This document shows positions 1-64,000 of a DNA stretch of 64,000 nucleotides, one piece after another. The stretch lies in the NCBI GenBank assembly GCA_021734325.1, contig JAIPJF010000011.1, positions 1-64,000 on the forward strand, given 5' to 3'. The position numbers were made by a program, and so were the translations under genes. The stretch comes from Fidelibacterota bacterium (GTDB lineage: Bacteria; Fidelibacterota; UBA8477; JABMPR01). Each line of letters opens with the position of its first letter. Position 1 is the stretch's first letter. The notes beneath the pieces were generated by a model. It was not told where the DNA came from. It saw nothing but the letters and a program-made list of their open reading frames with translations, and did no database searches.

Positions 1-1054
1 TCACTTTTCGCAGACTCATATTCATCGATTCAATGGCATTTGTTGTATAAATCACTTTCCTGATTTCCTTGGGATAATCAAAGAATGGGATCAGACGGTC
101 CCAATTAGCATACCAGGATTTGCTCACAGTAGGATGGGTAGCGTCCCACTTCTTCGCAAAAAGATCCAGGTTCTCCTCCGCCAATTCAACAGTATCAGCC
201 TGATAAATGGTCTTCAAATCAGCAGCCATCTCTTTGCGTTGTTTCCAGGATACATATTTCAGGCTGTTGCGAACCATGTGGACGATACAGAGCTGAACCT
301 GGGTCTGGGGATAGACGGTCTCGATTGCATCCGGGAAGCCCTTGAGTCCATCTACGGTAGCAATAAAGATATCCTGCAGACCACGGTTCTTCAGATCGGT
401 CAGTACAGATAACCAGAATTTGGCACCCTCCGTCTTGGCGATCCACATCCCCAAGACCTCCTTCAAACCATCAATATTGATACCTAAAGCCAGATATACA
501 GCCACATTCTGAACAAGACCGTCAGACCTGCTCTTGATCCGAATGGCATCCAGAAAGACAACCGGGTAGAGAGGTTCCAGGGGGCGGTTCTGCCAGGCTT
601 TTACCTCAGGCATGATAGCATCTGTGACCGTGGAGATGAAGCTGGGGGATATCTCTACCCCATATAGATCTTCCAACTGAGCCTGGATGTCTCTGGTGGT
701 CATTCCCCGGGCATAAAGCGATATAATCTTCTCGTCAAATCCATCAAATCTCTTCTGACGCTTCTGTATAAGTTGAGGTTCAAAGCTAGCATTACGATCC
801 CTGGGGACTTCGATCTCCAGTTCACCATTCTTGCCTTTTACTCGCTTGGAGTTCTTGCCATTACGGGAGTTACCGCTGTTGTTGCCTGCTGTTGCGTTTT
901 TGGGATAACCCAGGTGATGGGTTAGTTCGCCTTCAAGAGCTCGTTCTGTGATAGCTCTGGTCAGTTCCTCGATCAAACCGCCTTTTCCGTAGAACTCTTC
1001 CGGGCTTTTAAGCTCTCCGATCAGTTCATCAAGTAGTTCTTTGGGTATGGTCAT
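1..1054 (-). CDS. IS256-family (mutator-type) transposase, C-terminus beyond window
   Basis: Absent from the ORF track because its stop lies left of base 1. I translated it by hand: it opens MTIPKELLDELIGEL and runs 351 codons to the edge. IS256-type landmarks are visible: a basic stretch around GNSRNGKNSKRVKG, PRDRNASFEPQ, the KIISLYARGMTTRDI segment, a first acidic residue in VVFLDAIR, a second in IATVDGLKG, and YTTNAIESMN near the window edge, close to where the third catalytic Glu is expected. It would be a DDE transposase that cuts and pastes its own element. The ATG at 1054 is preceded by AGGAG at good spacing. Nothing in the visible part is broken. Family assignment is secure; activity is not shown. 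Confidence 0.93.
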   Translation of the reverse strand, partial: MTIPKELLDELIGELKSPEEFYGKGGLIEELTRAITERALEGELTHHLGYPKNATAGNNSGNSRNGKNSKRVKGKNGELEIEVPRDRNASFEPQLIQKRQKRFDGFDEKIISLYARGMTTRDIQAQLEDLYGVEISPSFISTVTDAIMPEVKAWQNRPLEPLYPVVFLDAIRIKSRSDGLVQNVAVYLALGINIDGLKEVLGMWIAKTEGAKFWLSVLTDLKNRGLQDIFIATVDGLKGFPDAIETVYPQTQVQLCIVHMVRNSLKYVSWKQRKEMAADLKTIYQADTVELAEENLDLFAKKWDATHPTVSKSWYANWDRLIPFFDYPKEIRKVIYTTNAIESMNMSLRKV

Positions 1055-1115
1055 TATTATCTCCTGTGAATATACTCATAAGTATTCCACGGTTTTGACC
1101 ATTTACACAGTTTTT
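1..1115 (-). mobile_element. IS256-type insertion sequence, 5' portion with right-hand end
   Basis: The element consists of the transposase plus about 60 bp of leader. The outer end lies around 1098-1115, where the transposase strand reads AACTGTGTAAATGG, resembling IS256-family termini (TGTGTAAA). The exact boundary and target duplication cannot be fixed because the other end is outside the window. It abuts the truncated DUF4041 gene directly. Confidence 0.75.
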
Positions 1116-1116
1116 T

Positions 1117-2253
1117 TTACACCGCCGTTAGACCAATTTTGTATATATCCTCTCCGAAAGAACCAATGTTGCTAATAATGTAAACATGACCTCTTCTTGT
1201 TTGTTCGGCCATGCTTTTTGCTCGTGTTTGATTCTCTTCAGCTTCGAGGAGTTGTTTCTCAAGAAGTGCGATTCTTGCACTTAGTTTTTCACGATCTTTA
1301 TCACCTGAAATCTCGAGTTCTTTACGCGCCTCGTCCAGGGCGTCTCTAAACATTTTCTCTTCTCGTTCAGCTTTTTCTAAGGCGCGTTCAAATTCTCTGA
1401 TTGCCTTCTGCTCTTCTCGCATTTGCTCTTTAATTGCATCCTGCTCTTCTTTTTCTCGCTCATCTTTAAGCTTGTACTGATACTGGATTTCACACTCTTT
1501 GAATTTGAGCTCTACATATTCTTTGACAAAACCACACTGAAGCGAGGCAGCTGATTTTTCTATATCAGCTGCTAGCTTATCAATGCGCTCGAGAATATTG
1601 GAATAGTTGCTTGGCTTAACTAAAGCCATAAGATTATCACACTCCACGTTAAAGGCTTTAAGCATCAGCTTGCTTTGACCTGACAAGACTTTCTTTGCGT
1701 AAGCAGAATTAGATGTCAATGCGATACTTTCCGGAATCTCGATTGCATTTCCATCCTTTATCATCGCCTTTTGCTCTTCACGGATGATTTTAATTTCTTC
1801 TTTAAATCGCTCACTGGTCTCAAACAAGTATTCAGGTTCATCAAAAAAGCCAACATTCATTAGACCATGTACAGGCTGATAAATGGAAATGTCTTCCTTC
1901 ATCGAAACAATGTTATCTGAAATTTCAGCTTCTTGTTCCTTGAGAGAAGAGATTTGATCATTGGTTTGCTGCAATTCGACGGTCACTTCCTCAAGCTTTT
2001 TACGTAAGTTGCTCTCATTTGCCTCAAGCTCTAGTAAATGGGTTAATTCTGCTTTTCTTTTTTCAAGTTCAACAGATCGGTCTTCAAATTCCTTTTTTTG
2101 ACTAGATAGTGACTCTGCCAATGAATTGCACTCTTCTGATAGAGTTCTTCCGTCTCTTTTTTTGAGCTTCAATTCAACGAAGAAATAAATTGTCAAAACA
2201 GCAAACGCCATCGTCAAAGCAATGAACAAATAAACATTTCCTAATAAATCCAT
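1117..2253 (-). CDS. DUF4041 / T5orf172 (GIY-YIG-like) protein, truncated by IS256
   Basis: This 378-residue protein has an N-terminal membrane segment (about 5-27), a long coiled coil (about 35-120), a DUF4041-like middle (PVHGLMNVGFFDEPEYLF), a second charged coiled coil, and the first strands of a T5orf172/MUG113 nuclease-like domain: GHVYIISNIGSFGEDIYKIG. Family members continue after this with the conserved Arg helix and about 70 more residues; here the frame ends after KIGLTAV, exactly at the IS256 edge. The nuclease core is therefore lost and the gene is probably dead or altered. Its ATG follows the stop of the upstream coiled-coil gene after one base, so the two were translationally coupled. 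Family members are frequent in phage and accessory islands; their precise role is unknown to me. Confidence 0.85.
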   Translation of the reverse strand: MDLLGNVYLFIALTMAFAVLTIYFFVELKLKKRDGRTLSEECNSLAESLSSQKKEFEDRSVELEKRKAELTHLLELEANESNLRKKLEEVTVELQQTNDQISSLKEQEAEISDNIVSMKEDISIYQPVHGLMNVGFFDEPEYLFETSERFKEEIKIIREEQKAMIKDGNAIEIPESIALTSNSAYAKKVLSGQSKLMLKAFNVECDNLMALVKPSNYSNILERIDKLAADIEKSAASLQCGFVKEYVELKFKECEIQYQYKLKDEREKEEQDAIKEQMREEQKAIREFERALEKAEREEKMFRDALDEARKELEISGDKDREKLSARIALLEKQLLEAEENQTRAKSMAEQTRRGHVYIISNIGSFGEDIYKIGLTAV

Positions 2254-2254
2254 T

Positions 2255-2566
2255 TTATACCCCCTTTTGCATCCGATTCAGGAAATCCAGCCTTATTTCT
2301 CGTCGCCCTAGTATCCTCGCCTCATAGCTAGCTTGCTCACTTTCCAGATTTCTTTTAATCTTCTCTTTATCGACTTTAAGATTTTCTTTCTCGAGCTGCG
2401 CTTGCATCCTGGCAAATTCTTTTGCCTGTTGTGCATTTTCCCGATCAAGTTGCTTCTGGCGCCTAAGATGGTCGCGTTCTCTTTTAGCACGATCTCGAGC
2501 TGCTGCCTTTTGGGACCTATCAATCTCTCTAAGAATAGATCCAACCACCTTCATACCTGTTCCCAT
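2255..2566 (-). CDS. Small charged coiled-coil protein coupled to DUF4041 gene
   Basis: The 103 residues are nearly all helical and very rich in Lys, Arg, Glu and Gln (KRERDHLRRQKQLDREN), with no signal peptide or membrane segment. I recognise no named domain. A GGAGG ribosome site precedes the ATG at 2566. The stop is one base before the DUF4041 start, so this looks like the first gene of a two-gene unit. The partner also has a long coiled coil, so direct association is a reasonable guess, not shown. A short overlapping frame on the same strand (2308-2544) is a shadow. Confidence 0.7.
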   Translation of the reverse strand: MGTGMKVVGSILREIDRSQKAAARDRAKRERDHLRRQKQLDRENAQQAKEFARMQAQLEKENLKVDKEKIKRNLESEQASYEARILGRREIRLDFLNRMQKGV

Positions 2567-2798
2567 AGCGCCTCCCCATATTCGGATTTTATAGCATAAA
2601 TATTTGAACTACTAAAAATAATCCTGTGAATCCCTCGTGAATTTCTGAGGTTCCTAGATTTAACAACAACATAACAGCTCTGGGCTTGTAATGGCGGGCG
2701 CTGGCATGCGAGAGCCGGTGTGTGTTTGTTACTAAATTGCCTATCGATCAATACGATTAGCCCCCGTGGTCGGTGCCCGCTCAGTACCAGGCAACATG

Positions 2799-3398
2799 TT
2801 AGCCTGCTGAAAATTGAAGGCTTTCACTCTCCTTAATCAATAGCGCCAGAATAGGAGGATGTACTTCCTGCAAATTGTTGTTTGGTGCTTTGCTCCAAAA
2901 GAATGCGTGTTCAAAATCCTCGTTCAAAATCATATCCCTGTATTTCAGTTTAAAAACAATGTAGCTCGACATCAGAATAGCAATATTCGTAATCTTGTCT
3001 TGCTCGAAAGTAGGTCTATCAATCCTTATCATCCACTTTCCATTGTTCGGAATCGGGTTAATGGCAAAATGCTCCTCCCGGAATATTTGATCTAATCGAA
3101 GTTCATCATCTGATGTTTTATATGTCTTATATGCAGCAAGTAATCCGTGTACATTGATACAAGGATTTACTCCGGCATTGATTATGTCGAGACGAAGGAC
3201 TGGCTTTGTCGCTAATGCTTCACGTTGTTTGAGATATCCTGGATGATCATCTGGAACAAGAAGAGCACGCCTACTGTAATTCTCGTCCGATTTAAATTTT
3301 TTTGCCTGTAACCAAGTCAAGCCAGAAAAGGAAGCGGCGGCAATGGCGGATAGTGCCAGTATCCATTCAAGGAGTGAAAAACTAGATTGATTATCCAT
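2799..3398 (-). CDS. Membrane-anchored protein of unknown function
   Basis: The 199 residues have one N-terminal membrane segment (about 10-30, LEWILALSAIAAASFSGLTWL) followed by a soluble domain with the pattern of a beta-sandwich (VLRLDIINAGVNPCINVHG, KWMIRIDRPTF). This arrangement of an anchor, a short basic stretch and a sandwich is common in uncharacterised accessory-region proteins. I cannot name the family. It lies upstream of the DUF4041 pair on the same strand, but about 230 bp separate them, so a shared transcript is uncertain. Confidence 0.65.
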   Translation of the reverse strand: MDNQSSFSLLEWILALSAIAAASFSGLTWLQAKKFKSDENYSRRALLVPDDHPGYLKQREALATKPVLRLDIINAGVNPCINVHGLLAAYKTYKTSDDELRLDQIFREEHFAINPIPNNGKWMIRIDRPTFEQDKITNIAILMSSYIVFKLKYRDMILNEDFEHAFFWSKAPNNNLQEVHPPILALLIKESESLQFSAG

Positions 3399-3450
3399 TG
3401 TCCATATCCTGCCTTTTGGGAATCCATTCCTCTCTCATACCACAGTCAAG

Positions 3451-3618
3451 CTAACTACGTGCTAACCCGTTTTTTGTCCACCTTTGTCCCAACAAGTCAG
3501 TCGGGACTTCGGCGTGATAAATATATTGTTCCATGATGTATTCACTGTATAGGCAGCTGTGATGACAGGCAAACCCATCAATATGCCCGGCTGATTTATG
3601 GTTTCGGATATGATCCAT
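3451..3618 (-). CDS. Possible small ORF, 55 residues
   Basis: This frame is below the track cut-off. The middle (DHIRNHKSAGHIDGFACHH) looks protein-like and is rich in His and Cys, but the tail (EVPTDLLGQRW) coincides with a repeat-like GTCCC...GGGAC stretch, so the end may be read-through into a repeat. No ribosome site is evident. It could be the remnant of a larger gene. I do not recognise it. Confidence 0.18.
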   Translation of the reverse strand: MDHIRNHKSAGHIDGFACHHSCLYSEYIMEQYIYHAEVPTDLLGQRWTKNGLARS

Positions 3619-3968
3619 CACAATTTCTCGCTTAAATGTGTGGGGAATGTAGGCTTTTGAGGGGGTAAAACAATTGTGAATTGTGAGTGTTGAATGTAGT
3701 TCTATTTTTTATTTGTGACATGGTTTGAGCTTTTTACACCTCGGCTTGGGGTCAGATGTACAAGGTCAAGGCCTTTCCCCTCGACTACGCTCGAGTTGCC
3801 TCGATCCCCTCAGCGCTCTTTGCGCTCTTTGCGGTTAAGACCACCCTATACCTTATACCACTCCACATTGAGATCCTGAACCCCGCAGTATGCGGTGGTC
3901 GCTTCCCTCGCAGCTGCTCGATCAGCTCGAGGAAGACACAATAGGGGGAGTTTGCGGTTGTCAGTAAT

Positions 3969-3991
3969 CAGAGATTCTTCGCGTCACTTCG
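3969..3991 (-). repeat. Dispersed repeat, GCGAAGAATCTC family (degenerate copy)
   Basis: On the minus strand this reads CGAAGTGACGCGAAGAATCTCTG, sharing GCGAAGAATCTC with the intergenic copies near 11769 and 15769. Related motifs are common in intergenic DNA of many environmental genomes; their origin is not established here. Confidence 0.5.
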
Positions 3992-4087
3992 TTCCTCTCC
4001 GGTCTTTGTCCGCCTTTGCTTAAAGCTTCGTCGTGACTACGCCCTGACAGGCAGAAAGGCACGAATTTAAAATTCTGCGATTAGCCC

Positions 4088-4139
4088 ATGTCTGAGATTG
4101 CCACGCCCCGACATGGCTGTCGGGTCTCGCAAAGACGAT
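4088..4139. repeat. Dispersed hairpin repeat, copy 1
   Basis: The element runs from CATGTCTGAGATTGCCACG to TCTCGCAAAGACGAT. Its centre, 4107-4124, is a perfect hairpin, CCCGACA-TGGC-TGTCGGG. Flanks resemble the widespread TTGCGAG...GCAATCTC intergenic repeats. Compare copies near 15850 and 55331. Confidence 0.65.
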
Positions 4140-4242
4140 ATTCTGGTTCCGCATCCAAACATCTAACATCTAATATCTAACGCCGATCGTCTACCTCCTA
4201 CTTTCACTCTTCTCCTTCACTCATTTTGCCTTACTTTCTGGC

Positions 4243-5076
4243 ATGCCTGCTTTCATCAAAATTTTACGCCCCTTGAACCTGCTCCAGGCGACGCTAGCGG
4301 TGCTGCTCACGACAGCTATTCTCGGTCATGTAGACCAAACCACCACTCTACTTCTGCTCATTTTGTCCGTCATCTTTATCAATGGTGCCGGGAATGTAAT
4401 TAATGACATCTATGACCTGGAGATCGACCGGGTCAATCGTCCCGATCGGCCTCTGCCCTCAGGGAAAATGAAAGTTTCCACTGCCCGCATCTATATGTTC
4501 AATCTCTTTGCCATCGGCATCTTCTGTGCCTCCCTGATCAACCTCATGACCTTCTATATCGCCGCCTTGCTGGCAACGCCTTTGCTCATTGCCTACAGTT
4601 ACAAACTCAAGACCCTGCCCCTCATCGGCAATATCGTAGTATCCTTCATGCTCGGTCTGGCCTTTATCTATGTCGGCTCCGCCTTTGGGAATATGGAAGC
4701 CACCTGGGTCATGGCCGCCCTGGCCTTTGGCTTCACCCTGATCCGGGAACTGGTCAAGGATCTTGAGGACATGGAAGGCGATCAACAGTCCGGTGCCCGC
4801 ACCCTGCCCCTGGTCTGGGGGGAATCGGCGACGGTAAAATTCACCATGGCCCTGATGATGCTCTCCATGGCCCTCTTTCTCCTGCCGGCCATCATTGGGT
4901 CCTACAACAGCCTGTATTACTGGATCGTCCTCATCGGTATCGATCTGCCCATGCTTTATTTCATGGTCCTGCTTTGCCGTGCTCCCGGCAAAAAAAACTA
5001 CAGCCGAATTCAATTATTTCTGAAACTCAATATTTTTGTTGGACTGGCTGCCATTTATCTTGGACGGCCTGTATAA
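4243..5076 (+). CDS. UbiA-family prenyltransferase
   Basis: The 277-residue membrane protein has about eight or nine hydrophobic helices. The first Asp-rich motif is NDIYDLEIDRVNRPDRP (residues 54-70) and the second is DLEDMEGD (173-180); together they bind Mg-diphosphate of the prenyl donor. The NRPDRPLPSG form resembles archaeal-type geranylgeranylglyceryl-phosphate (DGGGP synthase-like) enzymes and homologues in FCB bacteria more than UbiA of ubiquinone synthesis, but the acceptor cannot be told from sequence. The ATG at 4243 is the only good start. It precedes dnaE by 32 bp on the same strand, with no metabolic link. Confidence 0.85.
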   Translation: MPAFIKILRPLNLLQATLAVLLTTAILGHVDQTTTLLLLILSVIFINGAGNVINDIYDLEIDRVNRPDRPLPSGKMKVSTARIYMFNLFAIGIFCASLINLMTFYIAALLATPLLIAYSYKLKTLPLIGNIVVSFMLGLAFIYVGSAFGNMEATWVMAALAFGFTLIRELVKDLEDMEGDQQSGARTLPLVWGESATVKFTMALMMLSMALFLLPAIIGSYNSLYYWIVLIGIDLPMLYFMVLLCRAPGKKNYSRIQLFLKLNIFVGLAAIYLGRPV

Positions 5077-5108
5077 TATTTTTTCAGGGGGCTTAATAAG
5101 GAAGTTTC

Positions 5109-8100
5109 GTGGCCGAATTCGTCCATCTACATAATCATTCACACTATTCCCTGCTGGATGGTGCCGCCCGGATAGACCAGATCATTTCCAAGGTTTCGGA
5201 GCTGGGGCAGAAGAGTTTCGCCCTTACCGATCATGGTAACATGTTTGGCGCTGTGGAGTTCTACAAGACCGCCACCAAGGCTGGCATCAAACCCATTATC
5301 GGCATGGAGGCCTATGTCGCCCCTGCTACCCATACGGAAAAGCGTACCTATTCGGAAGGCAAACGCGCCTACCATCTGGTCCTTCTGGCCAAAAACGAAA
5401 CGGGATACCGCAACCTGCTGAAGCTGACCTCACTGGCCTATCTGGACGGATTCTATTTCAACCCCCGGGTGGACAAGGACCTCCTGCGTCAGTATTCAGA
5501 AGGGCTGATCGCCACGACAGCCTGTCTCAGTGGTCAGGTGACCTATCATGCCGCCCGCGGCGACTATGACCGGGCCAGAGAGCAGGCCCTGGAATACGAC
5601 GAGATCTTTGGCCGTGGCAATTTCTTTCTCGAACTACAACGTCACTTTACCCTGGATGGCCGTGAGCTTGAGCTGGAAGCCATTGCCAGGGAAGTGGTCC
5701 GCAAGGTCTCTGCCGACACCGGCATTCCCCTGGTAGCCACCAATGATTCCCATTATGTGAATGCCGCCCATCATCAGGCCCATGATGCCCTGATCTGTAT
5801 TGGTCGCGGAAAATTTGTCAGCGATACCAATCGCATGAAATACGATACCAAGGATATCTATATCAAGAGTGCCGAGGAAATGGTGGAACTCTTCAAGGAT
5901 GTCCCGGAAGCCATTGAAAACACGCTGCGCATCGAAGAGATGTGTCAATTCAAGCTGGAAACCGGTGTCAATCACATGCCGGAATTCCCCATTCCCCAGG
6001 GCCTGTCCCTCAACGAGTATCTGGATAATCTCACCAAGGAAGGCATGAATCGCCGGGTTAAACAGGTAGATTCCCGTTACAAGGAGCGTTTGGAATATGA
6101 ACTGGATGTGATCAAGAAGATGGGCTTTCCCGGATACTTCCTGATCACCCATGATTTTGTCCAGTATGCCAAGAGTCAGCATATCCCTGTTGGTCCGGGA
6201 CGCGGCTCAGCCGCCGGATCTTTGGTGGCCTATTCTCTGGGTATCACCGATCTGGACCCCTTGAAATACAATTTGCTCTTTGAACGTTTCCTGAACCCGG
6301 ACCGGGTCAGCATGCCTGATATCGATATTGATTTCTGCTATGACCGCCGGGAAGAGGTGATCAATTACATGCGGGAACGTTTTGGTGAAGATTCCGTTAC
6401 CCAGATCATCACTTTTAACAAACTCAAGGCCAGGGCCGTGATCCGTGATGTGGGTCGTGTGCTTGAAATGCCCATCAAGGAAACGGACCGTATAGCCAAG
6501 CTGGTCCCTGAAGAACTGGGGATCAAACTACCCCAGGCCTTAAAAAAGAGCCCGGAACTCAAACAAGCATCTGAAATGGATGAGGTTCACGAAAAACTCT
6601 TCCAATATTCGGAGGTGCTGGAAGGCATGAACCGCAATGCCGGAAAACATGCCGCGGGTCTGGTCATCGCACCGGGAAAACTCACAGATTACATCCCCCT
6701 TTACAAGTCTCCGAAGGATGGTTCGGTCACCTCTCAGTATGACATGAAGGCCATTGAGGATGTCGGCCTGATCAAATTCGATTTTCTGGGTTTGCGGACA
6801 TTGACGGTAATCCAGGAAGCTATCGATCTGATCAAGGAGTTCAAGGGAGACGAGATCGATATTGAGAACATTCCCATGGATGATCCCAAGGTCTACCAGC
6901 TTTTTGCCGACGGTCTTACCATTGGATTGTTTCAGTTCGAATCCACTGGCATGCGGGAATATCTGAAAAAATTGCGACCCACCGCCCTCGGTGATCTGAT
7001 TGCCATGAACGCCCTGTACCGACCAGGTCCCATGGGCAACATCAACGACTTTATCGCCCGCAAGCACGGCGAGCAGAAGGTGACCTATCTTCATCCGCTC
7101 ATGGAGGAGATCCTGAAGGAGACCTACGGTATCATTGTTTACCAGGAACAGGTCATGCAGCTCGGGTCAATGATCTCCGGATTCTCCCTCTCCAAGGCTG
7201 ATCTCATGCGCCGGGCCATGGGGAAAAAGATCAAATCACTCATGGACGAAATGAAGGGTGAATTCATCTCCGGTGCCAGGCGGAACCAGATCAACGAAAA
7301 ACTGGCCAGTCAGATCTGGGACTTGATTGAAAAATTTGCCGAGTACGGGTTTAATAAGAGTCACTCGGCGGCCTACTCGGTGATCGCCTATCAGACGGCC
7401 TATCTGAAGACCCATTATCCAGTCGAATTCATGGCGGCTAACCTGAGTTCGGAAAAGGACAATACTGACAAAGTTCAAATGCTTTTGGCAGAGTGTCGTA
7501 AACTGGGAATCAAGGTCGTTGCTCCTGATGTGAATACCAGCAATGTCCGCTTTGCACCTGGCGAGGGAAAAAGCATCGTCTATGGTCTGAACACCATCAA
7601 GCGGGTCGGTTCAAAAGTAGCGGAAGCCATCATGGAAGAGCGCAAGGAAGGCGGACCCTTTGCATCCATCTTTGATTTTTGTGCCCGGGTAGATACTCAT
7701 AATCTGAACAAGGGTGTTGTAGAAGCTCTGGTTGGTTGCGGAGCCATGGATTCACTGCCTGGAGCACGCTGGCAAAAATTTATGAGTGTGGAAGATGCGG
7801 TCCAGCATGGTCAACGGGTCCAGACCCTGAAAAACACCAACCAGACCGATCTCTTTGGTGGCAGTGGCGGTGAATCGGCCATGATCCGCGAACCCGATCT
7901 CAGTGATGCCCCATCATGGAACAATATGGATATGCTGAACCGGGAACGGGAATACGTCGGCTTCTATCTCACCGGCCATCCCCTGGAAGGCTTTGAGAGC
8001 GAGATCCAGGCTTTTTCCACCATGGATCTTCTGGACCTTACTGCGGTTCATGATGAGCAGGATGTGCGGGTCGGTGGTATTATTTCTTCCCTGAAGATGC

Positions 8101-8555
8101 ACTATGACAAACGGAATAATCAGATGGCCTTTTTCACCTTGAATGGCTTGGATGGGTCGATTGAAGCTCTGACTTTCTCGGATCCCTATTCACGCTTCAA
8201 GGAATACATTGCCAATGATTCCCTGGTCTTTATCGAGGGACGTGTATCCAAGCGCAGTGATGAAGATGTCAAAATTTTGGTGAGCAAGGTCTTACCAATT
8301 GAAGAAGCTCAGAATGATTATTCCCGAGAGGTTCATATAGCCTTCGACCCCGCAGATATCAGCGGGACTGATCTGGAAACTGCGAAAACACTGGCGCGAC
8401 GGTATTCAGGTGCCTGCAACCTGATCTTTCATCTCAGGGAACAGGGGAAACAGGAGCGGAAAATGGTGGCCAAGAGCATGCGGGTTTCAGCGAATCGCCA
8501 ATTTCTTAAAAGTCTCCGGGAAACTTTTGGCCAGGAGAATGTCTGGATCAAATGA
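5109..8555 (+). CDS. dnaE: DNA polymerase III subunit alpha
   Basis: This is the replicative polymerase, 1148 residues, the usual length for DnaE1. The PHP domain begins HLHNHSHYSLLDG (residue 6 on). The polymerase core shows PGRGSAAGSLVAYSLG and the catalytic DIDIDF motif near residue 404. A helix-hairpin-helix region and a C-terminal OB fold (VRVGGIISSLKM) follow. The start is GTG at 5109 with an AAGGAAG site just upstream; the first in-frame residues match the conserved N-terminus, so no earlier start is needed. It acts in the cytoplasm in the replisome. No frameshift is seen. Confidence 0.98.
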   Translation: MAEFVHLHNHSHYSLLDGAARIDQIISKVSELGQKSFALTDHGNMFGAVEFYKTATKAGIKPIIGMEAYVAPATHTEKRTYSEGKRAYHLVLLAKNETGYRNLLKLTSLAYLDGFYFNPRVDKDLLRQYSEGLIATTACLSGQVTYHAARGDYDRAREQALEYDEIFGRGNFFLELQRHFTLDGRELELEAIAREVVRKVSADTGIPLVATNDSHYVNAAHHQAHDALICIGRGKFVSDTNRMKYDTKDIYIKSAEEMVELFKDVPEAIENTLRIEEMCQFKLETGVNHMPEFPIPQGLSLNEYLDNLTKEGMNRRVKQVDSRYKERLEYELDVIKKMGFPGYFLITHDFVQYAKSQHIPVGPGRGSAAGSLVAYSLGITDLDPLKYNLLFERFLNPDRVSMPDIDIDFCYDRREEVINYMRERFGEDSVTQIITFNKLKARAVIRDVGRVLEMPIKETDRIAKLVPEELGIKLPQALKKSPELKQASEMDEVHEKLFQYSEVLEGMNRNAGKHAAGLVIAPGKLTDYIPLYKSPKDGSVTSQYDMKAIEDVGLIKFDFLGLRTLTVIQEAIDLIKEFKGDEIDIENIPMDDPKVYQLFADGLTIGLFQFESTGMREYLKKLRPTALGDLIAMNALYRPGPMGNINDFIARKHGEQKVTYLHPLMEEILKETYGIIVYQEQVMQLGSMISGFSLSKADLMRRAMGKKIKSLMDEMKGEFISGARRNQINEKLASQIWDLIEKFAEYGFNKSHSAAYSVIAYQTAYLKTHYPVEFMAANLSSEKDNTDKVQMLLAECRKLGIKVVAPDVNTSNVRFAPGEGKSIVYGLNTIKRVGSKVAEAIMEERKEGGPFASIFDFCARVDTHNLNKGVVEALVGCGAMDSLPGARWQKFMSVEDAVQHGQRVQTLKNTNQTDLFGGSGGESAMIREPDLSDAPSWNNMDMLNREREYVGFYLTGHPLEGFESEIQAFSTMDLLDLTAVHDEQDVRVGGIISSLKMHYDKRNNQMAFFTLNGLDGSIEALTFSDPYSRFKEYIANDSLVFIEGRVSKRSDEDVKILVSKVLPIEEAQNDYSREVHIAFDPADISGTDLETAKTLARRYSGACNLIFHLREQGKQERKMVAKSMRVSANRQFLKSLRETFGQENVWIK

Positions 8556-8569
8556 TCGCCCTTGACTGA

Positions 8570-8770
8570 TCATTCATCATCGTCAAAAAGAAATAATTCC
8601 TCGATCGTCTTCCCAAAAACTTTAGCAATATGGTAAGCCATTTTCAGGGACGGGTTGTATTTGCCTTGCTCCAGAAAAACGATGGTCTCGCGGCGCACCC
8701 CGATCAGTTTGGCCAGGGCTTCCTGGGTAAGCCCTTCCCTGGCTCGCAGTTCTTTAATTCGGGTTTTCAT
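8570..8770 (-). CDS. XRE-family helix-turn-helix regulator
   Basis: This small repressor-type protein is almost only an HTH domain: [20 protein letters not shown], then [18 protein letters not shown] place the start at the second Met (MKTRIKEL), matching the family; the track start at 8782 adds four residues. Either way it overlaps the end of the membrane-protein gene upstream, so the two are coupled. Family members of about 66 residues are typically paired with a small membrane protein, as here. It probably represses its own operon; the palindrome at 9197 is a candidate operator. Confidence 0.88.
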
Positions 8771-9167
8771 CGGGGACACCATTTTTTGTATAGTAATACC
8801 AGTACCCCATAAAAATCAGTCCCATGAGGATCAGTCCTGCCACGATGGGAATAATGACCTTGATCTCAGAATCCATCGTGACCATGGCTATGAAAGCCCA
8901 CATGTAGAATGATATTCCAAAGGCTTTTGACTCTGCCTTTTGTTTAATGGACTCGCTTAATTCATCGTCGGCCGGCAACCCCAGTTTCTCGTTTTTCAGC
9001 CGACGGCGGATAACCGGAATGACCAGCAATACCATCAGTATCACGAATCCGGCTGTACCCAGTTCAACCAGAGTTAAGCTTGCCTGGCTGGAATACACCC
9101 ACATTCCCGCAAAAAAGATCACTGTTCCTGCCAACATGGTGATCGTCAGTGTTTTGGTCTTGCTCAT
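8754..9167 (-). CDS. Four-helix membrane protein paired with XRE regulator
   Basis: The 137 residues form two pairs of membrane helices (about 7-26, 31-53, 84-102 and 104-127) separated by a charged cytoplasmic loop ([21 protein letters not shown]). The loop and layout resemble DUF2178-type proteins that commonly sit beside a small XRE regulator, as this one does with an overlap of about 17 bp. Function is unknown. The ATG at 9167 has GGAGGG upstream. Confidence 0.7.
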
Positions 9168-9196
9168 GATAGTTTCCCTCCAATGTTTGATTAATA

Positions 9197-9209
9197 TAAC
9201 ATTATGTTA
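9197..9209. promoter_or_regulatory. Perfect 13-bp palindrome, candidate XRE operator
   Basis: TAACATTATGTTA is an exact inverted repeat about 30 bp upstream of the membrane-protein start, in an AT-rich stretch. Size and symmetry suit a small XRE dimer. The downstream XRE gene is the natural candidate to bind it. Confidence 0.4.
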
Positions 9210-9319
9210 GATATATACAACACACTATTTTTTGCATTTCTATGGTCAAAGAGGCTGGAAATGTGTACTCTATCAGCGGTTTAAATTAGGAAGTGGCGGT
9301 CGTAAGGAATGTACGCATC

Positions 9320-9775
9320 ATGATAGCTGTGATTCAGCGGGTGAGTTCAGGTGAGGTAAAGATCGAGGGCCGATCGCGGGGCAAGATCGGTCAGGGTCTG
9401 GTTATACTCCTCGGTGTTGCTGATGATGATGGAATCCGTGATGCCGATTGGTTGGTGGAAAAGATCGTCGGACTGCGTGTTTTTGAGGACAGTCAAAACA
9501 AAATGAACCTCTCCCTCCAGGATGTCGGTGGCAGCGCCCTGGTCATATCACAGTTCACCCTCCTCGCCGACTACAAGCGGGGACGTCGGCCGGGATTCAC
9601 TGGAGCAGCCAGACCGGAGAAAGCCATTCCCCTATATGAATACTTCATGGATCAGCTCTGGAGAAAGGATATCCAGGTTGAAAAGGGTGAGTTCGGTGCT
9701 GACATGCAGGTGCATATCATGAATGAAGGTCCGGTTACCTTGGTACTGGATAGCACGGTCAAGTTTCCCAGATAG
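9320..9775 (+). CDS. dtd: D-aminoacyl-tRNA deacylase
   Basis: Hydrolyses D-amino acids from mischarged tRNA in the cytoplasm. I chose the ATG at 9320 (MIAVIQRVSSGEV), which gives 151 residues and the family N-terminus; the longer track start adds nine unrelated residues. Diagnostic motifs are SQFTLLADYKRGRRP, where the SQFTL strand lines the active site, and NEGPVTL near the C-terminus, the Gly-cisPro motif that reads chirality. It stands alone on the plus strand; its stop lies only 4 bp from the first 202-bp repeat, whose first hairpin may serve as its terminator. Confidence 0.95.
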   Translation: MIAVIQRVSSGEVKIEGRSRGKIGQGLVILLGVADDDGIRDADWLVEKIVGLRVFEDSQNKMNLSLQDVGGSALVISQFTLLADYKRGRRPGFTGAARPEKAIPLYEYFMDQLWRKDIQVEKGEFGADMQVHIMNEGPVTLVLDSTVKFPR

Positions 9776-9778
9776 GTT

Positions 9779-9980
9779 TTTCTCACGCCCCGCTGGGGCG
9801 TATTTTTCAGGATAGTTCTGTGGTTTAAACATTCGCGCTACGCTGTAGCGCAGAGAGGTGCTCTCGGTAAAGACTTCTGTGTATTTTCAAGCTGCGACGT
9901 ACTCTGGACTCCGAAGGAGTCCAACACCTCGAACACCAGAAATCACCTTGATCATAACTCTACAGCGTAGCGTGATAAAA
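9779..9980. repeat. 202-bp hairpin-rich direct repeat, left copy
   Basis: This copy matches 10521-10722 at all but four positions. Hairpins in order are ACGCCCC-GCT-GGGGCGT followed by TATTTTTC, which looks like a terminator; GCGCTAC-GCT-GTAGCGC; GGACTCC-GAA-GGAGTCC; and a final CTACAGCGTAGCG that is the reverse complement of part of the second hairpin. The gap between copies is filled by the transposase gene. Confidence 0.93.
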
Positions 9981-9984
9981 AGGT

Positions 9985-10437
9985 CTAGTCTTCCAAGTAT
10001 TTCTGAGCATAGTCAATACCATATTGCTTCAAATACTTGAGGTACTCATTCATGTATGTAACTTTTTTGTGATGTTCTTTTTGATTGGCTATATATTGAA
10101 CAACACGATCAACGCTATGGTGATCGCATGAGAAAGCGCCAAAGCCAATTTGCCACCTGAATCGACCACGCGTTAGATGTCTCTCGTTGATCATACGGGA
10201 AGATTCTGATTTTATTTCTCTCATCAGGTCTGACAATGACTTCGACGGATTTTGCGCTAGGAGCAAGTGTATATGATCTGATATCCCATTGATCCTGATC
10301 GGTATATGCCCCTGGTTTTTTATTATTGCCCCTATATATCCATACAGTTCATCCTCTAACTCAGTTTTAATTTTTGGATAGCCTCTTTTGGTACGGATTA
10401 CAACATGAACGTACAGGCGTGTATACGTATTCGCCAT
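9985..10437 (-). CDS. IS200/REP-associated Y1 (HUH) transposase
   Basis: The 150-residue protein has the full TnpA core: the N-terminal strand LYVHVVIRTKRGYP, the HUH motif as H55-I-H57 (SDHIHLLL), the WQIGFGAFS segment and the catalytic tyrosine Y115 in QYIANQKEHH. Such enzymes cut and join single-stranded DNA at hairpins. No TnpB partner is present, as in IS200 and in REP-associated (RAYT) genes. The start at 10437 has GGGAG upstream. It is flanked on both sides by nearly identical 202-bp palindrome-rich repeats, 4 bp beyond its stop and about 80 bp before its start. All key residues are intact, so it may be active. Confidence 0.93.
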   Translation of the reverse strand: MANTYTRLYVHVVIRTKRGYPKIKTELEDELYGYIGAIIKNQGHIPIRINGISDHIHLLLAQNPSKSLSDLMREIKSESSRMINERHLTRGRFRWQIGFGAFSCDHHSVDRVVQYIANQKEHHKKVTYMNEYLKYLKQYGIDYAQKYLED

Positions 10438-10520
10438 TATAAACTCCCGGTTGATTGGTTTCTGTGAATTGTTATTTCAGATCTGGAAAGATAGTCTGCA
10501 ACCACTTTCAGCAAAAAGCA

Positions 10521-10722
10521 TTTCTCATGCCCCGCTGGGGCGTATTTTTCAGGATAGTTCTGTGGTTTAAACATTCGTGCTACGCTGTAGCGCAGAGAGG
10601 TGCTCTCGGTAAAGACTTCTGTGTATTTTCAAGCTGCGACGTACTCTGGACTCCGAAGGAGTCCAACACCTCGAACACCAGAAATCACCTTGATCATAAC
10701 GCTACAGCGTGGCGTGATAAAA
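10521..10722. repeat. 202-bp hairpin-rich direct repeat, right copy
   Basis: Same orientation as the copy at 9779, offset exactly 742 bp. Four substitutions distinguish it: C to T in the first hairpin, C to T in the second (giving a G-T wobble), T to G before the last hairpin, and A to G within it. The track frame at 10455-10757 crosses this repeat and is not a gene. Confidence 0.93.
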
Positions 10723-10799
10723 CATTTCTTGCCAAAACTCCTGCATATGCTTATTGATTTTTATATTTAACTTGCCCCCAGCAATGAGAAGGGATCGCC

Positions 10800-11630
10800 A
10801 TGTCACAGATAGGTAGGATGAATACCCTGCGAGTTATGCGGGAGGTCGAGTTTGGTGTTTATCTGGACGGCGAAGAGCTTGGTGACATCCTTCTGCCCAA
10901 ACGCCAGGTTCCCCAGGGGACCAAGGTCAATGACCTGGTCGAGGTCTTTCTCTATTTCGATTCCAGCGATCTTATCATCGCCTCCACCAAAAAGCCCCAT
11001 GCCCAGATTGATGAGTTTGCCAATCTACGGGTCGTGGAAAATAATAAGATGGGCGCTTTTATGGATTGGGGACTGCCCAAGGATCTCCTGGTCCCATTCC
11101 GGGAACAACGACACAAGATGATGCAAAACCAGAAATACATTGTTCGCATCTATCTGGACAAGGTCAGTAATCGCATTGTGGCCAGCACCAAACTGGACAA
11201 GTTCCTGAGCCAGGCAAAACCGCCCTATAAATCAGGGGATAAGGTGGATCTGTTCATCACCATGCAGACCGATCTGGGATATAAGTGTATTGTTGATGAA
11301 AAATTTTGGGGCCTGCTTTATAAGGACCAGGTCTTCAAAGCCCTTGAACAGGGTCAGAGTCTAAAAGGCTTTATCCGGCAGATCCGACCGGATGGGAAGA
11401 TTGATCTCAGCATCAATGATCCGGAGAATCTTAATCTGGACCAGGCGAGTCAGAAGATTCTGGATGTACTCAAAGCCAATAAGGGCTTTCTGCCCATGAC
11501 GGACAAAACCCGTCCTGAAGTAATCTATGAAAAATTCGGGATCAGCAAGAAGATCTTTAAACGCTCTCTGGGTGGGCTTTACAAAAAACGACTGGTCAAA
11601 TTGGAGTCAAAAGGAATCCGCCTGCTTTAG
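10800..11630 (+). CDS. CvfB-like S1-domain RNA-binding protein
   Basis: The 276 residues match the CvfB/YitL architecture: three S1-like OB folds (about 5-60, 70-135 and 140-205) with phrases such as GVYLDGEELGDILLPKRQVP, GAFMDWGLPKDLLVPF and LGYKCIVDEKFWGLLY, then a winged-helix C-terminus (FLPMTDKTRPEVIYEKFGISK). In Gram-positive bacteria the family affects virulence gene expression through RNA; in this lineage the role is unknown. It acts in the cytoplasm. It is monocistronic, downstream of the repeat/transposase unit. Confidence 0.9.
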   Translation: MSQIGRMNTLRVMREVEFGVYLDGEELGDILLPKRQVPQGTKVNDLVEVFLYFDSSDLIIASTKKPHAQIDEFANLRVVENNKMGAFMDWGLPKDLLVPFREQRHKMMQNQKYIVRIYLDKVSNRIVASTKLDKFLSQAKPPYKSGDKVDLFITMQTDLGYKCIVDEKFWGLLYKDQVFKALEQGQSLKGFIRQIRPDGKIDLSINDPENLNLDQASQKILDVLKANKGFLPMTDKTRPEVIYEKFGISKKIFKRSLGGLYKKRLVKLESKGIRLL

Positions 11631-11931
11631 GTCACAACCTTCACCAATATATTTCAATCTTAAAACAGCTCCTGGTTGTAATGCTTTTGGGAGATAATAT
11701 TTCAAAGATCCTTCGCCCCAATTTTGGCGAGGTGAAGTGTCCCCCTTCTTTCATATAGATCCTTGATTGTCATTCTGAGCAGAAGCGAAGAATCTCAATT
11801 CGTTTTTATAATCGCTTCATGTAGTTGAGGGGGGATTTTTTTGGGGTCCTTTGCTCCAATCCTGTCGGGACTCCGGGATTACGTGTTGATCACAAAATCT
11901 TGGTTTTGGATCTAGTGCTCACGATTTGAAC
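11631..11931. other. Intergenic region with dispersed repeats
   Basis: About 300 bp between convergent genes. It holds a GCGAAGAATCTC repeat at 11769-11798 and, near 11845-11880, a degenerate relative of the hairpin repeat (TCCTTTGCTCC...CGGGACTCCGGGATT). No gene or strong terminator is seen. Confidence 0.5.
11769..11798 (+). repeat. Dispersed repeat, GCGAAGAATCTC family
   Basis: The core reads TCATTCTGAGCAG, then AAGCGAAGAATCTCAA. It is nearly identical to the copy at 15769 except that the latter has about 19 extra bases inserted that form a hairpin. Confidence 0.7.
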
Positions 11932-12531
11932 CTAGTCCAGCTTTCTGCCAATCCTTTTTATTTCTTCCAGAATAGCCTGTAAAAGCTCACTGTCACTTTT
12001 TACCTGGCCATCTGTCGGATGGGCGGGATGGTATCCGCTCCGGGTGGTTTTAACCTTGGCTCTCAAATTCGCATACAGATCATCATATTCAATGAGGCCT
12101 TCCAGCTTGCCCTCATACATGCCGGTCTGGGTTCCCTGTCCCGCAGTCTGTACCAGGAGGGTCCCAATGCCCAGCCAGCGCTCATAAAGTGACCGGCTCA
12201 GCGTAAAATCAGTGATGGCTGAGTAGGGAATACTGACGCTTTGCTTCGTAAGAATGCCCTTCTGGATGACCACCCGCTCTTCTTCAATGGAATATTTCAA
12301 ATTGGTGATCCACAGATAGGTCAAACCAGGAGTCAATATCCAGAATATAAACAGAGCCCCGACGACCCAGGGCCAGACATACAGGATGAATTCAGTGTTG
12401 GTCACATCAGGATCAAGAACAACAACCAGAAGTTGAATGATCAGGGTAGTAAGAATGACCGACAGAGAAATGGTGATAAAGGTATAGATATTCCGTTTCA
12501 TCAATCTGCTGATATCCGGTTTTAGATCCAT
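11932..12531 (-). CDS. PH-like (bPH2/YdbS-type) membrane protein
   Basis: The 199 residues start with two membrane helices (about 15-40 and 50-72), then a bacterial PH-like domain with the typical strand YSIEEERVVIQKGILTKQSVSIPYSAITD and LYERWLGIGTLLVQTAGQ. This is the core seen in YdbS/YdbT (DUF304) proteins. It ends in a charged amphipathic helix. Function in the family is poorly known; envelope-stress and bacteriocin-resistance roles have been reported for YdbST. It lies 33 bp downstream of the HD-GYP gene on the same strand and could share its transcript. Confidence 0.8.
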   Translation of the reverse strand: MDLKPDISRLMKRNIYTFITISLSVILTTLIIQLLVVVLDPDVTNTEFILYVWPWVVGALFIFWILTPGLTYLWITNLKYSIEEERVVIQKGILTKQSVSIPYSAITDFTLSRSLYERWLGIGTLLVQTAGQGTQTGMYEGKLEGLIEYDDLYANLRAKVKTTRSGYHPAHPTDGQVKSDSELLQAILEEIKRIGRKLD

Positions 12532-12564
12532 GATAAATACTCCTCTACAAAAATAATTTCCCCG

Positions 12565-14268
12565 CTATTGCTCCAATACTTTCGGCTTAATTTCCAGATA
12601 TTTCTGAATGTCTACCTCGTCAATATATTTTGGGTCCAAATATTCATCTGCGTATTCCTGAAAGACTTTTTCTTTCAAAAAGACATCAAAGAGATCGGCG
12701 TCGATATGATGATCCTGCTTGAAGAAACCCATGATCCGCATGGCCTCAGACAGGGTCTTCCCTTTTTTGTACGGCCGGTCACTCGCTGTAAGGGCTTCAA
12801 AGATATCGGCGATACCCATGATCCTGGCCTGAATGGACATATCCTCCTTCTTCAAACCCCGGGGATAACCTGTACCTATCATGGTCTCATGATGGCCGCC
12901 GGCAAATTCAGGCACGCGTTTGAGATGTTTTGGAAAGGGCAGTTTTTCTAGCATGTCAATGGTGACCACAATATGATCATTGATCTTATCCCGTTCAGCG
13001 TTTGATAGCGTACCGCGGGAAATATTCAAGTTCATGACCCAGTCCTCACTGAGAACATTCTGCTCCTCGCCATTCAACATAATCCGCTGATTGGCAATTT
13101 CTCTGACCCGCTCTTTTTTATCATCAGCCATAAACTCACCACCGGTATTACATTCATTCAGAAACAATCTATCGCTTTCCAGCTGGATCAGCGTAGCATC
13201 GTAGTTGTCTTTTAGTTGTTTCAGTTCTCCTGCAGCCTCCGTTTTCGCGATTGCTCTCAAATATTTGATTTCTGCATCACGATTAAGAATCTCAAAGCGG
13301 GCATTGAGTTCGTTGACACGATCGTAGATGGTTTCCAGCTTGGTGGCCTTGTCAACCACATATTCCGGCGTGGTGATCTTCCCCACGTCATGGAGCCAGG
13401 CTGCGATCCGAAGTTCATCCATGTCTTCCTGTGAAAACTGGACGTCAGCAAAGGGACCTTCTTTGATCCTGTTGACCTTTTCCGCCAGCAGAATGGCCAG
13501 AGCCGGGACTCTGGAACAGTGTCCACCGGTATAGGGAGATTTCTCATCAATAGCATCAGCAATCAATTGGATGAATGATTCCAGAAGGTTCTCCAGGCCT
13601 TCGATAAGGCGTACATTGGTAATAGCCACCGCCGCCTGACTGGCCAGGGATTCTATCAGTTTCTGCATATCCTCGGAGAATGAAACGATCTCTCCCGATT
13701 CAGGATCGGTTGCATTGATGAGCTGGAGAACCCCGATGATATCGTGCTCATGATTTTGCATGGCAATGGTCAGAAATGATTTTGATCGATAATTAAATCG
13801 CTGATCAAAGCCTTTGGCTCCGGAAAAATCGAATTGATCGTTTTCATAGGCATCCGGTATGTTCAATGTCTTACCGGTAAGACCGACATAGGCTGACACA
13901 TTTGCGTGGTTGGGTTTGCCCTCCGGAGTATAAAGCTTGACTGGATATATATGTTCAGGGATCGGGGTTTCACTGATCCCACCCATATCTGTACCCATGC
14001 TCTTGTTCTTCATAATTTCAAAGCCAAGACGTCCATCTTCCGTCATCATATACAGGGTCCCACCGTCTGAATTGGTGATGCGCATCCCTTCTTCAATGAT
14101 CAGGTTCAGCAGGGTTGGCAGATGGCGTTCCTTTGAGAGCTGGTATCCGATCTCTGCCAGTTTGTCGATCTGAATCTCACATTGCTGGATATAATCCAGT
14201 ACACCAGGATCGACCTTGGCCAGATAGTTTTTGATCTCAGAACGATTTATATATGCTTTTGTACTCAT
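12565..14268 (-). CDS. GAF and HD-GYP domain phosphodiesterase
   Basis: The 567-residue protein has a GAF sensor domain (about 35-220; SDGGTLYMM, IGVLQLINA) and an HD-GYP domain (about 235-550). Metal ligands are visible: H250, the HD pair 293-294 in HDVGK, H432, H459-H460 and the signature GTGYP at 465-469. This predicts hydrolysis of cyclic di-GMP (or a related cyclic dinucleotide) in the cytoplasm. Between HDVGKITTPEYV and the next helix there is an extra helical stretch of about 100 residues (about 310-410), longer than in standard HD-GYP proteins, though seen in some GAF-HD-GYP relatives. No membrane segment or receiver domain. Confidence 0.92.
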   Translation of the reverse strand: MSTKAYINRSEIKNYLAKVDPGVLDYIQQCEIQIDKLAEIGYQLSKERHLPTLLNLIIEEGMRITNSDGGTLYMMTEDGRLGFEIMKNKSMGTDMGGISETPIPEHIYPVKLYTPEGKPNHANVSAYVGLTGKTLNIPDAYENDQFDFSGAKGFDQRFNYRSKSFLTIAMQNHEHDIIGVLQLINATDPESGEIVSFSEDMQKLIESLASQAAVAITNVRLIEGLENLLESFIQLIADAIDEKSPYTGGHCSRVPALAILLAEKVNRIKEGPFADVQFSQEDMDELRIAAWLHDVGKITTPEYVVDKATKLETIYDRVNELNARFEILNRDAEIKYLRAIAKTEAAGELKQLKDNYDATLIQLESDRLFLNECNTGGEFMADDKKERVREIANQRIMLNGEEQNVLSEDWVMNLNISRGTLSNAERDKINDHIVVTIDMLEKLPFPKHLKRVPEFAGGHHETMIGTGYPRGLKKEDMSIQARIMGIADIFEALTASDRPYKKGKTLSEAMRIMGFFKQDHHIDADLFDVFLKEKVFQEYADEYLDPKYIDEVDIQKYLEIKPKVLEQ

Positions 14269-14427
14269 CTAGTTTCTCCGGGTTATTAAACGTCCATAAA
14301 GAGTCTTAAAATAAGCGCGACAATAAAGGATAGGTTGATTTTTTCTAGGCCGGAGACAAGAAAACGTCAGTGTCTTGTGCGATGAATCATATTAAATTCA
14401 ATCAATTCTATTCGAAAAGGAGTTCCC

Positions 14428-15744
14428 ATGAAGAAGACCCTCGTGCTGGACACCAATGTTATTCTCCATGACAGTGATTGCATCTATCACTTTGAGGATA
14501 ATGATATCGTTCTTCCCATGGCCGTGCTGGAAGAGCTGGACCATTTCAAAAAAGGCAATGATGTGCTCAATTATCACGCCAGGTCCTTTGTGAGGATCAT
14601 TGATGAACTTTCAACAGAGAAGATGTTCGAAAGCGGTGTAAAACTGGGCACCAAGCAGGGCATCTTCAGGGTGGAACTCAATTCGACCAGTGAGGATCTG
14701 GCCGGAGTTTTTACCGAAGATATAACGGATCACCGAATCCTGTATACGGCTTACGAGTTGTCCAAGACCGAAAAGCAGCGGGTGGTGCTGATAAGCAAGG
14801 ACGTGAATCTGCGTCTGAAGGCCAAGGCTGTAGGACTGGAGGCTCAGGACTATTTTACCGACAAAGTGGCCAGTGTTGATGAATTGTATACTGGAAAGTC
14901 TACCGTTGAGCATATGGATTCTGAACTGATCGACACGCTGTATAAGAGTCCATACGAAATACCTTTCGATGATGCCAAGCTTGAGCCCAGCCCGGCCCCC
15001 TGGCATCATTACATCCTGAAGAATGAGACCAAGTCTGCCCTGGCTGTTTTCAACCCCAATCTGGACCTGATCCAGCGTCTTGATAAACGGACCGCCCACG
15101 GTATTTCACCGCGCAATGCCGAACAGCTTTTTGCGCTGGACATTCTGACCAACGATGACATTCCCCTGGTTTCCATTACCGGCAAGGCCGGGACGGGGAA
15201 GACCCTCCTGGCTCTGGCAGCGGCCATGGAAAAACGACGTTCTTATCGTCAGATATTTATTGCCCGCCCCATTGTCCCCTTGAGCAATAAGGATATTGGT
15301 TATCTGCCTGGTGATATAAAATCCAAGATCGATCCCTATCTGCAACCGCTCTGGGATAATTTAAAGGTGATTCAGAATCAATATTTAAACAACGATTCGG
15401 CGGAATTCGAAAAGATCAATCGTCTTGTGGATGAAGAGAAGATCGTGATAGCTCCTCTCACTTATATCCGCGGACGCAGTCTGCAGAAGATCTTCTTCAT
15501 CGTTGACGAGGCCCAGAACCTGACACCCCATGAGATGAAGACCATCATCACCCGGGCAGGGGAAGGCACCAAGGTTGTATTTACCGGTGACATCTTCCAG
15601 ATCGATCATCCCTTTCTGGATAGTCAATCCAATGGTTTATCCTATTTGATCGATCGCTTTAAGGGACAACGTCTGTATGCCCACATGAATCTAGAAAAGG
15701 GAGAACGCTCAGCGCTGGCAGAACTGGCTTCGAATCTACTTTAA
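14428..15744 (+). CDS. PIN domain-PhoH ATPase fusion (PhoH2/YlaK type)
   Basis: The 438 residues combine an N-terminal PIN ribonuclease-like domain (about 3-150) with a PhoH P-loop ATPase (about 225-438). PIN acidic positions are visible as D8 in LDTNVILHD, E35/E36 and D125 in ISKDVNLR. The ATPase shows Walker A GKAGTGKTLL (from 252) and Walker B FFIVDEAQNLTPHE. PhoH2 proteins act as RNA helicase/ribonucleases. The ATG has AAAAGGAG just upstream. It is monocistronic and diverges from the HD-GYP gene across a 159-bp spacer that must hold both promoters. Confidence 0.94.
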   Translation: MKKTLVLDTNVILHDSDCIYHFEDNDIVLPMAVLEELDHFKKGNDVLNYHARSFVRIIDELSTEKMFESGVKLGTKQGIFRVELNSTSEDLAGVFTEDITDHRILYTAYELSKTEKQRVVLISKDVNLRLKAKAVGLEAQDYFTDKVASVDELYTGKSTVEHMDSELIDTLYKSPYEIPFDDAKLEPSPAPWHHYILKNETKSALAVFNPNLDLIQRLDKRTAHGISPRNAEQLFALDILTNDDIPLVSITGKAGTGKTLLALAAAMEKRRSYRQIFIARPIVPLSNKDIGYLPGDIKSKIDPYLQPLWDNLKVIQNQYLNNDSAEFEKINRLVDEEKIVIAPLTYIRGRSLQKIFFIVDEAQNLTPHEMKTIITRAGEGTKVVFTGDIFQIDHPFLDSQSNGLSYLIDRFKGQRLYAHMNLEKGERSALAELASNLL

Positions 15745-15768
15745 TTGTGATTTCCCATATCATCATGG

Positions 15769-15817
15769 GTCATTCTGAGCAGATCCTGCAAAATGCAGGG
15801 GGAGCGAAGAATCTCAA
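15769..15817 (+). repeat. Dispersed repeat, GCGAAGAATCTC family, with inserted hairpin
   Basis: Same core as 11769-11798, but with an insertion containing CCTGCA-AAA-TGCAGG, a perfect 6-bp hairpin, between GAGCAG and AGCGAAG. Confidence 0.7.
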
Positions 15818-15849
15818 ATTTCTGCCTTTGCACAGGTAATAATGATACC

Positions 15850-15900
15850 AATGTCTGAGATCCTTTGTCCTGACATAGCTGTCAGGACTCGAGGATGACC
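15850..15900. repeat. Dispersed hairpin repeat, copy 2
   Basis: Begins CAATGTCTGAGATCC like copy 1 and carries the central hairpin CCTGACA-TAGC-TGTCAGG at 15869-15886. Relative to copy 1 (CCCGACA...TGTCGGG), the third base pair changed from C-G to T-A on both arms. Confidence 0.65.
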
Positions 15901-15937
15901 CGGTTATTATTTCATGTTCACTAAAATTCGATAATTT

Positions 15938-16456
15938 CTAGAACAAGCTCGGTGTAAACTTCTGCTGCTCGAGTTCCAGCAGTTTGTGTTTGATATCCAA
16001 ACCGCCTGTGTATCCCCCCAGCGAACCGTCTGCAGCAATAACCCGATGACAGGGAATGATAATGGGAATCGGGTTCTGTCCGTTCGCGGCACCTACGGCC
16101 CGCATAGCGCCAGGATTATCCAATCTTTCAGCAAGCTCCCCGTATGAAACGGTCCTGCCATAGGGGATCTTGAGCAATTCATCCCAGACTGATTTCTGGA
16201 ATGCAGTTCCCTGCATGATAAGGGGGAGATCAAAATCAGTTCTCTGATTTGCAAAATATTCATTCAGCTGGCTGATGACTTCTGAGAATGCCGGTTTGGA
16301 TGCCTGAAGATCAGCAGCAGGATAGACCGATCTCAGATAGCTGAATAATGATTCTTTTGCGTTAGCCCCAAGACTTAACGCACATAAGTATCTGTTGTTT
16401 TCAGCCAGATAAAGGCGACCCACTGGTGAATCAGTGGCTGTATATCTAAGGACCAT
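15938..16456 (-). CDS. ogt: Methylated-DNA--protein-cysteine methyltransferase
   Basis: Repairs O6-methylguanine by suicidal transfer of the methyl group to a cysteine. The 172-residue protein has the ribonuclease-like N-domain and the C-domain with helix-turn-helix (YGELAERLDNPGAMRAVG) and the active site IPCHRVI, with C136 as acceptor, followed by GGYTGGL. The ATG directly abuts the stop of arsC, so the two are co-translated. No Ada-type N-terminal domain is present. Confidence 0.95.
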   Translation of the reverse strand: MVLRYTATDSPVGRLYLAENNRYLCALSLGANAKESLFSYLRSVYPAADLQASKPAFSEVISQLNEYFANQRTDFDLPLIMQGTAFQKSVWDELLKIPYGRTVSYGELAERLDNPGAMRAVGAANGQNPIPIIIPCHRVIAADGSLGGYTGGLDIKHKLLELEQQKFTPSLF

Positions 16457-16876
16457 CTAGTCCCTGGCGGTGGCCAGAAAGGTTTCGATGCGTTTTTTTA
16501 ATTCATCACGGGTGCGCTGATAGTCCGGGATTCTGGTTTCATCGATGTTCCACCCGTGAAAGGGATCCTTGATACTCCAGTGAATGCGCTGGACCTTACC
16601 GGGAAATGTGGGGCAGGTTTGAGCAGCATGATCACAAACAGTGATGACGGTATCAATTCCTGCATCCAGATAATCATCGACATGGTCGGAAGTCTGGTTG
16701 CGAATATCTATTCCTATCTCATCCATGACCAGAATGGACATGGGATGAACCTGGCTCGGTTCAACGCCGGCAGAGTACACCTCATAGCTATCCCCGGCAA
16801 GCTGTCTCATCAGTCCTTCGGCCATTTGAGATCGGCATGAGTTACCCGTGCATAGAAAAAGCACTTTTCTTTTCAA
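16457..16876 (-). CDS. arsC: Arsenate reductase, thioredoxin-coupled type
   Basis: The 139-residue protein has a low-molecular-weight phosphatase fold with the P-loop CTGNSCRSQMAEG (C9, C14) and the redox pair C81/C88 in CDHAAQTCPTF, which separates ArsC from plain tyrosine phosphatases. It reduces arsenate to arsenite using thioredoxin. No arsenite pump or ArsR regulator is in sight; its partner here is the DNA repair gene ogt, immediately downstream with no gap. Confidence 0.92.
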   Translation of the reverse strand: MKRKVLFLCTGNSCRSQMAEGLMRQLAGDSYEVYSAGVEPSQVHPMSILVMDEIGIDIRNQTSDHVDDYLDAGIDTVITVCDHAAQTCPTFPGKVQRIHWSIKDPFHGWNIDETRIPDYQRTRDELKKRIETFLATARD

Positions 16877-16892
16877 GAATGATCCTTCTTTA

Positions 16893-17378
16893 TCACCTGT
16901 TTAAATAAACGATCTCCCAATCGTCAGCGATGGTTCCAGCAAGGTATCCCACACCATATGAAATCCCTGCCCATATTACCACACCGATCATGGATTGGAC
17001 AGCATCCTGCTCAACGACGACCTGATTTCCATAGGCATCTGTCTCAGTTACCTCTGGACCCGCCAGAAGGGACAGCAGGCTGATACCAACACAGGATCCG
17101 GCACAAATCTTTCCGAAACGCTTGCCCTTGTCTTGTTTCGCCATGATCTGAATAACGTCTGTAAGCATAAAGGTCTGATCCTGTCCCATGATCTCCACGG
17201 TGACAGACTCCGGGGTCATACGCAAATTCTTACCCTCAAGATTCATACCGTTGGCGAGATAAATTTTTCCCTTTGGGTATTTCTGTGAAATATTTTGCGC
17301 ATTCATTGCCGGGACCATAAGCAACGTTATGAGCATGACTGTCAATCTTGTTAGATATTGCTTTGTGAACATCACCAC
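16893..17378 (-). CDS. Secreted or membrane protein of unknown function
   Basis: The 161 residues begin with a signal peptide (LTVMLITLLMVPAMNAQ, cleavage likely near 27), followed by a small beta-rich domain (GKIYLANGMNLEGKNLRMTPESV) that looks like a translation of a YxNG repeat strand, then two hydrophobic glycine-rich stretches (about 91-106 and 129-148). The third codon is an alternative Met start. It lies 16 bp before arsC on the same strand. I recognise no family. Confidence 0.6.
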   Translation of the reverse strand: MVMFTKQYLTRLTVMLITLLMVPAMNAQNISQKYPKGKIYLANGMNLEGKNLRMTPESVTVEIMGQDQTFMLTDVIQIMAKQDKGKRFGKICAGSCVGISLLSLLAGPEVTETDAYGNQVVVEQDAVQSMIGVVIWAGISYGVGYLAGTIADDWEIVYLNR

Positions 17379-17578
17379 TCCTCAAATTTTTTAGGCCCAT
17401 CGATTGGTCATAAATTTACTCGGAATTAGAACCGGGGAAAGGCCAAGCTTTTGGTTTAAATATTTTAGTATCAACTATTGGTCACCCTTCGCCACATTTC
17501 AAAACAATTGCTTTTTTAGTGCGTTACATTATCTTGTGAATGCTATTTATCTAAAGACGTTCTATTAGTAAGGTTCTC

Positions 17579-18058
17579 ATGACCATTGACCAAACAGACA
17601 AATTGATACTCGATATCCTGCAAAAGGATGGGAGGACTTCAAATGCCGAACTTGCCCGTCGCATTAATATGTCCCCTCCGCCCACCCTTGAGCGGGTAAA
17701 AAAGTTGGAGCGAAGTGGACTGATAAAAAGTTATGTGGCTCTCCTTGATCCGCGCAAGTTGGGTATCACCTGTTTCACCTATGTCGAGGTAACACTGGTA
17801 AAGCATGGCAGCGAGAATGTGGGTCGCTTTATGGAGGCCATTACCCAGCTGGACGAGGTCATGGAATGCCACCATATTACCGGTGGCGCAGACTTCCTGT
17901 TAAAGGTTGCCAGCCGTGATATCCCTGATTATGAGAATTTTATTCTCCACAAGCTCACGGCCCTTCCCGAGGTACAGAATCTTAAAACCATGGTCGTGCT
18001 CTCTACCCTGAAACATGAAACCAGATTTTCTTCGCCACCCATAGACGAAAGTCCCTGA
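17579..18058 (+). CDS. Lrp/AsnC-family transcriptional regulator
   Basis: The 159 residues contain an N-terminal winged HTH (TDKLILDILQKDGRTSNAELARRI, then MSPPPTLERVKKLERSGLI) and a C-terminal RAM/ligand domain (ECHHITGGADFLLKVASRD). Such regulators sense amino acids. The stop is 10 bp before hom, so it probably leads the operon and controls methionine or threonine genes behind it. Upstream, TTG, 19 bases and TATCTTG are compatible with a Bacteroidota-style promoter, but this is weak evidence. Confidence 0.93.
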   Translation: MTIDQTDKLILDILQKDGRTSNAELARRINMSPPPTLERVKKLERSGLIKSYVALLDPRKLGITCFTYVEVTLVKHGSENVGRFMEAITQLDEVMECHHITGGADFLLKVASRDIPDYENFILHKLTALPEVQNLKTMVVLSTLKHETRFSSPPIDESP

Positions 18059-18068
18059 GGATAAACAC

Positions 18069-19103
18069 GTGAGCCACAAAAAACATTTTATAGCCCTAAT
18101 CGGATTTGGAACTGTTGCCCAGGGATTATGTCAAATCCTGCACGATAAACGGGCTGAACTATTCGCTGAATATGATTTTGATTTTGAGATCATCGCCGTT
18201 ACCACCCGCTCCAGGGGAACCATGTACCATCCCCAGGGTCTTTCCCTTTCGTATCTACTGGAACTGGCCGCCACAACTGACCCATTTTCTGATCACCTTA
18301 TTAACTGGGATGCCGAGGACATGATCCGAAATTCCAATGCAACTATCATTGTAGAGCTTGCCCATTCAGACTTACAGTCCGGTGAACCTGCCATCACCCA
18401 TTGTCGGACAGCTCTTGGAACAAAAAAGCATGTGATCTGTGGGAACAAGGGTCCTGCCACACTGGCCTATAACGAACTAAAGTCATTGTCAGCCAAAGAA
18501 GGTTTGCATTTCTTAAATGAAGCAACTGTCCTCAGTGGAACACCCGTATTCAGTCTCATGCAAAAAACTCTGGCTGGAAACAAGGTGCTGCGTATCCGCG
18601 GCATTCTGAACGGCGCCACCAATTTCATGCTCAGCGAGATGGAAAGCGGCTCTGAATATGAACAAGCTATTGAAGCAGCTATGGCCAAGGGCTATCTGGA
18701 AGCCGATAGAACAGCTGACGTGGAAGGATATGATGCCCAGGCAAAACTCACGATCCTGGCAAACATCCTGATGGATCACCCTCTTCAAGTGAAGGATGTT
18801 CAATGCAGAGGTATCAGCAAGCTGCGGCCACATGATATCCTTGCAGCCAAAGCTGAGAACAAGCGTTGGAAACTGGTCGCCACACTGGAGCGAGAGCGCC
18901 AAAACATTCACGCAGAAGTAAAGCCGGAGAAACTTTCATTAAGCGACCCGCTGGCCCAGATCATGGGAACAGCAAATTCCATTACCATTTCCACCGATCT
19001 GCTTGGTGACGTGACCATTACAGGCCCAGGTGCTGGAAAAATTGAAACTGGCTATGCAATCCTGTCAGATCTGCTAACCATAAATAGGGGGGAATCATCA
19101 TGA
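18069..19103 (+). CDS. hom: Homoserine dehydrogenase
   Basis: Makes homoserine from aspartate semialdehyde in the threonine/methionine pathway. The 344-residue protein has the N-terminal Rossmann motif IGFGTVAQGL, the catalytic-region GNKGPATLAY and the family signature RTADVEGYDAQAKLTIL. There is no C-terminal ACT domain, so the usual threonine feedback site is missing. It starts with GTG at 18069 behind AGGA. The last four bases overlap the next start (ATGA). Confidence 0.92.
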   Translation: MSHKKHFIALIGFGTVAQGLCQILHDKRAELFAEYDFDFEIIAVTTRSRGTMYHPQGLSLSYLLELAATTDPFSDHLINWDAEDMIRNSNATIIVELAHSDLQSGEPAITHCRTALGTKKHVICGNKGPATLAYNELKSLSAKEGLHFLNEATVLSGTPVFSLMQKTLAGNKVLRIRGILNGATNFMLSEMESGSEYEQAIEAAMAKGYLEADRTADVEGYDAQAKLTILANILMDHPLQVKDVQCRGISKLRPHDILAAKAENKRWKLVATLERERQNIHAEVKPEKLSLSDPLAQIMGTANSITISTDLLGDVTITGPGAGKIETGYAILSDLLTINRGESS

Positions 19104-20290
19104 GCCTTGATCTCAAAGGTAAAGGCATTAATACAAGGGTGACACATGCAGGGGAAAACCCTGACTCAGTTCATGGCAGTGTATCCGTACCAATCTATCA
19201 GACCTCAACATTCAAATTTCGCGATGCGGATCATGGCGCTCAATGTTTCACAGGTGAGGAGCAGGGCTATATCTATACCCGGGTCGGAAACCCGACCATC
19301 AACACCTTTGAGGAGGCTGTTACCGAACTGGAACATGGATTTGCTGGAATCGCCACCTCTACGGGTATGGCGGCAGTGACCAGTATTTACATGACCTATC
19401 TCGGTGCCGGTTTGCACATGGTCGGGACAGATGCGGTGTATGGTTCCTCGAGAATGGTCATGGAAAATGAATTTAGCCGCTTTGGTGTGGAGCACTCCTT
19501 TGTAGACACAGCAGACCTTGACAAAGTCCGGTCTGCCATGCGATCGAACACCAAACTCCTGTATATCGAGACTCCGGCAAACCCAACCATCAAGCTGACC
19601 GATATTGCCGCCTGTGCCGATATCGCCCATGAGCATGGTGCGCTTCTGGTGGTGGACAATACCTTTATGAGTCCCATTCTGCAGAATCCCCTTGAGCTCG
19701 GGGCAGATATTGTTCTTCACAGTATTACCAAATATATCAATGGACATACGGACGTGGTTGGTGGAGTGATCATTACCAAGACCGAAGATGAGTTCACCCG
19801 GATAAAAAACGTGATCATCTCCACTGGCGGTACGATGGACCCCCATCAGAGCTGGCTGGTGCTGCGCGGCATGAGAACATTGTCGCTCAGGGTTGATCGT
19901 GCTCAGGCGAATGCTCAAAAACTGGCAGAATTCCTGGAAACCCATCCAAAAATCGATTGGGTGCGCTATCCCGGATTAAAATCTCATCCCCAACATGATC
20001 TGGCCAAGCGCCAGATGAAGGGCTACGGCTCCATGATCAGTTTTGAGGTTAAAGGCGGGGTTGCAGGCGGTAAAGTTGTCTTAAACCATGTTAAAATTCC
20101 TCAGCTTGCGGTGTCCCTGGGTGGCTATGAGTCTCTGATCCAGCACCCCGCTTCCATGACCCATCATAATATCCCGGACGATGAACGACTGGCTGCAGGG
20201 ATCAGTGATGGTCTTGTTCGCCTTGCCGTTGGAACTGAGGATGTTGAGGATTTATTGGCAGACCTGGAACAGGCATTGGCCCTGGTTTAA
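19100..20290 (+). CDS. Cys/Met metabolism PLP-dependent enzyme (methionine gamma-lyase-like)
   Basis: The 396-residue protein is of the cystathionine gamma-synthase/lyase fold. Seen are Y59-x-R61 for phosphate binding of the neighbouring subunit, Y114 stacking or catalytic tyrosine, and K211 in SITKYINGH, the PLP lysine. Overall closest in my reading to methionine gamma-lyase (PHQSWLVLRGMRTL, LIQHPASMTH), but position 116 is Ser where classical methionine lyases have Cys, so cystathionine lyase/synthase or acyl-homoserine sulfhydrylase activity is possible. Translational coupling to hom favours a role in sulphur amino acid metabolism from homoserine. A terminator follows. Confidence 0.88.
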   Translation: MSLDLKGKGINTRVTHAGENPDSVHGSVSVPIYQTSTFKFRDADHGAQCFTGEEQGYIYTRVGNPTINTFEEAVTELEHGFAGIATSTGMAAVTSIYMTYLGAGLHMVGTDAVYGSSRMVMENEFSRFGVEHSFVDTADLDKVRSAMRSNTKLLYIETPANPTIKLTDIAACADIAHEHGALLVVDNTFMSPILQNPLELGADIVLHSITKYINGHTDVVGGVIITKTEDEFTRIKNVIISTGGTMDPHQSWLVLRGMRTLSLRVDRAQANAQKLAEFLETHPKIDWVRYPGLKSHPQHDLAKRQMKGYGSMISFEVKGGVAGGKVVLNHVKIPQLAVSLGGYESLIQHPASMTHHNIPDDERLAAGISDGLVRLAVGTEDVEDLLADLEQALALV

Positions 20291-20318
20291 AAAACGCTAT
20301 TCGTGGTTCGATTTCTTC

Positions 20319-20349
20319 AAACCCTGATGCTTGTTCGTCAGGGTTTTTT
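20319..20349 (+). terminator. Rho-independent terminator of lrp-hom-lyase operon
   Basis: AAACCCTGA, a 10-base loop, TCAGGG and a run of six T: a clean stem of nine pairs including the A-U base, 28 bp beyond the stop. Confidence 0.88.
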
Positions 20350-20425
20350 ATTCGCCTTTTCTTGTGAGAATCATACCTTATGATAATGAATTTCATTCTG
20401 AATAATCACCCATATCGAGGTCGTC

Positions 20426-21697
20426 ATGTCCAGCAAATATATCCTGTTTTTCTTAAGCCTGAGTGTCCTGATAAGCTGTAGTGGTCCCACAATGATGTCA
20501 GCTAAAAACAAACCTCTTCAAGGTGTCAACATTACCATCGACCCAGGTCATGGCGATTCGGAAGCCTATGATAATTTTCGGGTCGGCCCCAGCGGAGAGC
20601 GGGAAGAGTGGATCAATTTGCGGGTAGCTAAAACCTTGAACAAAATGCTTTCCAGGGCAGGGGCTAATGTCCTGCTCTCCCGGTCAGAGGATAAGGATCT
20701 CAGCCTGGGAGGACGTGCTACGCTGGCAAAAAAACATCATTCAGACCTTCTGATTTCGATTCATCATAATGGATCCGGAGTCGATTTTGATATGGACCTA
20801 CCCATTGTATACTTTTTCGGCCCCGCCTCACAGAATCCGGCTTCAGTTGATTTTGCGAAGATTCTAATCCAGGGAATGCGGGAAAAGATGACCTTTGAGC
20901 AAGCACAGATGGGGGCCGTGTATAGTGATTACCTTATCTATGATTCCGGGACATCCATTCTGCGTAATACAATCGATCAAATGCCCGGCGTCATTGGAGA
21001 AGGAGGCTTTTTTACCCACCCGAAAGGGGAAGCCCGGTTGAAATCAAAGCATTACAACAAGCTCGAAGCAGAGGTTTACTACGAAGCCATTCTGAAATAT
21101 TTTGAACGTGGTCTACCGATCGCTAATCCTTCCCTTGACAAGGGTCAGAACTTTCTGGATATGACCAAGGCTATTGAATTCAAACTTGATGATGGTCTTG
21201 GATCCACCGATTTTGATATTGCTTCTCTTCAGATCCTCCAGGATGGTGACACACTTGAAGCAAAATGGGATGCCGTAACAGGGATCCTCTCTGCCGTGCC
21301 ACTGTCCAGCGGAAAAGATGAAGTCACCTTTCATGTCTTTGGTAGAAACTTGCGGGGTAATGCGCTTCATCCACGTCCGTTTACCTTCGTCACAGAGCAG
21401 GGTGCCAGATGGAAATCTTATTCTAGCTGGCAAGCTGCCTTTGATCAGGCGGACTCATTGGTCTCAAAACTGGGGACACAGGACTCATCCTCAACTGAAG
21501 ACGAATTATTTCTCCTGTCTGAGGCAATAAGGCTATATCAGGTGAGTCTGGAGATTCAGATCGTACATCCAAAGGCCCGCTTCGCGGAGGAACAGATATT
21601 GACCCTTCTGGAAATGAAACAACTCTTGTCTGGGGATGATATGGAAAGTGAAATTAGGGAACAGAGACAAAGACTTTCGGAATATTATCCTGATTAA
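20426..21697 (+). CDS. N-acetylmuramoyl-L-alanine amidase-like lipoprotein
   Basis: The 423 residues begin with a lipoprotein signal ending LSVLISC (lipid on C18). An Amidase_3 domain follows (about 35-230): ITIDPGHG gives the first zinc His, EEWINLRVA the zinc Glu, SIHHNGS the second His and VIGEGGFFTH the catalytic Glu. This predicts cleavage of peptidoglycan stem peptides in the periplasm. The remaining 190 residues look like a beta domain followed by a helical tail, not recognised; possibly a partner-binding region. Confidence 0.87.
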   Translation: MSSKYILFFLSLSVLISCSGPTMMSAKNKPLQGVNITIDPGHGDSEAYDNFRVGPSGEREEWINLRVAKTLNKMLSRAGANVLLSRSEDKDLSLGGRATLAKKHHSDLLISIHHNGSGVDFDMDLPIVYFFGPASQNPASVDFAKILIQGMREKMTFEQAQMGAVYSDYLIYDSGTSILRNTIDQMPGVIGEGGFFTHPKGEARLKSKHYNKLEAEVYYEAILKYFERGLPIANPSLDKGQNFLDMTKAIEFKLDDGLGSTDFDIASLQILQDGDTLEAKWDAVTGILSAVPLSSGKDEVTFHVFGRNLRGNALHPRPFTFVTEQGARWKSYSSWQAAFDQADSLVSKLGTQDSSSTEDELFLLSEAIRLYQVSLEIQIVHPKARFAEEQILTLLEMKQLLSGDDMESEIREQRQRLSEYYPD

Positions 21698-21707
21698 AAC
21701 TAATCAG
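21690..21707. terminator. AT-rich hairpin between convergent genes
   Basis: CTGATTA-AAAC-TAATCAG is a perfect 7-bp stem spanning the amidase stop codon, placed between two convergent stops. Only weak T runs flank it, so terminator function is tentative. Confidence 0.35.
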
Positions 21708-21710
21708 AAT

Positions 21711-22892
21711 TTATTGCTCTATATATTCCCACAGATCCGAGTGGAGTAACTCATAAAGCACCTCCATCTCTTGCTCTGGGACCTGACACATTACAAAGCC
21801 AAATAAAGGATATTCCCGAAAGTTCGTTTTTCGGAGCTCATATAACTTTTTGATCTTTTTTAACAATTTGTCATAATTAAAACTTAATATTTTTTTTCCA
21901 TCAACTCCAGTGCCGTTATTCATAACCACCAAAGCGTGAACAACCCCCGCATCTACTGAAAGAATTTTATCCCAATCCGGTTTGATCCCTTTAAAGATGT
22001 GTTCGTACAGATTCATTCCCCATGCATACCATGCTAGGTCAGGAGTAGAACACCATCCACCAAAACGAAGTGGGTTAATTTCGATTGTGTTTATCTCCAG
22101 CTTGGATGTGATGCGAAGTTCAATATGGGCGGGATAATTGGTAAAGCTGAATATTCCCCCCAGGACCTTGAGATAATTTTCAATCGTTTTCAGGTATTGT
22201 CGCATGATGCCTACAGAACTTATATATACGCGGTCATTCATATCTGTCTCGGAAGCAAACAGATGCTTCATGAGATTCAAAACAACAGGCTCTCCCTGAT
22301 CATCAAAATAACAGTCTACTGCAAACTCATCCCCTTTGATCTGCGCTTCGATGATGAATTTGCGATTATTCAGTACAGCGTCTGGATAGAGCTCCTGATC
22401 CCCCTGGATTGATTCATCGATACTTTCCAGAACTTTAATCCAGGCCTCTCTGTTTTTTACACCATGAACCCCCAGGCTAAAGAATCCGACAGAAGGCTTG
22501 ACGACAAGGGGGAAGGGTAGTGTCTCTGAATTCAGAGTTCTTAATTTATTATAATCAAACTCCTGGAAATAAAAATTCGGGTGTCGGTCCTTGAGTCTTC
22601 TACGGAACAGGACTTTATCTTTTGCTTCATGAATATGCTTTATGTATTCGTGGTCAGTGACATGGCTGTATATCCACGTTAAAGCATTTTCCGAGTTTGT
22701 ATATATTCTTATCGCCGGGTTCTTTTTGAGCTTCGCTATTGCATCACGTTCACTTAGAAAGTTAGTTTTTGTATGGATAAGGATATTCTTAGCAATCGCA
22801 GTTTTAACAACGGGAATATTAAACTCGTATATTGATTGTTTTAAAAAATCAGACACGTAAGGACCGTCGATCAAAAAGATGGTTTCAGACAT
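21711..22892 (-). CDS. ATP-grasp domain ligase
   Basis: I start at the internal Met (MSETIFLIDGPY) because GGAG sits 8 bases before it; the track start adds 21 residues overlapping the upstream gene. ATP-grasp landmarks: the nucleotide lysine in PLVVKPSVGFFSLGVHG, the acidic FIIEAQIKGDEFAVDCYFDD, and the metal-binding IEINPLRFGGW. The pattern is that of carboxylate-amine ligases related to amino-acid or dipeptide ligases. A C-terminal helical segment follows. It lies 46 bp behind a transglutaminase-fold gene on the same strand. Substrates are unknown. Confidence 0.8.
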   Translation of the reverse strand: MSETIFLIDGPYVSDFLKQSIYEFNIPVVKTAIAKNILIHTKTNFLSERDAIAKLKKNPAIRIYTNSENALTWIYSHVTDHEYIKHIHEAKDKVLFRRRLKDRHPNFYFQEFDYNKLRTLNSETLPFPLVVKPSVGFFSLGVHGVKNREAWIKVLESIDESIQGDQELYPDAVLNNRKFIIEAQIKGDEFAVDCYFDDQGEPVVLNLMKHLFASETDMNDRVYISSVGIMRQYLKTIENYLKVLGGIFSFTNYPAHIELRITSKLEINTIEINPLRFGGWCSTPDLAWYAWGMNLYEHIFKGIKPDWDKILSVDAGVVHALVVMNNGTGVDGKKILSFNYDKLLKKIKKLYELRKTNFREYPLFGFVMCQVPEQEMEVLYELLHSDLWEYIEQ

Positions 22893-22938
22893 CACTGCTT
22901 CTCCGGTATTCTTTAACAGATATGAGTGGGGTGATCCT

Positions 22939-24393
22939 TTAGAACTGCTCTTCAAGAACCTTGATCTTGATATTGCCCAGGACTGGAATAAGATCCGTTA
23001 GATTTTCGAAATCACCTTCGAGCAGGGCAATATGGGTAACATCAGCTGGAAATTGGTTAAGGCTGGGATCCACATCCACCCACTCGCCGTTGATGGCTAC
23101 AACTGGCCATGCGTGAAAAAGGAATTTTCCCTGAAGATAAACCAGACCAATATGAATCTTGGTTGGAATTCCACCGGCCCGACTCAGGGCTGTATACAGC
23201 GTTGTGTGTTCTGTACAATCTCCCACACCCGTATTAAGAATATCTACAGCACCGGAGATGCTGGCCACAGGTCTTTTTTCCAGATAGCCAAAGACCCACG
23301 CAGTGAGAGCCTCACTGGGATGCTCCTGATTATCCTTCTTGGAGAGTATTCGCTCAAGCTGTCCTAAGATGCTCGGGTGCTGGCTCTGTATCATTTCAGT
23401 GGATTTGAGATGTTTATTGACCTCCGCAGGATCGACTCTTGTGGCTTTTTTACTGAGCTGGAGTTTGAGGGGAAGTGTACTGATGATGGTCTGTCTCTCA
23501 TTGCTAAGCGTCTCAATGCTCTCCGCTTTTATCCCATCGATCTCCAGGACCAGCTTTTTCAACTTTTCAGGATTCCGTATCCAGGTATTCGGTTTTACAG
23601 CAAAACCACTCAGCAGGTCTACTTCAGGGGTTTGTGGCCTGGCCATCGCCTCTTCCGGTGTCGTTCTCTCCATGGTCATCCCCATGATGGTCTCTTCTTT
23701 GTAGGTTAGGCCGTTGTCATCAAGCCACATGATCGATGGAATGCCCTTGAAATCGATCCTTAGTTTGTTGAGGATCATTTTATTACTGCTAATCTCCTGG
23801 ACTTCTTTCCCTTCATGACTGATAAACACATCTGCCATCTCGTTTGACATGGGGTCGTAGGCTGGTACGCGAATAGTTTGACCCTTGACGATACCTTTAC
23901 TGGCCACCATGGGCTGAATGGCGGTATAGGTATAGAGATCCTCGGGGACATCGATCACACTCACGCTCGTGTCCTTACCCTGGATGAATCTGAGCGTCAT
24001 TTTTGTACCTGATTTATCACCGATTATGTGAGTAGAATATTGATCCGACAACATTATGAAGGAAAAATGATTCAATCGGAAAAGCGTGTCCATACGGGCG
24101 CTGGTTTCCAGATGAACTTCAGATTCCAGACCGCCGAACACCACATTCAGATGGGTGGAGCTTTTAATTCTGTATCCATCCTTGGCTTGGTTCTCAATGG
24201 TAGAAACAGAATGACCCATTTTTCGCCCTTCATGGAAAATATTCATCCATTCAGATTCATCTGGTAGGTTTTTAAGTCCGGTTTCCAGTGAAACGTAGCT
24301 TGAGTTTCCATCAAAATAGGCGGTATAGATCAAGCTCCCGATCAGGACTATCCAAATCGTAATTAATAAAAATAGATATACTTTTCTTTTCAT
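22939..24393 (-). CDS. Membrane-anchored transglutaminase-like protease
   Basis: The 484 residues have one N-terminal membrane helix (5-25), a large beta-rich periplasmic region (about 45-270), and a C-terminal transglutaminase fold (about 360-450). The catalytic triad appears complete: C393 in GVGDCTEHTTLY, H427 in FLFHAWPVV and an Asp in WVDVDPSLNQ (D440 or D442). Most bacterial proteins of this type act as peptidases or amidases. It leads a probable two-gene operon with the ATP-grasp ligase. Domain order resembles other FCB lasso-like membrane transglutaminases of unknown role. Confidence 0.82.
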   Translation of the reverse strand: MKRKVYLFLLITIWIVLIGSLIYTAYFDGNSSYVSLETGLKNLPDESEWMNIFHEGRKMGHSVSTIENQAKDGYRIKSSTHLNVVFGGLESEVHLETSARMDTLFRLNHFSFIMLSDQYSTHIIGDKSGTKMTLRFIQGKDTSVSVIDVPEDLYTYTAIQPMVASKGIVKGQTIRVPAYDPMSNEMADVFISHEGKEVQEISSNKMILNKLRIDFKGIPSIMWLDDNGLTYKEETIMGMTMERTTPEEAMARPQTPEVDLLSGFAVKPNTWIRNPEKLKKLVLEIDGIKAESIETLSNERQTIISTLPLKLQLSKKATRVDPAEVNKHLKSTEMIQSQHPSILGQLERILSKKDNQEHPSEALTAWVFGYLEKRPVASISGAVDILNTGVGDCTEHTTLYTALSRAGGIPTKIHIGLVYLQGKFLFHAWPVVAINGEWVDVDPSLNQFPADVTHIALLEGDFENLTDLIPVLGNIKIKVLEEQF

Positions 24394-24560
24394 ATACTTC
24401 CATTTTCCAGATTCAGCGGGCTACAAGAAAGTATTTTCCATTAACCCTGTGGGAATGAATTTAGACGGGTTCGGCGGGTATGGAAGAAAATCCACTGGCC
24501 GATCAGTTCCAGGGGAAACATTTTAAATGATCAGAAACCAGATGCTGGAGGAACAATACC

Positions 24561-25007
24561 ATGCAATCATCAGCAACAAGCGTTCAGGAATACCTCAATG
24601 AATTACCGGAGGATCGACAGCGACAAATTGGAACAGTCAGAAAAACGATCCTTGACAATCTGCCTCAAGGGTATGAGGAGGTGATGAATTGGGGAATGAT
24701 CGCGTATCAGGTACCTCTGCAGGTTTATGCTGACACATACAACAAAAAACCCCTCCTGTTTGCTGCTTTGGCATCCCAGAAAAACTACATGTCCCTATAT
24801 CTTTCCGGAATCTATATGTATTCTGACAGGCAAAAGAGCTTTGAGCAGAATTATCGGAAGACAGGCAAGCGCTATGATGTGGGCAAGTCTTGTGTTCGAT
24901 TCAGAAAGCTGGATGATCTGCCTCTGGATCTGATTGCTGAAACGATCAAATCCCTGCCAATGGACACATTCATTAGCCATGCCAAGTCAGTGAAGAGAAA
25001 AAAGTAG
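24561..25007 (+). CDS. DUF1801 (YdhG-like) protein
   Basis: The 148-residue soluble protein matches DUF1801: the VQEYLNELPEDRQRQIGTVRKTIL opening, EEVMNWGMIAYQVP, then FAALASQKNYMSLYL and a C-terminal SCVRFRKLDDLPLDLI. The fold is YdhG-like; a phosphate- or metal-related role has been suggested for relatives, none demonstrated that I can cite. GGAGGAA precedes the ATG. It stands alone, convergent with the peptide transporter operon. Confidence 0.88.
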   Translation: MQSSATSVQEYLNELPEDRQRQIGTVRKTILDNLPQGYEEVMNWGMIAYQVPLQVYADTYNKKPLLFAALASQKNYMSLYLSGIYMYSDRQKSFEQNYRKTGKRYDVGKSCVRFRKLDDLPLDLIAETIKSLPMDTFISHAKSVKRKK

Positions 25008-25034
25008 GAAGTACCCGCACTATCCTGATCTGAC

Positions 25035-26063
25035 TCAGTGTAGATCTGTTTTATTTTTCCCTTTTACGATGGGGCAGGCCACAAAATGCCCTGCGGCATG
25101 CTCTTCAAATACTGGCTTTGTTTCGGCACAGGAGGTCTGGGCGATGGGACACCTGGTCCGGAAGGCACAGCCGCTGGGTTTGTTCAGGGGTGTCGGAACA
25201 TCTCCCTTTAACACGATACGCTTACGATTCTTCCTTGAAGGGTCGGGCAGGGGAACTGCTGACAGAAGCGCCTGACTATAGGGGTGTCTTGGGTGGTGAT
25301 AGACTTCATCAGCATTCCCATATTCGGCCATATCACCGAGATACATGACTGCGATCTTGTCGGATATGTGTTCAACAACAGAAAGATCATGGGCAATAAA
25401 CAGATAAGAAACATCAAACTCTGCCTGGAGGTCCATCATCAGGTTGATCACCTGAGCCTGAATGGATACATCCAGGGCTGAAACCGGTTCATCACAAATG
25501 ATCAGGTCCGGATTGGTGGCCAGGGCACGGGCAATTCCAACTCGCTGTCTTTGACCACCGGAAAACTCATGGGGATAACGTCGGGCTTGTTCAGGTTGAA
25601 GTCCCACTTTGTCCAAAAGCCAAGCGACTCGATCCATTTGTTCTTTTCCGTTCATCTTTGTGTGCAGCTGCAATGGTTCGCTAATGATCTGGGCCACCGT
25701 CATACGGGGGTTGAGGGATGCATAGGGATCCTGAAAAATCATCTGGATGCGGGAACGATATTTTCTCACCTGACCTGAGCTTAATTTGGTAAAATCCACT
25801 ATCTCGTCCCCAAAATGATACTCAATGGAACCCCCGATTTCCACATCAGGGGAGACGTGGCGAAGAATATTGATCATGGCGCGACCGACTGTTGTCTTGC
25901 CGCAACCTGATTCACCGACCATGCCCACGATCTGTTTGCGATCGATGGAAAATGAAATACCATCTACGGCTTTTACCGTTGCCACCCGTTTGGAAATGAC
26001 ACCGCCATGAACTGGAAAATGCACGGAAAGATTCTTTACATCGACCAGTCTGTTATTGCTCAT
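25035..26063 (-). CDS. Peptide ABC transporter ATPase, OppF/DppF type
   Basis: The 342-residue ABC ATPase has Walker [12 protein letters not shown], the Q-loop [12 protein letters not shown], signature [15 protein letters not shown], Walker [13 protein letters not shown] and the C-terminal oligopeptide extension with cysteines ([16 protein letters not shown]) that in relatives holds an iron-sulphur cluster. It starts within the stop of the preceding ATPase gene (ATGA overlap). It is the last gene of the transporter operon and of normal length, unlike its partner. Confidence 0.93.
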
Positions 26064-27538
26064 GCCTTCACCTGTTCTTCCTGGACGACAAAGCAGCGAA
26101 CGAAATGATCGGGGGTTATTTCCTGAAGCGGAGGCTCTTCCATTTCACACTTATCCATTTTAAGCTCACAGCGGGTACAGAATTTACATCCTATGGGAAG
26201 TTCCAATATGCTCGGAACCATTCCCGGAATCGTTTCCAGCCGCTCCCGTTTATGATGGATATCAGGCCGGGGAATTGAATTCAGAAGACCTCGGGTGTAG
26301 GGGTGGAGCGGAGTATTGAAGAGATCATTTATTTCTGCGATCTCCTGGATGATCCCGCCATACATGACAATGACCCGCTCACAGGTTTCAGCCACCACGG
26401 CCAGATCATGGGTAATAAGGACCACAGCAGCATCGGTATTATTCTTTTTAAGGTCCAGCATAAGATCCAGGATCTGAGCCTGAATGGTCACATCCAATGC
26501 CGTTGTGGGTTCATCAGCGATCAAGAGGGAAGGATTCTTTGCCAGGGCCATGGCGATCATCACCCGCTGACGCATGCCTCCGGAAAATTGATGCGGATAA
26601 TCACCCATGCGTCGCTCGGCATCAGGAATTCCGACCATATCCAGTAACCTGACTGCCTCTGTATAGAGATCATCATATTTTTGCTTGAAGTCCATTCCAA
26701 TGAGCCTGTCAACAGCCTTGACAAAATACACAAACAGCGTGGGAAGCAGTCCACTAGCAAGGGTGGTCACCAGCATGGGTATGGGCTTAAAGCTCCAGCC
26801 TGCCATCAATTGGGAGAAAAAGAGGATCACCACTGCAAACACGGCAGAGATCTTGAGGCGTCCATTTCTTGAAACAGTATTAAAATTTCTCGACCGATGA
26901 ACGAACCAGCCTTTCACGCTTTCTCTGAATCGCAGGGGGCGCACCGATTCCATCATCTGCATCCCAATATTGAAAACGGGGTTCAGGGAGGTCATGGGCT
27001 CTTGAAAGATCATGGCGATCTCAGAACCGCGGATGTCCCACATCTTGCTGTAGATCTTTTCCCGGAATTCAGCCATGGCTTTCTTCCGGGGTGAGTTATA
27101 GAAAAGATGGACCATGACAGACAGATCTATAATGATGGAGAGCAATCCCCACAAAAGACCACTGATGGGTAGCAGTGCGTAGACTGCCAGCCACAGAAAA
27201 AAGAAAATGCCAGCTGCCAGATTGCGTTTGTCTTCTGGTATTCTTCGAAAATATCTGAACGCGGGAACCGCTCTTGCTTTCGCAAGATCTTCGGCATTAA
27301 ATATCTTTTCGCCCTTGAAAATGATCTCGCCATCAGATACTTCACCAGGCGGGTTTGGGATCAACTGAATGAGAGACAGAACTGAAACTGATTTACCTGA
27401 TCCTGACTCGCCAACGATCCCCAGAGTTTCACCCTTGTAGATATCAAAGCTGACACCATCCACAGCCTTGGCCCATTCACCCCCCACCCTGAAGCGGGTC
27501 TTAAGTCCCTTGACCTCAACCAGTTTTTCGCGACTCAT
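26060..27538 (-). CDS. Peptide ABC transporter ATPase, OppD type, with two membrane-like insertions
   Basis: The canonical ABC parts are all present: Walker A GESGSGKS (43-50), Q-loop FQEPM (178-182), signature FSGGM (318-322), Walker B LLIADEP (338-344) and the Cys-containing C-terminal region. But the protein is 492 residues against about 330 for OppD. The extra length lies in two places: about 85-165, with a hydrophobic hairpin (AAGIFFFLWLAVYALLPISG, then GLLSIIIDLSVMVHLF), and about 198-292, with another (ISAVFAVVILFFSQLMAG, then LVTTLASGLLPTLFVYF). Reading frame is continuous, so these are not frameshift artefacts. It overlaps the neighbours on both sides by 4 bp. Confidence 0.9.
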   Translation of the reverse strand: MSREKLVEVKGLKTRFRVGGEWAKAVDGVSFDIYKGETLGIVGESGSGKSVSVLSLIQLIPNPPGEVSDGEIIFKGEKIFNAEDLAKARAVPAFRYFRRIPEDKRNLAAGIFFFLWLAVYALLPISGLLWGLLSIIIDLSVMVHLFYNSPRKKAMAEFREKIYSKMWDIRGSEIAMIFQEPMTSLNPVFNIGMQMMESVRPLRFRESVKGWFVHRSRNFNTVSRNGRLKISAVFAVVILFFSQLMAGWSFKPIPMLVTTLASGLLPTLFVYFVKAVDRLIGMDFKQKYDDLYTEAVRLLDMVGIPDAERRMGDYPHQFSGGMRQRVMIAMALAKNPSLLIADEPTTALDVTIQAQILDLMLDLKKNNTDAAVVLITHDLAVVAETCERVIVMYGGIIQEIAEINDLFNTPLHPYTRGLLNSIPRPDIHHKRERLETIPGMVPSILELPIGCKFCTRCELKMDKCEMEEPPLQEITPDHFVRCFVVQEEQVKA

Positions 27539-28587
27539 CTCAACCTCGAATAAACTTTTGGATCAAAGGCTTCCCGAACGGCTTCACCAATAAAGACGAC
27601 CATGATAAGCGTAACGAATTGGGCTGAAACCGGTGCAAAGACCATCCACCATTTTGAGATATTCTGTAGACCGACATCCAGCATCTGTCCCCAGCTGGGA
27701 GTGGGTGGAGGCATCCCAAAACCCAGATAATCCAAGCCCACCAGAGCAGATATGCCACCAACAACAGCAAAAGGGAAATAGGTGATAACAGGGACCAGGG
27801 AGTTTGGCAAAATATGCTTGAACATGACCTTAAAATTCGTCTGTCCCATGGAAAGGGCAGCCGCTACATAATCCTTGGATTTTTCCCGGTAAAATTCTGC
27901 CCGCATCAGATAGGTCATCCCGATCCAGTTCACGATCGTGTAGATAAAGATCAGAAGGAAAAATGATGGACGGATGATCGAGCTGATAATGATAATGACG
28001 AATAACATGGGCAAACTAGACCAGATTTCGATAAGCCGCTGAAAGAAGAGGTCGAACTTGCCTCCGAAATATCCCATACTGCCGCCGATAATCACACCGA
28101 TGATATAATTCAGAATGGTCAGTACCAGGGCAAATGAAATCGAAATATTGAAGGCGTAGCACAATCTGGCAAAGACATCCCTGCCCGTATTATCTGTTCC
28201 CAGCCAATGGCTGTCAGACGGGGCTTCATACATCTTGTTACCCTGAACAGTGATATCCTCATACGGGCTATAGGGGTAGGGAGGCATCAGAAGCCAATTT
28301 TCACTTCCCTCCTGTTTCCAGCTTGTTTTCAGCTCCCTGTAAATGGTCTCCCCTGGTACATCCTGCCCAAATTCGGATCCGGCATGGTACCCGGAGATCA
28401 CCGGAAAGAAGAGTTCTCCCTCATAACTTACGACAAGGGCCCGATTATTGATCAACAGTGGCAAGAACCAGGACAGGCCATATAGAATGATCAGAATGAC
28501 GAAAGAATAATAACCCCGTTTCAGAGTCTTGAATTTTAACCAGCGCTTCTTGAGAATGGATAAGGATATTTCTTTTTGCTCAGCCAT
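27535..28587 (-). CDS. Peptide ABC transporter permease, YejE/OppC type
   Basis: The 350-residue inner-membrane permease has an N-terminal helix (about 28-47), a large periplasmic loop of about 90 residues (including YEGELFFPVISGYHAGSEFG and WLLMPPYPYSPYED, phrases typical of YejE), the WLGTDNTGRDVFARL motif, and the EAA loop (AALSMGQTNFKVMFKHILPN) that contacts the ATPase. It overlaps the ATPase gene by 4 bp and follows the other permease by 9 bp. Confidence 0.92.
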   Translation of the reverse strand: MAEQKEISLSILKKRWLKFKTLKRGYYSFVILIILYGLSWFLPLLINNRALVVSYEGELFFPVISGYHAGSEFGQDVPGETIYRELKTSWKQEGSENWLLMPPYPYSPYEDITVQGNKMYEAPSDSHWLGTDNTGRDVFARLCYAFNISISFALVLTILNYIIGVIIGGSMGYFGGKFDLFFQRLIEIWSSLPMLFVIIIISSIIRPSFFLLIFIYTIVNWIGMTYLMRAEFYREKSKDYVAAALSMGQTNFKVMFKHILPNSLVPVITYFPFAVVGGISALVGLDYLGFGMPPPTPSWGQMLDVGLQNISKWWMVFAPVSAQFVTLIMVVFIGEAVREAFDPKVYSRLR

Positions 28588-28596
28588 AACGCCCTG

Positions 28597-29874
28597 TTAC
28601 TTAAACCTTATGCGTGGATCGACGGTAGCAAGAGCAATGTCAGACAGAATGTTTGCAACCAATCTGATGATGACGACAATGACCAGAAATCCCAGCGTGA
28701 TTGGATAATCACGATCGATAATAGCTTCGAAACCCATTTTTCCAAACCCATCAATATCGAACACCTTCTCAATGAGATAGGAACCGGCAATGACCACACC
28801 AATGATCCCCCCAATACCGGAGGCAATGGGGATCACTGAATTTCTGATCGCGTGGACCCAGATGACCCGTTTCTCTTGCAGCCCTTTTGCAAAAGCTGTT
28901 CGGATGTAGTCCTGAGAGATATTCTCCAGAAGGCTGTTTTTCATCAGCACGGTAAGACCGGCAAAACTTCCAATGGACCAGGCAATAATCGGCAGTACAG
29001 CATGCCAGAGTTGATCTTTTACCTGTTCCCAGAAGGTCATCGCCTCCCAAATTTCAGAGGGTGAACGGAAACCTCCCAAGGGGAAGACATCCCAGAAAGA
29101 GCCGCCCCCAAAGAGTACCAGTAAAACACCCCCCAGAGCAAATCCAGGAATGGAATAGGCCACAAAGATGGTAACGCTGGAAAGAAAATCAAAGGCCGAC
29201 CCATGATTTAAGGCCTTGCGAATACCCAGAGGAATGCAGACCACATAAGAAAGAATCAATCCGGTTAGCCCGAAAAATACAGAGATCTTGAAACGAGGCG
29301 CCATGACTTCTGTCACGGGCTGGTCATAGGTATAGGAAGTGCCCAGATTTCCGGTGAGAATCCCGGAGAATTCGGTCTGAAAGATCGTGGCTAATATGAC
29401 CCCATCCTTCGAACCCTCCTGATCAATGGCAGCCTTCCAGACATCACTAACGACACCATCCTCTGTATAAACGATCACCCTGTCACCGTCAAGCTGAAGG
29501 GTCATATAATTCCCGCGGCCCACGTTCTTTTGGACCTTTGTAACCCCATTACTAAATTCTACCTCACGATGTTTCGTCTCTCTTGGCCAGACACCAAGCC
29601 AGATGAGGTACCGTTGGTATATCGGTTTGTCAAAGCCATAAAAGCGTTTCAATTCTCTCATGGCTGATTCAGGCAGAACAGTGCTTCCTCCGCTCATCAC
29701 GTCACCGACATTGCCGATAGATTCCCCCTGTTGCATGGCTCCAGCCTGTAGCTGCTGAATAGTCCGTTCCAGGGGACCACCAGGTGCCATCTGAAGGATA
29801 ATGAAAATCAATACCGTTGACCCCAAAAAGGTGGGGACCATGAGGAGGATTCTACGAATGAAGTATGTGGTCAT
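28597..29874 (-). CDS. Peptide ABC transporter permease, YejB/OppB type
   Basis: The 425-residue permease is longer than OppB (about 306) because of a periplasmic insertion after the first helix (about 55-175), which itself contains a small beta domain (MTLQLDGDRVIVYTEDGVV). The conserved FGFDKPIYQRYLIWLG-like and GNLGTSYTYDQPV parts flank it. The EAA loop is FAKGLQEKRVIWVHAIRNS. YejB-type proteins have similar enlargement. Confidence 0.92.
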   Translation of the reverse strand: MTTYFIRRILLMVPTFLGSTVLIFIILQMAPGGPLERTIQQLQAGAMQQGESIGNVGDVMSGGSTVLPESAMRELKRFYGFDKPIYQRYLIWLGVWPRETKHREVEFSNGVTKVQKNVGRGNYMTLQLDGDRVIVYTEDGVVSDVWKAAIDQEGSKDGVILATIFQTEFSGILTGNLGTSYTYDQPVTEVMAPRFKISVFFGLTGLILSYVVCIPLGIRKALNHGSAFDFLSSVTIFVAYSIPGFALGGVLLVLFGGGSFWDVFPLGGFRSPSEIWEAMTFWEQVKDQLWHAVLPIIAWSIGSFAGLTVLMKNSLLENISQDYIRTAFAKGLQEKRVIWVHAIRNSVIPIASGIGGIIGVVIAGSYLIEKVFDIDGFGKMGFEAIIDRDYPITLGFLVIVVIIRLVANILSDIALATVDPRIRFK

Positions 29875-29883
29875 CTTTTAACT

Positions 29884-29907
29884 AATAATGAAGAAGGAAA
29901 AAGGAAT
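29884..29907 (+). repeat. Left inverted-repeat edge of four-helix-bundle cassette
   Basis: TAATAATGAAGAAGGAAAAAGGAA matches, with two mismatches, the reverse complement of the DNA beyond the other end of the gene (about 30367-30390). The sequence is low in complexity, so chance or slippage must be considered. Confidence 0.45.
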
Positions 29908-29909
29908 AA

Positions 29910-30323
29910 TTAATGGTGAGCCCCCTGGGCTTTCTTTCTGGCGGAAGCAAATATTTTTGTTAACTCAATTGCCTCATTATAGAGATCTTCAATTCTATCT
30001 TTGCTTAATAATTCAGCTTCGATTATTAAATCAAGCCAGAAACAACATTCATCGGCCTCTTCAAGAACAATACTCAATTTTGCTGTGAATGCAGCCTTTG
30101 ATTGTGCAAGGCTTGCTGCTCGATAATTCGCACCAACAGATGTAGAAGAGCGCATCAATTGTTTACCAAGAATATGTGCTGTATCGGCTTCAGGTAATGC
30201 CCCAACCAGTTTAATACAGCGAAGAGCAAACAAGCGCGTTCTCTCTTTTAAATCCCACATTGAGTTCTGTTCAGATATAAACAGTTCAATTTTGGATTGC
30301 TTTTGATAAACTGTATCATTCAC
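29910..30323 (-). CDS. Four-helix-bundle protein (S23 / 23S rRNA intervening-sequence type)
   Basis: The 137 residues match the TIGR02436-like family: FALRCIKLVGALP, LGKQLMRSSTSVGANYRAASLAQSKAAF and KLSIVLEEADECCFWLDL are characteristic. The track start is GTG with GGGAG upstream; the Met at residue 22 (MWDLKERTR) is an alternative that fits family length better. Relatives are encoded inside 23S rRNA intervening sequences in spirochaetes and as stand-alone genes in FCB bacteria; function is unknown. It sits between the binding protein and permease genes of the transporter, which it has no obvious reason to join, and is edged by inverted and tandem repeats. Confidence 0.88.
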   Translation of the reverse strand: MNDTVYQKQSKIELFISEQNSMWDLKERTRLFALRCIKLVGALPEADTAHILGKQLMRSSTSVGANYRAASLAQSKAAFTAKLSIVLEEADECCFWLDLIIEAELLSKDRIEDLYNEAIELTKIFASARKKAQGAHH

Positions 30324-30342
30324 CCTAATCGAACTCCCGAAA

Positions 30343-30397
30343 CCCTTTTTCCTTTTTCCTTTTTCCTTTTTCCTTATTCATTATTCATTATTCATTG
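30343..30397 (-). repeat. Tandem CCTTTTT and ATTCATT repeats
   Basis: Four copies of CCTTTTT are followed by three of TTATTCA/ATTCATT, running up to and into the last codons of the binding-protein gene. The reverse complement (AATAATGAATAAGGAAAAAGG) mirrors the left edge at 29884. Copy numbers such as these are prone to slippage. Confidence 0.7.
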
Positions 30398-32303
30398 CCT
30401 CAAGGTATTTTGGCCAAAACTTTACATCGATTTCTCCTACAGGTAGACTGGTATTGTTCGCCATGGCCTCCTGTAAGGCTTCTTCCTTCTCCGGTTCAAA
30501 CCACCAATAGCTGAATGCGGATCGATAGTCACCGACAAAACGGCTTACCATGTACTCTGGGAAACCAAATTTATTCCAGTACAGGATTCTCTGGTAATTG
30601 CGGGCAATGCCCCAGGCTGCCGGATGGATATCGGAATAGATACCATCGATCTCGCGGATGATGGCCACACGTCTGGCCTGCGAGAATGTTGTATCGTACT
30701 CCATCAGCAGTTCATCCACGCGGTCATTCTTGAATCCGGAGATATTGTTATTGTCCTTTTGATCTGCCAGAGAAGATTTTAGTGAGGTCTCTGGATTTGG
30801 GAAAACCAGTCCAGTCCAATTCTGCATATAGATCGTGAAATTTCTATCCATGAGATTTTTCCAGTTGGCATTGCCATCGATATACTTGATCTGCATATCA
30901 ATGCCATAGTCCTTCATCATCTGCTGAACAGGTGTGACCATATAATCAGACCCTTTCATGATGGCGATCTCAAACCTCAACACCTGACCGTCTTTGTTGA
31001 TCAGCCAGCCATCATCGTTTCTTTTTGTATAGCCGGCCTCCTTTAAAAGCTTGACTGCTTTTTCAGGACTGTAGACAACTTTTTCATTGTTCGGATTTTC
31101 ATAAACAGAACCCGAATACAGTGAATTCATCATGGAATATTCATTATAGTACATCTCTTCATTCATCTTCTCCCGATTGTAGAGATAGGTGAATGCCATG
31201 CGGATTCTTTTATCATTAAAGGGCCATTTACGCATGTTGAATGCATAACCCGAGGTTCCTGCCGGTTGTTCTGAATAGACCTTCTTCTTTTGGATCCAGC
31301 CTTTCTCAATCGCCTCAAAATCAGTTTCCTCAACCCAAACCCGGGCTTTGGAAACTGTGTACAGATCACCCTCACCTTTTTTGAATTTCTCATACATGAG
31401 CGGCTGGTTGTCCTTGACCGTAATAAACTTGATCCGATCAAAGTTGTTGAGATACTTGAACATGGGATCATCTTTTGCCCAATAATCAGTACGTCGCGAC
31501 AGAACAAAAGATTCCTGGCTGACAACATCCTCTTCCTTGATTACATAGGGTCCTGTACCGGGCAGCATTTTAAACTGATATTCCTTCAAATACTCCGATC
31601 CATCAATCTGATTCAGATAATGTGAAGGAAGAATTACCATTGAAGCCCCAAAATAGAGCAGATTTCTCCAGCTGAGCTCCTTGCATACAACAGACACGAT
31701 ATATTTACTTTCAGCAACCGGACGCTCAAATTTTCCAAAGGTCAACTGATCTGATGGAGACAAAATCGTTTCATCCATGTGCAGGTCCCAGGTTGCCACC
31801 ACATCTGCAGCTATCACAGCATGACCATCTGACCATCTTGCATCTGGATTTATCCTGAACCAGAATTTCATTTTATCATCGGATATTTTCCAGTGACTAG
31901 CCAGGGTTGGTATAAACTCAAGTGTTACAGGGTGGGTCGAAATCAATGATTCATAGCAGAGACTGGCTATCGTGCTATTTTCAACATAGTTTGCATTCTG
32001 TCCCTCTGTTCTCAGTGTGACCGGGAAACGTGTGGAAAGATGATTGAAGCTGCCACCCTTTTTTGCCCGTGGATCACCAAAGAAAATCTGTTCTTCGGGT
32101 TGCATGACATAGGTGACGTACCCCATATCTTCTGCCAGTTTCTCAAAACCATACCCCCCCTGGTTAGCGGGGGTCGTCATGTCTTTTCCCTTAATATCCT
32201 CTTTTTGCATTGATTGATCAGCGGCCTGTTTTTCCCCGCCACCACATGACCACAGGACAAGTAAAATAATCGCTGTTAACAGAATTACCTGGTTACGCTT
32301 CAT
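30381..32303 (-). CDS. Peptide-binding lipoprotein, YejA/OppA-like (SBP family 5)
   Basis: The 640-residue periplasmic binding protein has a lipoprotein signal ending LLVLWSC (lipid on C20). The family-5 fold is clear: FGDPRAKKGGSFNHL, close to the YejA signature; FWFRINPDARWSDGHAVIAADVV; and a C-terminal lobe ending in VKFWPKYLEAM. It delivers peptides to the downstream permeases. The last bases overlap the tandem ATTCATT repeat, so the C-terminal residues MNNE may be repeat-derived. Gene order is binding protein, four-helix-bundle gene, two permeases, two ATPases. Confidence 0.92.
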   Translation of the reverse strand: MKRNQVILLTAIILLVLWSCGGGEKQAADQSMQKEDIKGKDMTTPANQGGYGFEKLAEDMGYVTYVMQPEEQIFFGDPRAKKGGSFNHLSTRFPVTLRTEGQNANYVENSTIASLCYESLISTHPVTLEFIPTLASHWKISDDKMKFWFRINPDARWSDGHAVIAADVVATWDLHMDETILSPSDQLTFGKFERPVAESKYIVSVVCKELSWRNLLYFGASMVILPSHYLNQIDGSEYLKEYQFKMLPGTGPYVIKEEDVVSQESFVLSRRTDYWAKDDPMFKYLNNFDRIKFITVKDNQPLMYEKFKKGEGDLYTVSKARVWVEETDFEAIEKGWIQKKKVYSEQPAGTSGYAFNMRKWPFNDKRIRMAFTYLYNREKMNEEMYYNEYSMMNSLYSGSVYENPNNEKVVYSPEKAVKLLKEAGYTKRNDDGWLINKDGQVLRFEIAIMKGSDYMVTPVQQMMKDYGIDMQIKYIDGNANWKNLMDRNFTIYMQNWTGLVFPNPETSLKSSLADQKDNNNISGFKNDRVDELLMEYDTTFSQARRVAIIREIDGIYSDIHPAAWGIARNYQRILYWNKFGFPEYMVSRFVGDYRSAFSYWWFEPEKEEALQEAMANNTSLPVGEIDVKFWPKYLEAMNNE

Positions 32304-32466
32304 TTGAACACCTTTGTTTTAAATTCATTTATTGGGTACCACGCATCGTTTCATTTGAGCTTTCAACATACATTAATTCTACTGCTATGGCCACTGTTTG
32401 ATCCAGACATCTCCTTGATGGCGCCTTCAGAAAGTTACACTCAGCTCCCATCAGATTGGGATCGGT

Positions 32467-32997
32467 TCACCTTTTATGGTTAAATTTATTGGCAAAAAGT
32501 AGACCAAAGACAGCAACCATGATTGCGAATACAGATCGAAAGGAAAAACCAAAAATATTCTCCTTCACCAGGACGTGAGACGCGAAATCCAGCTGTGAAA
32601 CTGTTCCAGGTGATTGATGCTCTCTTTCGAGAAAAAGGTTCAGAAAATCGTTTCGGCTTCGATAACGAATTACCCTCAATCCGTCAGGATAGTTCTTCGC
32701 AATGTTAGCGAAATGTACCTTTGCCAGCAATGGATCAGAATAGCAGGCACGCCGGAGGTCTGTGGGGAATATTTTACCCCCTTTCACACCCAAACAGTAA
32801 AATGCCTTCGTGTCATCAATCTGTCCGAGGAGTGCTTTCAGTTGGTCATTTTGCAAGCCAAGCTGCTGTAGTATTTCCCCCTGCTCATTCAGGCTGGGTT
32901 CCGAAGGTGCTTTATCGTGCCAGACAATTAACGCTGAAAACAGTGCAAGCACCAGCAGGGTGGCAAAAATGAGCTTCCCGTTTTTTTTAATTTTCAT
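32467..32997 (-). CDS. Membrane protein of unknown function
   Basis: I start at the ATG giving MKIKKNGKLIF; the longer track start is TTG and overlaps more. The protein has an N-terminal membrane helix (about 10-27), a soluble domain with two cysteines (FYCLGVKGGKIFPTDLRRAC) and a C-terminal helix (GFSFRSVFAIMVAVFGLLF). No family recognised. The start overlaps the end of the previous gene by 11 bp. Confidence 0.55.
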   Translation of the reverse strand: MKIKKNGKLIFATLLVLALFSALIVWHDKAPSEPSLNEQGEILQQLGLQNDQLKALLGQIDDTKAFYCLGVKGGKIFPTDLRRACYSDPLLAKVHFANIAKNYPDGLRVIRYRSRNDFLNLFLEREHQSPGTVSQLDFASHVLVKENIFGFSFRSVFAIMVAVFGLLFANKFNHKR

Positions 32998-33409
32998 CGG
33001 TGTGTCTTTTAAAGAGTTCTTTGCTAAAAACAAGCAGGCTTAGCCAATAAATGAATAATACCGAGATAATGGCCAGAAAATATTTTCGGTCAATGGAAAC
33101 ATCCAGGTGTTCAAAATCGCTTATCACCGTATTTGCGAATAAAGCAATAAGAGCGATCAGGCCGAGACCCAAAATCGCTTTCACCAGGTCCGTTTCCATC
33201 TTTTTTGCCGCCAGGAAAAAGAACACGGACCAGCCAAAGGCCAGAAAGGATATGATGCGATCCTGATAGGCATGGGAAGGCACGTTGAAATAGACAAAGA
33301 GCCCCGGGATCTTGATCCCCAGCGCATGAACAAGGGCAACAGCAAAAAAATAAACTGCTCCTGTATACAATAATCGGATCAGGGTTTTGGTCTGGTCGAT
33401 CCTACTCAT
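32987..33409 (-). CDS. Four-helix membrane protein of unknown function
   Basis: Start chosen at MSRIDQTKTLIR, whose ATG overlaps the epimerase stop by 8 bp; the track start at 33460 would overlap far more. About four hydrophobic helices can be seen (LLYTGAVYFFAVALVHALG, IISFLAFGWSVFFFLA, ILGLGLIALIALFANT, YFLAIISVLFIYWLSLLVF). No known domain. Middle gene of a three-gene overlapping set. Confidence 0.55.
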   Translation of the reverse strand: MSRIDQTKTLIRLLYTGAVYFFAVALVHALGIKIPGLFVYFNVPSHAYQDRIISFLAFGWSVFFFLAAKKMETDLVKAILGLGLIALIALFANTVISDFEHLDVSIDRKYFLAIISVLFIYWLSLLVFSKELFKRHTDEN

Positions 33410-34349
33410 GCTGTGTGAGATATCTTTTATTATACCAGGCCACCGTTTCTCTGATTGCATCCTGATGCTCGGTGATGTTCAGGCCGAAGGCCTTTTCGAA
33501 TTTTGAGTGATCGACAACATATGGCTCCTGCCAGGTATACATCATTTCCTTTACTTCCTTGATCATGGGATTAAAAAGTCCAAGTAATGAAATTAACCCT
33601 TTCCCGGCAGTCCTGACCTTAATTGTCCTGCTCATTTCGTTTTCTATCAATTTTACCATCTCTGCTGTCGAGACTGCTGCTGCGCTGGGAACATGCCAGA
33701 CTTCACCATACGCTTGATCATGATTGCCCAGAGTGATCAATCCTCTGGCAAAATCCTTGATATAGCAGAAGGTATGGTTCAGGTTAATATTCCCCAGAAG
33801 ATTTACGCTCTTACCCTCATAAACTGGTTTGAAGAACATGTCTCCAAAAACCGCATTTATCACTTCAGGACCAAAAAAATCCGAGGCTCTTCCAATGGTC
33901 ACCTGATTGTCCCCTCTCTCATGGGCCTGCATGAAAAACCTGGCCATGGTAGCCCGCGTCCGGCCTTTATGGCCAGTCGCGGAATGGGGTAGTGATTCAT
34001 TTATTGATGCACCACCCGTAGGGCCATACATATAGAGGTTATCACCGAACACCAGTCTGGCTTTTGTTTTTGCAGCACCTCTTAAAAAGCCGGTAACCAG
34101 GGGCGGAAAGAGTTCCGGCCAATTGGTGTAAGGAGGCATGGCGCAAAAATAGATCGTTTCAGCATCCTTGCATACAGTGCCCACCTCGTCCTCATTCCTT
34201 GCATCACATTGTTTCACTTCAACACTGTGTGGCAAATTCCTGGTTGTTTTTCCACTACGGCTGGCCAGGGTGATCTTTTCACCGCGTTCAAGCAAATAAT
34301 GCATGACCCACCATGCCAGCGGACCTGTCCCAAACACTACGTTATTCAT
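33402..34349 (-). CDS. NAD-dependent epimerase/dehydratase-family protein
   Basis: The 315 residues form an extended SDR fold. The dinucleotide motif is slightly unusual (VVFGTGPLAWWVMHYLLERG rather than GxxGxxG). LVFGDNLYMYGPTGGASINE places the expected Tyr in YMYGP; the usual YxxxK pair is not obvious (ATGHKGRTRA at that point), so catalysis on a sugar nucleotide is doubtful. It leads an overlapping set with two small membrane proteins. Confidence 0.8.
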   Translation of the reverse strand: MNNVVFGTGPLAWWVMHYLLERGEKITLASRSGKTTRNLPHSVEVKQCDARNEDEVGTVCKDAETIYFCAMPPYTNWPELFPPLVTGFLRGAAKTKARLVFGDNLYMYGPTGGASINESLPHSATGHKGRTRATMARFFMQAHERGDNQVTIGRASDFFGPEVINAVFGDMFFKPVYEGKSVNLLGNINLNHTFCYIKDFARGLITLGNHDQAYGEVWHVPSAAAVSTAEMVKLIENEMSRTIKVRTAGKGLISLLGLFNPMIKEVKEMMYTWQEPYVVDHSKFEKAFGLNITEHQDAIRETVAWYNKRYLTQHE

Positions 34350-34394
34350 AAAAGCTCCTGTAAAGTGCCTGCCGTAAGGAGGCTATTCCTTTTT

Positions 34395-35867
34395 TCACTT
34401 TGCGAATTTTTTTGTAAAATAAGTAAGTGCATAGCCCAGAGCAATAAGGACCAGGGGACCCCCATAGGTCATGAGGATGGCCTGTGTTGCCTCAGTACTT
34501 GTCTCAGCGCCAACAAAGTAGTCAAGACCAGCACCAAAAAAACCGGCAACACTGATGATCACAGTCAGAACTGCGACACTGATCGCCAGCTGGTTTGATT
34601 TCAACATGGTGAAAGGTCCGGGGCCCCCTTTAAGCCGAAACGCGAGAAAAGCAGCTGCCAGTATTATATACGGGATTACCAGACTCAAGGATGAAAGATC
34701 TGTTAATAGCCGAAAAAATCCATCAATGGATGCCAAACCCAGCAAGGGGATGATAATTAGAATGATGACGACCCCTGACTGTGTCCAGAGGGCATTGGAA
34801 AAGGAATCATTTTCGTCTCGGCTTGTCAGAAATTTTGGAAAGGTTCTCTCTGGGACATCTGCAAACATGGCTCGTATGGGAGACTCTATCCAAACCACAT
34901 ACGCGGCGATGGAGGTAACGACAAGAATAGCTGCATAGATCTGGACCACCAGTTTTCCGCTCAACCCCAGAGTCTCTGCCAGGATAATATGAACCACATA
35001 GTTCGCATCTTTGAGACCTGCTTCAGTGAGAACCTGGGGAGAAGCAACCAGACTGACAGCCATTGAACCAATTATGTATGCCACACCCACCAGCATTGTA
35101 GCGATCAGGACCCCTCTGGGAAAAGTTCGAACAGGTTGGTCTACTTTGTCAATATATGTTCCGGCAACTTCTGCCCCGGCAACGGCAAAGAGAAGCCAGG
35201 AAAAGGTTGCGAAATAGCTGGTGGAGAAATCTGGAATGACTGTCTCAGCGGTCCATTCCGTGGCTGAAGGCGTCCCGCCCAGATAAGCAGCAAAAGCCAG
35301 TAAGATGAACAAACCTGTTGATATGAATGTGAACTTACCACCCAGGTCACTGAGCTTTGAAAATTGTTTGACCCCCCTGGTAGCGATCCAGGTTAAGGCG
35401 AGACAAAGAATAACCGAGTAGTAGGGTAGCAGGGCAACATTCTGGTCGTTAAATCGATTTTCACCGAACACGGCCCATGACACCATTACCGGAATACGGG
35501 CAAAGACATACTGCAAATAAAACAGGTTAGCAATGAAGTAGGACCAGGTACCAAAAAAGGCCCAGCCATCTCCCAAACTACCGGCAATCCAACTGTAGAT
35601 TCCCCCACCTTTATGTTTATTCGCTGAAGCAAGTTCTGCAATGATGGCTGTTAAGGGCAGGAAATATAATAAACAAACCAAAATCCAGGATGGTACAGCT
35701 GCCGGTCCCAGGGCTACCCCATTGGTCGTAATGTTATTAAATCCAAAAGTGGGGACAAAGATCAACATGACCAATGACCACAGGCTTAACCTTCCTTTTG
35801 GTTTGGGTCCGATCATGTCGAAAGAATGCCAGTCCATGGGTGAATAAACATTGAATTTTCTATACAC
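34395..35867 (-). CDS. APC-superfamily amino acid permease
   Basis: The 490-residue protein has about 12 membrane helices. The first helix region reads MLIFVPTFGFNNITTNG, and GGIYSWIAGSLGDGWAF matches the APC amino-acid antiporter pattern (GadC/YjeM-like). Substrate cannot be assigned. The true start might be one of the downstream Met codons (residues 11 and 18) because the first 20 residues are poorly conserved-looking. It is monocistronic; 45 bp separate it from the epimerase gene downstream. Confidence 0.87.
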   Translation of the reverse strand: MYRKFNVYSPMDWHSFDMIGPKPKGRLSLWSLVMLIFVPTFGFNNITTNGVALGPAAVPSWILVCLLYFLPLTAIIAELASANKHKGGGIYSWIAGSLGDGWAFFGTWSYFIANLFYLQYVFARIPVMVSWAVFGENRFNDQNVALLPYYSVILCLALTWIATRGVKQFSKLSDLGGKFTFISTGLFILLAFAAYLGGTPSATEWTAETVIPDFSTSYFATFSWLLFAVAGAEVAGTYIDKVDQPVRTFPRGVLIATMLVGVAYIIGSMAVSLVASPQVLTEAGLKDANYVVHIILAETLGLSGKLVVQIYAAILVVTSIAAYVVWIESPIRAMFADVPERTFPKFLTSRDENDSFSNALWTQSGVVIILIIIPLLGLASIDGFFRLLTDLSSLSLVIPYIILAAAFLAFRLKGGPGPFTMLKSNQLAISVAVLTVIISVAGFFGAGLDYFVGAETSTEATQAILMTYGGPLVLIALGYALTYFTKKFAK

Positions 35868-35978
35868 TCCATCATTTATACAACGACCTTATTAGTCATT
35901 AATCACTTTGTAATGCACTGGTTTATTCTATGATTTATCAAGACCTCGATCTGCTCCGAGTCCCGATGAGGAAAAGAT

Positions 35979-37031
35979 TCAATTCGTGTAAAATTTGGCC
36001 TGGTCTACCAATTCGCGATATGTCGAATTCGGGTTGATCTCAAAGGCGAGCTGTGCTTCAAGAAGAGCCAGTCGTGGTTTTTCCTGGAGCAAATATATCC
36101 TTGCGAGCAGGGCGTGACTATAATGGTCTTCGTTTTCCATGGCCAGGGCCTGTTCACATTGCTGTCTGGCAGCCTCAAGCCAGGATAGACTTTCCGTCTG
36201 GGCAAGATCAATGTATAATTCGGCCAGACTGTGACGGGCTGTGGTCACTTCCGGAAAATGATTCAGATAATTCTTAATGGCCTGGATCGCCTCTTTTTTG
36301 TCCTGATCATTGATCATGAACTTGATGTAGGCATCCCAGACCACTTTATCTTTGGGCTCAAGTTTAACGGCAAGGGCATAATTAGCCAGGATCGTCTTGT
36401 CCTCAACGGAGGTATTCTCCTGGGCAATCGCCAGCACTCCATAGGCGGAGCCGCTCATTGGCTCATCCTTTACGGCGGCCTCAAGAAGAACGATCGCGTC
36501 AGCAGTTCTTTTCAAATTGATAAAGGTTCGGGCCTTCCCAACGCTTGCCATATAGTTGGCTGAATCCAATTCAAGGGCCTTGTTGAAATGAATCAGCGCC
36601 TGATCATACAGGTCTTTTTCGTTGAGCACATTACCCAGGCTGATCTGAGCTTTCGCGTTTCCAGGGTCAGCCTGAACTGCCATGCGGTAATATTGGTAGG
36701 CACTCTCCATGCTACCATTTACGTGGTAAATCTCGCCGATATATCGGAGAATTTTGGCTGAGTCAGCCTCGGCATCCAGACCCCGCTTACATTGATTAAC
36801 AGCTTCGGAGAGATTGTTGTCGTCCAGGAACAGTTTTGCAGCAAAGAGATAGGCTTCAGTATATTTTGGAGATGTTTTTTGGATTTTGAGGAGATAGTTA
36901 AGAGCCACCTGCTTCGAACCTAAAGCGGCTTCCGTCTCAGCTTTTGAGTATAAAACATCGGGGTCTTCACTACATGCAACCAGTGTGATGATACCGATTA
37001 AACTGAGTATGAGCCAACGATTCAGCCCCAT
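35979..37031 (-). CDS. TPR-repeat lipoprotein
   Basis: The 350 residues start with a lipoprotein signal ending GIITLVAC (lipid on C20) and then at least seven tetratricopeptide-like units, for example AKILRYIGEIYHVNGSMESA and AKAQISLGNVLNEKDLYDQA. Probably an outer- or inner-membrane-attached scaffold. Partners are unknown. It is located just downstream of the cbb3 operon but separated by a 140-bp spacer. Confidence 0.86.
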   Translation of the reverse strand: MGLNRWLILSLIGIITLVACSEDPDVLYSKAETEAALGSKQVALNYLLKIQKTSPKYTEAYLFAAKLFLDDNNLSEAVNQCKRGLDAEADSAKILRYIGEIYHVNGSMESAYQYYRMAVQADPGNAKAQISLGNVLNEKDLYDQALIHFNKALELDSANYMASVGKARTFINLKRTADAIVLLEAAVKDEPMSGSAYGVLAIAQENTSVEDKTILANYALAVKLEPKDKVVWDAYIKFMINDQDKKEAIQAIKNYLNHFPEVTTARHSLAELYIDLAQTESLSWLEAARQQCEQALAMENEDHYSHALLARIYLLQEKPRLALLEAQLAFEINPNSTYRELVDQAKFYTN

Positions 37032-37173
37032 AATAAATCTCCTTAGACCCTTTGTAAAAAAATTAACTCAACTCGCATGTTCGGCAAGGTTTATTTGGTT
37101 GTATTCCAGGCCTCATTTATAAGCACAGGGCAAGGCTTGGACCTCTTTTAATTTTGCAAGCACAGCAAGTTCG

Positions 37174-37641
37174 CTAATTAACCATGAACATCTGTTCTTG
37201 ATAATACTCTAATCCACCACTTTTCCAGCTCAGCTTGGCGCGCCAGAGACCTTTATCAAGATCCGGCACCCCGATACTCTGCAGTGTATCACCTTGTAAT
37301 TGCAGGGAGAAAATCCGATCTTTGTGCAGATCAGCCGGTCTGAACATGAGGATTTCCCCAACGGGATTTTTATGCCCCAGTTGAGCTGGAAATTCAATCA
37401 GTACGATCTGTGTGTCCTGTTCATATTTTATACTCGGCTTATTAGTCAAGGCTTCTGTCCGCTCAACGCGACGGATCTGTTGTTCAAAAACCATATCCTT
37501 ATCGTAATAGTTATCATAGACCAACTCTACATCATCCTGAAAAGTCCAGATAGCGAACCCCACAAAGAACAACATCAATGTAACGATCGTGGCGATCAAA
37601 CCCCACATCCATAATCTTCCGGAGGCTTCAGCTGCAGCCAT
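37174..37641 (-). CDS. ccoH: Cbb3 oxidase assembly protein CcoH/FixH
   Basis: The 155-residue protein has one N-terminal membrane helix (about 12-32, MWGLIATIVTLMLFFVGFAIW) and a periplasmic beta domain. VYDNYYDKDMVFEQQI matches the FixH signature (NYYxxG/D near the first strand). It stabilises copper-loaded cbb3 oxidase during assembly. It is the last operon gene; its ATG overlaps the ccoG stop by one base. Confidence 0.87.
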   Translation of the reverse strand: MAAAEASGRLWMWGLIATIVTLMLFFVGFAIWTFQDDVELVYDNYYDKDMVFEQQIRRVERTEALTNKPSIKYEQDTQIVLIEFPAQLGHKNPVGEILMFRPADLHKDRIFSLQLQGDTLQSIGVPDLDKGLWRAKLSWKSGGLEYYQEQMFMVN

Positions 37642-39056
37642 TATAATCTGGGACCCATAAATGATGTTTTCACTGTCTCCACCAATCTGTCCCCACTATA
37701 AACTGCAATTTTAAGTTTTGTTTCTGTCCCTGTTAACTCATCACCAGACAGGTCAATAAAAAATGCCCCTTGTGCTTTTTCCTGACTGTCTACCTGAAGG
37801 TCATGACCAACCATGTTCAGTTTTCCCGCTGGCTCCAGAAGCTTAAACTGGATCGGGATCTTGTCAAAGGTCTTGTTCAAAACTTTAACAGTATATAGAT
37901 TTGTATAGTGATTATTATCCAGTTCTTGATATAAGGTTCCGTATGATCTTAAAACAGTCGTTTCAAGATCAGAGCGGGTGAACAGCAGACCAAAGAAGAA
38001 TACCACAAGTAAAACAAGGACTGCCGAATATCCGACATTTCTATATGTCAAGCTCCGTTTTTCACCCCGGCTGATCCCATTGAATGAATCATATCTGATC
38101 AAGCCTTTGGGCTTTTTCACTTTTTCCATGATCGTGTCGCAGGCGTCAATACAGGCCGTGCAATTCACACACTCCAGTTGCGTCCCGTTCCTGATATCAA
38201 TACCGGTGGGACAGACCTCCACACACTGATTGCAATCAATACAGTCTCCCAGTTCTTCTGCGCTTCGCTTCTTGGGATTTCCCCTTTTCTCGCCCCGGAC
38301 AAAATCATAGGCCACGACGATTGATTGATCATCGAGGAGGACCGACTGGAATCTACCATAGGGACATACCAGCGTACAGACCTGCTCACGAAAAGAGGCA
38401 TAAATAAAATAGAACACACTTGTAAAGACGACCATGATTCCAAACCCGGTTAAATGTTGAGATACCGGTTCTGTTATGATCTTTAATAGTTCATCCTTGC
38501 CAATGATGTACGCGAGGAAGGTGTTTGCGATAACAAATGATAATCCCCAGAATACACCATGTTTTACTATGCGTTTAATAATCTTTTCAGCGTTCCAGTC
38601 CTGGACTTTTAGTTTGCGCTGCTGGTTGGCATTTCCGTCTATCAAATATTCGATTTTACGAAAGACCATTTCCATAAAGACTGTTTGTGGGCAAACCCAG
38701 CCACAAAAGAGTCGCCCAAAGATCACTGTAAATAAGAGGATCCCGACAATAAAGGTCAGTGTTGCCAGCACAAAAATAAAACTGTCCTGGGGCCAAAAGG
38801 CCATTCCGAAGATGATAAATTTACGCTCAAGAATATTCAGCAACAGAAGAGGGCGACCATTAATGGTTAAAAACGGCCCGGCAAACATGATCGCCAGAAG
38901 GAGGTAGGAGAACCAGGTCCGTGCATTGTAAAATTTACCCTTTGGCTGGCGAGGATAGACCCAGTTTCGCTTCCCATCATCAGTGATCGATGAAATCCTG
39001 TCTCTGAATTCAGCGGGGTCATCGATATTTGTTAATTTCCGTGTCGGGTCACTCAT
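37641..39056 (-). CDS. ccoG: Cytochrome oxidase accessory ferredoxin CcoG/RdxA
   Basis: The 471-residue inner-membrane protein has five to six helices and two [4Fe-4S] ferredoxin motifs: CIDCNQCVEVCPTGID and CVNCTACIDACDTIM. The membrane part has CGWVCPQTVFMEMVF, also typical of CcoG, and an Ig-like C-terminal domain (residues about 360-471) faces the periplasm. In other bacteria CcoG reduces Cu(II) for cbb3 assembly. It follows ccoP after a 101-bp gap that holds a long hairpin. Confidence 0.96.
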   Translation of the reverse strand: MSDPTRKLTNIDDPAEFRDRISSITDDGKRNWVYPRQPKGKFYNARTWFSYLLLAIMFAGPFLTINGRPLLLLNILERKFIIFGMAFWPQDSFIFVLATLTFIVGILLFTVIFGRLFCGWVCPQTVFMEMVFRKIEYLIDGNANQQRKLKVQDWNAEKIIKRIVKHGVFWGLSFVIANTFLAYIIGKDELLKIITEPVSQHLTGFGIMVVFTSVFYFIYASFREQVCTLVCPYGRFQSVLLDDQSIVVAYDFVRGEKRGNPKKRSAEELGDCIDCNQCVEVCPTGIDIRNGTQLECVNCTACIDACDTIMEKVKKPKGLIRYDSFNGISRGEKRSLTYRNVGYSAVLVLLVVFFFGLLFTRSDLETTVLRSYGTLYQELDNNHYTNLYTVKVLNKTFDKIPIQFKLLEPAGKLNMVGHDLQVDSQEKAQGAFFIDLSGDELTGTETKLKIAVYSGDRLVETVKTSFMGPRL

Positions 39057-39098
39057 GTACTTGCTTTCGTGTAACTGTTGTTTTTTATTAAATATACC

Positions 39099-39139
39099 CG
39101 TAAAAGAAACCCAAGTTTGTCACTTGAGTTTCTTTTACG
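39099..39139 (-). promoter_or_regulatory. 18-bp-stem hairpin between ccoP and ccoG
   Basis: On the transcribed strand the 5' arm is CGUAAAAGAAACUCAAGU, the loop GACAA and the 3' arm ACUUGGGUUUCUUUUACG. All 18 positions pair, one as U-G; on the opposite strand that position would be a C-A mismatch, so the fold favours the operon transcript. No U run follows directly, so processing, stabilisation or partial termination is more likely than a classical terminator. Confidence 0.75.
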
Positions 39140-39157
39140 AATATGGTTTAGCTTCGA

Positions 39158-39943
39158 CTAACCCTCATACAGCTCACCCTGCGGTGCTTTGGGAACTGCA
39201 GGTGTAGATCCAACGAGTTTTACCTTGATATAGCTGGCTACTTGTGTGACCTGGTCCGGAGTCAAGGTAGAAGCCCAGGGAATCATCCCTTTGGCAGGGA
39301 CGCCAACATTGATGATATGTACTATCGAGGCCATATCGCCCCCATGAATCCAGTAATTGTCAGTCATGTTTGGGCCAATACTCCCGCCACCATCATTGAG
39401 GTGACAGGCAAAACACTGTGTGTCCCAAACCTTTTTACCGGCAGCCAGGCTCGCTTCGTCAGTAAGTACGGCCATTTCTTTTGCTGTTTTGGGTTTCTCA
39501 TCAGACGTGGCAGGGGCTTCAGGTGCCGGTTGAACGCCACCGCTTACATAGCTGGCATATACATCTGGAAAGGCCGTTTCAAGCTGTGCCAGCTGGTCCG
39601 CATTTGCCTTGGCCATGGCCCGCATAAGCTGGTCCTCAAACCCCACATCCAGAATCGTTTTGATCTGCTCTCGCAGGGCTGGTGTCATTTCGCCTTCTCC
39701 TGCATAGGGTGAAGCGTATGCTTCAAGAGCCCCGCGGCCGCTGCTTTCACTGACCTGCATTCCCATCTCCTTCTGGTACTCGGCCTCCTGCAGGTTTCCT
39801 GAGAGGTGATAATAAGGAACATAGATTATTGCAAAGATGATGGTAATCAGAAAAAGAGCCTTCCACCAACCGGGAAGATCGTTGTCGTATTCCTGAATCC
39901 CATCATAATCATGATCGATTAGTTCATTCGTGATTTTACCCAT
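39158..39943 (-). CDS. ccoP: Cbb3 oxidase subunit III, single-haem CcoP
   Basis: The 261-residue protein has an N-terminal part with the usual DYDGIQEYDNDLPGWW motif, a membrane helix (about 27-47), a linker rich in Ala/Pro/Glu, and one cytochrome c domain with C177-FA-C180-H181 and likely Met ligand M220. Standard CcoP has two CxxCH motifs; here the first domain's haem site is missing and is replaced by a helical stretch (EMTPALREQIKTILDVG). Single-haem forms are known in FCB bacteria. It passes electrons to CcoNO. Confidence 0.94.
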   Translation of the reverse strand: MGKITNELIDHDYDGIQEYDNDLPGWWKALFLITIIFAIIYVPYYHLSGNLQEAEYQKEMGMQVSESSGRGALEAYASPYAGEGEMTPALREQIKTILDVGFEDQLMRAMAKANADQLAQLETAFPDVYASYVSGGVQPAPEAPATSDEKPKTAKEMAVLTDEASLAAGKKVWDTQCFACHLNDGGGSIGPNMTDNYWIHGGDMASIVHIINVGVPAKGMIPWASTLTPDQVTQVASYIKVKLVGSTPAVPKAPQGELYEG

Positions 39944-39945
39944 TA

Positions 39946-40137
39946 TTAATGGCCTCCATAATTAGTACTGTGGTCATCCTCGATCTCAAGAGGCATGTTG
40001 CTCATTTTGTCAATATAATCCTTTTTCATCGTGATGATTAAAACGATCACGCCGATAAAAACAAGAAAAAAGAGAACCAGAGAGAGTCCCTGAAAAAAGG
40101 CATAACCCTCTGCACCTGGATAGATTCGACTTAACAT
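39946..40137 (-). CDS. ccoQ: Cbb3 oxidase subunit CcoQ
   Basis: The real start is the ATG at 40137 (MLSRIYPGAEGY), giving 63 residues with one membrane helix (GLSLVLFFLVFIGVIVLIITM); GGGAGG is located upstream. The longer track start at 40224 overlaps the end of ccoNO out of frame and adds an implausible tail. It is the small stabilising subunit, directly before ccoP with 2 bp spacing. Confidence 0.85.
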   Translation of the reverse strand: MLSRIYPGAEGYAFFQGLSLVLFFLVFIGVIVLIITMKKDYIDKMSNMPLEIEDDHSTNYGGH

Positions 40138-40154
40138 ATTAATCTGGCCCTCCC

Positions 40155-42272
40155 TTACCTGGGAAGGATCCCCGTCCCCAGTTTTTGCAGATACGCGATC
40201 AGGGCAATGATCTCCTTGTCCCAACTTGTTTCAATTCCTGAATCCTTCAAATTGCCAACAATACCCTCTGCCTGTTTTTTTAGATCACCAAGGGCCTGGT
40301 CCTCATACCCATCTGGATAGGGAACACCGAGGGTCCTCATGGCGCTGATTTTCTTGGGTAGCTTTGCGTAGTCATTGCTTCTCGTTAAGAGCCAGGGATA
40401 AACGGGCATGATCGAACCGGGACTCATTGATCGAGGATTATCCATATGATTATAGTGCCATGCATCTGGTTTTTTGAGCTTGCCCACACCTTCACGATGC
40501 AGATCGGGACCTGTTCGTTTTGATCCCCAAAGGAATGGATGATCATAAACATATTCTCCCGCCTTGGAATATTCACCATAGCGTTCCGTCTCGCTCCTGA
40601 ATGGACGGATCATCTGGGAGTGACAATTAAAGCAGCCTTCCCTGATATAGAGATCCCTGCCTTCCAATTCGAGTGGTGTATAAGGCGTCACTGTGGAAAT
40701 TGTGGCAATATTGGATTTTACAACAAACATGGGTACAAACTCCACCAGACCACCGATAGCAACAGCAATAAAGGACAGCAGGATAAAAGGTACCGGCCTG
40801 GCTTCCAGCCAGCGATGTTTGTAGTCAGTCTTTTCGTTCTCAATCGGTTTAAGAGGTGCGGCTTCCATTTCTTCATCTTCTACAGGCGATCCTGACTTGA
40901 CCGTCTTAACGAGATTGTAGACCATAACCAGACTACCGGTTAGATAGAGTGTGCCTCCAAAAGCTCTCGTCCAGTACATGGGAATGAGCTGTAACACTGT
41001 CTCCAAAAAGTTTGGATAGACCAGCAAACCTTCGGGGGTAAACTGTTTCCAGAGCAAGGCCTGAGTGATCCCGGTCCAATACATGGGGATGACATAAAAG
41101 ATGATACCCAGGGTGGCTAACCAGAAATGAACATTGGCTAGTTTGACAGAATAGAGTTTTGTATTCCAAAGGCGGGGAGCCAGCCAGTAAAGAAGCCCAA
41201 AGGTCAGGAGACCGTTCCAGCCAAGGGCTCCGATATGAACGTGGGCGATGGTATAGTCCGTGAAGTGGGAGATGGCATTATAGTTCTTCAGGGACATCAT
41301 GGGACCTTCAAACGTGGACATTCCATACGCTGAAACAGCGACAACCATGAACTTGAGAATTGGATCCTGTCGGACTCGATCCCAGGCTCCTCGTAAGGTT
41401 AGCAGACCATTCAACATACCTCCCCAGGAGGGTGCAATTAGCATGATTGAGAATACGGTTCCCAGGGTTTGTGCCCAGTCTGGTGTTGAGGAATAAAGTA
41501 AATGGTGTGGACCGGCCCAAATATACAGAAAGATCAGCGCCCAGAAATGGATCACGGATAAGCGGTATGAATACACCGGCCGTTGGGCCGCTTTGGGCAT
41601 GTAGTAATACATAAGACCGAGATAGGGTGTTGTCAGGAAGAAGGCCACGGCATTATGGCCATACCACCACTGCACCAGGGCATCCTGGACACCAGCATAA
41701 AGCGAATAGCTCTTCCAGAAGCTTACCGGCACCTCAAGGGAATTCACGATATGCAACATGGCAATCGTTACAAAAGTGGCTATGAAGAACCACATGGCGA
41801 CATACATGTGCTTTTCGCGGCGCTTGATGATCGTACCGATCATGTTGACACCCCAGGCGACCCAAATCAGGGCAATGGCAATATCAATAGGCCATTCCAG
41901 CTCAGCATATTCTTTTGCAGTCGTAAGACCTGCCGGTAGGGTAATTGCAGCTGCAACAATAATGGCATTCCAGCCCCAAAAATGTATTCTGCTCAGGGTA
42001 TCTGAAAAGTTACGGGCTTTGAGCAGGCGTTGGGCTGCATAGTAGTAACCCATAAAAATGCCATTACCGACAAAGGCAAAAATAGCCGCATTCGTATGCA
42101 ATGGACGAAGTCGCCCAAAGGTAAGCCAAGATGTTCCAAAATTAAAAACTGGTGCAGGCAACTGCAGGGCAATTGTGAGACCGACTAAAAATGCCGTCAC
42201 ACCCCACACAACTGTAGCCCAGAAAAACATGCGAACGATTTGATTATCGTAGCGAAATTTTTCCATCTCCAT
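40155..42272 (-). CDS. ccoNO: Cbb3 oxidase subunits I and II fused (CcoNO)
   Basis: The 705-residue protein carries CcoN (about 1-455, twelve membrane helices) and CcoO (about 490-705). Visible haem/copper ligands include H59 in RPLHTNAAIF, H206 in WYGHN, H256-H257 in GPHHLLY, and H345/H347 in HVHIG. CcoO starts with a membrane helix and holds one c haem, C547-FN-C550-H551. It is the catalytic proton-pumping core for high-affinity oxygen respiration. A short acidic linker (PVEDEEMEAAPLKP) joins the two parts. The start overlaps the ccoS stop by one base. Confidence 0.97.
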   Translation of the reverse strand: MEMEKFRYDNQIVRMFFWATVVWGVTAFLVGLTIALQLPAPVFNFGTSWLTFGRLRPLHTNAAIFAFVGNGIFMGYYYAAQRLLKARNFSDTLSRIHFWGWNAIIVAAAITLPAGLTTAKEYAELEWPIDIAIALIWVAWGVNMIGTIIKRREKHMYVAMWFFIATFVTIAMLHIVNSLEVPVSFWKSYSLYAGVQDALVQWWYGHNAVAFFLTTPYLGLMYYYMPKAAQRPVYSYRLSVIHFWALIFLYIWAGPHHLLYSSTPDWAQTLGTVFSIMLIAPSWGGMLNGLLTLRGAWDRVRQDPILKFMVVAVSAYGMSTFEGPMMSLKNYNAISHFTDYTIAHVHIGALGWNGLLTFGLLYWLAPRLWNTKLYSVKLANVHFWLATLGIIFYVIPMYWTGITQALLWKQFTPEGLLVYPNFLETVLQLIPMYWTRAFGGTLYLTGSLVMVYNLVKTVKSGSPVEDEEMEAAPLKPIENEKTDYKHRWLEARPVPFILLSFIAVAIGGLVEFVPMFVVKSNIATISTVTPYTPLELEGRDLYIREGCFNCHSQMIRPFRSETERYGEYSKAGEYVYDHPFLWGSKRTGPDLHREGVGKLKKPDAWHYNHMDNPRSMSPGSIMPVYPWLLTRSNDYAKLPKKISAMRTLGVPYPDGYEDQALGDLKKQAEGIVGNLKDSGIETSWDKEIIALIAYLQKLGTGILPR

Positions 42273-42472
42273 TATTTCTTCTCCTCCTCATTTATCCCCG
42301 AATCATTTTCGGTGTCCGATTTTTTTGATTTTTTTTTATCGTCAAATAATATTCTTACAGAAGGGGTGTACTTGTCATCGAATTGTCCTGAACGGACAGA
42401 CCAGATATAGGCGCCTAAAAAGATTAACGAGGCCATCAGACTGGCCCCCATCAACAAAAACATCACATACAT
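42272..42472 (-). CDS. ccoS: Cbb3 oxidase maturation protein CcoS
   Basis: The 66-residue protein has one N-terminal membrane helix (about 3-25) ending in the family motif AYIWSVRSGQFDD, followed by a charged tail longer than usual, KKKSKKSDTEN-type. It is needed in other bacteria for cofactor insertion. It lies between ccoI and ccoNO. Confidence 0.92.
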   Translation of the reverse strand: MYVMFLLMGASLMASLIFLGAYIWSVRSGQFDDKYTPSVRILFDDKKKSKKSDTENDSGINEEEKK

Positions 42473-42491
42473 GTATTTACTCCGTAATTCA

Positions 42492-44939
42492 TCAACTTAA
42501 TCCCATCATACGGGCACGCATGCTTGTAGAAAAAGTTGTAAATGCGACAACGGAAATAGAGCTCGCCGGCATCAAAATGGCCGACACAAGGGGTGATAAC
42601 ATACCGCTTACAGCAAATCCAATTCCCACGACATTGTAGAGAATTGAAATTATAAAGCTAGCAGAAATTACAGACATCGTGGCCTTGGACATTTTTATGA
42701 ACGTTGGGAGGAGGTGTAAATTCTCACCCCTTAGAATAGCATCGCTTGCCGGCGAAAAGGCAGACACATCATCTGTGACTGCGATGCCCACCTCACTGGC
42801 CCGAAGCGCACCGGCATCATTGAGACCATCACCAACCATGAGCACATGGGTATCACCCTTTTGTGTGCTGATCACAAAATTCAATTTGTCTTCCGGTGTT
42901 TGCCGAAAATGGAGATCTTCTTCCTGACCAAAGAGATTGACCAGGGTCGCCTTCTCCCGCTCAGTGTCTCCAGATAACAGGATCAGCCTGAATTGTTTGA
43001 AAAGTTTTGCCAACATGGGACGCAAGCCTTCGCGATATATACTGGCAATGAGAAAAGACCCCTTTATTTGACCATTAATATGTAGATATACCCTGGTCTT
43101 CATATCTTCAATATCAATTTCTTCGACAGGCATTCCCAACCATGAGCCAGAACCGATTTTTATTTTGTCACCCCCGATGATTCCTTGAACTCCCTTTCCT
43201 GAAAGTTCTTCAAAATCCGTAACGGGTAGTGTCGCTGTGGTATCCAGTGCCTGGAATATTTTCCGGCTCAGGGGATGGGTGGAATGTTTCACCAGTGATT
43301 TTATTTTCTGCTGTTCTTCCCGGCTTAGTCTGGCGCCGGAGAATTCGATTGTCTCCTGTTGGGATTTTGTCAACGTTCCCGTTTTATCCATAATGATGGT
43401 GTTCACTTTTGATAAGGCTTCCACAGCCTCAGTATTTTTTACGTAAAATCCTTTTCTCCCAAAAATACGCAGAGCCGTTCCCAGGGCGAATGGAGACGAA
43501 AGGGCCAGGGCACAGGGACAGGCGACAATTAACACGGCTGTAAACACCCTGATCGCCATGCGAGTATCAAATTGGAGCCAATACAGCGAAGCTGCCAGTG
43601 CGATGCCAACCACGGCCAGGGTGAAATAGTGACTGACCTGATTTACTGTTTTGTTTAAGCGTGAGAAGCGGGGTTTGTTGAAGACATCATTATTCCACAA
43701 TTTGGTCAAATAGCTCTGGGAGGGCTCTTTGATCACCTCAAGTTCAATGGTCGGACCGACCTGTCGTCCACCGGCATAAATGAAGTCGCCGGCGTCCTTG
43801 CTTACTGGCTCAGATTCACCACTGACAAAACTATAATCGATCATGGTCCCCGTTTTCAGCAAAACGGAATCTGCTGGAATCAATTCCTGATTCCGCACCA
43901 CAATTCGATCGCCGGGGAGCAACTTTGAAACTGGAACAATGGCTTCAACATTGTTGATCTTCCTCGTGACCGACAGCGGGAAAAATGACTTATAATCCCT
44001 TTCGAAAGACAGAACATCATAGGTCTTTTGTTGAAAGATTCTTCCGATCAAAAGGAAGAACACCAGACCGGTGAAGGAGTCCAGGTAGCCAGCACCAGTT
44101 TGGGAAAGGATTTCCCACGCGCTCCTTAAAAAGAGCATACCAATACCCAGCGTTATGGGGACATCTATATTCACTGTCCTTGATTTTATCCCTGCCCAGG
44201 CTGAGCTATAGTAATCCCTGGATGAGAACAGCAGAACCGGAAGTGACAGGACCAGACTCAAATAGCCAAAGACCATTTTGAATACAGGATCAACATCCCC
44301 GACCCGGGAAAGATATTCTGGAAAACTGAGTATCATCACATTGCCAAACGCAAAGCCTGCCAATCCAATCTTGAGGTACAGTTTTTTCTCTGCTGATGAT
44401 TGTTCACGCTTCCCAACGGTATCAAGATTTATCAGGGGTTCATATCCCAGAGATGAAATCAAAGCTGCTGCCCCACTAAGCTTCATCTCATTTATTGCAT
44501 AGCTTATGGAGACTTCTTTGCGGGGAAAATTGACAGTGGAGCTAAGGATCCTCCTGTCCATGTCGTGCAACTTTTCAAGCAACCAGATACAGGAGGCACA
44601 ATGCATGGCTGGTGTGTGAAATGTAACTTTGTTGACATTAGTACCGGAAAATTCTAGCACCTGCTCCTGAATGAGCTCATCATCCAGGTAGGCGAAACGT
44701 TCGCTTACCAGATCTTTTTTGGGGGATACACCCGGTGTATTTTCAATATCATAGTATTCACACAGTTCGTTTGAATTCAAAATTTCGTAGACCGTTTTGC
44801 AGCCATGACAGCAAAAGATTTTATCCCCGACGGCTATCGATTTATCTGGGCAGGGATCACCACAGTGAAAGCAATTCAGAGACTCGCTTTTCTCAATATC
44901 CGAATGACCGGTTTTGTATTGATCAAACTTGATTGCCAC
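42492..44939 (-). CDS. ccoI: Copper-translocating P-type ATPase CcoI/FixI
   Basis: The 815-residue pump has an N-terminal Cys-rich region (C23xxC26, then FCCHGCKTVYEIL at 42-54), a heavy-metal domain with CASC (114-117), the channel motif CPCALALSSPFALG, the phosphorylation motif DKTGTLT and GDGLNDAGAL. It exports copper for the cbb3 binuclear centre. It directly follows the Rrf2 regulator (10 bp) and precedes ccoS (19 bp). Confidence 0.95.
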   Translation of the reverse strand: MAIKFDQYKTGHSDIEKSESLNCFHCGDPCPDKSIAVGDKIFCCHGCKTVYEILNSNELCEYYDIENTPGVSPKKDLVSERFAYLDDELIQEQVLEFSGTNVNKVTFHTPAMHCASCIWLLEKLHDMDRRILSSTVNFPRKEVSISYAINEMKLSGAAALISSLGYEPLINLDTVGKREQSSAEKKLYLKIGLAGFAFGNVMILSFPEYLSRVGDVDPVFKMVFGYLSLVLSLPVLLFSSRDYYSSAWAGIKSRTVNIDVPITLGIGMLFLRSAWEILSQTGAGYLDSFTGLVFFLLIGRIFQQKTYDVLSFERDYKSFFPLSVTRKINNVEAIVPVSKLLPGDRIVVRNQELIPADSVLLKTGTMIDYSFVSGESEPVSKDAGDFIYAGGRQVGPTIELEVIKEPSQSYLTKLWNNDVFNKPRFSRLNKTVNQVSHYFTLAVVGIALAASLYWLQFDTRMAIRVFTAVLIVACPCALALSSPFALGTALRIFGRKGFYVKNTEAVEALSKVNTIIMDKTGTLTKSQQETIEFSGARLSREEQQKIKSLVKHSTHPLSRKIFQALDTTATLPVTDFEELSGKGVQGIIGGDKIKIGSGSWLGMPVEEIDIEDMKTRVYLHINGQIKGSFLIASIYREGLRPMLAKLFKQFRLILLSGDTEREKATLVNLFGQEEDLHFRQTPEDKLNFVISTQKGDTHVLMVGDGLNDAGALRASEVGIAVTDDVSAFSPASDAILRGENLHLLPTFIKMSKATMSVISASFIISILYNVVGIGFAVSGMLSPLVSAILMPASSISVVAFTTFSTSMRARMMGLS

Positions 44940-44949
44940 GCTACACCTC

Positions 44950-45432
44950 TTAGCCTGGATCCGTTATGGGAACGCCGCACATCTGTTCCGTACCCGCAAA
45001 ACCGGAGCTGCTTGCGTGGAGGAGGTTGGTGTTCGACAGCTCCAGAATGGTCTTCCCTCCCAGGATTTTTTGAACCGCATCCTGAGCTTCCCGCCAGACA
45101 AGATGAACGGCACACTGACTGGAGAACTGACAGACATCCAGACCCTGCATGCATACATTTAAGTAGATTTGACCTTCAACTGCCTCAATCACCTCCAGAA
45201 GGGTTTTATATTCTGCCCCTTCTGCGAGTCTGACCCCGCCTTTATTCCCCTGAACAGCAGTTACAAATCCCTGTTTGGCGAATTGAGATACAATAGAGCG
45301 CAGGAAACGCTGTGGAATATTCTGGTTTTTTGCGATCTCACGGGCAGAGACCAACTCGCCGCGATTCTGGCCGGCCAGATAGACCATCAGGCGAACGGCA
45401 TATTCGCCCTCATTTGTTAATCGAAACGGCAA
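44950..45432 (-). CDS. Rrf2-family regulator, likely Fe-S dependent
   Basis: The 160-residue protein has an N-terminal winged HTH (FRLTNEGEYAVRLMVYLA, then KNQNIPQRFLRSIVSQFAKQG) and the typical cysteine cluster: CMQGLDVCQFSSQC, three Cys spaced x6 and x5, suitable for a [2Fe-2S] or [4Fe-4S] sensor as in IscR/NsrR. The start is TTG at 45432, chosen because GGGAG is placed 8 bases before it and the next Met is inside the HTH. First gene of the cbb3 operon, so it probably senses iron, NO or oxygen to control it. Confidence 0.92.
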   Translation of the reverse strand: MPFRLTNEGEYAVRLMVYLAGQNRGELVSAREIAKNQNIPQRFLRSIVSQFAKQGFVTAVQGNKGGVRLAEGAEYKTLLEVIEAVEGQIYLNVCMQGLDVCQFSSQCAVHLVWREAQDAVQKILGGKTILELSNTNLLHASSSGFAGTEQMCGVPITDPG

Positions 45433-45454
45433 GAACAGGCTCCCAATAATTAGG

Positions 45455-45465
45455 TGATCTGATCA
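45455..45465. promoter_or_regulatory. Palindrome upstream of rrf2-cco operon
   Basis: TGATCTGATCA is a perfect inverted repeat around a central T, 23 bp before the TTG start, with a related TTGATCT a little farther upstream. It could be the site for the Rrf2 protein; it does not match the FNR consensus spacing. Confidence 0.3.
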
Positions 45466-45643
45466 ATTTATCTCCATTTGAACTCGATTGATCTGCAGAA
45501 ATTAATTGCTAACAACTCAAATGCCATGCAATTAGTGTCATTACTAAATATTTTTATTCATGAATATGCATGTTTTGTGCACAGGGTCTGGATCTACACC
45601 TTAATTCAGTCTTAACGATTGGGGCAGGTAAAGCCTCGTTTGT

Positions 45644-46534
45644 TTATTGAATCAGAGCGACTTCCAAATATTTCACTTCGTAGGCATTGAGCTGATCAAG
45701 ATCATAGGCAAATTGCCGGGTTCCATCCGGGTTGTCTAATGTCCTGTCAGGTGGCTGAACAAATTGGACGCTTTGGTCCCCATAAATGATCACAAGGCTC
45801 CAATCCGGTATGGCATGGTTCAAACTGAATTTGTAAGAAAATTTATTCTTATCCACACTGCCTAAAGGTTGATAATTAAATCCAAGATTTAGATCCGTGG
45901 TGTCAGTCTGGAAAACGAGCCATTCGCCATTCTCGTCCTTTACGGTAAGGGGTTGAGTCGTCTTATCACCTGATTTGAGCCAGACCTTTTCAACATTATA
46001 GGGAAGTAAGAGCTCAAACCGCATTGGTAAAACAGCATTTGGTTTCAAACGTCCATGCATTTCAACTTTAAAACCCTGAAAGGATGAATTGGGTTTTACA
46101 ATCATTTTAAAAGTTTCAAAAGGGGTTTTACCCTGATCCTGGTCCTTCAGGGTAAATTGTATGGGAATGGCAATCCACACATCCACCGGCTTGCCATCTC
46201 TCAAGGCGGGATTAAACAGGGTTCTTTGCACTGCGTTGGCAGCGATTCTGTCAAGCTTCGGTTCCAGCGTCTGTGTTATCCGGGTCTCGGTAACCAGTCC
46301 CTCGCTCGAAACACTGGCATTCACCAACACCGTTCCTTCAATTCCCTTATCGCGAAGTTCCTTTGGATAATAGATATTGGTGCCCAGTTCATCGTAGCCG
46401 TTCACCGGTGTCGGTTTGACAAGGTTAGGTTCAGCAGGCTCACTTTTAAACCATGCGCATTGATTGACAAGACCGATTGCAACAATCAACAATAGTCCCG
46501 GAATTATGCTGTTTTTATTACGAAAATAATTCAT
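45644..46534 (-). CDS. TonB C-terminal-domain protein
   Basis: I start at the fifth codon of the track frame (MNYFRNKN), which leaves GAGGAAGG at a workable distance. A hydrophobic segment (IIPGLLLIVAIGLVNQCAW) may be a membrane anchor or lipoprotein signal. Then comes a TonB-type domain (about 45-135): YYPKELRDKGIEGTVLVNASVSSEG and AVQRTLFNPALRDGKPVDVW. The C-terminal half is an unrecognised beta-rich domain. A classic TonB proline-rich linker is missing, so it may not be an energy transducer. Confidence 0.8.
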   Translation of the reverse strand: MNYFRNKNSIIPGLLLIVAIGLVNQCAWFKSEPAEPNLVKPTPVNGYDELGTNIYYPKELRDKGIEGTVLVNASVSSEGLVTETRITQTLEPKLDRIAANAVQRTLFNPALRDGKPVDVWIAIPIQFTLKDQDQGKTPFETFKMIVKPNSSFQGFKVEMHGRLKPNAVLPMRFELLLPYNVEKVWLKSGDKTTQPLTVKDENGEWLVFQTDTTDLNLGFNYQPLGSVDKNKFSYKFSLNHAIPDWSLVIIYGDQSVQFVQPPDRTLDNPDGTRQFAYDLDQLNAYEVKYLEVALIQ

Positions 46535-46546
46535 TCGATTCACCAT

Positions 46547-46845
46547 CCTTCCTCAATTCTGGAATATAGGGTGTTGTCCAAAAATATCAAGACTTTAGAG
46601 CAATTTGTTTTCTCAGAAACTGAGCCACATTTACTGCTGCGTAGAAATACTGATCTCTTTTCATTCTACTCCTGACAGCATTAGCCTGACATGAAGTTCG
46701 AAATCCTTCCAAGCCCTTAAATGGGAATCAAAACCAGCGCTATTTCTGAGCCTTGGGGCTCGATGGACTGTCAATTAAGTTTGAACGCTAATATTAAAAA
46801 TATAAAGCAACCCGGTTTCACTTTGGTGTCGAATGGAGCAATCGT
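46547..46845. other. Intergenic region, likely decayed coding DNA
   Basis: No full gene. A minus-strand frame at 46587-46664 encodes 25 residues (MKRDQYFYAAVNVAQFLRK...) that look protein-like and could be the tail of the decayed glycosyltransferase upstream. The tail of the 46846-47040 fragment also reads like an interior part of that family. Confidence 0.35.
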
Positions 46846-47040
46846 TCATTTGTGAATCAAAGGGTTTGATCGCATCCAGGCTGCCGTCAGCTCAGCCGCG
46901 TTAACAACGGTTACCTCTATATTGCTATACGTTTGATTATGTACAGACTGAATGGCTTCCGAAATATCTCTGACACAATCATAACACGAAATGATTATAC
47001 TGACGAGTGGGGCTGCAGGGTCAACACCTGCCGGCGACAT
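46846..47040 (-). pseudogene. Family 2 glycosyltransferase remnant
   Basis: The 64-residue frame begins with a convincing GT2 N-terminus: PLVSIIISCYDCVRDISEAI, SVHNQTYSNIEVTVVN. An intact enzyme would continue with a DDGSTD-like motif and some 200 more residues; instead the frame moves to AAELTAAWMRSNPLIHK and stops. The NPLIHK piece resembles a segment about 100 residues further on, suggesting an internal deletion. It lies 8 bp after the phosphatase gene. Non-functional in my view. Confidence 0.7.
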
Positions 47041-47048
47041 ATATTTTT

Positions 47049-48716
47049 CTAATCTTTCGCCGCCGAACTCATTCGCTTGACTGCCCCTGGGAATAGTTCG
47101 ATCAAGCTCTTTCCATCGATGGGATTAAGCGGTTTCACTCCGAGGATATCTCCAAGAGTCGCCGCGATATCAATGGTGGCAACTGAATCTGTTACCATTA
47201 CCGGTGTGTAGCTCAGCCGACTAAAAATTAGGGGGACATGGCTGTCATAATCATAGGGTGTTCCGTGTGATGTCCCAAAGGGGTTCCTGAACAACCACCC
47301 TCTTTCTAAAAGGGTATACAGATCCGGACTTAAGTCAGGATGTGTAAAATGGCTCAGTCGAATGGCAGAAGGGTCGTCACGTTTTGGATGAAGTAGTTCC
47401 GCTTTTGTATAGACGCGAGACACTCCATCCACTGACTCCATGTGAGATTGAATGATCGAGTTGACCCGATCCATATCCACGCCCATTGAATCCAGCATCT
47501 GATAGTCATAATAATAAGCAGAACCTTTCCGAAGAATAAAATCGTGGTTTCCGTAAAGGGAGTCCAGCTGATTATAAGCTTTGGCCCGTGTTGCCAGATA
47601 TTGCGCTTCGTCCACCCGTCCACCTTGCTCACCCATAATTCCCGTCCAATGTTCAGGCAGGGGTAAGCCACCATGATCCGTGGTCATGACGATGGTAACA
47701 TTTTCCAGACCTATCTGCTGGTCAAGCCCTTGGAGAAATTCACCTAGATATTGATCTACCTTAAGCAACAGATCCATGGCTTCATGAGAATATGGACCAT
47801 AATAGTGGGCGATTATATCCATGGTTGACAACCCGACACATAAAACATCAGGCATATCATCCTTTCCGAGATTAGCCTCGTTGACAATCGTACTAGCCAG
47901 ATCCAGAGTGATACGGTCCATCCATGGCCGACCACCCATTTCTTCAAATATTTTTTTGTCGTCCCAGGTCGCTTCAAATCCAATCGGAAAAACAGGGGAG
48001 TACTCCTCACTCAGATACCGATCCGTTTCACCGTAAAATGAGTCTGCATGGGCGTAAGAGGCATAGAGTGATTCTGGATAGGATTTGGTCCAGATTGAAT
48101 CGCGGTAGGATATCATATTGACTGAACTATTAAATTCAGTCAACCAGGTCGGAATAGAATCGGTATAATAGTCTGTGGTCGTAAAAGCGCCTCTCCAGTT
48201 ATACCAGATTGCCAAATCCGGGTTTTTACCGCCCATCAGGATGGCTGCCCGATCCTTACACGCCACTGAATAAACCTTCGAACCTGGTGAAGTGGCTTTG
48301 AGCCAGTCTCCAAAAGTGGTGGCATTTAATTGCTGATAGGAAACTGAATTGGCTGGAATTTCCAGGGCTTTTGCATTCGGGTCTTCTACACAATAAATGT
48401 CTTTATTCTGCCTGCGGTCATACCAAGAGTTGCCCAGCATTTCAGCGGGTCCCGGGTGCAGCCCTGATCCCAGGACAAAATGTCCCGGTCCGGTCGCGGC
48501 GTTGCCATGCTCCAGATGGGCATTATCGAAAGAGATACCGTGATCGGCCAGCCATTTGAATCCACTAGTAAAAATGGGGGAATAGTGCTCGTAGCTGTGG
48601 TAGGCCAGATGGTCCATGGAGATCATAATGACCAGTCGGGGGGGTGCCTCTTCCTGGCTACAGGCAAAGAGTAAAACTGTGCTTAATAATATGATGGATC
48701 GTGTATGCGTGAACAT
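47049..48716 (-). CDS. Alkaline phosphatase-superfamily lipoprotein (PafA-like)
   Basis: The track frame starts 12 codons earlier; I prefer the Met giving MFTHTRSIILL, which yields a lipoprotein signal ending VLLFAC and removes overlap with the next gene. Metal and active-site motifs of the superfamily are visible: VIMISMDHLAYHS, nucleophile Thr in HGNAATGPGHFVLGSG, LSTMDIIAHYYGPYSHE and TTDHGGLPLPEH. The Thr nucleophile fits PafA-like phosphatase/phosphodiesterases. Probably periplasmic. Confidence 0.9.
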   Translation of the reverse strand: MFTHTRSIILLSTVLLFACSQEEAPPRLVIMISMDHLAYHSYEHYSPIFTSGFKWLADHGISFDNAHLEHGNAATGPGHFVLGSGLHPGPAEMLGNSWYDRRQNKDIYCVEDPNAKALEIPANSVSYQQLNATTFGDWLKATSPGSKVYSVACKDRAAILMGGKNPDLAIWYNWRGAFTTTDYYTDSIPTWLTEFNSSVNMISYRDSIWTKSYPESLYASYAHADSFYGETDRYLSEEYSPVFPIGFEATWDDKKIFEEMGGRPWMDRITLDLASTIVNEANLGKDDMPDVLCVGLSTMDIIAHYYGPYSHEAMDLLLKVDQYLGEFLQGLDQQIGLENVTIVMTTDHGGLPLPEHWTGIMGEQGGRVDEAQYLATRAKAYNQLDSLYGNHDFILRKGSAYYYDYQMLDSMGVDMDRVNSIIQSHMESVDGVSRVYTKAELLHPKRDDPSAIRLSHFTHPDLSPDLYTLLERGWLFRNPFGTSHGTPYDYDSHVPLIFSRLSYTPVMVTDSVATIDIAATLGDILGVKPLNPIDGKSLIELFPGAVKRMSSAAKD

Positions 48717-48738
48717 CTTCCACCGCAGAACAGGAAAT

Positions 48739-48972
48739 CTATTTTTTATCATTTCCCAACTTTTCGTTTCCGTGTTTATAATTACCCGTTAATCTGGCCA
48801 TAAAGTGCTGTTGCTGCTCTGGAGTTAGCCCGTCAATTCTGGTTGTAAAAGCCAAAGCCTTTGATCCTCTCAAGGTGCATCCATTTTTTTCGTGATGTTG
48901 AATAAAGACGGTTCCATTTTTATGTCTTGTATAGGTGAAGCTGTGAGGGCCCTTGGTTTCTACCTCTTTCAC
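48739..48972 (-). CDS. Small protein of unknown function
   Basis: The 77-residue frame starts with GTG behind AGGAAG, has even composition and a pattern suggesting two strands then helices (HSFTYTRHKNGTVFIQHHEKNGC, LTPEQQQHFMARLTGNY), and sits between valS (30 bp away) and the phosphatase gene on the same strand. No family recognised. The strand-rich start and gene-like spacing make it more likely real than not. Confidence 0.55.
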   Translation of the reverse strand: MKEVETKGPHSFTYTRHKNGTVFIQHHEKNGCTLRGSKALAFTTRIDGLTPEQQQHFMARLTGNYKHGNEKLGNDKK

Positions 48973-49002
48973 GTGTAGCGATCACTTCCTGCCATAGATG
49001 AT

Positions 49003-51663
49003 TTAAAGCGCCTTCATGGTCTCTAAATGTGCTTCCAGCTTCTTAAGGGACTCGGAATAATGTTCCAGCTTGTCTTTTTCTTTGATCACGACTTCGTCAG
49101 GAGCACGATCTACAAAATTTTTGTTCGCAAGCTTTGCCTCAACTGATTTTAGCAGGCCCTTTGTTGTCGCGATTTCCTTTTCAAGCCGCTGGACTTCTTT
49201 TTCCAGGTCAATGATCCCCTCCAGAGGGATAAAGAGTTCCATTTTCTCAACCATGGCAGAAGCCGAGAATTCCGGCTTGACAATATCCAATCCGAAGGTC
49301 ATTTCTTCTGAACGGATTAATTTACCAATCGTTGCTTGTGTCCTGGTTAAAATGTCAAGTTGCACCTTGCTGTGTACGCGCCCAACCACTTTGATTGTGT
49401 GTGAAGGGGGAACATTCATTTCTGAGCGGACGGTCCGTACGGCTGTGATAACTTTTTTTAGAAAGTCCGTCTGCTTGGCCTCTTTCGGTGCATGAAATCT
49501 GGTGTTTGATTTTGGCCAGGATGTGATGATTAGATCCGGTTCGTCTGGTAATTTCACCTGCTGCCAGATCTCTTCACTTATAAATGGCGCATAGGGGTGA
49601 AGCATTTTCATAACATCCCTGAGGACATAGATAGCGACTGACATGGCTGTCTGCTTTTGTGCGGCAGTACCGTCGTAGAGTCTGATCTTGATCATCTCGA
49701 TATACCAATCGCAGAAATCATTCCAGATGAAATCCCACAGTGCACGAGCTGTTTCATCAAAAGAGAAGTCTTCCAAAAGCTTTGTTACACGCTCGATGGT
49801 TACATTCAGGCGGTGCAGTATCCAGTGGTCTGCCAGTTCCAAATCCTGCCATTTATCTGGATTCAGATGTTCTGCTGTCAGATCAAAATCTTTGTTCATA
49901 AGCACAAAGCGGCTGGCATTCCAAACCTTGTTCATGAAATTTCTGGCCACATCCAGCCGTTCTTCTGTAAACAGAATATCCTGACCCTTGGGTGCGATCA
50001 GCATGACCCCATAGCGTAATGCATCTGCACCGTATTTCTTTATCAAATCAAGTGGGTCTGGAGAATTCCCAAGAGATTTGGACATTTTTCGACCCTTACT
50101 ATCGCGAATAATACTGGTGAAATAGACATTTTCGAAGGGAATATCACCCTTGAATTCATAGCCGGCCATGATCATGCGGGCGACCCAGAAAAAGATGATA
50201 TCCGGAGCTGTCACCAGGTCATTGGTGGGATAATAATAATCCAGGTCCTCATCTTCTTCAGGCCACTTATGAACAGCCAGAGGCCAGAGCCATGAACTGG
50301 CCCAGGTATCCAGGACATCCTCGTCCTGCTTTGGTGCCTCTGAGTGGCATTTCCTGCATTCACTGGGTGCTTCCACCTGCACCATCATCTCGCCACACTC
50401 CTGGCAGGTATAGGCGGGGATCCGGTGACCCCACCATAACTGACGGCTGATACACCAGTCCCTGATATTGGACATCCAGTGCTCATAAGTTTTGGTCCAG
50501 TGCCCAGGATGAAATTTGATCTTGTCATCTCTCACTGCAGCAAGCGCTGGTTTGACCAGCTCCGTCATATTCATAAACCACTGTTCTGATGCATAGGGCT
50601 CAATGGGAACATTTCCCCGTTCCGAATAACCTACCTTGTGAACGTACTCTTCTATTTTCTCCATGAGACCGAGTTCTTGGAGCTGCTCAATAATGACTTC
50701 ACGGGCCTCAAAACGGTCCAGACCGATAAAATGTCCCGGTACATGGTTGTTCAGGCTGGCATCTTCATTAAAAATATTAATGAATTCCAGCTTGTGACGT
50801 AAACCCATTTCCCAGTCATTGGGGTCATGGGAAGGTGTCACCTTAACACAACCAGTCCCAAAATCCTTGTCTACATATTCATCTGCAAAAATGGGAATCT
50901 CTCGACCAACCAGGGGCAGGATGACATGTTTTCCAATCAGGTGCTTGTAGCGTTTATCCTCTGGATGAACAGCAACCCCTGTATCGCCCAGCATGGTCTC
51001 CGGACGGGTGGTTGCAACCACCAGATATTCATCTGAATCCTTAATGGGATAACGCATATACCAGAGGTGACTATTGCGCTCCTGATAGATAACCTCTTCA
51101 TCAGAGATCGCAGATTGGGTTGCGGGACACCAATTGACAAGCCGTTTCCCGCGATAGATGTAGCCCGCTTCATAGAGCTCGACAAATGCATGGAGCACTG
51201 CCTTATAGTACCCTGCATCCATGGTAAAACGTTCCCGTTCCCAGTCACAGGAGGCGCCGAGTTTTTTTAACTGCTCAATGATGATCCCGCCGTATTTGTC
51301 TTTCCATTCAACTGCATGTTTCAGGAATTCATCCCGACCGATCTCGTGCTTGGTAAGCCCTTTTTCTCGAAGCAGGCTGACCACTTTTGTTTCTGTGGCA
51401 ATGGAGGCATGGTCTGTACCTGGGATCCAGCAGGCCTCTCTCCCCTGCATGCGTCGCCAGCGGATCAGAATATCCTGCATGGTGTTGTTGAGGACATGTC
51501 CCAGGGTTAGAATTCCAGTTACATTGGGGGGCGGTATGACAATGGTATAGGGTTCTTTTTCAGGGTTTGGTTCTGAATGAAAATAATTTTTGTCCAGCCA
51601 GTGCTGATACCATTTATCTTCAATGGAGCTTGCATCATAACGCTTACTTAATTCTTCTGCCAT
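49003..51663 (-). CDS. valS: Valyl-tRNA synthetase
   Basis: The 886-residue class I synthetase charges tRNA-Val. The HIGH motif is LTLGHVLN, the KMSKS motif GRKMSKSLGN. The editing domain (GTDHASIATETKV, then TTRPETMLGDTGVAVHP) and the C-terminal tRNA-binding coiled coil (EKEVQRLEKEIATTKGLLKS) are present. Length is normal. The ATG at 51663 matches the family N-terminus ELSKRYDASSIEDKWYQ. Confidence 0.97.
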   Translation of the reverse strand: MAEELSKRYDASSIEDKWYQHWLDKNYFHSEPNPEKEPYTIVIPPPNVTGILTLGHVLNNTMQDILIRWRRMQGREACWIPGTDHASIATETKVVSLLREKGLTKHEIGRDEFLKHAVEWKDKYGGIIIEQLKKLGASCDWERERFTMDAGYYKAVLHAFVELYEAGYIYRGKRLVNWCPATQSAISDEEVIYQERNSHLWYMRYPIKDSDEYLVVATTRPETMLGDTGVAVHPEDKRYKHLIGKHVILPLVGREIPIFADEYVDKDFGTGCVKVTPSHDPNDWEMGLRHKLEFINIFNEDASLNNHVPGHFIGLDRFEAREVIIEQLQELGLMEKIEEYVHKVGYSERGNVPIEPYASEQWFMNMTELVKPALAAVRDDKIKFHPGHWTKTYEHWMSNIRDWCISRQLWWGHRIPAYTCQECGEMMVQVEAPSECRKCHSEAPKQDEDVLDTWASSWLWPLAVHKWPEEDEDLDYYYPTNDLVTAPDIIFFWVARMIMAGYEFKGDIPFENVYFTSIIRDSKGRKMSKSLGNSPDPLDLIKKYGADALRYGVMLIAPKGQDILFTEERLDVARNFMNKVWNASRFVLMNKDFDLTAEHLNPDKWQDLELADHWILHRLNVTIERVTKLLEDFSFDETARALWDFIWNDFCDWYIEMIKIRLYDGTAAQKQTAMSVAIYVLRDVMKMLHPYAPFISEEIWQQVKLPDEPDLIITSWPKSNTRFHAPKEAKQTDFLKKVITAVRTVRSEMNVPPSHTIKVVGRVHSKVQLDILTRTQATIGKLIRSEEMTFGLDIVKPEFSASAMVEKMELFIPLEGIIDLEKEVQRLEKEIATTKGLLKSVEAKLANKNFVDRAPDEVVIKEKDKLEHYSESLKKLEAHLETMKAL

Positions 51664-51921
51664 GGTCCGTTTAAACCTTTATTTTTTACTACAGAGAGCG
51701 CAAAGAGGATCTTGTGTTTTTTACCCGGGTTCAGGGTTTTCAGCCTGAGCACTTAACCTTTGCTCAACACATGCACTCCGAAGGAGCACCTGGTTTCAAG
51801 CAAAAACTCTATGTGAATCTCCAACTTATCAAGCTATGAATTTAGACGGTGGGGTGGGGTGGTGTAAGGGGAATTTGGTCTGGAGCCAAGGATTAATTAG
51901 ATATTCCGATCTTTCAGATCT
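51664..51921. other. Intergenic region with a CTCCGAAGGAG motif
   Basis: About 258 bp. At 51776-51786 it has CTCCGAAGGAG, the loop and inner stem of the third hairpin in the 202-bp repeats, but the rest of those repeats is not recognisable. A G-rich patch (GGTGGGGTGGGGTGGTG) lies at about 51848-51864. No gene seen. Confidence 0.4.
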
Positions 51922-53001
51922 TTACTCTGTGAGTAATCGATTCTGCTGGTCATTGACAAAGGAAATCACTGTATCGGCATTAAAACGGACTGTGGCATCC
52001 CCATAAATCCAGAGATTTCCATCGATGATATCAGGTGCACCCTGGAGGGCGGCTACTTCATCTTTCCAGGAACCGATTCCAAAAATAGAGTATCCGTAGA
52101 CCCTGCTTGAATCCAGCAACATACCCACACTCAGGGGGTTTAACTCTGAAGATGTCCAGCCTATGACACTGTCCCCCTCAAAAACAATGGAAGAAAAGCC
52201 ATATCGCCAGGTCGTCCCTTTGATCTGATAGGGTGGCCCCTGAACCATGGAGACCCAGAGTTTATCTGAACCCAGGGTAAAAAATGAATCGGCAAAAGCG
52301 GGTTCCGGTTCAGCCTCATTTGCTTCCAGGCTGTCCTCCTCGATTACGATCTTCAGCTTTTCCACCTGTTTTTCAATTCCCGATGGATTTTGCAGATTCC
52401 GCTTCTTGAGATAAGCCTCAACCTTGTCTTTTGGTGAATCAGACATTGATGAAGCCATTATGAATATAAACCCTATTAAAACGATCACGAGAATAGCTGC
52501 AATCAGAACACTTGAATCGGGTAAAAAAGTATCGTGGGGGTTCCCATAATCATAAGCGTCATCATCAAATATCGATTCGGGCTCTGGTTGATGTCTGGGT
52601 TCAGGCTCTGGTTCAGGCTCTGGTGCAGGCTCTGGTTCCGGTTTGGCTTTTGGTCTGGGTCTGGCTCTAGGGTCTTCTCTGGGTGGTGTATCCTTTACTT
52701 CGTATTCGCCCCATGGCTTTGGTGGTTGATCATAGTTTGGAGTTGTTCCTGTTCCAGATCCGGATCCTGCATCTCCTCTGACAAAACGAAAATGGCCGTG
52801 TTTCTTTAGATAATCAAGAGCCACTGTTTTGGCTTCGTTAATCAGCTTGATCTGAGCTTCAGTTTTTGCTCCAAGTCGTTCGTCACCTTGAAATCTATCG
52901 GGGTGCCATATTCTGGCCAAGTCTTTATAGGCCTGCTTTACCTCCTGCTCTGTAGATTCCTTGTTGACCCCAAGAACCTGGAGGGCTTCCGCAATTTTCA
53001 T
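51922..53001 (-). CDS. J-domain membrane protein with Glu-Pro linker
   Basis: I start at MKIAEALQVLG; the track adds four residues. A J domain (about 1-65) has the HPD motif in RIWHPDRFQGDE, which stimulates an Hsp70. Then comes a long linker rich in Glu-Pro repeats (EPEPAPEPEPEPEPRHQ), one membrane helix (VLIAAILVIVLIGFIFIMAS), and a C-terminal domain of about 150 residues (KLWVSMVQGPPYQIKGTTWRYGFSS) not recognised but echoing small SH3-like or DUF2845-like folds. J on one side of the membrane and the last domain on the other is inferred. Probably tethers DnaK to the membrane. Confidence 0.85.
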   Translation of the reverse strand: MKIAEALQVLGVNKESTEQEVKQAYKDLARIWHPDRFQGDERLGAKTEAQIKLINEAKTVALDYLKKHGHFRFVRGDAGSGSGTGTTPNYDQPPKPWGEYEVKDTPPREDPRARPRPKAKPEPEPAPEPEPEPEPRHQPEPESIFDDDAYDYGNPHDTFLPDSSVLIAAILVIVLIGFIFIMASSMSDSPKDKVEAYLKKRNLQNPSGIEKQVEKLKIVIEEDSLEANEAEPEPAFADSFFTLGSDKLWVSMVQGPPYQIKGTTWRYGFSSIVFEGDSVIGWTSSELNPLSVGMLLDSSRVYGYSIFGIGSWKDEVAALQGAPDIIDGNLWIYGDATVRFNADTVISFVNDQQNRLLTE

Positions 53002-53232
53002 CCCTCTCGCCACGGACTAGTTCGCTTTCCCTGGTTCTGATTTTCGGATTTTCATAAGGGCTGTAATATATTCGGAGTGGCCCTGCGGTGCCTTAGTAAA
53101 TATTACCTCTTTGATTAGAGGTCACCGCCTAGTGGAGAGACTTCTCTTTTGAAGACTTTTGAAACGATAATGATTACTGCCGATGAGCAGGGTTGGGGCT
53201 TTACAGGCTGGGTCTTAGGCGACTCACTGATG

Positions 53233-54069
53233 CTAGCCTTTTTGATACCGAACCAGCACAGACATTCCCAGCCCCAGAGGAAGGGAATGCCACTCTGCCT
53301 GACTGGTCTTGCGGTAATATGTTTTCCCACTCAAGAAGCCTGTGCTAATGGACAGGCTGCCTTCACCCAGCTCGCGAATGTATTCAAGAGAGATAACAAA
53401 ATCATCCTGTACCACGATGTGATATGGATTCAGATCGATGATTATATCCTTCGTCCTGTCAACATCGGTAAGGGTTACATAAATTGCTTCTTGAAGAATA
53501 TTGGGGCCCGGTTCATCGTCTATCAGCTCATAAACATTTAAACGATAGAAAACGGTGTCGTAGGAAGTTGAAAGTCCATGTAATCGAAGCTCCTTCAGGA
53601 TCGTGGGTCTGGGTTTCAGCTTAACACGTATGCCCAATTCATATCCCAAACTGTCATTCTTAAAGCCAGCCATGGCATGTTTTAGGGGCTTGGGATTGCC
53701 AACAACCTTTTCCACATATTCACGCGGGAAGACCACAACCTTCTGCATCTCTAATACTTTGGGGTTTAATTTTATTTCACAGGGACCCAAACAGTTTCGA
53801 CTGATCTCAGAGACTGATATGTCGTAATTCTCATACCCGATAAATGAAAAGCGAAGCTTCCTATCTACTTGTTCACCAGTTAAATCAAGAAAGAAATAAC
53901 CCTCCTCATTTGAAACCGTACCTCGTTCGCCCTTTAGAATGCCAATATTAACATAGGGAATTGATTCATTTGTTTCCGAATCCATTACCCGGCCTGATAT
54001 ATTCTGGCCTGTCCCAACAACAGGAAAAAACCATATCAATAGTCCTGCGAGCTGAAAAAAGTTTCTCAT
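53233..54069 (-). CDS. Secreted carboxypeptidase-regulatory-like domain protein
   Basis: The 278 residues have a signal peptide (LAGLLIWFFPVVGTGQ) and an N-terminal CarboxypepD_reg-like domain (ISGRVMDSETNESIPYVNIGI, then EGYFFLDLTG) such as those preceding TonB receptors and many secreted proteins in FCB bacteria. The remainder (about 105-278) is beta-rich and unassigned. It lies 33 bp behind the ABC permease on the same strand. Confidence 0.82.
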   Translation of the reverse strand: MRNFFQLAGLLIWFFPVVGTGQNISGRVMDSETNESIPYVNIGILKGERGTVSNEEGYFFLDLTGEQVDRKLRFSFIGYENYDISVSEISRNCLGPCEIKLNPKVLEMQKVVVFPREYVEKVVGNPKPLKHAMAGFKNDSLGYELGIRVKLKPRPTILKELRLHGLSTSYDTVFYRLNVYELIDDEPGPNILQEAIYVTLTDVDRTKDIIIDLNPYHIVVQDDFVISLEYIRELGEGSLSISTGFLSGKTYYRKTSQAEWHSLPLGLGMSVLVRYQKG

Positions 54070-54101
54070 TGCAGACTTATACGTTCATACATTCATTTTG
54101 T

Positions 54102-55244
54102 TTATAAATGACGTTTCTGAAAAGCCCAGACGCCGATAGCGAAATAAATAGCTGTTATAATTATTAAGGACCCCAATTCTGGCAGTATCTCCCCAATACC
54201 TGAATTTAAGATACTGACCTTGTTCAGGGCATTGATGGCGTGGGTGGGCGACATGAGACTTTGCCAGGATATTCCATACCCATCGATGTAAAACCAGGCT
54301 TTTGCTCTCATGGGGAAAGCCGCTCCAGTGAAAAACATAAACAGAAAGAGGGGGAAATTACCCACAATGAGCACGTCAGTCACGGAGCGAGTAAGGGCCG
54401 CCAACACGAGACTGAAGGCAATCATGCTGATGCTGGTTAGCAGGGCAATGAGAAAGAAAAGCAGATAGGATCCGTGCATTTCAAAACCCAGACTCGCAGC
54501 TGAGGCGAGGGTCAGCAGGATAGATAAAATCCCCACCAGAACTTGTATTCCTCCCACCCCGGTGAGAAATTCCCAGGATCGCATTTTTGATAATTTTAAC
54601 CTCAATATGGTCTGCTGATCCACTTCGGTGATTATGGCGATGGTGGCGGAAAACATGAGCATGATAATGGAGAGGATGAGCATACCTGGCATCCACAGGT
54701 CGAATTCACTCATCTGTCCTGAGCGGCCGAGGGCGGTTTCCCGAACAGTGTACAGGGGTTCCTGACCCATGGATTCCATCATGAATTCATTTAGCATCTC
54801 TCCCAACCAGATGGCTGATATCATGTAGGGAATGCTGCTCAAATCTCCTGAAATTTCCAGATCTGGTCGGGGCCCGGCCAGCGTGCGAGCCAGCTTACTG
54901 AAATCAGCCGGCAGGACGAGCAGGGCATCCACTTTTTTTTGCTCCAGTTTTTTTCGACCCAGGGTTTCATCTTCGGTTACGATGGTTTTAATGGGAATTC
55001 CCGGAGACGCCAGGATCAGTGAGTCCATGAACTGGATCATGTCATCACCCAGATTCACTCGCTGACCCTCACGTACTATTCCGTCATCCATATTGAGAAG
55101 CATGACATCATACACTGGTTGACTCGCTTCATTAATGAGATAGTAGACAAACACAAAAAAAGGTGCCAGGGATACGGTGAGTAACAGGACCCAGTAATTC
55201 CGGATCTGTTCTTTCATGCTTTTTTTGAAAATGGGCCAGATCAT
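54102..55244 (-). CDS. ABC-2-type permease
   Basis: The track start is placed inside the intergenic repeat; MIWPIFKKSMKEQIRNYW at 55244 fits the family. One helix at the N-terminus, a large periplasmic domain (about 40-200) and five C-terminal helices (for example GMLILSIIMLMFSATIAIITE) match the YhhJ/Ybh-type ABC-2 permeases. The ATPase partner is just upstream. Substrate unknown, perhaps a drug or lipid. Confidence 0.85.
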   Translation of the reverse strand: MIWPIFKKSMKEQIRNYWVLLLTVSLAPFFVFVYYLINEASQPVYDVMLLNMDDGIVREGQRVNLGDDMIQFMDSLILASPGIPIKTIVTEDETLGRKKLEQKKVDALLVLPADFSKLARTLAGPRPDLEISGDLSSIPYMISAIWLGEMLNEFMMESMGQEPLYTVRETALGRSGQMSEFDLWMPGMLILSIIMLMFSATIAIITEVDQQTILRLKLSKMRSWEFLTGVGGIQVLVGILSILLTLASAASLGFEMHGSYLLFFLIALLTSISMIAFSLVLAALTRSVTDVLIVGNFPLFLFMFFTGAAFPMRAKAWFYIDGYGISWQSLMSPTHAINALNKVSILNSGIGEILPELGSLIIITAIYFAIGVWAFQKRHL

Positions 55245-55330
55245 TATGAAATGCCCAATCCTGTTTCTTGACCTGAATACCAATTTACTCGTCTTCGCGA
55301 GCGAAAGCATGCGCGCAGCGATCTCATTTC

Positions 55331-55381
55331 CGAGATTGCTTCGTCATCTCGACTTGTCTGTCGAGACTCCTCGCAAAGACC
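55331..55381. repeat. Dispersed hairpin repeat, copy 3
   Basis: Flanks are CGAGATTGCTTCGTCAT and ACTCCTCGCAAAGAC; the centre is CTCGAC-TTGTCT-GTCGAG (55348-55365). Arms differ from copies 1 and 2 yet still pair. It lies between an ABC ATPase gene and its permease. Confidence 0.65.
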
Positions 55382-55389
55382 AGAAATCG

Positions 55390-56313
55390 TCATTCTCTCA
55401 ACGTCCTTCCTGTGAGATGGATAAAGACATCTTCCAATGTGCTTTTCCGCATGTGCATTTCACTCCCGACAAGTTGGTGTTCGTCCAGAATCCTGGTGAT
55501 CTCATTCAGACTCGACAGAACATCGATATTTCTGATCTGGAGGGTGTCATTGATAATCGTGATCTCCTGGCTGATTCCACTCAACGCCGTCTTGATCTGC
55601 TGACCCGAAATGTCGTCCTTTGCCAGGGCTTCTGCCTTGATCTCCAGCAGCTCACCTTCACCAACTGACTTTCTTAAGTTTTCCACTGTATCCAGCTTTA
55701 ACAGTCGACCATGATCAATGATGGCGACTCGATCTGCAAGACGCTCAGCCTCATCCATGTTATGGGTCGTTAACAGGATGGTCTTGGTTTTGGCCAGAGC
55801 TCTTATCAGATCGCGGACCAAAACACGAGACTGGGGATCCAGACCCGTTTCCGGTTCATCAAGGATCAAAATGTCCGGATCGTGAGCCAGAGCCAGAGCA
55901 ATATTCAGACGACGTTTCATGCCTCCTGACAGTTTTTCTGCTAGAACGTCCGCTTTCTCTGTGAGACCCAGATCTTCCAGCAGTTGATGTGCTCTACCCT
56001 CCGCATCTGATTTCGACAGCTGATTTATCTGGGCCATAAAGACCAACTGCTCAAAACAGCTGAGCTTTGGCCAGAAAATATTTTCCTGTGGACAGAAGCC
56101 TACCTCAATGGCAGGTGTCTGTTGATCATCTTTCCAATAGATTTTACCGTCATCCGGCCTGAGAAGGCCGCAGAGCATGCGAATAGTGGTGGTTTTTCCA
56201 GCCCCATTAGGACCCAGGAAGCCAAGAATTTCCCCCTCATGTACATCCAGAGAAAGGTCATCTACTGCCAACAGATCACCAAATTGTTTTTTTAAGTGCC
56301 TGATAGATATCAT
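55390..56313 (-). CDS. ABC transporter ATPase
   Basis: The 307 residues are a standard exporter-type ATPase: Walker A GPNGAGKTTT, signature LSGGMKRRLNIALAL, Walker B ILILDEPETGLDPQ. A C-terminal extension (about 215-307) resembles the DUF4162-type domain of YadG/CcmA-like exporters. It is the partner of the ABC-2 permease, though a repeat of about 120 bp separates them. Confidence 0.93.
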   Translation of the reverse strand: MISIRHLKKQFGDLLAVDDLSLDVHEGEILGFLGPNGAGKTTTIRMLCGLLRPDDGKIYWKDDQQTPAIEVGFCPQENIFWPKLSCFEQLVFMAQINQLSKSDAEGRAHQLLEDLGLTEKADVLAEKLSGGMKRRLNIALALAHDPDILILDEPETGLDPQSRVLVRDLIRALAKTKTILLTTHNMDEAERLADRVAIIDHGRLLKLDTVENLRKSVGEGELLEIKAEALAKDDISGQQIKTALSGISQEITIINDTLQIRNIDVLSSLNEITRILDEHQLVGSEMHMRKSTLEDVFIHLTGRTLRE

Positions 56314-56392
56314 GGTTCGTCTGCCTTGCTGAAATATAGCAGAGAAGATTGAAGAGCGGGGGAATTAATACAGGCGCAGCGCGCTTATATTG

Positions 56393-59300
56393 CTAATCAC
56401 TTCCCTCGGCAAATTGCGCATCAATATCCAGTTCTTTCACAGCACTTTCAATTGATTCAGCACTTGGCAAAATTCCCGTGCGCCATTTAATAGCCAGTCT
56501 GCGTGTTTGATTAAAGAGGCTGAGCAGAACAGGCAAGACAATCAGCGTGCTGAGCGTGGAGACAATGAGACCATAGGCAACAGCGATGGCCATGGGTACC
56601 GTTTGCTGGGCGTCTGGATTATTGGCGATGATAAGCGGCATCAATCCGGCAATGGTGGTAAGGGAGGTCAGGAGAATGGGTCGGAATCGAGAAAGACCCG
56701 CCTCGAACATGGCCTCCATGTAGAGCATACCACGCTTTAATCGACGGTTTAGTGTTTCTACAAACACAATGGAATCATTCACCAAAATCCCCACCAGCGC
56801 AATGATCCCGAAGTAAGATGGCATATCAATCGGGGTTGAGTGAATCGCATGTCCCCAACCAATCCCAATGAACCCGATGGGGATCAACAGAAACAGAATT
56901 GCTGTCTGACCAAAAGAGCGGAAAGTAAAGGCAATAACGGCGAACAAAATAACCAGAATCATCGGCAGAATCCCTCTCATGGAGGCCCCAGCCTCGGCCA
57001 TGCGTTCTTGTCTGCCTCCTGAGATGTACCCCACACCTGGATATTTCTTGAAAATTTCTGGCAGGATGACTGTGGTTACCTCATTTTTAATCGCACTCAG
57101 GTCAACAGATTTATTGACTGCATCCGCTTCAACAGTTACCTGTCGTTGACCGTTGAGGTGTCGTATCATACTCAGACTGCTGGTATAGTGTAAATTGGCA
57201 ATATCTTTTAACAGATAGGCTTTTCCTGATGCTGTACGGATGCGCATCATTTCCAGATCACCGATGGAGGAGCGATCCTTTTCAGAATAACGCACCCAGA
57301 TCTTGACTTCTTCAGTACCACGGTTGATTCGTTGCACTTCAGCACCAAAGAATCCGTTTCTGACCTGACTCATCACGGTCTGAATATCAAGACCCAGCAG
57401 CAGGGCCTGGTCCTTGAGGACGATCTCTATTTCCCGCATACCCTGTTGGTTATCATCAATGACATTTTTCAAACCTGACAACTTGTTCAGTTCCGCCTTG
57501 AAGTCCTTCACTGCCAGATCGAGCTGCTCAATATTATCTCCCAGCATTGAAATAGAGACTGCTTTCCCAAAATGTGAGGACTCCACATAATTCATCCGCT
57601 CTACCTGAGGCATGGGTCCAACGATCTGGCGCCACGCATTTGAAAATTCTGTTGATAGAAAGTCGCGTTCTCTGCTGTCAATAAAATTGACTGAGATCGT
57701 TCCTGCATCTGTGGCAGTTTGTCGTTTCACAACACTGGTGACAACTGCTTTCCCTTCTTTTTTTGCAAATTGTTCGCCAACCTGAATCGCTTTTTGCTCA
57801 ATGGTGTTGAGCGTGGCCGCAGTAACCGTCCTGGGCGTTCCTGGCGGCATCTGAATGCTGACATCTGAATAGTTTTGATTTTCAAAATTACTACCACCCA
57901 TCTGGATGATACCGCCCATGACCGCCCCGATCGTGATCAGGAAAAGACCTGTTACGGCTGCTAGAGTAATAAGCCTGTTTCCCAATGCCAGCTTATATAC
58001 CGGGGCGTACCAGTGATCACGAATATGAGCCAGAATTTCTGTTGATCTTTTTTCCAGCCAGCTTGGTTTTCTATCCATCATAAGCGCTTTGGAGTGGGCG
58101 ATATGAGCCGGCAGGATCAGAGCTCCTTCAATCAAAGAGATAAAGAGCGCCAGCATGACTACCAGAGCCATTTCCCTGAAGAACTGACCGAAGGTGCCTT
58201 CGATAAGCAGGAAGGCTGAGAATGCCACCATGGTTGTGATCACAGCTGAAGTAACAGCCGGAAGGACTTCCAGGGCGCCATCAATAGCTGCCCTGATACG
58301 ACGTTTCCCCTGCTCATGGTGCTGATAAATATTTTCGGCAATGACGATACCGTCATCCACGAGAATACCAACGACCAGAATCATTCCGAACAGAGAAATA
58401 CGATTTAGCGTAATATCAAGCAAAGGCGCCAAGGCAAACATACCCATAAACGAAAGGGGTATTGAGATGGCCACCCAAAATGCCATTCTGGGATTTAAGG
58501 CCAGCGAGAGAAAGATAACAACCAGAATGAATCCCATGATACCATTGTTCGCGAGAATGGCCTGCATACTGCGGACACCATCAGCCCTGTTGGATAGTAC
58601 TTTTGCCTGGACCACTTCATTCTCGGCATTGAAGTTCTTGATGTATTCCTCAACTGCGTCAGCCACATAGATAATGTCTTCTTCGCTTGTATATTTTACC
58701 GAAATGAAAGCAGCCGGTTTGCCATCAACAAAAACAACATCTGTGTCTTCGGCCCACTTGTCGCTTACTGTGGCCACATCCTTAAGCCTGAGGACCGTAC
58801 CGTCCCTGTTGGAACGGAGAACGATCTCTTCCAGTTCTCTGGCATAATATTTTTTTTGTCTCGTGCGAATACTCAGATCCTCTGAAGCACCGCGAATCGT
58901 GCCTCCAGTAAGATCAATATTTGCACTGCGAATAACGACGATGGCCTGAGCCATTGTCAATCCGTATGCGTCAAGATCGGTTTCCCTGAATGCAATCTCG
59001 ATCTCTTCATCTGGAAAGCCACTGATATCAATTTTGCTGATGCCCGGTTTGGCCAGAAGTTCATCTTCGATTCTCAGCGCTTCCTGTTTGATCTGGGTAA
59101 GGTCCACATCACCGTTGATCATAAAATCAATGGCATTTGAACGGAATTCCCATTTGCTGGCCCTCGGTGGCTCAATACCAGAGGGAAATGAGCTGATTCC
59201 ATCGATGTTATTTTTGATTTCCTGGAGGACAATGTCCGCATCAACACCACTTATTAGCTCAGCAGTTACAGTACCAACATTTTCCCTGGATGTTGAAGTG

Positions 59301-59542
59301 AGCTTCTTGATCCCTGTAAGACCCTGGAGGCTTTGCTCGATCTTTAGAATGACCCCTTGCTCTACCTCTTCTGGGGAAGCTCCGGGATAAACAGTTGTAA
59401 TGTTGACCACGCCGGGATCAATTTTTGGGATCCTGGTGGATCGCAGAGTCGAGAGTCCCGCCCATCCAAGAAAAACGATCAGGAGAATGAGAACATTACC
59501 AGCAGAGGAGTACTTGATAAAGTACTGAATAATGCCTTTCAT
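56393..59542 (-). CDS. RND efflux permease
   Basis: The 1049-residue inner-membrane pump has two halves of one plus five helices with large porter loops. The TM4-type segment FGMILVVGILVDDGIVIAENIY carries the Asp pair used for proton relay, and the repeat appears as GIIALVGILVNDSIVFVETL. The N-terminal ARMIPKIDP-like stretch is RSTRIPKIDPGVVNITTVYPG. The TAA of the membrane fusion gene overlaps its ATG. Substrate unknown. Confidence 0.95.
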   Translation of the reverse strand: MKGIIQYFIKYSSAGNVLILLIVFLGWAGLSTLRSTRIPKIDPGVVNITTVYPGASPEEVEQGVILKIEQSLQGLTGIKKLTSTSRENVGTVTAELISGVDADIVLQEIKNNIDGISSFPSGIEPPRASKWEFRSNAIDFMINGDVDLTQIKQEALRIEDELLAKPGISKIDISGFPDEEIEIAFRETDLDAYGLTMAQAIVVIRSANIDLTGGTIRGASEDLSIRTRQKKYYARELEEIVLRSNRDGTVLRLKDVATVSDKWAEDTDVVFVDGKPAAFISVKYTSEEDIIYVADAVEEYIKNFNAENEVVQAKVLSNRADGVRSMQAILANNGIMGFILVVIFLSLALNPRMAFWVAISIPLSFMGMFALAPLLDITLNRISLFGMILVVGILVDDGIVIAENIYQHHEQGKRRIRAAIDGALEVLPAVTSAVITTMVAFSAFLLIEGTFGQFFREMALVVMLALFISLIEGALILPAHIAHSKALMMDRKPSWLEKRSTEILAHIRDHWYAPVYKLALGNRLITLAAVTGLFLITIGAVMGGIIQMGGSNFENQNYSDVSIQMPPGTPRTVTAATLNTIEQKAIQVGEQFAKKEGKAVVTSVVKRQTATDAGTISVNFIDSRERDFLSTEFSNAWRQIVGPMPQVERMNYVESSHFGKAVSISMLGDNIEQLDLAVKDFKAELNKLSGLKNVIDDNQQGMREIEIVLKDQALLLGLDIQTVMSQVRNGFFGAEVQRINRGTEEVKIWVRYSEKDRSSIGDLEMMRIRTASGKAYLLKDIANLHYTSSLSMIRHLNGQRQVTVEADAVNKSVDLSAIKNEVTTVILPEIFKKYPGVGYISGGRQERMAEAGASMRGILPMILVILFAVIAFTFRSFGQTAILFLLIPIGFIGIGWGHAIHSTPIDMPSYFGIIALVGILVNDSIVFVETLNRRLKRGMLYMEAMFEAGLSRFRPILLTSLTTIAGLMPLIIANNPDAQQTVPMAIAVAYGLIVSTLSTLIVLPVLLSLFNQTRRLAIKWRTGILPSAESIESAVKELDIDAQFAEGSD

Positions 59543-60702
59543 TAGACCTGGCCCTGCTCCCCTACAACACTTTCCGACGCCTGAGTTTCCACCGAGGGCT
59601 GTACCTTGACTTCCGTTCCATCATACAGACTGAGTGTTTTTGTCGATAATTGCACACCGTCTTCCAGGCCGTTAACAATTGCGTATTCTCCCATGGTTGA
59701 AACAACATCCACTTCCCTGTAGTGAATGACCCCATCAATTACCTGAAGTGTGATATTTCCATTGTAGAGCATTTTACGGGGAAGACGAATGCCATGGACA
59801 TAGCTGGAGGTCTGAACCGCCCCCCTGAGGAACATGCCTTCTCTCAATTCAGGTGCAGAAAGCTGAACAAAAACTTTTACCATTTGACTGATTTCATCCA
59901 TCCCGACATTGATTCTGGTGACCGTACCCTGCCATGACCCTGATATGCTTTCACTTGTCAGCATCACCTTGTCCCCCACTTTAATGTGTTTGACCTCCCC
60001 AATACTGACGCTGGTTTCCAGGTCATAAACTTCTGGATTAATAAAAACGCCGAGTGATTGTCCGACACGGACCAGGTTTCCAGGCGTAATGTTGCTTTGG
60101 ATCAGGACGCCATTGAAGGGAGCGCGGATGGTATACTTTTCTAGTTTTGATTCCTGGGCTTTAATCTGATAATACGTGCTGTATATGCCTCTTGCCGCCA
60201 CAAATAGCTTTTCTCTTTCATTCAGGGGGTCGGGCAAGGGTTTTGTGATCTCTTCACTGTTACAGTTTTGCAGATAGTTGTTCCAGGACTTATAGCTTTC
60301 CGGATAATCGAATTTTAACTCGGGCAACAGGGAGGCAATGGCCGTCAGCAGGTTGCTGCGCTGGGCTCTCAGATTAAGCTCTGTTTCTTCCCTGTTGATG
60401 CGCAACATCACTTCACCTTTTTGATAGACTGTTCCGGTCAGGAATTCCTTCTGGTTGATCTCCAGAACACCGGACACTTCAGCCAGAACATCTACTTTTT
60501 TCTGGGCGGTCAGTCTTCCGATCACTGGAATCGTAATTTGCAGCTGACTGTTGTTTACTTCCATAACGCCAATAACTGGACGATTATCGGTTGATGGTTT
60601 CCTTTTTGGTGGTGATTTAAAGGAAATCAATAGCATCATCAGGCTCACAGATATGATCGCGATCGCACCAAGAATGGATATCTGTTTTATTTTGTAGGTC
60701 AT
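59542..60702 (-). CDS. RND efflux periplasmic adaptor (membrane fusion protein)
   Basis: I start at MTYKIKQISIL, with GGAG at 10 bases; the track GTG start adds 20 residues. The N-terminal helix (about 8-28) anchors it. A lipoyl domain split around a short hairpin follows (VDVLAEVSGVLEIN, then IRAPFNGVLIQSNITPGNLV), and then beta-barrel and membrane-proximal domains. It overlaps the permease gene by one base, a normal MFP-RND pair; no outer-membrane TolC gene is adjacent. Confidence 0.93.
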   Translation of the reverse strand: MTYKIKQISILGAIAIISVSLMMLLISFKSPPKRKPSTDNRPVIGVMEVNNSQLQITIPVIGRLTAQKKVDVLAEVSGVLEINQKEFLTGTVYQKGEVMLRINREETELNLRAQRSNLLTAIASLLPELKFDYPESYKSWNNYLQNCNSEEITKPLPDPLNEREKLFVAARGIYSTYYQIKAQESKLEKYTIRAPFNGVLIQSNITPGNLVRVGQSLGVFINPEVYDLETSVSIGEVKHIKVGDKVMLTSESISGSWQGTVTRINVGMDEISQMVKVFVQLSAPELREGMFLRGAVQTSSYVHGIRLPRKMLYNGNITLQVIDGVIHYREVDVVSTMGEYAIVNGLEDGVQLSTKTLSLYDGTEVKVQPSVETQASESVVGEQGQV

Positions 60703-60978
60703 TTGTATAAATCTCCAGTCATAAGTCTTAATTCGGGAACTCAATCTAATCAACCCGGCCACATAAAATATTCAAATGATCGTGCTGGCGGGTTGTTCGC
60801 TTCATTCAGTGTTTTATACGGAATTGAAGTCTGTCGAGTATAGAGCGCCCTGTCAAAAGTCTTTAGATACCGCTCAATGGTTTTGGTTAAGAAGTAGATG
60901 CCTTTTTTATTCATTTGTTTGTGAAATCCTTGCGAAGATTCCGTCCCTTCGCGAGGATAAACAACAGGCCTAAAGAGA

Positions 60979-61461
60979 TTAGCTTTCTGTTATGACGACC
61001 TTTTCCATGATATCACCCTGCCTGATGCTGTTCAAGACATCCACATCAGAAACCAGTTTTCCAAATACAGTGTGGCGATTATCAAGATGGGGCTGGGAGG
61101 CATGGGTAATAAAAAACTGACTCCCATTCGTTCCAGGTCCGGCGTTGGCCATGGAAATCACATTATCAATATGGCGAAGTGGGTTGTTCTCAAATTCGTC
61201 GGCGAATTTATATCCCGGACCGCCCATACCTGAACCAGTAGGGTCACCGCCCTGGATCATGAAGTTTGAGATTACACGATGAAAGCTGACCCCGTCATAG
61301 AATCCCTGGCGGGTAAGAAACACAAAATTATTTACAGTCTTTGGGGCATGCTCAGGATAAAGCTCCAGACGCAGACTCCCTTTATTGGTAAGGATCTCAG
61401 CTGTATATGATTTTTCAGTATCGATCTGCAATTCCGGTGGTGTATTCCATTGTAATGACAT
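60979..61461 (-). CDS. Cyclophilin-type peptidyl-prolyl isomerase
   Basis: The 160-residue cytoplasmic enzyme has the cyclophilin core: FHRVISNFMIQGGDPTGSGMGGPGYKF and SMANAGPGTNGSQFFI, with the catalytic Arg in FHRV. No signal peptide. Length is normal for PpiB-like proteins. It accelerates proline isomerisation in folding. It is monocistronic. Confidence 0.95.
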   Translation of the reverse strand: MSLQWNTPPELQIDTEKSYTAEILTNKGSLRLELYPEHAPKTVNNFVFLTRQGFYDGVSFHRVISNFMIQGGDPTGSGMGGPGYKFADEFENNPLRHIDNVISMANAGPGTNGSQFFITHASQPHLDNRHTVFGKLVSDVDVLNSIRQGDIMEKVVITES

Positions 61462-61663
61462 AATTATTCTTTCTCTTTTAATTTTCAGTCCCTCTACAAA
61501 AATATTTCCCTGAATTTTTCAATCCATCTGGAAACAGTCGAACAAGCTAGATGTTCCCGCTCGTAACCCAACAATTTTATTCATCTTCCATGATTTTTGA
61601 GGGTGTGTCACTGGCCTGACTTTTTTGTGGAAATATTTGTGCCGGGATTAACCAGTCGTCTCC

Positions 61664-63688
61664 TTAATCCCTGTCCGTCCTGAATCCCTTAAACAGGGTC
61701 GCTGCGGTTTGGATGTAGGCTCGAAAATGTTCCTGATAGTAAGGAATTAAGGGTGAGTTTACTTCTATTGCTTGCGGTTCATCTCGAATGGGGAGGGTCA
61801 CTTTATACAGTTCTGCCTTCTGACCAAAACGTTCCCTGTACAGATAACCATCTTCCAGCCACAACGCTTCATCTTCTGTTATTCGGCAAACCACTGGAGT
61901 GCCTGGTGACAGAGCGTTCTGGCCAAAGAAATTATAGCTTTGATCATAATTGATCAGCCCCAGGATTGTGGGAGCGATGTCTACCTGGCTCACGGGCTGC
62001 TCAATTAATTTCGGTTCCAGCAATAGTCCAGGAGCTGATATTACAAAAGGAATATTGGCATTCCTTATGTTTTCGAATTGGTCTTTGGCGATCGGCAGAC
62101 CATGGTCTGCGATGAATACGAAAATGGTATTCTCATACCAGTCTCGTTGTGAGGCCAGTTCCATGAATTCACCCATCACGTGATCAACATAGGACATGCT
62201 GCGATGGACAAGTCCAGAATGGTAAAGTGTATCAGGCAAAGAGCCAACCTTGGTCTCATAACTTGACGGAAACCTCCATGGTTGGTGATTCGTCGTTGTG
62301 AACATGGTCAAAAATATTGGGGATTCTGCCTCGTCAACTTCCTTCAGTATACGATCAAAAACATAGTGATCAAAAACACCCCATTTTGTGCCTTCCGCCT
62401 GATTACTGAAATCATGTCTTTCAATCACCCGGTCAAATCCGTTTGCCTTTACAAAGCCTTTCATGTTGTCGAACTGCGGATCGCCACCATACACAAAAAG
62501 CGTTTTATAACCAATATCCTTGAGTGCTGTTCCCAGACTTGGAACCTTACCAACAGACTCCACTCTGGAGATGAGGGGTAAGCCCGGCAGGGTTGGCCAT
62601 GACATCAGAGTTGAGCCGATACCGTGGGCTGAGCGCTTGCCATTTGCATAGCAGTTTGTAAAGGCTATTCCCTCTCTTGCCAGTCGGTCCAGATTTGGTG
62701 TAATGGAGTGTTCTTCGCCATTCATATATCCACAAAACAGACCGCTGTGCGATTCAAGCAGGATCAGAATGATGTTGGGCTTTATCATGGCCGTGCCGCG
62801 ATTGATCCGCCGCATTGAATGGTTATCGACAAAATCAGTCTCAGGTGACTCAAGGAGGTTGCGCGTGATTTGGAAAGCCTCGTCCGCTCCGTAATAGCTG
62901 ACCAGCTCAGCTGCCTTGCTGCCTGAAGAAAATTGTATGGCTGATCGTCCGAAAATGAACATGCTGTTGAGCGCAATTTGATTCGCCAGAAAATCTCGGC
63001 TGAACATGGCTTGTCCCCAATCGATTGGTCGCTCCTGCCATCCACCTCGGATTGATGTACCCAGGAGTATGATCGATAACAGCACGCCAACGGCTTTCAT
63101 GCCCACGGTAGATGGTTTTGCCTTGATTGCCCGGTCCCCTTTTCGGTAAAGGGTGAACACGAAGCCTGTCAGCAGGACAAGGACTATCACGGCAGGAATG
63201 ACAGGATATTCTGCATAGATATAGGCCATACTTTCTTTTTGGGTGACATAGGACCTCACCGTGAGATAGTTCAAATGACTGTTGAACTCCATAAAGGTAA
63301 AGACATCTACAATATTGATAAGCGATATGGTGAAGCTTATTAAAACGAGATAGGTGAATGATAGATATTTGAATACAATCTCTTTGATCTTGAAAAGCCG
63401 AAGCATAAGCAAGCCCGCTATGGGAAGCATCAAATAGGAGGCAATTACAGCATCCAGTCGCAAACCTACAAAGAAAGCCGAGAAATAAAGCCATCCATTT
63501 CCCGGACGGAGAAATTGAAATTCCGACAGGAGAAAGATCAGTCTCCAAAAATTCATCAGAGCGATCAAATAGATAAAACCCCACCAGAATTGCAGAAACG
63601 AGGTCGGCAGAGTGGGGATATTTCGACCTCTGATATGGATCATCAGCCATTGTCCAAGACGAGTTTCAGCCAAAAGAGTATTTACCAA
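61664..63688 (-). CDS. LTA-synthase-like sulfatase-family membrane enzyme
   Basis: The 674-residue protein starts at TTG with GGAG 8 bases upstream. Five N-terminal helices (about 28-220) precede an extracytoplasmic sulfatase-fold domain (about 300-600): PNIILILLESHSG gives the first metal ligands, NGKRSAHGIGSTLMS holds the presumed nucleophile (Ser/Thr), and FIADHGLPIAKDQF the second metal pair. The family includes phosphoglycerol transferases and phosphoethanolamine transferases. In a Gram-negative context, modification of a periplasmic glycan or lipid is likelier than LTA synthesis. Confidence 0.9.
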   Translation of the reverse strand: MVNTLLAETRLGQWLMIHIRGRNIPTLPTSFLQFWWGFIYLIALMNFWRLIFLLSEFQFLRPGNGWLYFSAFFVGLRLDAVIASYLMLPIAGLLMLRLFKIKEIVFKYLSFTYLVLISFTISLINIVDVFTFMEFNSHLNYLTVRSYVTQKESMAYIYAEYPVIPAVIVLVLLTGFVFTLYRKGDRAIKAKPSTVGMKAVGVLLSIILLGTSIRGGWQERPIDWGQAMFSRDFLANQIALNSMFIFGRSAIQFSSGSKAAELVSYYGADEAFQITRNLLESPETDFVDNHSMRRINRGTAMIKPNIILILLESHSGLFCGYMNGEEHSITPNLDRLAREGIAFTNCYANGKRSAHGIGSTLMSWPTLPGLPLISRVESVGKVPSLGTALKDIGYKTLFVYGGDPQFDNMKGFVKANGFDRVIERHDFSNQAEGTKWGVFDHYVFDRILKEVDEAESPIFLTMFTTTNHQPWRFPSSYETKVGSLPDTLYHSGLVHRSMSYVDHVMGEFMELASQRDWYENTIFVFIADHGLPIAKDQFENIRNANIPFVISAPGLLLEPKLIEQPVSQVDIAPTILGLINYDQSYNFFGQNALSPGTPVVCRITEDEALWLEDGYLYRERFGQKAELYKVTLPIRDEPQAIEVNSPLIPYYQEHFRAYIQTAATLFKGFRTDRD

Positions 63689-63798
63689 ATAGAATCTCCA
63701 GCGAATTGAATGTCTTGCATGGACATGGTGACACTTTCATTTGAAGGGGGCCAGCCAGCTATGGCGAAAGAAGTTGAACTGAACCCAGAGTTTGCCAA

Positions 63799-64000
63799 TT
63801 ACGCCTTTTCCTTTTCCCTGTCAGCTATTCCCATAATGGCCGGCAATAGGATTACCGTCGTAAAAAAACAGGCTCCGACTCCGATGATCAGGGCATAGGA
63901 CAGACTGGCGTAACCACGATAAGCTGAGAACATCATGGATCCAAATGCCAGCATGGTGGTAACTGATGTTAACAAAACTGCTTTACCTGTGCTAGCGAAT
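63799..64000 (-). CDS. MMPL/RND-superfamily membrane protein, C-terminal end only
   Basis: Not in the track because its start lies right of the window. The last 66 residues read GKAVLLTSVTTMLAFGSMMF, AYRGYASLSYALIIGVGAC, FFTTVILLPAIMGI and end ADREKEKA. This is the typical final pair of helices of MMPL/RND-type exporters (relatives of the hopanoid transporter and lipid exporters). The plus-strand frame at 63710 is its shadow. Confidence 0.85.
   Translation of the reverse strand, partial: FASTGKAVLLTSVTTMLAFGSMMFSAYRGYASLSYALIIGVGACFFTTVILLPAIMGIADREKEKA

Follow-up and report, generated by a model that had tools for sequence, protein, structure and literature searches.

A subclass 1.2 Y1 transposase gene between direct copies of a multi-hairpin module: a probable REPtron-like unit

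The tnpA gene located between dtd and cvfB in the window (the whole 64,000-nt stretch of DNA analyzed here) is bracketed by two direct copies of a 202-bp module rich in hairpins. The whole is probably a REPtron-like unit, in which a single-strand DNA transposase of subclass 1.2 is paired with its cognate multi-hairpin module, present as two direct copies. Judged from the sequences compared, hairpin modules flank subclass 1.2 members in several phyla, with constrained spacing, conserved feet, covarying stems and solitary copies, and in three species of the window's genus the transposase sits, together with its hairpins, at a different locus each time. An earlier note on this DNA had proposed an unusual REP-type or IS200-derived unit, in which a large structured module had been copied to both sides or the whole 742-bp unit might be a duplication intermediate. 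This proposal is supported in part: the unit is probably of REP type, its transposase is related to that of IS200, and a large structured module stands on either side of the gene. The arrangement had also been suspected to be undescribed; indeed, motif and topic searches of the open-access literature found no description of these modules.

The repeat pair was re-measured by sequence comparison within the window. Two copies of 202 nt each, 98% identical, in the same orientation and offset by exactly 742 bp, enclose an intact Y1/HUH gene and differ at four positions (8, 58, 181 and 191 of the repeat), just as had been claimed. Since four mismatches separate the copies, a simple assembly duplication is disfavored. 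The statement that the gene fills the gap did not hold exactly: tnpA sits between the copies and covers 453 of the 540 bp separating them, leaving 4 bp between its stop codon and copy 1 and about 83 bp between its start codon and copy 2. When the 64-kb window was searched for gene-sized gaps bracketed by direct repeats of at least 60 bp, this was the sole hit (1 of 125 positions). The features of the locus are listed below.

9323..9775, plus strand: dtd (D-aminoacyl-tRNA deacylase), left neighbor
9779..9980, minus strand: hairpin module copy 1, on the 3' side of tnpA, oriented with the gene
9785..9801: H1 of copy 1, ACGCCCC-GCT-GGGGCGT
9823..9832, minus strand: foot-like motif ATGTTTAAAC (gene orientation) beside H2, partial match to the family foot ATRTTTATAG
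9835..9851: H2 of copy 1, GCGCTAC-GCT-GTAGCGC, 33 nt from H1
9905..9923: H3 of copy 1, TGGACTCC-GAA-GGAGTCCA
9958..9972: H4, weak in copy 1, separated from H3 by about 34 nt; the first structure met past the end of tnpA
9985..10437, minus strand: tnpA, Y1/HUH transposase of 150 aa with the TnpAY1 subclass 1.2 signature (HIH at 55-57, Y115, YIANQKEHH)
10521..10722, minus strand: hairpin module copy 2, on the 5' side of tnpA, same orientation, 98% identical to copy 1
10527..10543: H1 of copy 2, one pair changed
10577..10593: H2 of copy 2, one pair changed
10647..10665: H3 of copy 2, identical to copy 1
10700..10714: H4 of copy 2, CGCTAC-AGC-GTGGCG, six pairs including one wobble
10800..11630, plus strand: CvfB-like S1-domain protein gene (cvfB), right neighbor

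The three hairpins with loops GCT, GCT and GAA noted before are real (H1, H2 and H3). The half-palindrome described as the inverse of the second hairpin corresponds to H4, which forms a 6-bp stem with one wobble in copy 2 but has just four perfect pairs in copy 1. Folded as single-stranded DNA, copy 1 reaches -36.6 kcal/mol against a shuffled mean of -23.4 kcal/mol (z -4.3; 0 of 200 shuffles). The foot of the window module is a partial motif only (ATGTTTAAAC), and the module has no mirror symmetry, unlike many modules of the family. The four differences between the copies (window 9786, 9836, 9959 and 9969, and the same positions +742) all fall inside H1, H2 and H4, two being C/T, one T/G and one A/G on the plus strand (n = 4), with zero differences in the spacers and H3.

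The dtd-cvfB gene order is conserved across the window's genus. No tnpA was present in the eight dtd-cvfB intervals read in genus relatives, and the interval is too diverged among them to reveal the exact target junction. In the genus member G006 this interval (L119 721-860 and 1176-1315) carries two direct copies, 140 nt each and 96% identical, of another multi-hairpin block, with no transposase between them. H1 followed by TATTTTT (window 9785-9807) is a candidate transcription terminator that could serve dtd, so that insertion after dtd may be harmless. Scans of the locus with Rfam and with PADLOC returned zero matches, and a plasmid search for the 202-bp module found none.

The window TnpA matches Pfam Y1_Tnp (E = 7.5e-25) and scores 68.5 bits with the NCBIfam IS200/IS605 model NF033573, above the cut-off of 55, and 32 bits with REP_Tyr_transpos, far under the cut-off of 80. 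Its motifs WQ, DHIH and YIANQKEHH and its 150 aa agree with the protein criteria for subclass 1.2 given by Quentin et al. 2018 (PMC6006769), namely Y---Q--HH, a W-Q motif, HuH, YIKNQKEHH, DH[IV]H and about 148 aa. The YxxxQxxHH signature occurs in 85 of 86 homologs, and the catalytic H55, H57, Y115 and Q119 are invariant among 39 aligned members. The best Foldseek matches of the AF2 model (pLDDT 90.7) were ISDra2, IS608 and the REP transposase 4er8; because fold and catalytic residues are shared with IS608/ISDra2, the window TnpA would be expected to perform the same chemistry. Comparison between the genus orthologs gave pN of 0.18-0.23 against pS of 0.84-0.98, with synonymous sites near saturation, hence tnpA is intact and evidently under purifying selection.

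In the published survey (PMC6006769), subclass 1.2 is found mostly in Cyanobacteria and Bacteroidetes, has low copy number and low identity between copies, is scored 'no' for REP and is generally without IS200-type structures. The genes studied here share with it the protein signature, the low copy number and the diverged copies, but differ in that structured modules flank them; they were also found in Ignavibacteriota, Cloacimonadota and the window's phylum. The flanking hairpins, feet and direct repeats run counter to the published absence of REP-like or IS-like structures, and because subclass 1.2 is defined by protein criteria, we read that absence as a survey gap.

Four tnpA copies are present in the window's genome, the paralogs being 28-37% identical to the window protein. 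One of them (L004, G000:C8:97752) is interrupted by an in-frame stop and has CCCATGAT-TTAA-ATCATGGG palindromes at its flanks; another (L005, G000:C24:16626) is flanked by a 38-bp direct repeat.

An ordinary IS200-type insertion sequence, in which the 202-bp copies would be long ends and the whole unit would transpose as one IS, appears unlikely, even though much is held in common with IS200/IS605 elements (subclass 1.1: IS200, IS608, ISDra2). The sequence is of IS200 type (NF033573), and the fold is closest to, and shared with, that of IS608 and ISDra2 TnpA (Foldseek); HUH/Y1 chemistry is predicted for the window protein as well, TnpA is the only protein, hairpins lie near both gene ends and terminal inverted repeats are absent. 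Moreover, in three genus members orthologs are found at different loci with hairpins right past the stop codon. The window unit differs in its low copy number and diverged paralogs and in that the window gene has no TnpB seen next to it. IS200/IS605 elements are expected to occur as near-identical copies at more than one site; such copies are missing from the window's own genome (an 84% complete MAG), where no identical second copy was found and the paralogs are only 28-37% identical. IS200/IS605 ends are single subterminal hairpins, whereas those here are 202-bp multi-hairpin direct repeats, and such modules also exist solitary, free of the gene. A true IS200-type element, detected in G117, behaves otherwise, with 629-bp copies that are 99.7% identical, a few lone hairpins and no module arrays.

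Further copies of the exact 202-bp module were found neither in the window's own genome nor in 99 relatives; as the former is an 84%-complete MAG, a module copy may have been overlooked. A match of module positions 152-181 to G021 (L015; E = 0.003) was rejected, since with 100 genomes searched it looks like chance. Orthologs of the window tnpA (about 66% identity) occur in two other species of the genus at unrelated loci, and in both of them GCGCTAC-NNN-GTAGCGC lies 13 nt past the stop codon, followed 32-34 nt further on by CTCC-NNN-GGAG. A pattern search placed the core hairpin GCGCTACNNNGTAGCGC (H2 type) in exactly 3 of 19 genus genomes, once in each and always beside tnpA. These are the three genomes with a tnpA ortholog, at three different loci; it is therefore the transposase, rather than the insertion site, that the hairpins accompany.

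Within the window's own genome, a paralogous transposase gene (C3:8961-9374) lies between direct repeats, of 140 bp and 79 bp, that belong to a different module with the hairpins AACCGT..ACGGTT and CACCCAAC..GTTGGGTG. Further copies of this module lie at C1:30477, C35:178832, C14:75772 and C3:413/635; some have compensated stems, e.g., CACCCGAC..GTCGGGTG and CACCTGAT..ATCAGGTG, and the order is mirrored (A-B-B'-A'). The earlier note had taken many solitary copies at varied sites as support for a transposase-mobilized repeat family, and a lack of other copies in the genome and its relatives as evidence against one. The outcome is divided: the window's exact module occurs nowhere else, but the module of the C3 paralog is solitary at several sites of the same genome, and the core hairpin accompanies a tnpA ortholog in two more genus members at other loci.

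The sample for the subclass-wide analysis comprised 86 subclass 1.2 genes from Bacteroidota, Ignavibacteriota, Cloacimonadota, other groups and the window's genus; 80 of them are outside homologs found by peptide patterns of the window protein, which biases the sample toward closer relatives of that protein. Hairpins (stem of at least 6 bp, loop of 3-5 nt) beside these 86 genes reach 8.9 per kb on the 3' side and 5.4 per kb on the 5' side against about 1 per kb in dinucleotide shuffles, with enrichment of about ninefold and about fourfold, respectively, and the density is back to background by about 900 bp from tnpA. Neighboring hairpins are most often 33-37 nt apart (the gap is 30-37 nt in 136 of 380 pairs), and in the window module it is 33 nt for H2-H1 and about 34 nt for H4-H3. 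The hairpins near subclass 1.2 genes often carry a foot motif, RTTTATAG or TTGTAG, next to them. The foot T[TA]T[AG]TAG was counted in 126 flanks from 51 loci, mostly 4-6 nt after the stem, against 16 in shuffles.

A perfect stem directly precedes the site in 139 of 196 AT[AG]TTTATAG occurrences, in comparison with 4 in shuffles and 35 in two-element chimeras. These sites were picked blind to structure, which makes the test of covariation unbiased, and since 72 distinct hairpins precede them, the stems covary. Covariation counted on units preselected for perfect hairpins was discarded as circular, and the foot-site test was used instead. The type of footed hairpin nearest tnpA had no clear polarity. 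Foot type tracks the TnpA tree (18 changes versus 35 shuffled), a relationship confounded with taxonomy.

Direct repeats of at least 60 bp and at least 80% identity on both sides of tnpA were found at 20 of 75 testable loci, and inverted ones at none; among the distal control blocks such direct repeats occurred in 2 of 128 pairs. The repeat sequences vary from locus to locus. Long flanking direct repeats thus mark about a quarter of the loci, not all, and some loci are hairpin-poor. These counts bear on a quite improbable alternative, according to which local recombination duplicated an intergenic hairpin block around the gene by chance and the transposase has no role. It is favored by the confinement of the exact 202-bp module to the window locus (own genome and 99 relatives) and by the dtd-cvfB interval of G006, whose 140-nt direct repeats (96%) without tnpA indicate that direct duplication can occur without the gene present. 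A chance event accounts poorly for direct bracketing by unrelated sequences in 20 of 75 loci, 0 inverted, versus 2 of 128 distal pairs, for hairpin enrichment centered on the gene, and for the co-occurrence of core hairpin and gene in the genus.

The typical unit in Bacteroidota and Ignavibacteriota is about 120 bp long and consists of an outer hairpin with an inward foot, a central CGACCCC-NNN-GGGGTCG and a second outer hairpin with its foot likewise pointing inward. Solitary copies of this unit were seen in Flavobacterium and Ignavibacteriales, and Mongoliibacter has it in a tandem array. The central hairpin CGACCCCNNNGGGGTCG was found at 75 sites in 15 of 22 genomes, in which the reversed control pattern had zero matches. 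At one Flavobacterium intergenic site, the orthologous positions in other species are empty, carry a different unit or carry several. The array of Mongoliibacter ruber (L167, G105:C20:33000-36000) has about ten three-hairpin units in tandem with a 27-nt linker. It contains no transposase, the subclass 1.2 tnpA being located about 10 kb from it.

Of the CGACCCCNNNGGGGTCG sites, 24 of 75 lie within 1 kb of a subclass 1.2 tnpA against 0.15 expected. This excess of about 160 times makes it very unlikely that the modules belong to another REP transposase of the same genomes, e.g., of subclass 2.6, and merely cluster near subclass 1.2 genes. Atypical secondary structures have been reported for subclass 2.6 in Bacteroidetes (Quentin 2018, PMC6006769), but the foot type tracks the subclass 1.2 tree, and core hairpin and tnpA co-occur in the window's genus. 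Least probable is that the hairpins serve the gene and its neighbors at the RNA level, as intrinsic terminators or mRNA stabilizers, rather than as transposase substrates: the tnpA stop codon is often followed by a hairpin after only a few nt and a T run follows H1 reading out of dtd, but the T run precedes H4, next to the tnpA stop, instead of following it, both gene sides are enriched with a fixed 33-37-nt spacing and a foot motif, multi-hairpin copies stand solitary elsewhere and Rfam gave no match.

The preferred REPtron-like reading takes as its model the TnpAREP/RAYT with its REP/REPIN of E. coli and Pseudomonas (subclasses 2.2, 2.4, 2.5, 2.7 and 2.8). Both systems have a low-copy Y1 transposase flanked by palindromes, as seen at the window tnpA; in both, a hairpin bears a short conserved foot, and transposase and repeat track each other. 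REPtron palindromes are dispersed in the genome; here the module of the C3 paralog and modules in other genomes are dispersed too, but the window module was found only at its own locus. The window TnpA is of class 1 (Y---Q, YIANQ), whereas REPtron transposases are of class 2 (Y---NP), a motif missing here together with the 5' GTAG at the stem, the window foot being ATGTTTAAAC. Most feet of the family resemble TTTATAG and are set 4-6 nt away from the stem, in contrast to GTAG directly at the stem, on its 5' side, in REPtrons. The modules also differ in their 120-200 bp, three to four hairpins and 33-37-nt spacing, and in bracketing the gene as long direct repeats.

Several observations fit the REPtron-like reading less well. 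The exact 202-bp module has no solitary copy (84% complete MAG, relatives searched), the window module combines a partial foot with no mirror symmetry, long flanking direct repeats occur at a quarter of the loci and hairpins are few at some, foot type and TnpA tree are confounded with taxonomy, and the homolog sample is skewed by the peptide-pattern search to the nearer relatives of the window protein. Cleavage, binding and transposition by subclass 1.2 TnpA are what we infer.

TnpA of IS608 and ISDra2 recognizes subterminal hairpins in single-stranded DNA and cuts at sites selected by guide tetranucleotides that lie next to the hairpin (PMC8266576); TnpAREP has been proposed to select its cleavage sites likewise, with GTAG (PMC8266576). 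By analogy, a dimer of the window TnpA may bind a hairpin on single-stranded DNA (the lagging-strand template or repair intermediates), with the adjacent foot guiding the choice of cut, so that footed hairpins would be both recognition and cleavage sites. Tyr115 would nick the strand and TnpA would rejoin it. Modules, and less often a module plus the gene, could be copied to new places via single-stranded intermediates. That bracketing is direct only suggests two possible routes: a module-plus-gene circle (742 nt here) might integrate into or next to a resident module, or a tandem module array might expand around the gene.

With confidence evenly divided, we propose that subclass 1.2 transposases and their multi-hairpin modules constitute a class of REP-like mobile DNA that is widespread in Bacteroidota and neighboring phyla but has so far gone undescribed. 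Such a class would have a recognition rule of its own (a hairpin with an offset TTTRTAG foot, at a spacing of 33-37 nt) and would propagate so that the gene ends up flanked by long direct copies of the module, e.g., when a single-stranded circle of module plus gene inserts into a module already resident. The survey (PMC6006769) assigns subclass 1.2 neither a function nor a DNA partner; if the modules are substrates, both would be supplied. A lineage near the true IS200 transposases would then have gained a REP-type lifestyle independently of the class-2 RAYTs, and the domestication of insertion-sequence transposases into repeat-movers could be tested with paired single-strand substrates. A large set of short intergenic palindromes in Bacteroidota would be explained as well.

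Two further repeats were noticed in the Flavobacterium genomes (L178-L199). A second unit, present in many copies per genome, has four hairpins with GCTTC/GCTCC/GCTCC/GCTTC stems and TTTATAG-like feet. Separate from it is a frequent inverted repeat, AAACCCGACAGGTTT.

Follow-up and report, generated by a model that had tools for sequence, protein, structure and literature searches.

A four-hairpin module flanks a transposase gene on both sides

We analysed a window of 64,000 nucleotides and read its block at 9779-10722, with a probability of roughly three in four, as an insertion between the dtd and cvfB-like genes in which REP-like four-hairpin modules, organised like BIMEs or REPINs, flank a subclass 1.2 HUH transposase gene in a REPtron-like manner. 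The element is most likely REPtron-like with an unrecognised type of REP, which its transposase would bind and mobilise. A 202-bp module is present twice as a direct repeat (98% identity), and its copies sit on either side of a minus-strand ORF, tnpA. Each module contains four hairpins (A, B, C and D) with a 7-bp stem and a 3-nt loop (7/3; C was scored as 8/3), whose centres are spaced by 50, 71 and 52 bp. The features are as follows, with matches to the covariance model R1 (see below) given where they cover a hairpin.

9779-9980, plus strand: left copy of the module, direct repeat, 98% identical to 10521-10722
9785-9801: hairpin A, ACGCCCC-GCT-GGGGCGT (7/3), outermost on the left, then ATTTTT, terminator-like; R1 match 9782-9854 (plus strand)
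9826-9833, plus strand: TAAACATT, one base 5' of hairpin B, matches the end of the CTATAAACAT tag of Bacteroidota hairpins (from the sequence and the tag consensus)
9835-9851: hairpin B, GCGCTAC-GCT-GTAGCGC (7/3), the left hairpin of the preliminary description
9905-9923: hairpin C, TGGACTCC-GAA-GGAGTCCA (8/3); R1 match 9903-9973 (minus strand)
9957-9973: hairpin D, ACTCTAC-AGC-GTAGCGT (7/3, one mismatch), the right hairpin of the preliminary description
9985-10437, minus strand: tnpA, 150-aa Y1/HUH transposase of the TnpAY1 subclass 1.2 type (PF01797, E 7.5e-25; NF033573)
10521-10722, plus strand: right copy of the module, direct repeat of the left copy
10527-10543: right-copy hairpin A, a C-G pair changed to T-G
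10577-10593: right-copy hairpin B, a C-G pair changed to T-G
10647-10665: right-copy hairpin C
10699-10715: right-copy hairpin D, mismatch mended, one T-A pair changed to T-G

A preliminary description of this DNA had singled out B and D as inverted hairpins, each nearly palindromic, and the pair is real. A repeat search returned the inverted arms CGCTACGCTGTAG / CTACAGCGTAGCG at 9833-9848 and 9960-9975 (16 nt, 94% complementary, 111 nt apart), and CGCTACGCTGTAGCG, with up to 3 mismatches allowed, occurs 6 times in the 64 kb where 0.39 occurrences are expected, a count that none of 100 shuffles reached. Five of these six matches belong to the module copies (hairpin B accounts for two, one per reading), and the sixth lies elsewhere. 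Both ends are indeed self-complementary, as B forms a perfect 7-bp stem with its 3-nt loop and D has a single T/C mismatch, which is confined to the left copy. When folded as DNA, the 148-nt inner segment gave z-scores of -4.2 (plus strand) and -5.1 (minus strand) with B-D pairing dominating; in single-stranded form, the alternatives are that the local hairpins are kept or that B pairs with D. The two copies differ at 4 of 202 positions (left/right: 9786 C/T, 9836 C/T, 9959 T/G and 9969 A/G), all of them in stems, which make up 58 of the 202 bases (P about 0.007). To call the changes in the right copy largely G-T wobbles, as the preliminary description did, is fair, given that two of the three changes in B and D lead to such wobbles on the plus strand while the third repairs the mismatch. 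An Rfam search returned nothing relevant.

The position of the modules also bears on two rival explanations. In both copies, hairpin A is followed by ATTTTT directly past the dtd stop, as would suit hairpins that have no part in transposition and instead terminate transcription in both directions or govern RNA stability at dtd and its neighbours. We consider this very unlikely, since the T run is found at A only, terminator-like sites are no more frequent in the region than chance would give (3 vs 1.9), the dtd-cvfB intergenic regions of the same genus have no such hairpins, and the hairpins track tnpA across many unrelated neighbourhoods. Hairpin A itself (9785-9801; 10527-10543) could double as a dtd terminator. 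Read in the sense of tnpA, the upstream module is immediately 5' of the gene, which would fit hairpins that were duplicated by chance and mainly regulate tnpA expression, sequestering its translation or transcription in the manner reported for certain IS200-type elements; equally strong hairpins downstream of tnpA and in solitary units on other contigs make this highly improbable.

The block is a lineage-specific insertion with a recurrent layout

In all 15 genomes of the same genus that were tested, the dtd and cvfB-like genes are adjacent, 74-780 bp apart, and none of these 15 intergenic regions contains tnpA or such hairpins. The block at 9779-10722 is therefore specific to the lineage of the window, and its exact junction cannot be placed because the same-genus intergenic sequences are too diverged. 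Upstream of dtd, the window encodes a small putative membrane protein without a Pfam match (8754-9167, minus strand), and the gene just downstream of this ORF on the same strand is a helix-turn-helix-like coding region. The layout of module, tnpA and module recurs among relatives: at 25 of 74 tnpA loci the gene lies between direct repeats of no less than 40 bp, whose identity reaches 98%. At one relative's locus (L009) tnpA is surrounded by half-modules only, B-A upstream and D-C downstream, so the segment with tnpA and the solitary module contain the same parts in a different order.

The transposase carries the signature of subclass 1.2

TnpA carries the motifs DHIH, WQ and YIANQKEHH and thereby has the signature of TnpAY1 subclass 1.2 (DH[IV]H, WQ and YIxNQKEHH), which it also resembles in length (150 aa against a median of 148 aa), in low copy number with divergent paralogues and in a distribution centred on Bacteroidota (Quentin et al. 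2018, PMC6006769). All three motifs were present in 77 of 80 TnpA relatives. The source genome has four Y1 genes, two of which were aligned with the tnpA of the window at only 29-31% identity. The class 2 RAYT motif YxxxNP is absent, YIANQKEHH being found instead, and the score for NF047646 (32 bits) is below the cut-off of 80.

The predicted structure (mean pLDDT 88.6) has the Y1 HUH fold of IS200/IS605 and best matches the transposases of ISDra2 and IS608 (Foldseek E 3.5e-8), the solved REP-associated transposase 4er8 matching less well. An ordinary IS200/IS605-type element would have subterminal hairpins as well: its end hairpins would be D at one side of tnpA and A and B of the right copy at the opposite side, and the module would have been duplicated by tandem insertion or by recombination between two copies. 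The lineage-specific insertion and the half-modules of L009 are both compatible with such an element. We nevertheless regard it as unlikely, as tnpA is present in one copy with aligned paralogues at 29-31%, whereas insertion sequences of subclass 1.1 are multicopy at about 99% identity (PMC6006769). Moreover, no tnpB was found among the neighbouring ORFs examined, and in relatives the hairpins disperse without tnpA, as do multi-hairpin modules, unlike in IS608 and ISDra2.

In the published classification, subclass 1.2 comprises Y1 enzymes of unknown function that have no REP sequences and are generally without typical IS200 ends (PMC6006769). The hairpins described here contradict the statement on REP sequences. 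The published REP search for TnpAY1 demanded GTAG or GTGG beside the hairpin (PMC6006769) and would therefore miss them: the 5' flank of hairpin B reads TAAACATTC, and no GT[AG]G tetranucleotide stands at the hairpin foot. The mismatch is thus one with the published description and does not speak against membership in subclass 1.2.

Paired, tagged hairpins accompany tnpA across phyla

The 80 TnpA relatives come from Bacteroidota, Ignavibacteria, Cloacimonadota and a few other groups. Up to 400 bp from their tnpA genes, the density of perfect 7/3 hairpins is 2.37 per kb, as compared to 0.15 in shuffled sequence (an about 16-fold difference) and 0.24 beyond 1 kb, and 53 of the 80 loci have at least one such hairpin. 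When intergenic DNA alone is considered, the density drops from 4.1 to about 1 per kb away from tnpA. Many of the relatives' hairpins bear a tag that is asymmetric and CTATAAACAT-like where REPs would have GTAG, and these tagged hairpins amount to 3.7 per kb within 200 bp of tnpA vs 0.07 per kb beyond 2 kb. For most of them, a second hairpin lies some 51 bp upstream as a partner (the distance being 49-52 bp in the majority of units); at 23 of the 80 loci no tagged hairpin was found within 700 bp. A general outward polarity of the tagged hairpins around tnpA was not found, nor was there a consistent excess of G-T wobbles on the tag strand in the relatives, so that the strand could not be chosen by wobbles.

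The pairing is conserved by compensatory change. In an alignment of 46 units, compensatory changes were seen at 14 of 14 pairs (101 cells vs 18 in shuffles), and RNAalifold recovered the identical two helices unaided; these units had been chosen for near-complete pairing, and the percentage of paired positions is therefore not an independent measure. The covariance model R1 was built from these units, which are all of other phyla and include no sequence from the window's genus. On the 64-kb window it gave exactly four matches at E up to 10, all in the two module copies, and it reads each module as two inward-facing units, A-B on the plus strand and C-D on the minus strand. Individually these matches are weak (E 0.03-3 per 64 kb), yet chance hardly accounts for where they fall. 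The match to the tag is partial in the window, with 8 nt at hairpin B and a poor fit at C. R1 gave zero significant matches on sister elements of the same genus, whose hairpins are thus too diverged for it. As A and C have a geometry equivalent to that of B and D in the same module and R1 pairs A with B and C with D, the proposal that B and D bound the unit is not supported.

The hairpin type follows the transposase clade

All four Y1 genes of the source genome are flanked by hairpins, each gene by another type. Conversely, TnpAs of 66-67% identity to that of the window, from two same-genus genomes (loci L008 and L009), have a CTAC-nnn-GTAG hairpin 10-25 bp after the tnpA stop; the position equivalent to hairpin D is conserved after tnpA in L008 and L009, and L009 additionally bears an inverted CTAC-nnn-GTAG hairpin upstream of the gene. 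Searched with up to 2 mismatches in 19 same-genus genomes, the window-type hairpin occurred only at tnpA loci, bar one match; this match sits inside a coding gene and was rejected as a candidate solitary copy. The GGACTCC hairpin of C is also found at two further loci (L032 and L040), and in Crocinitomix catalasitica both flanks of tnpA hold TTGCTACGCTGTAGCAA and TCGCTACGCTGTAGCGA at a distance of 51 bp from each other. The hairpin type is hence co-inherited with the transposase clade and, judged from these sequence comparisons, tracks this clade rather than the genome. The preliminary description had further suggested that the segment bounded by B and D could be the minimal unit recognised by the transposase; the link between the hairpins and tnpA is borne out by the 19 genomes and by L008 and L009, whereas B and D as the ends of the unit are not. 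The fourth Y1 tnpA of the source genome (L003:1510-1980; C8:97809-98147, minus strand) is interrupted by an in-frame TAA shortly ahead of its HH motif and is apparently decayed, and it still has AAACCCATGATTTAAATCATGGGTTT hairpins on both sides.

Solitary units of related families end at their outermost hairpins

In the source genome (84% complete), the 202-bp module of the window has only two copies, both at tnpA, and no solitary copy was found. Dispersal was seen for related hairpins, namely in a sister family (C3) and in relatives. The C3 family of the source genome includes solitary four-hairpin modules on the contigs C1 and C35. When its four module copies (two solitary and two flanking tnpA) were aligned, homology began and ended at the outermost hairpins, which correspond to A and D, with 97% identity in the outer hairpins vs 41-42% in the flanks. 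Checked on this family, the expectation that copies end at the two hairpins of the preliminary description held for the equivalent of D and failed on the left, where A and not B is the end. Hairpin D may thus be a true boundary hairpin, while B is internal and A more likely the left boundary, and B and D as the two unit boundaries were rejected. Inner hairpins of the C3 type were found in 10 of the 19 same-genus genomes (control: 0). A rearranged C3-family copy on contig C3 of the source genome (L118:428-704) consists of two hairpin pairs with about 150 bp of different sequence between them, and resembles a tnpA-bearing unit whose gene was replaced.

Such hairpins are also dispersed far from tnpA in other genomes. 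A strict pattern of tag and hairpin matched 155 sites in 28 of 47 tnpA-bearing genomes, as compared to 1 site for the reversed pattern and 7 when the register was shifted by one base. When 150 genomes from around Flavobacterium were sampled, 77 sites were obtained, 75 of them in genomes that also carry a tnpA like that of subclass 1.2 (18 of the 20 genomes; Fisher p 9e-6). Genome size is a confounder of this association, whose p value is 0.31 among genomes of at least 5 Mb and 0.043 among smaller ones. The solitary units of Flavobacterium sp. DG2-3 and F. ustbae consist of a tagged hairpin, a central hairpin and an inverted tagged hairpin, and the likeness between the units stops at the outer tagged hairpin (over 20 ends, conservation is 0.98 within the hairpin and 0.52 directly outside it). 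Local series of tagged hairpins were observed as well. In Candidatus Parvibacillus calidus (L080, about 3470-6080) they recur every ~237 bp over a stretch of more than 2.5 kb downstream of tnpA, as a large local amplification of the unit, and in Flavobacteriales SKYG25 (L042:3500-4260) about ten of them follow in alternating orientation within 700 bp downstream of tnpA.

A candidate substrate for subclass 1.2 enzymes

The anatomy of the element and its comparison with known systems suggest how TnpA might act at the hairpins. It would bind a hairpin and its 5' flank in single-stranded DNA, as at a replication fork, and its tyrosine would cut beside the hairpin. Hairpin pairs could in this way be mobilised or copied by TnpA as a non-autonomous unit, and the arrangement of tnpA between two modules may have come from such mobilisation events or from recombination between modules. 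In general terms, subclass 1.2 transposases are probably cognate to a widespread, unrecognised class of REPs with paired 7-bp/3-nt hairpins and a CTATAAACAT tag for GTAG, forming REPIN-like mobile units across Bacteroidota, Ignavibacteria, their relatives and the phylum of the window. The shared, covarying and tagged hairpin gives subclass 1.2 enzymes a candidate substrate; the tagged hairpins also connect, within class 1, systems of the IS200 type with those of the REP type and suggest which tag stands in for GTAG. The hairpin and tag sequences were searched for in open-access papers and not found.

Among known systems, the REPtrons of E. coli, Stenotrophomonas maltophilia and Pseudomonas (RAYT/TnpAREP with REP/BIME) likewise have an HUH/Y1 protein between short palindromic hairpins, an own hairpin family for each tnpA, inverted pairs and, in some genomes, dispersed related hairpins. 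The S. maltophilia REP, with its 8-bp stem and 3-nt loop (PMC8266576), has nearly the same geometry as the hairpins of the window. REPtrons differ in that their transposases are of class 2 (YxxxNP) and not of class 1 (YxxxQxxHH), and the hairpins of the window have a CTATAAACAT-like tag rather than a 5' GT[AG]G at the foot and form two-hairpin units with a spacing of about 51 bp. TIRtrons are alike in that a tyrosine transposase (TIRYT) lies between repeats that are partly self-complementary, are not GTAG REPs and in some cases are dispersed (Di Nocera et al. 2013, PMC3733652); TIRYTs are mostly of subclass 2.1, and their common motif is GGGGWSAS. Finally, REPINs, inverted hairpin doublets that are the apparent replicating unit (Bertels and Rainey 2011, PMC3116915), resemble the inverted pairs described here, and the solitary units of Flavobacterium fit this form, but the present units have a third, central hairpin or a four-hairpin module and a far lower copy number.
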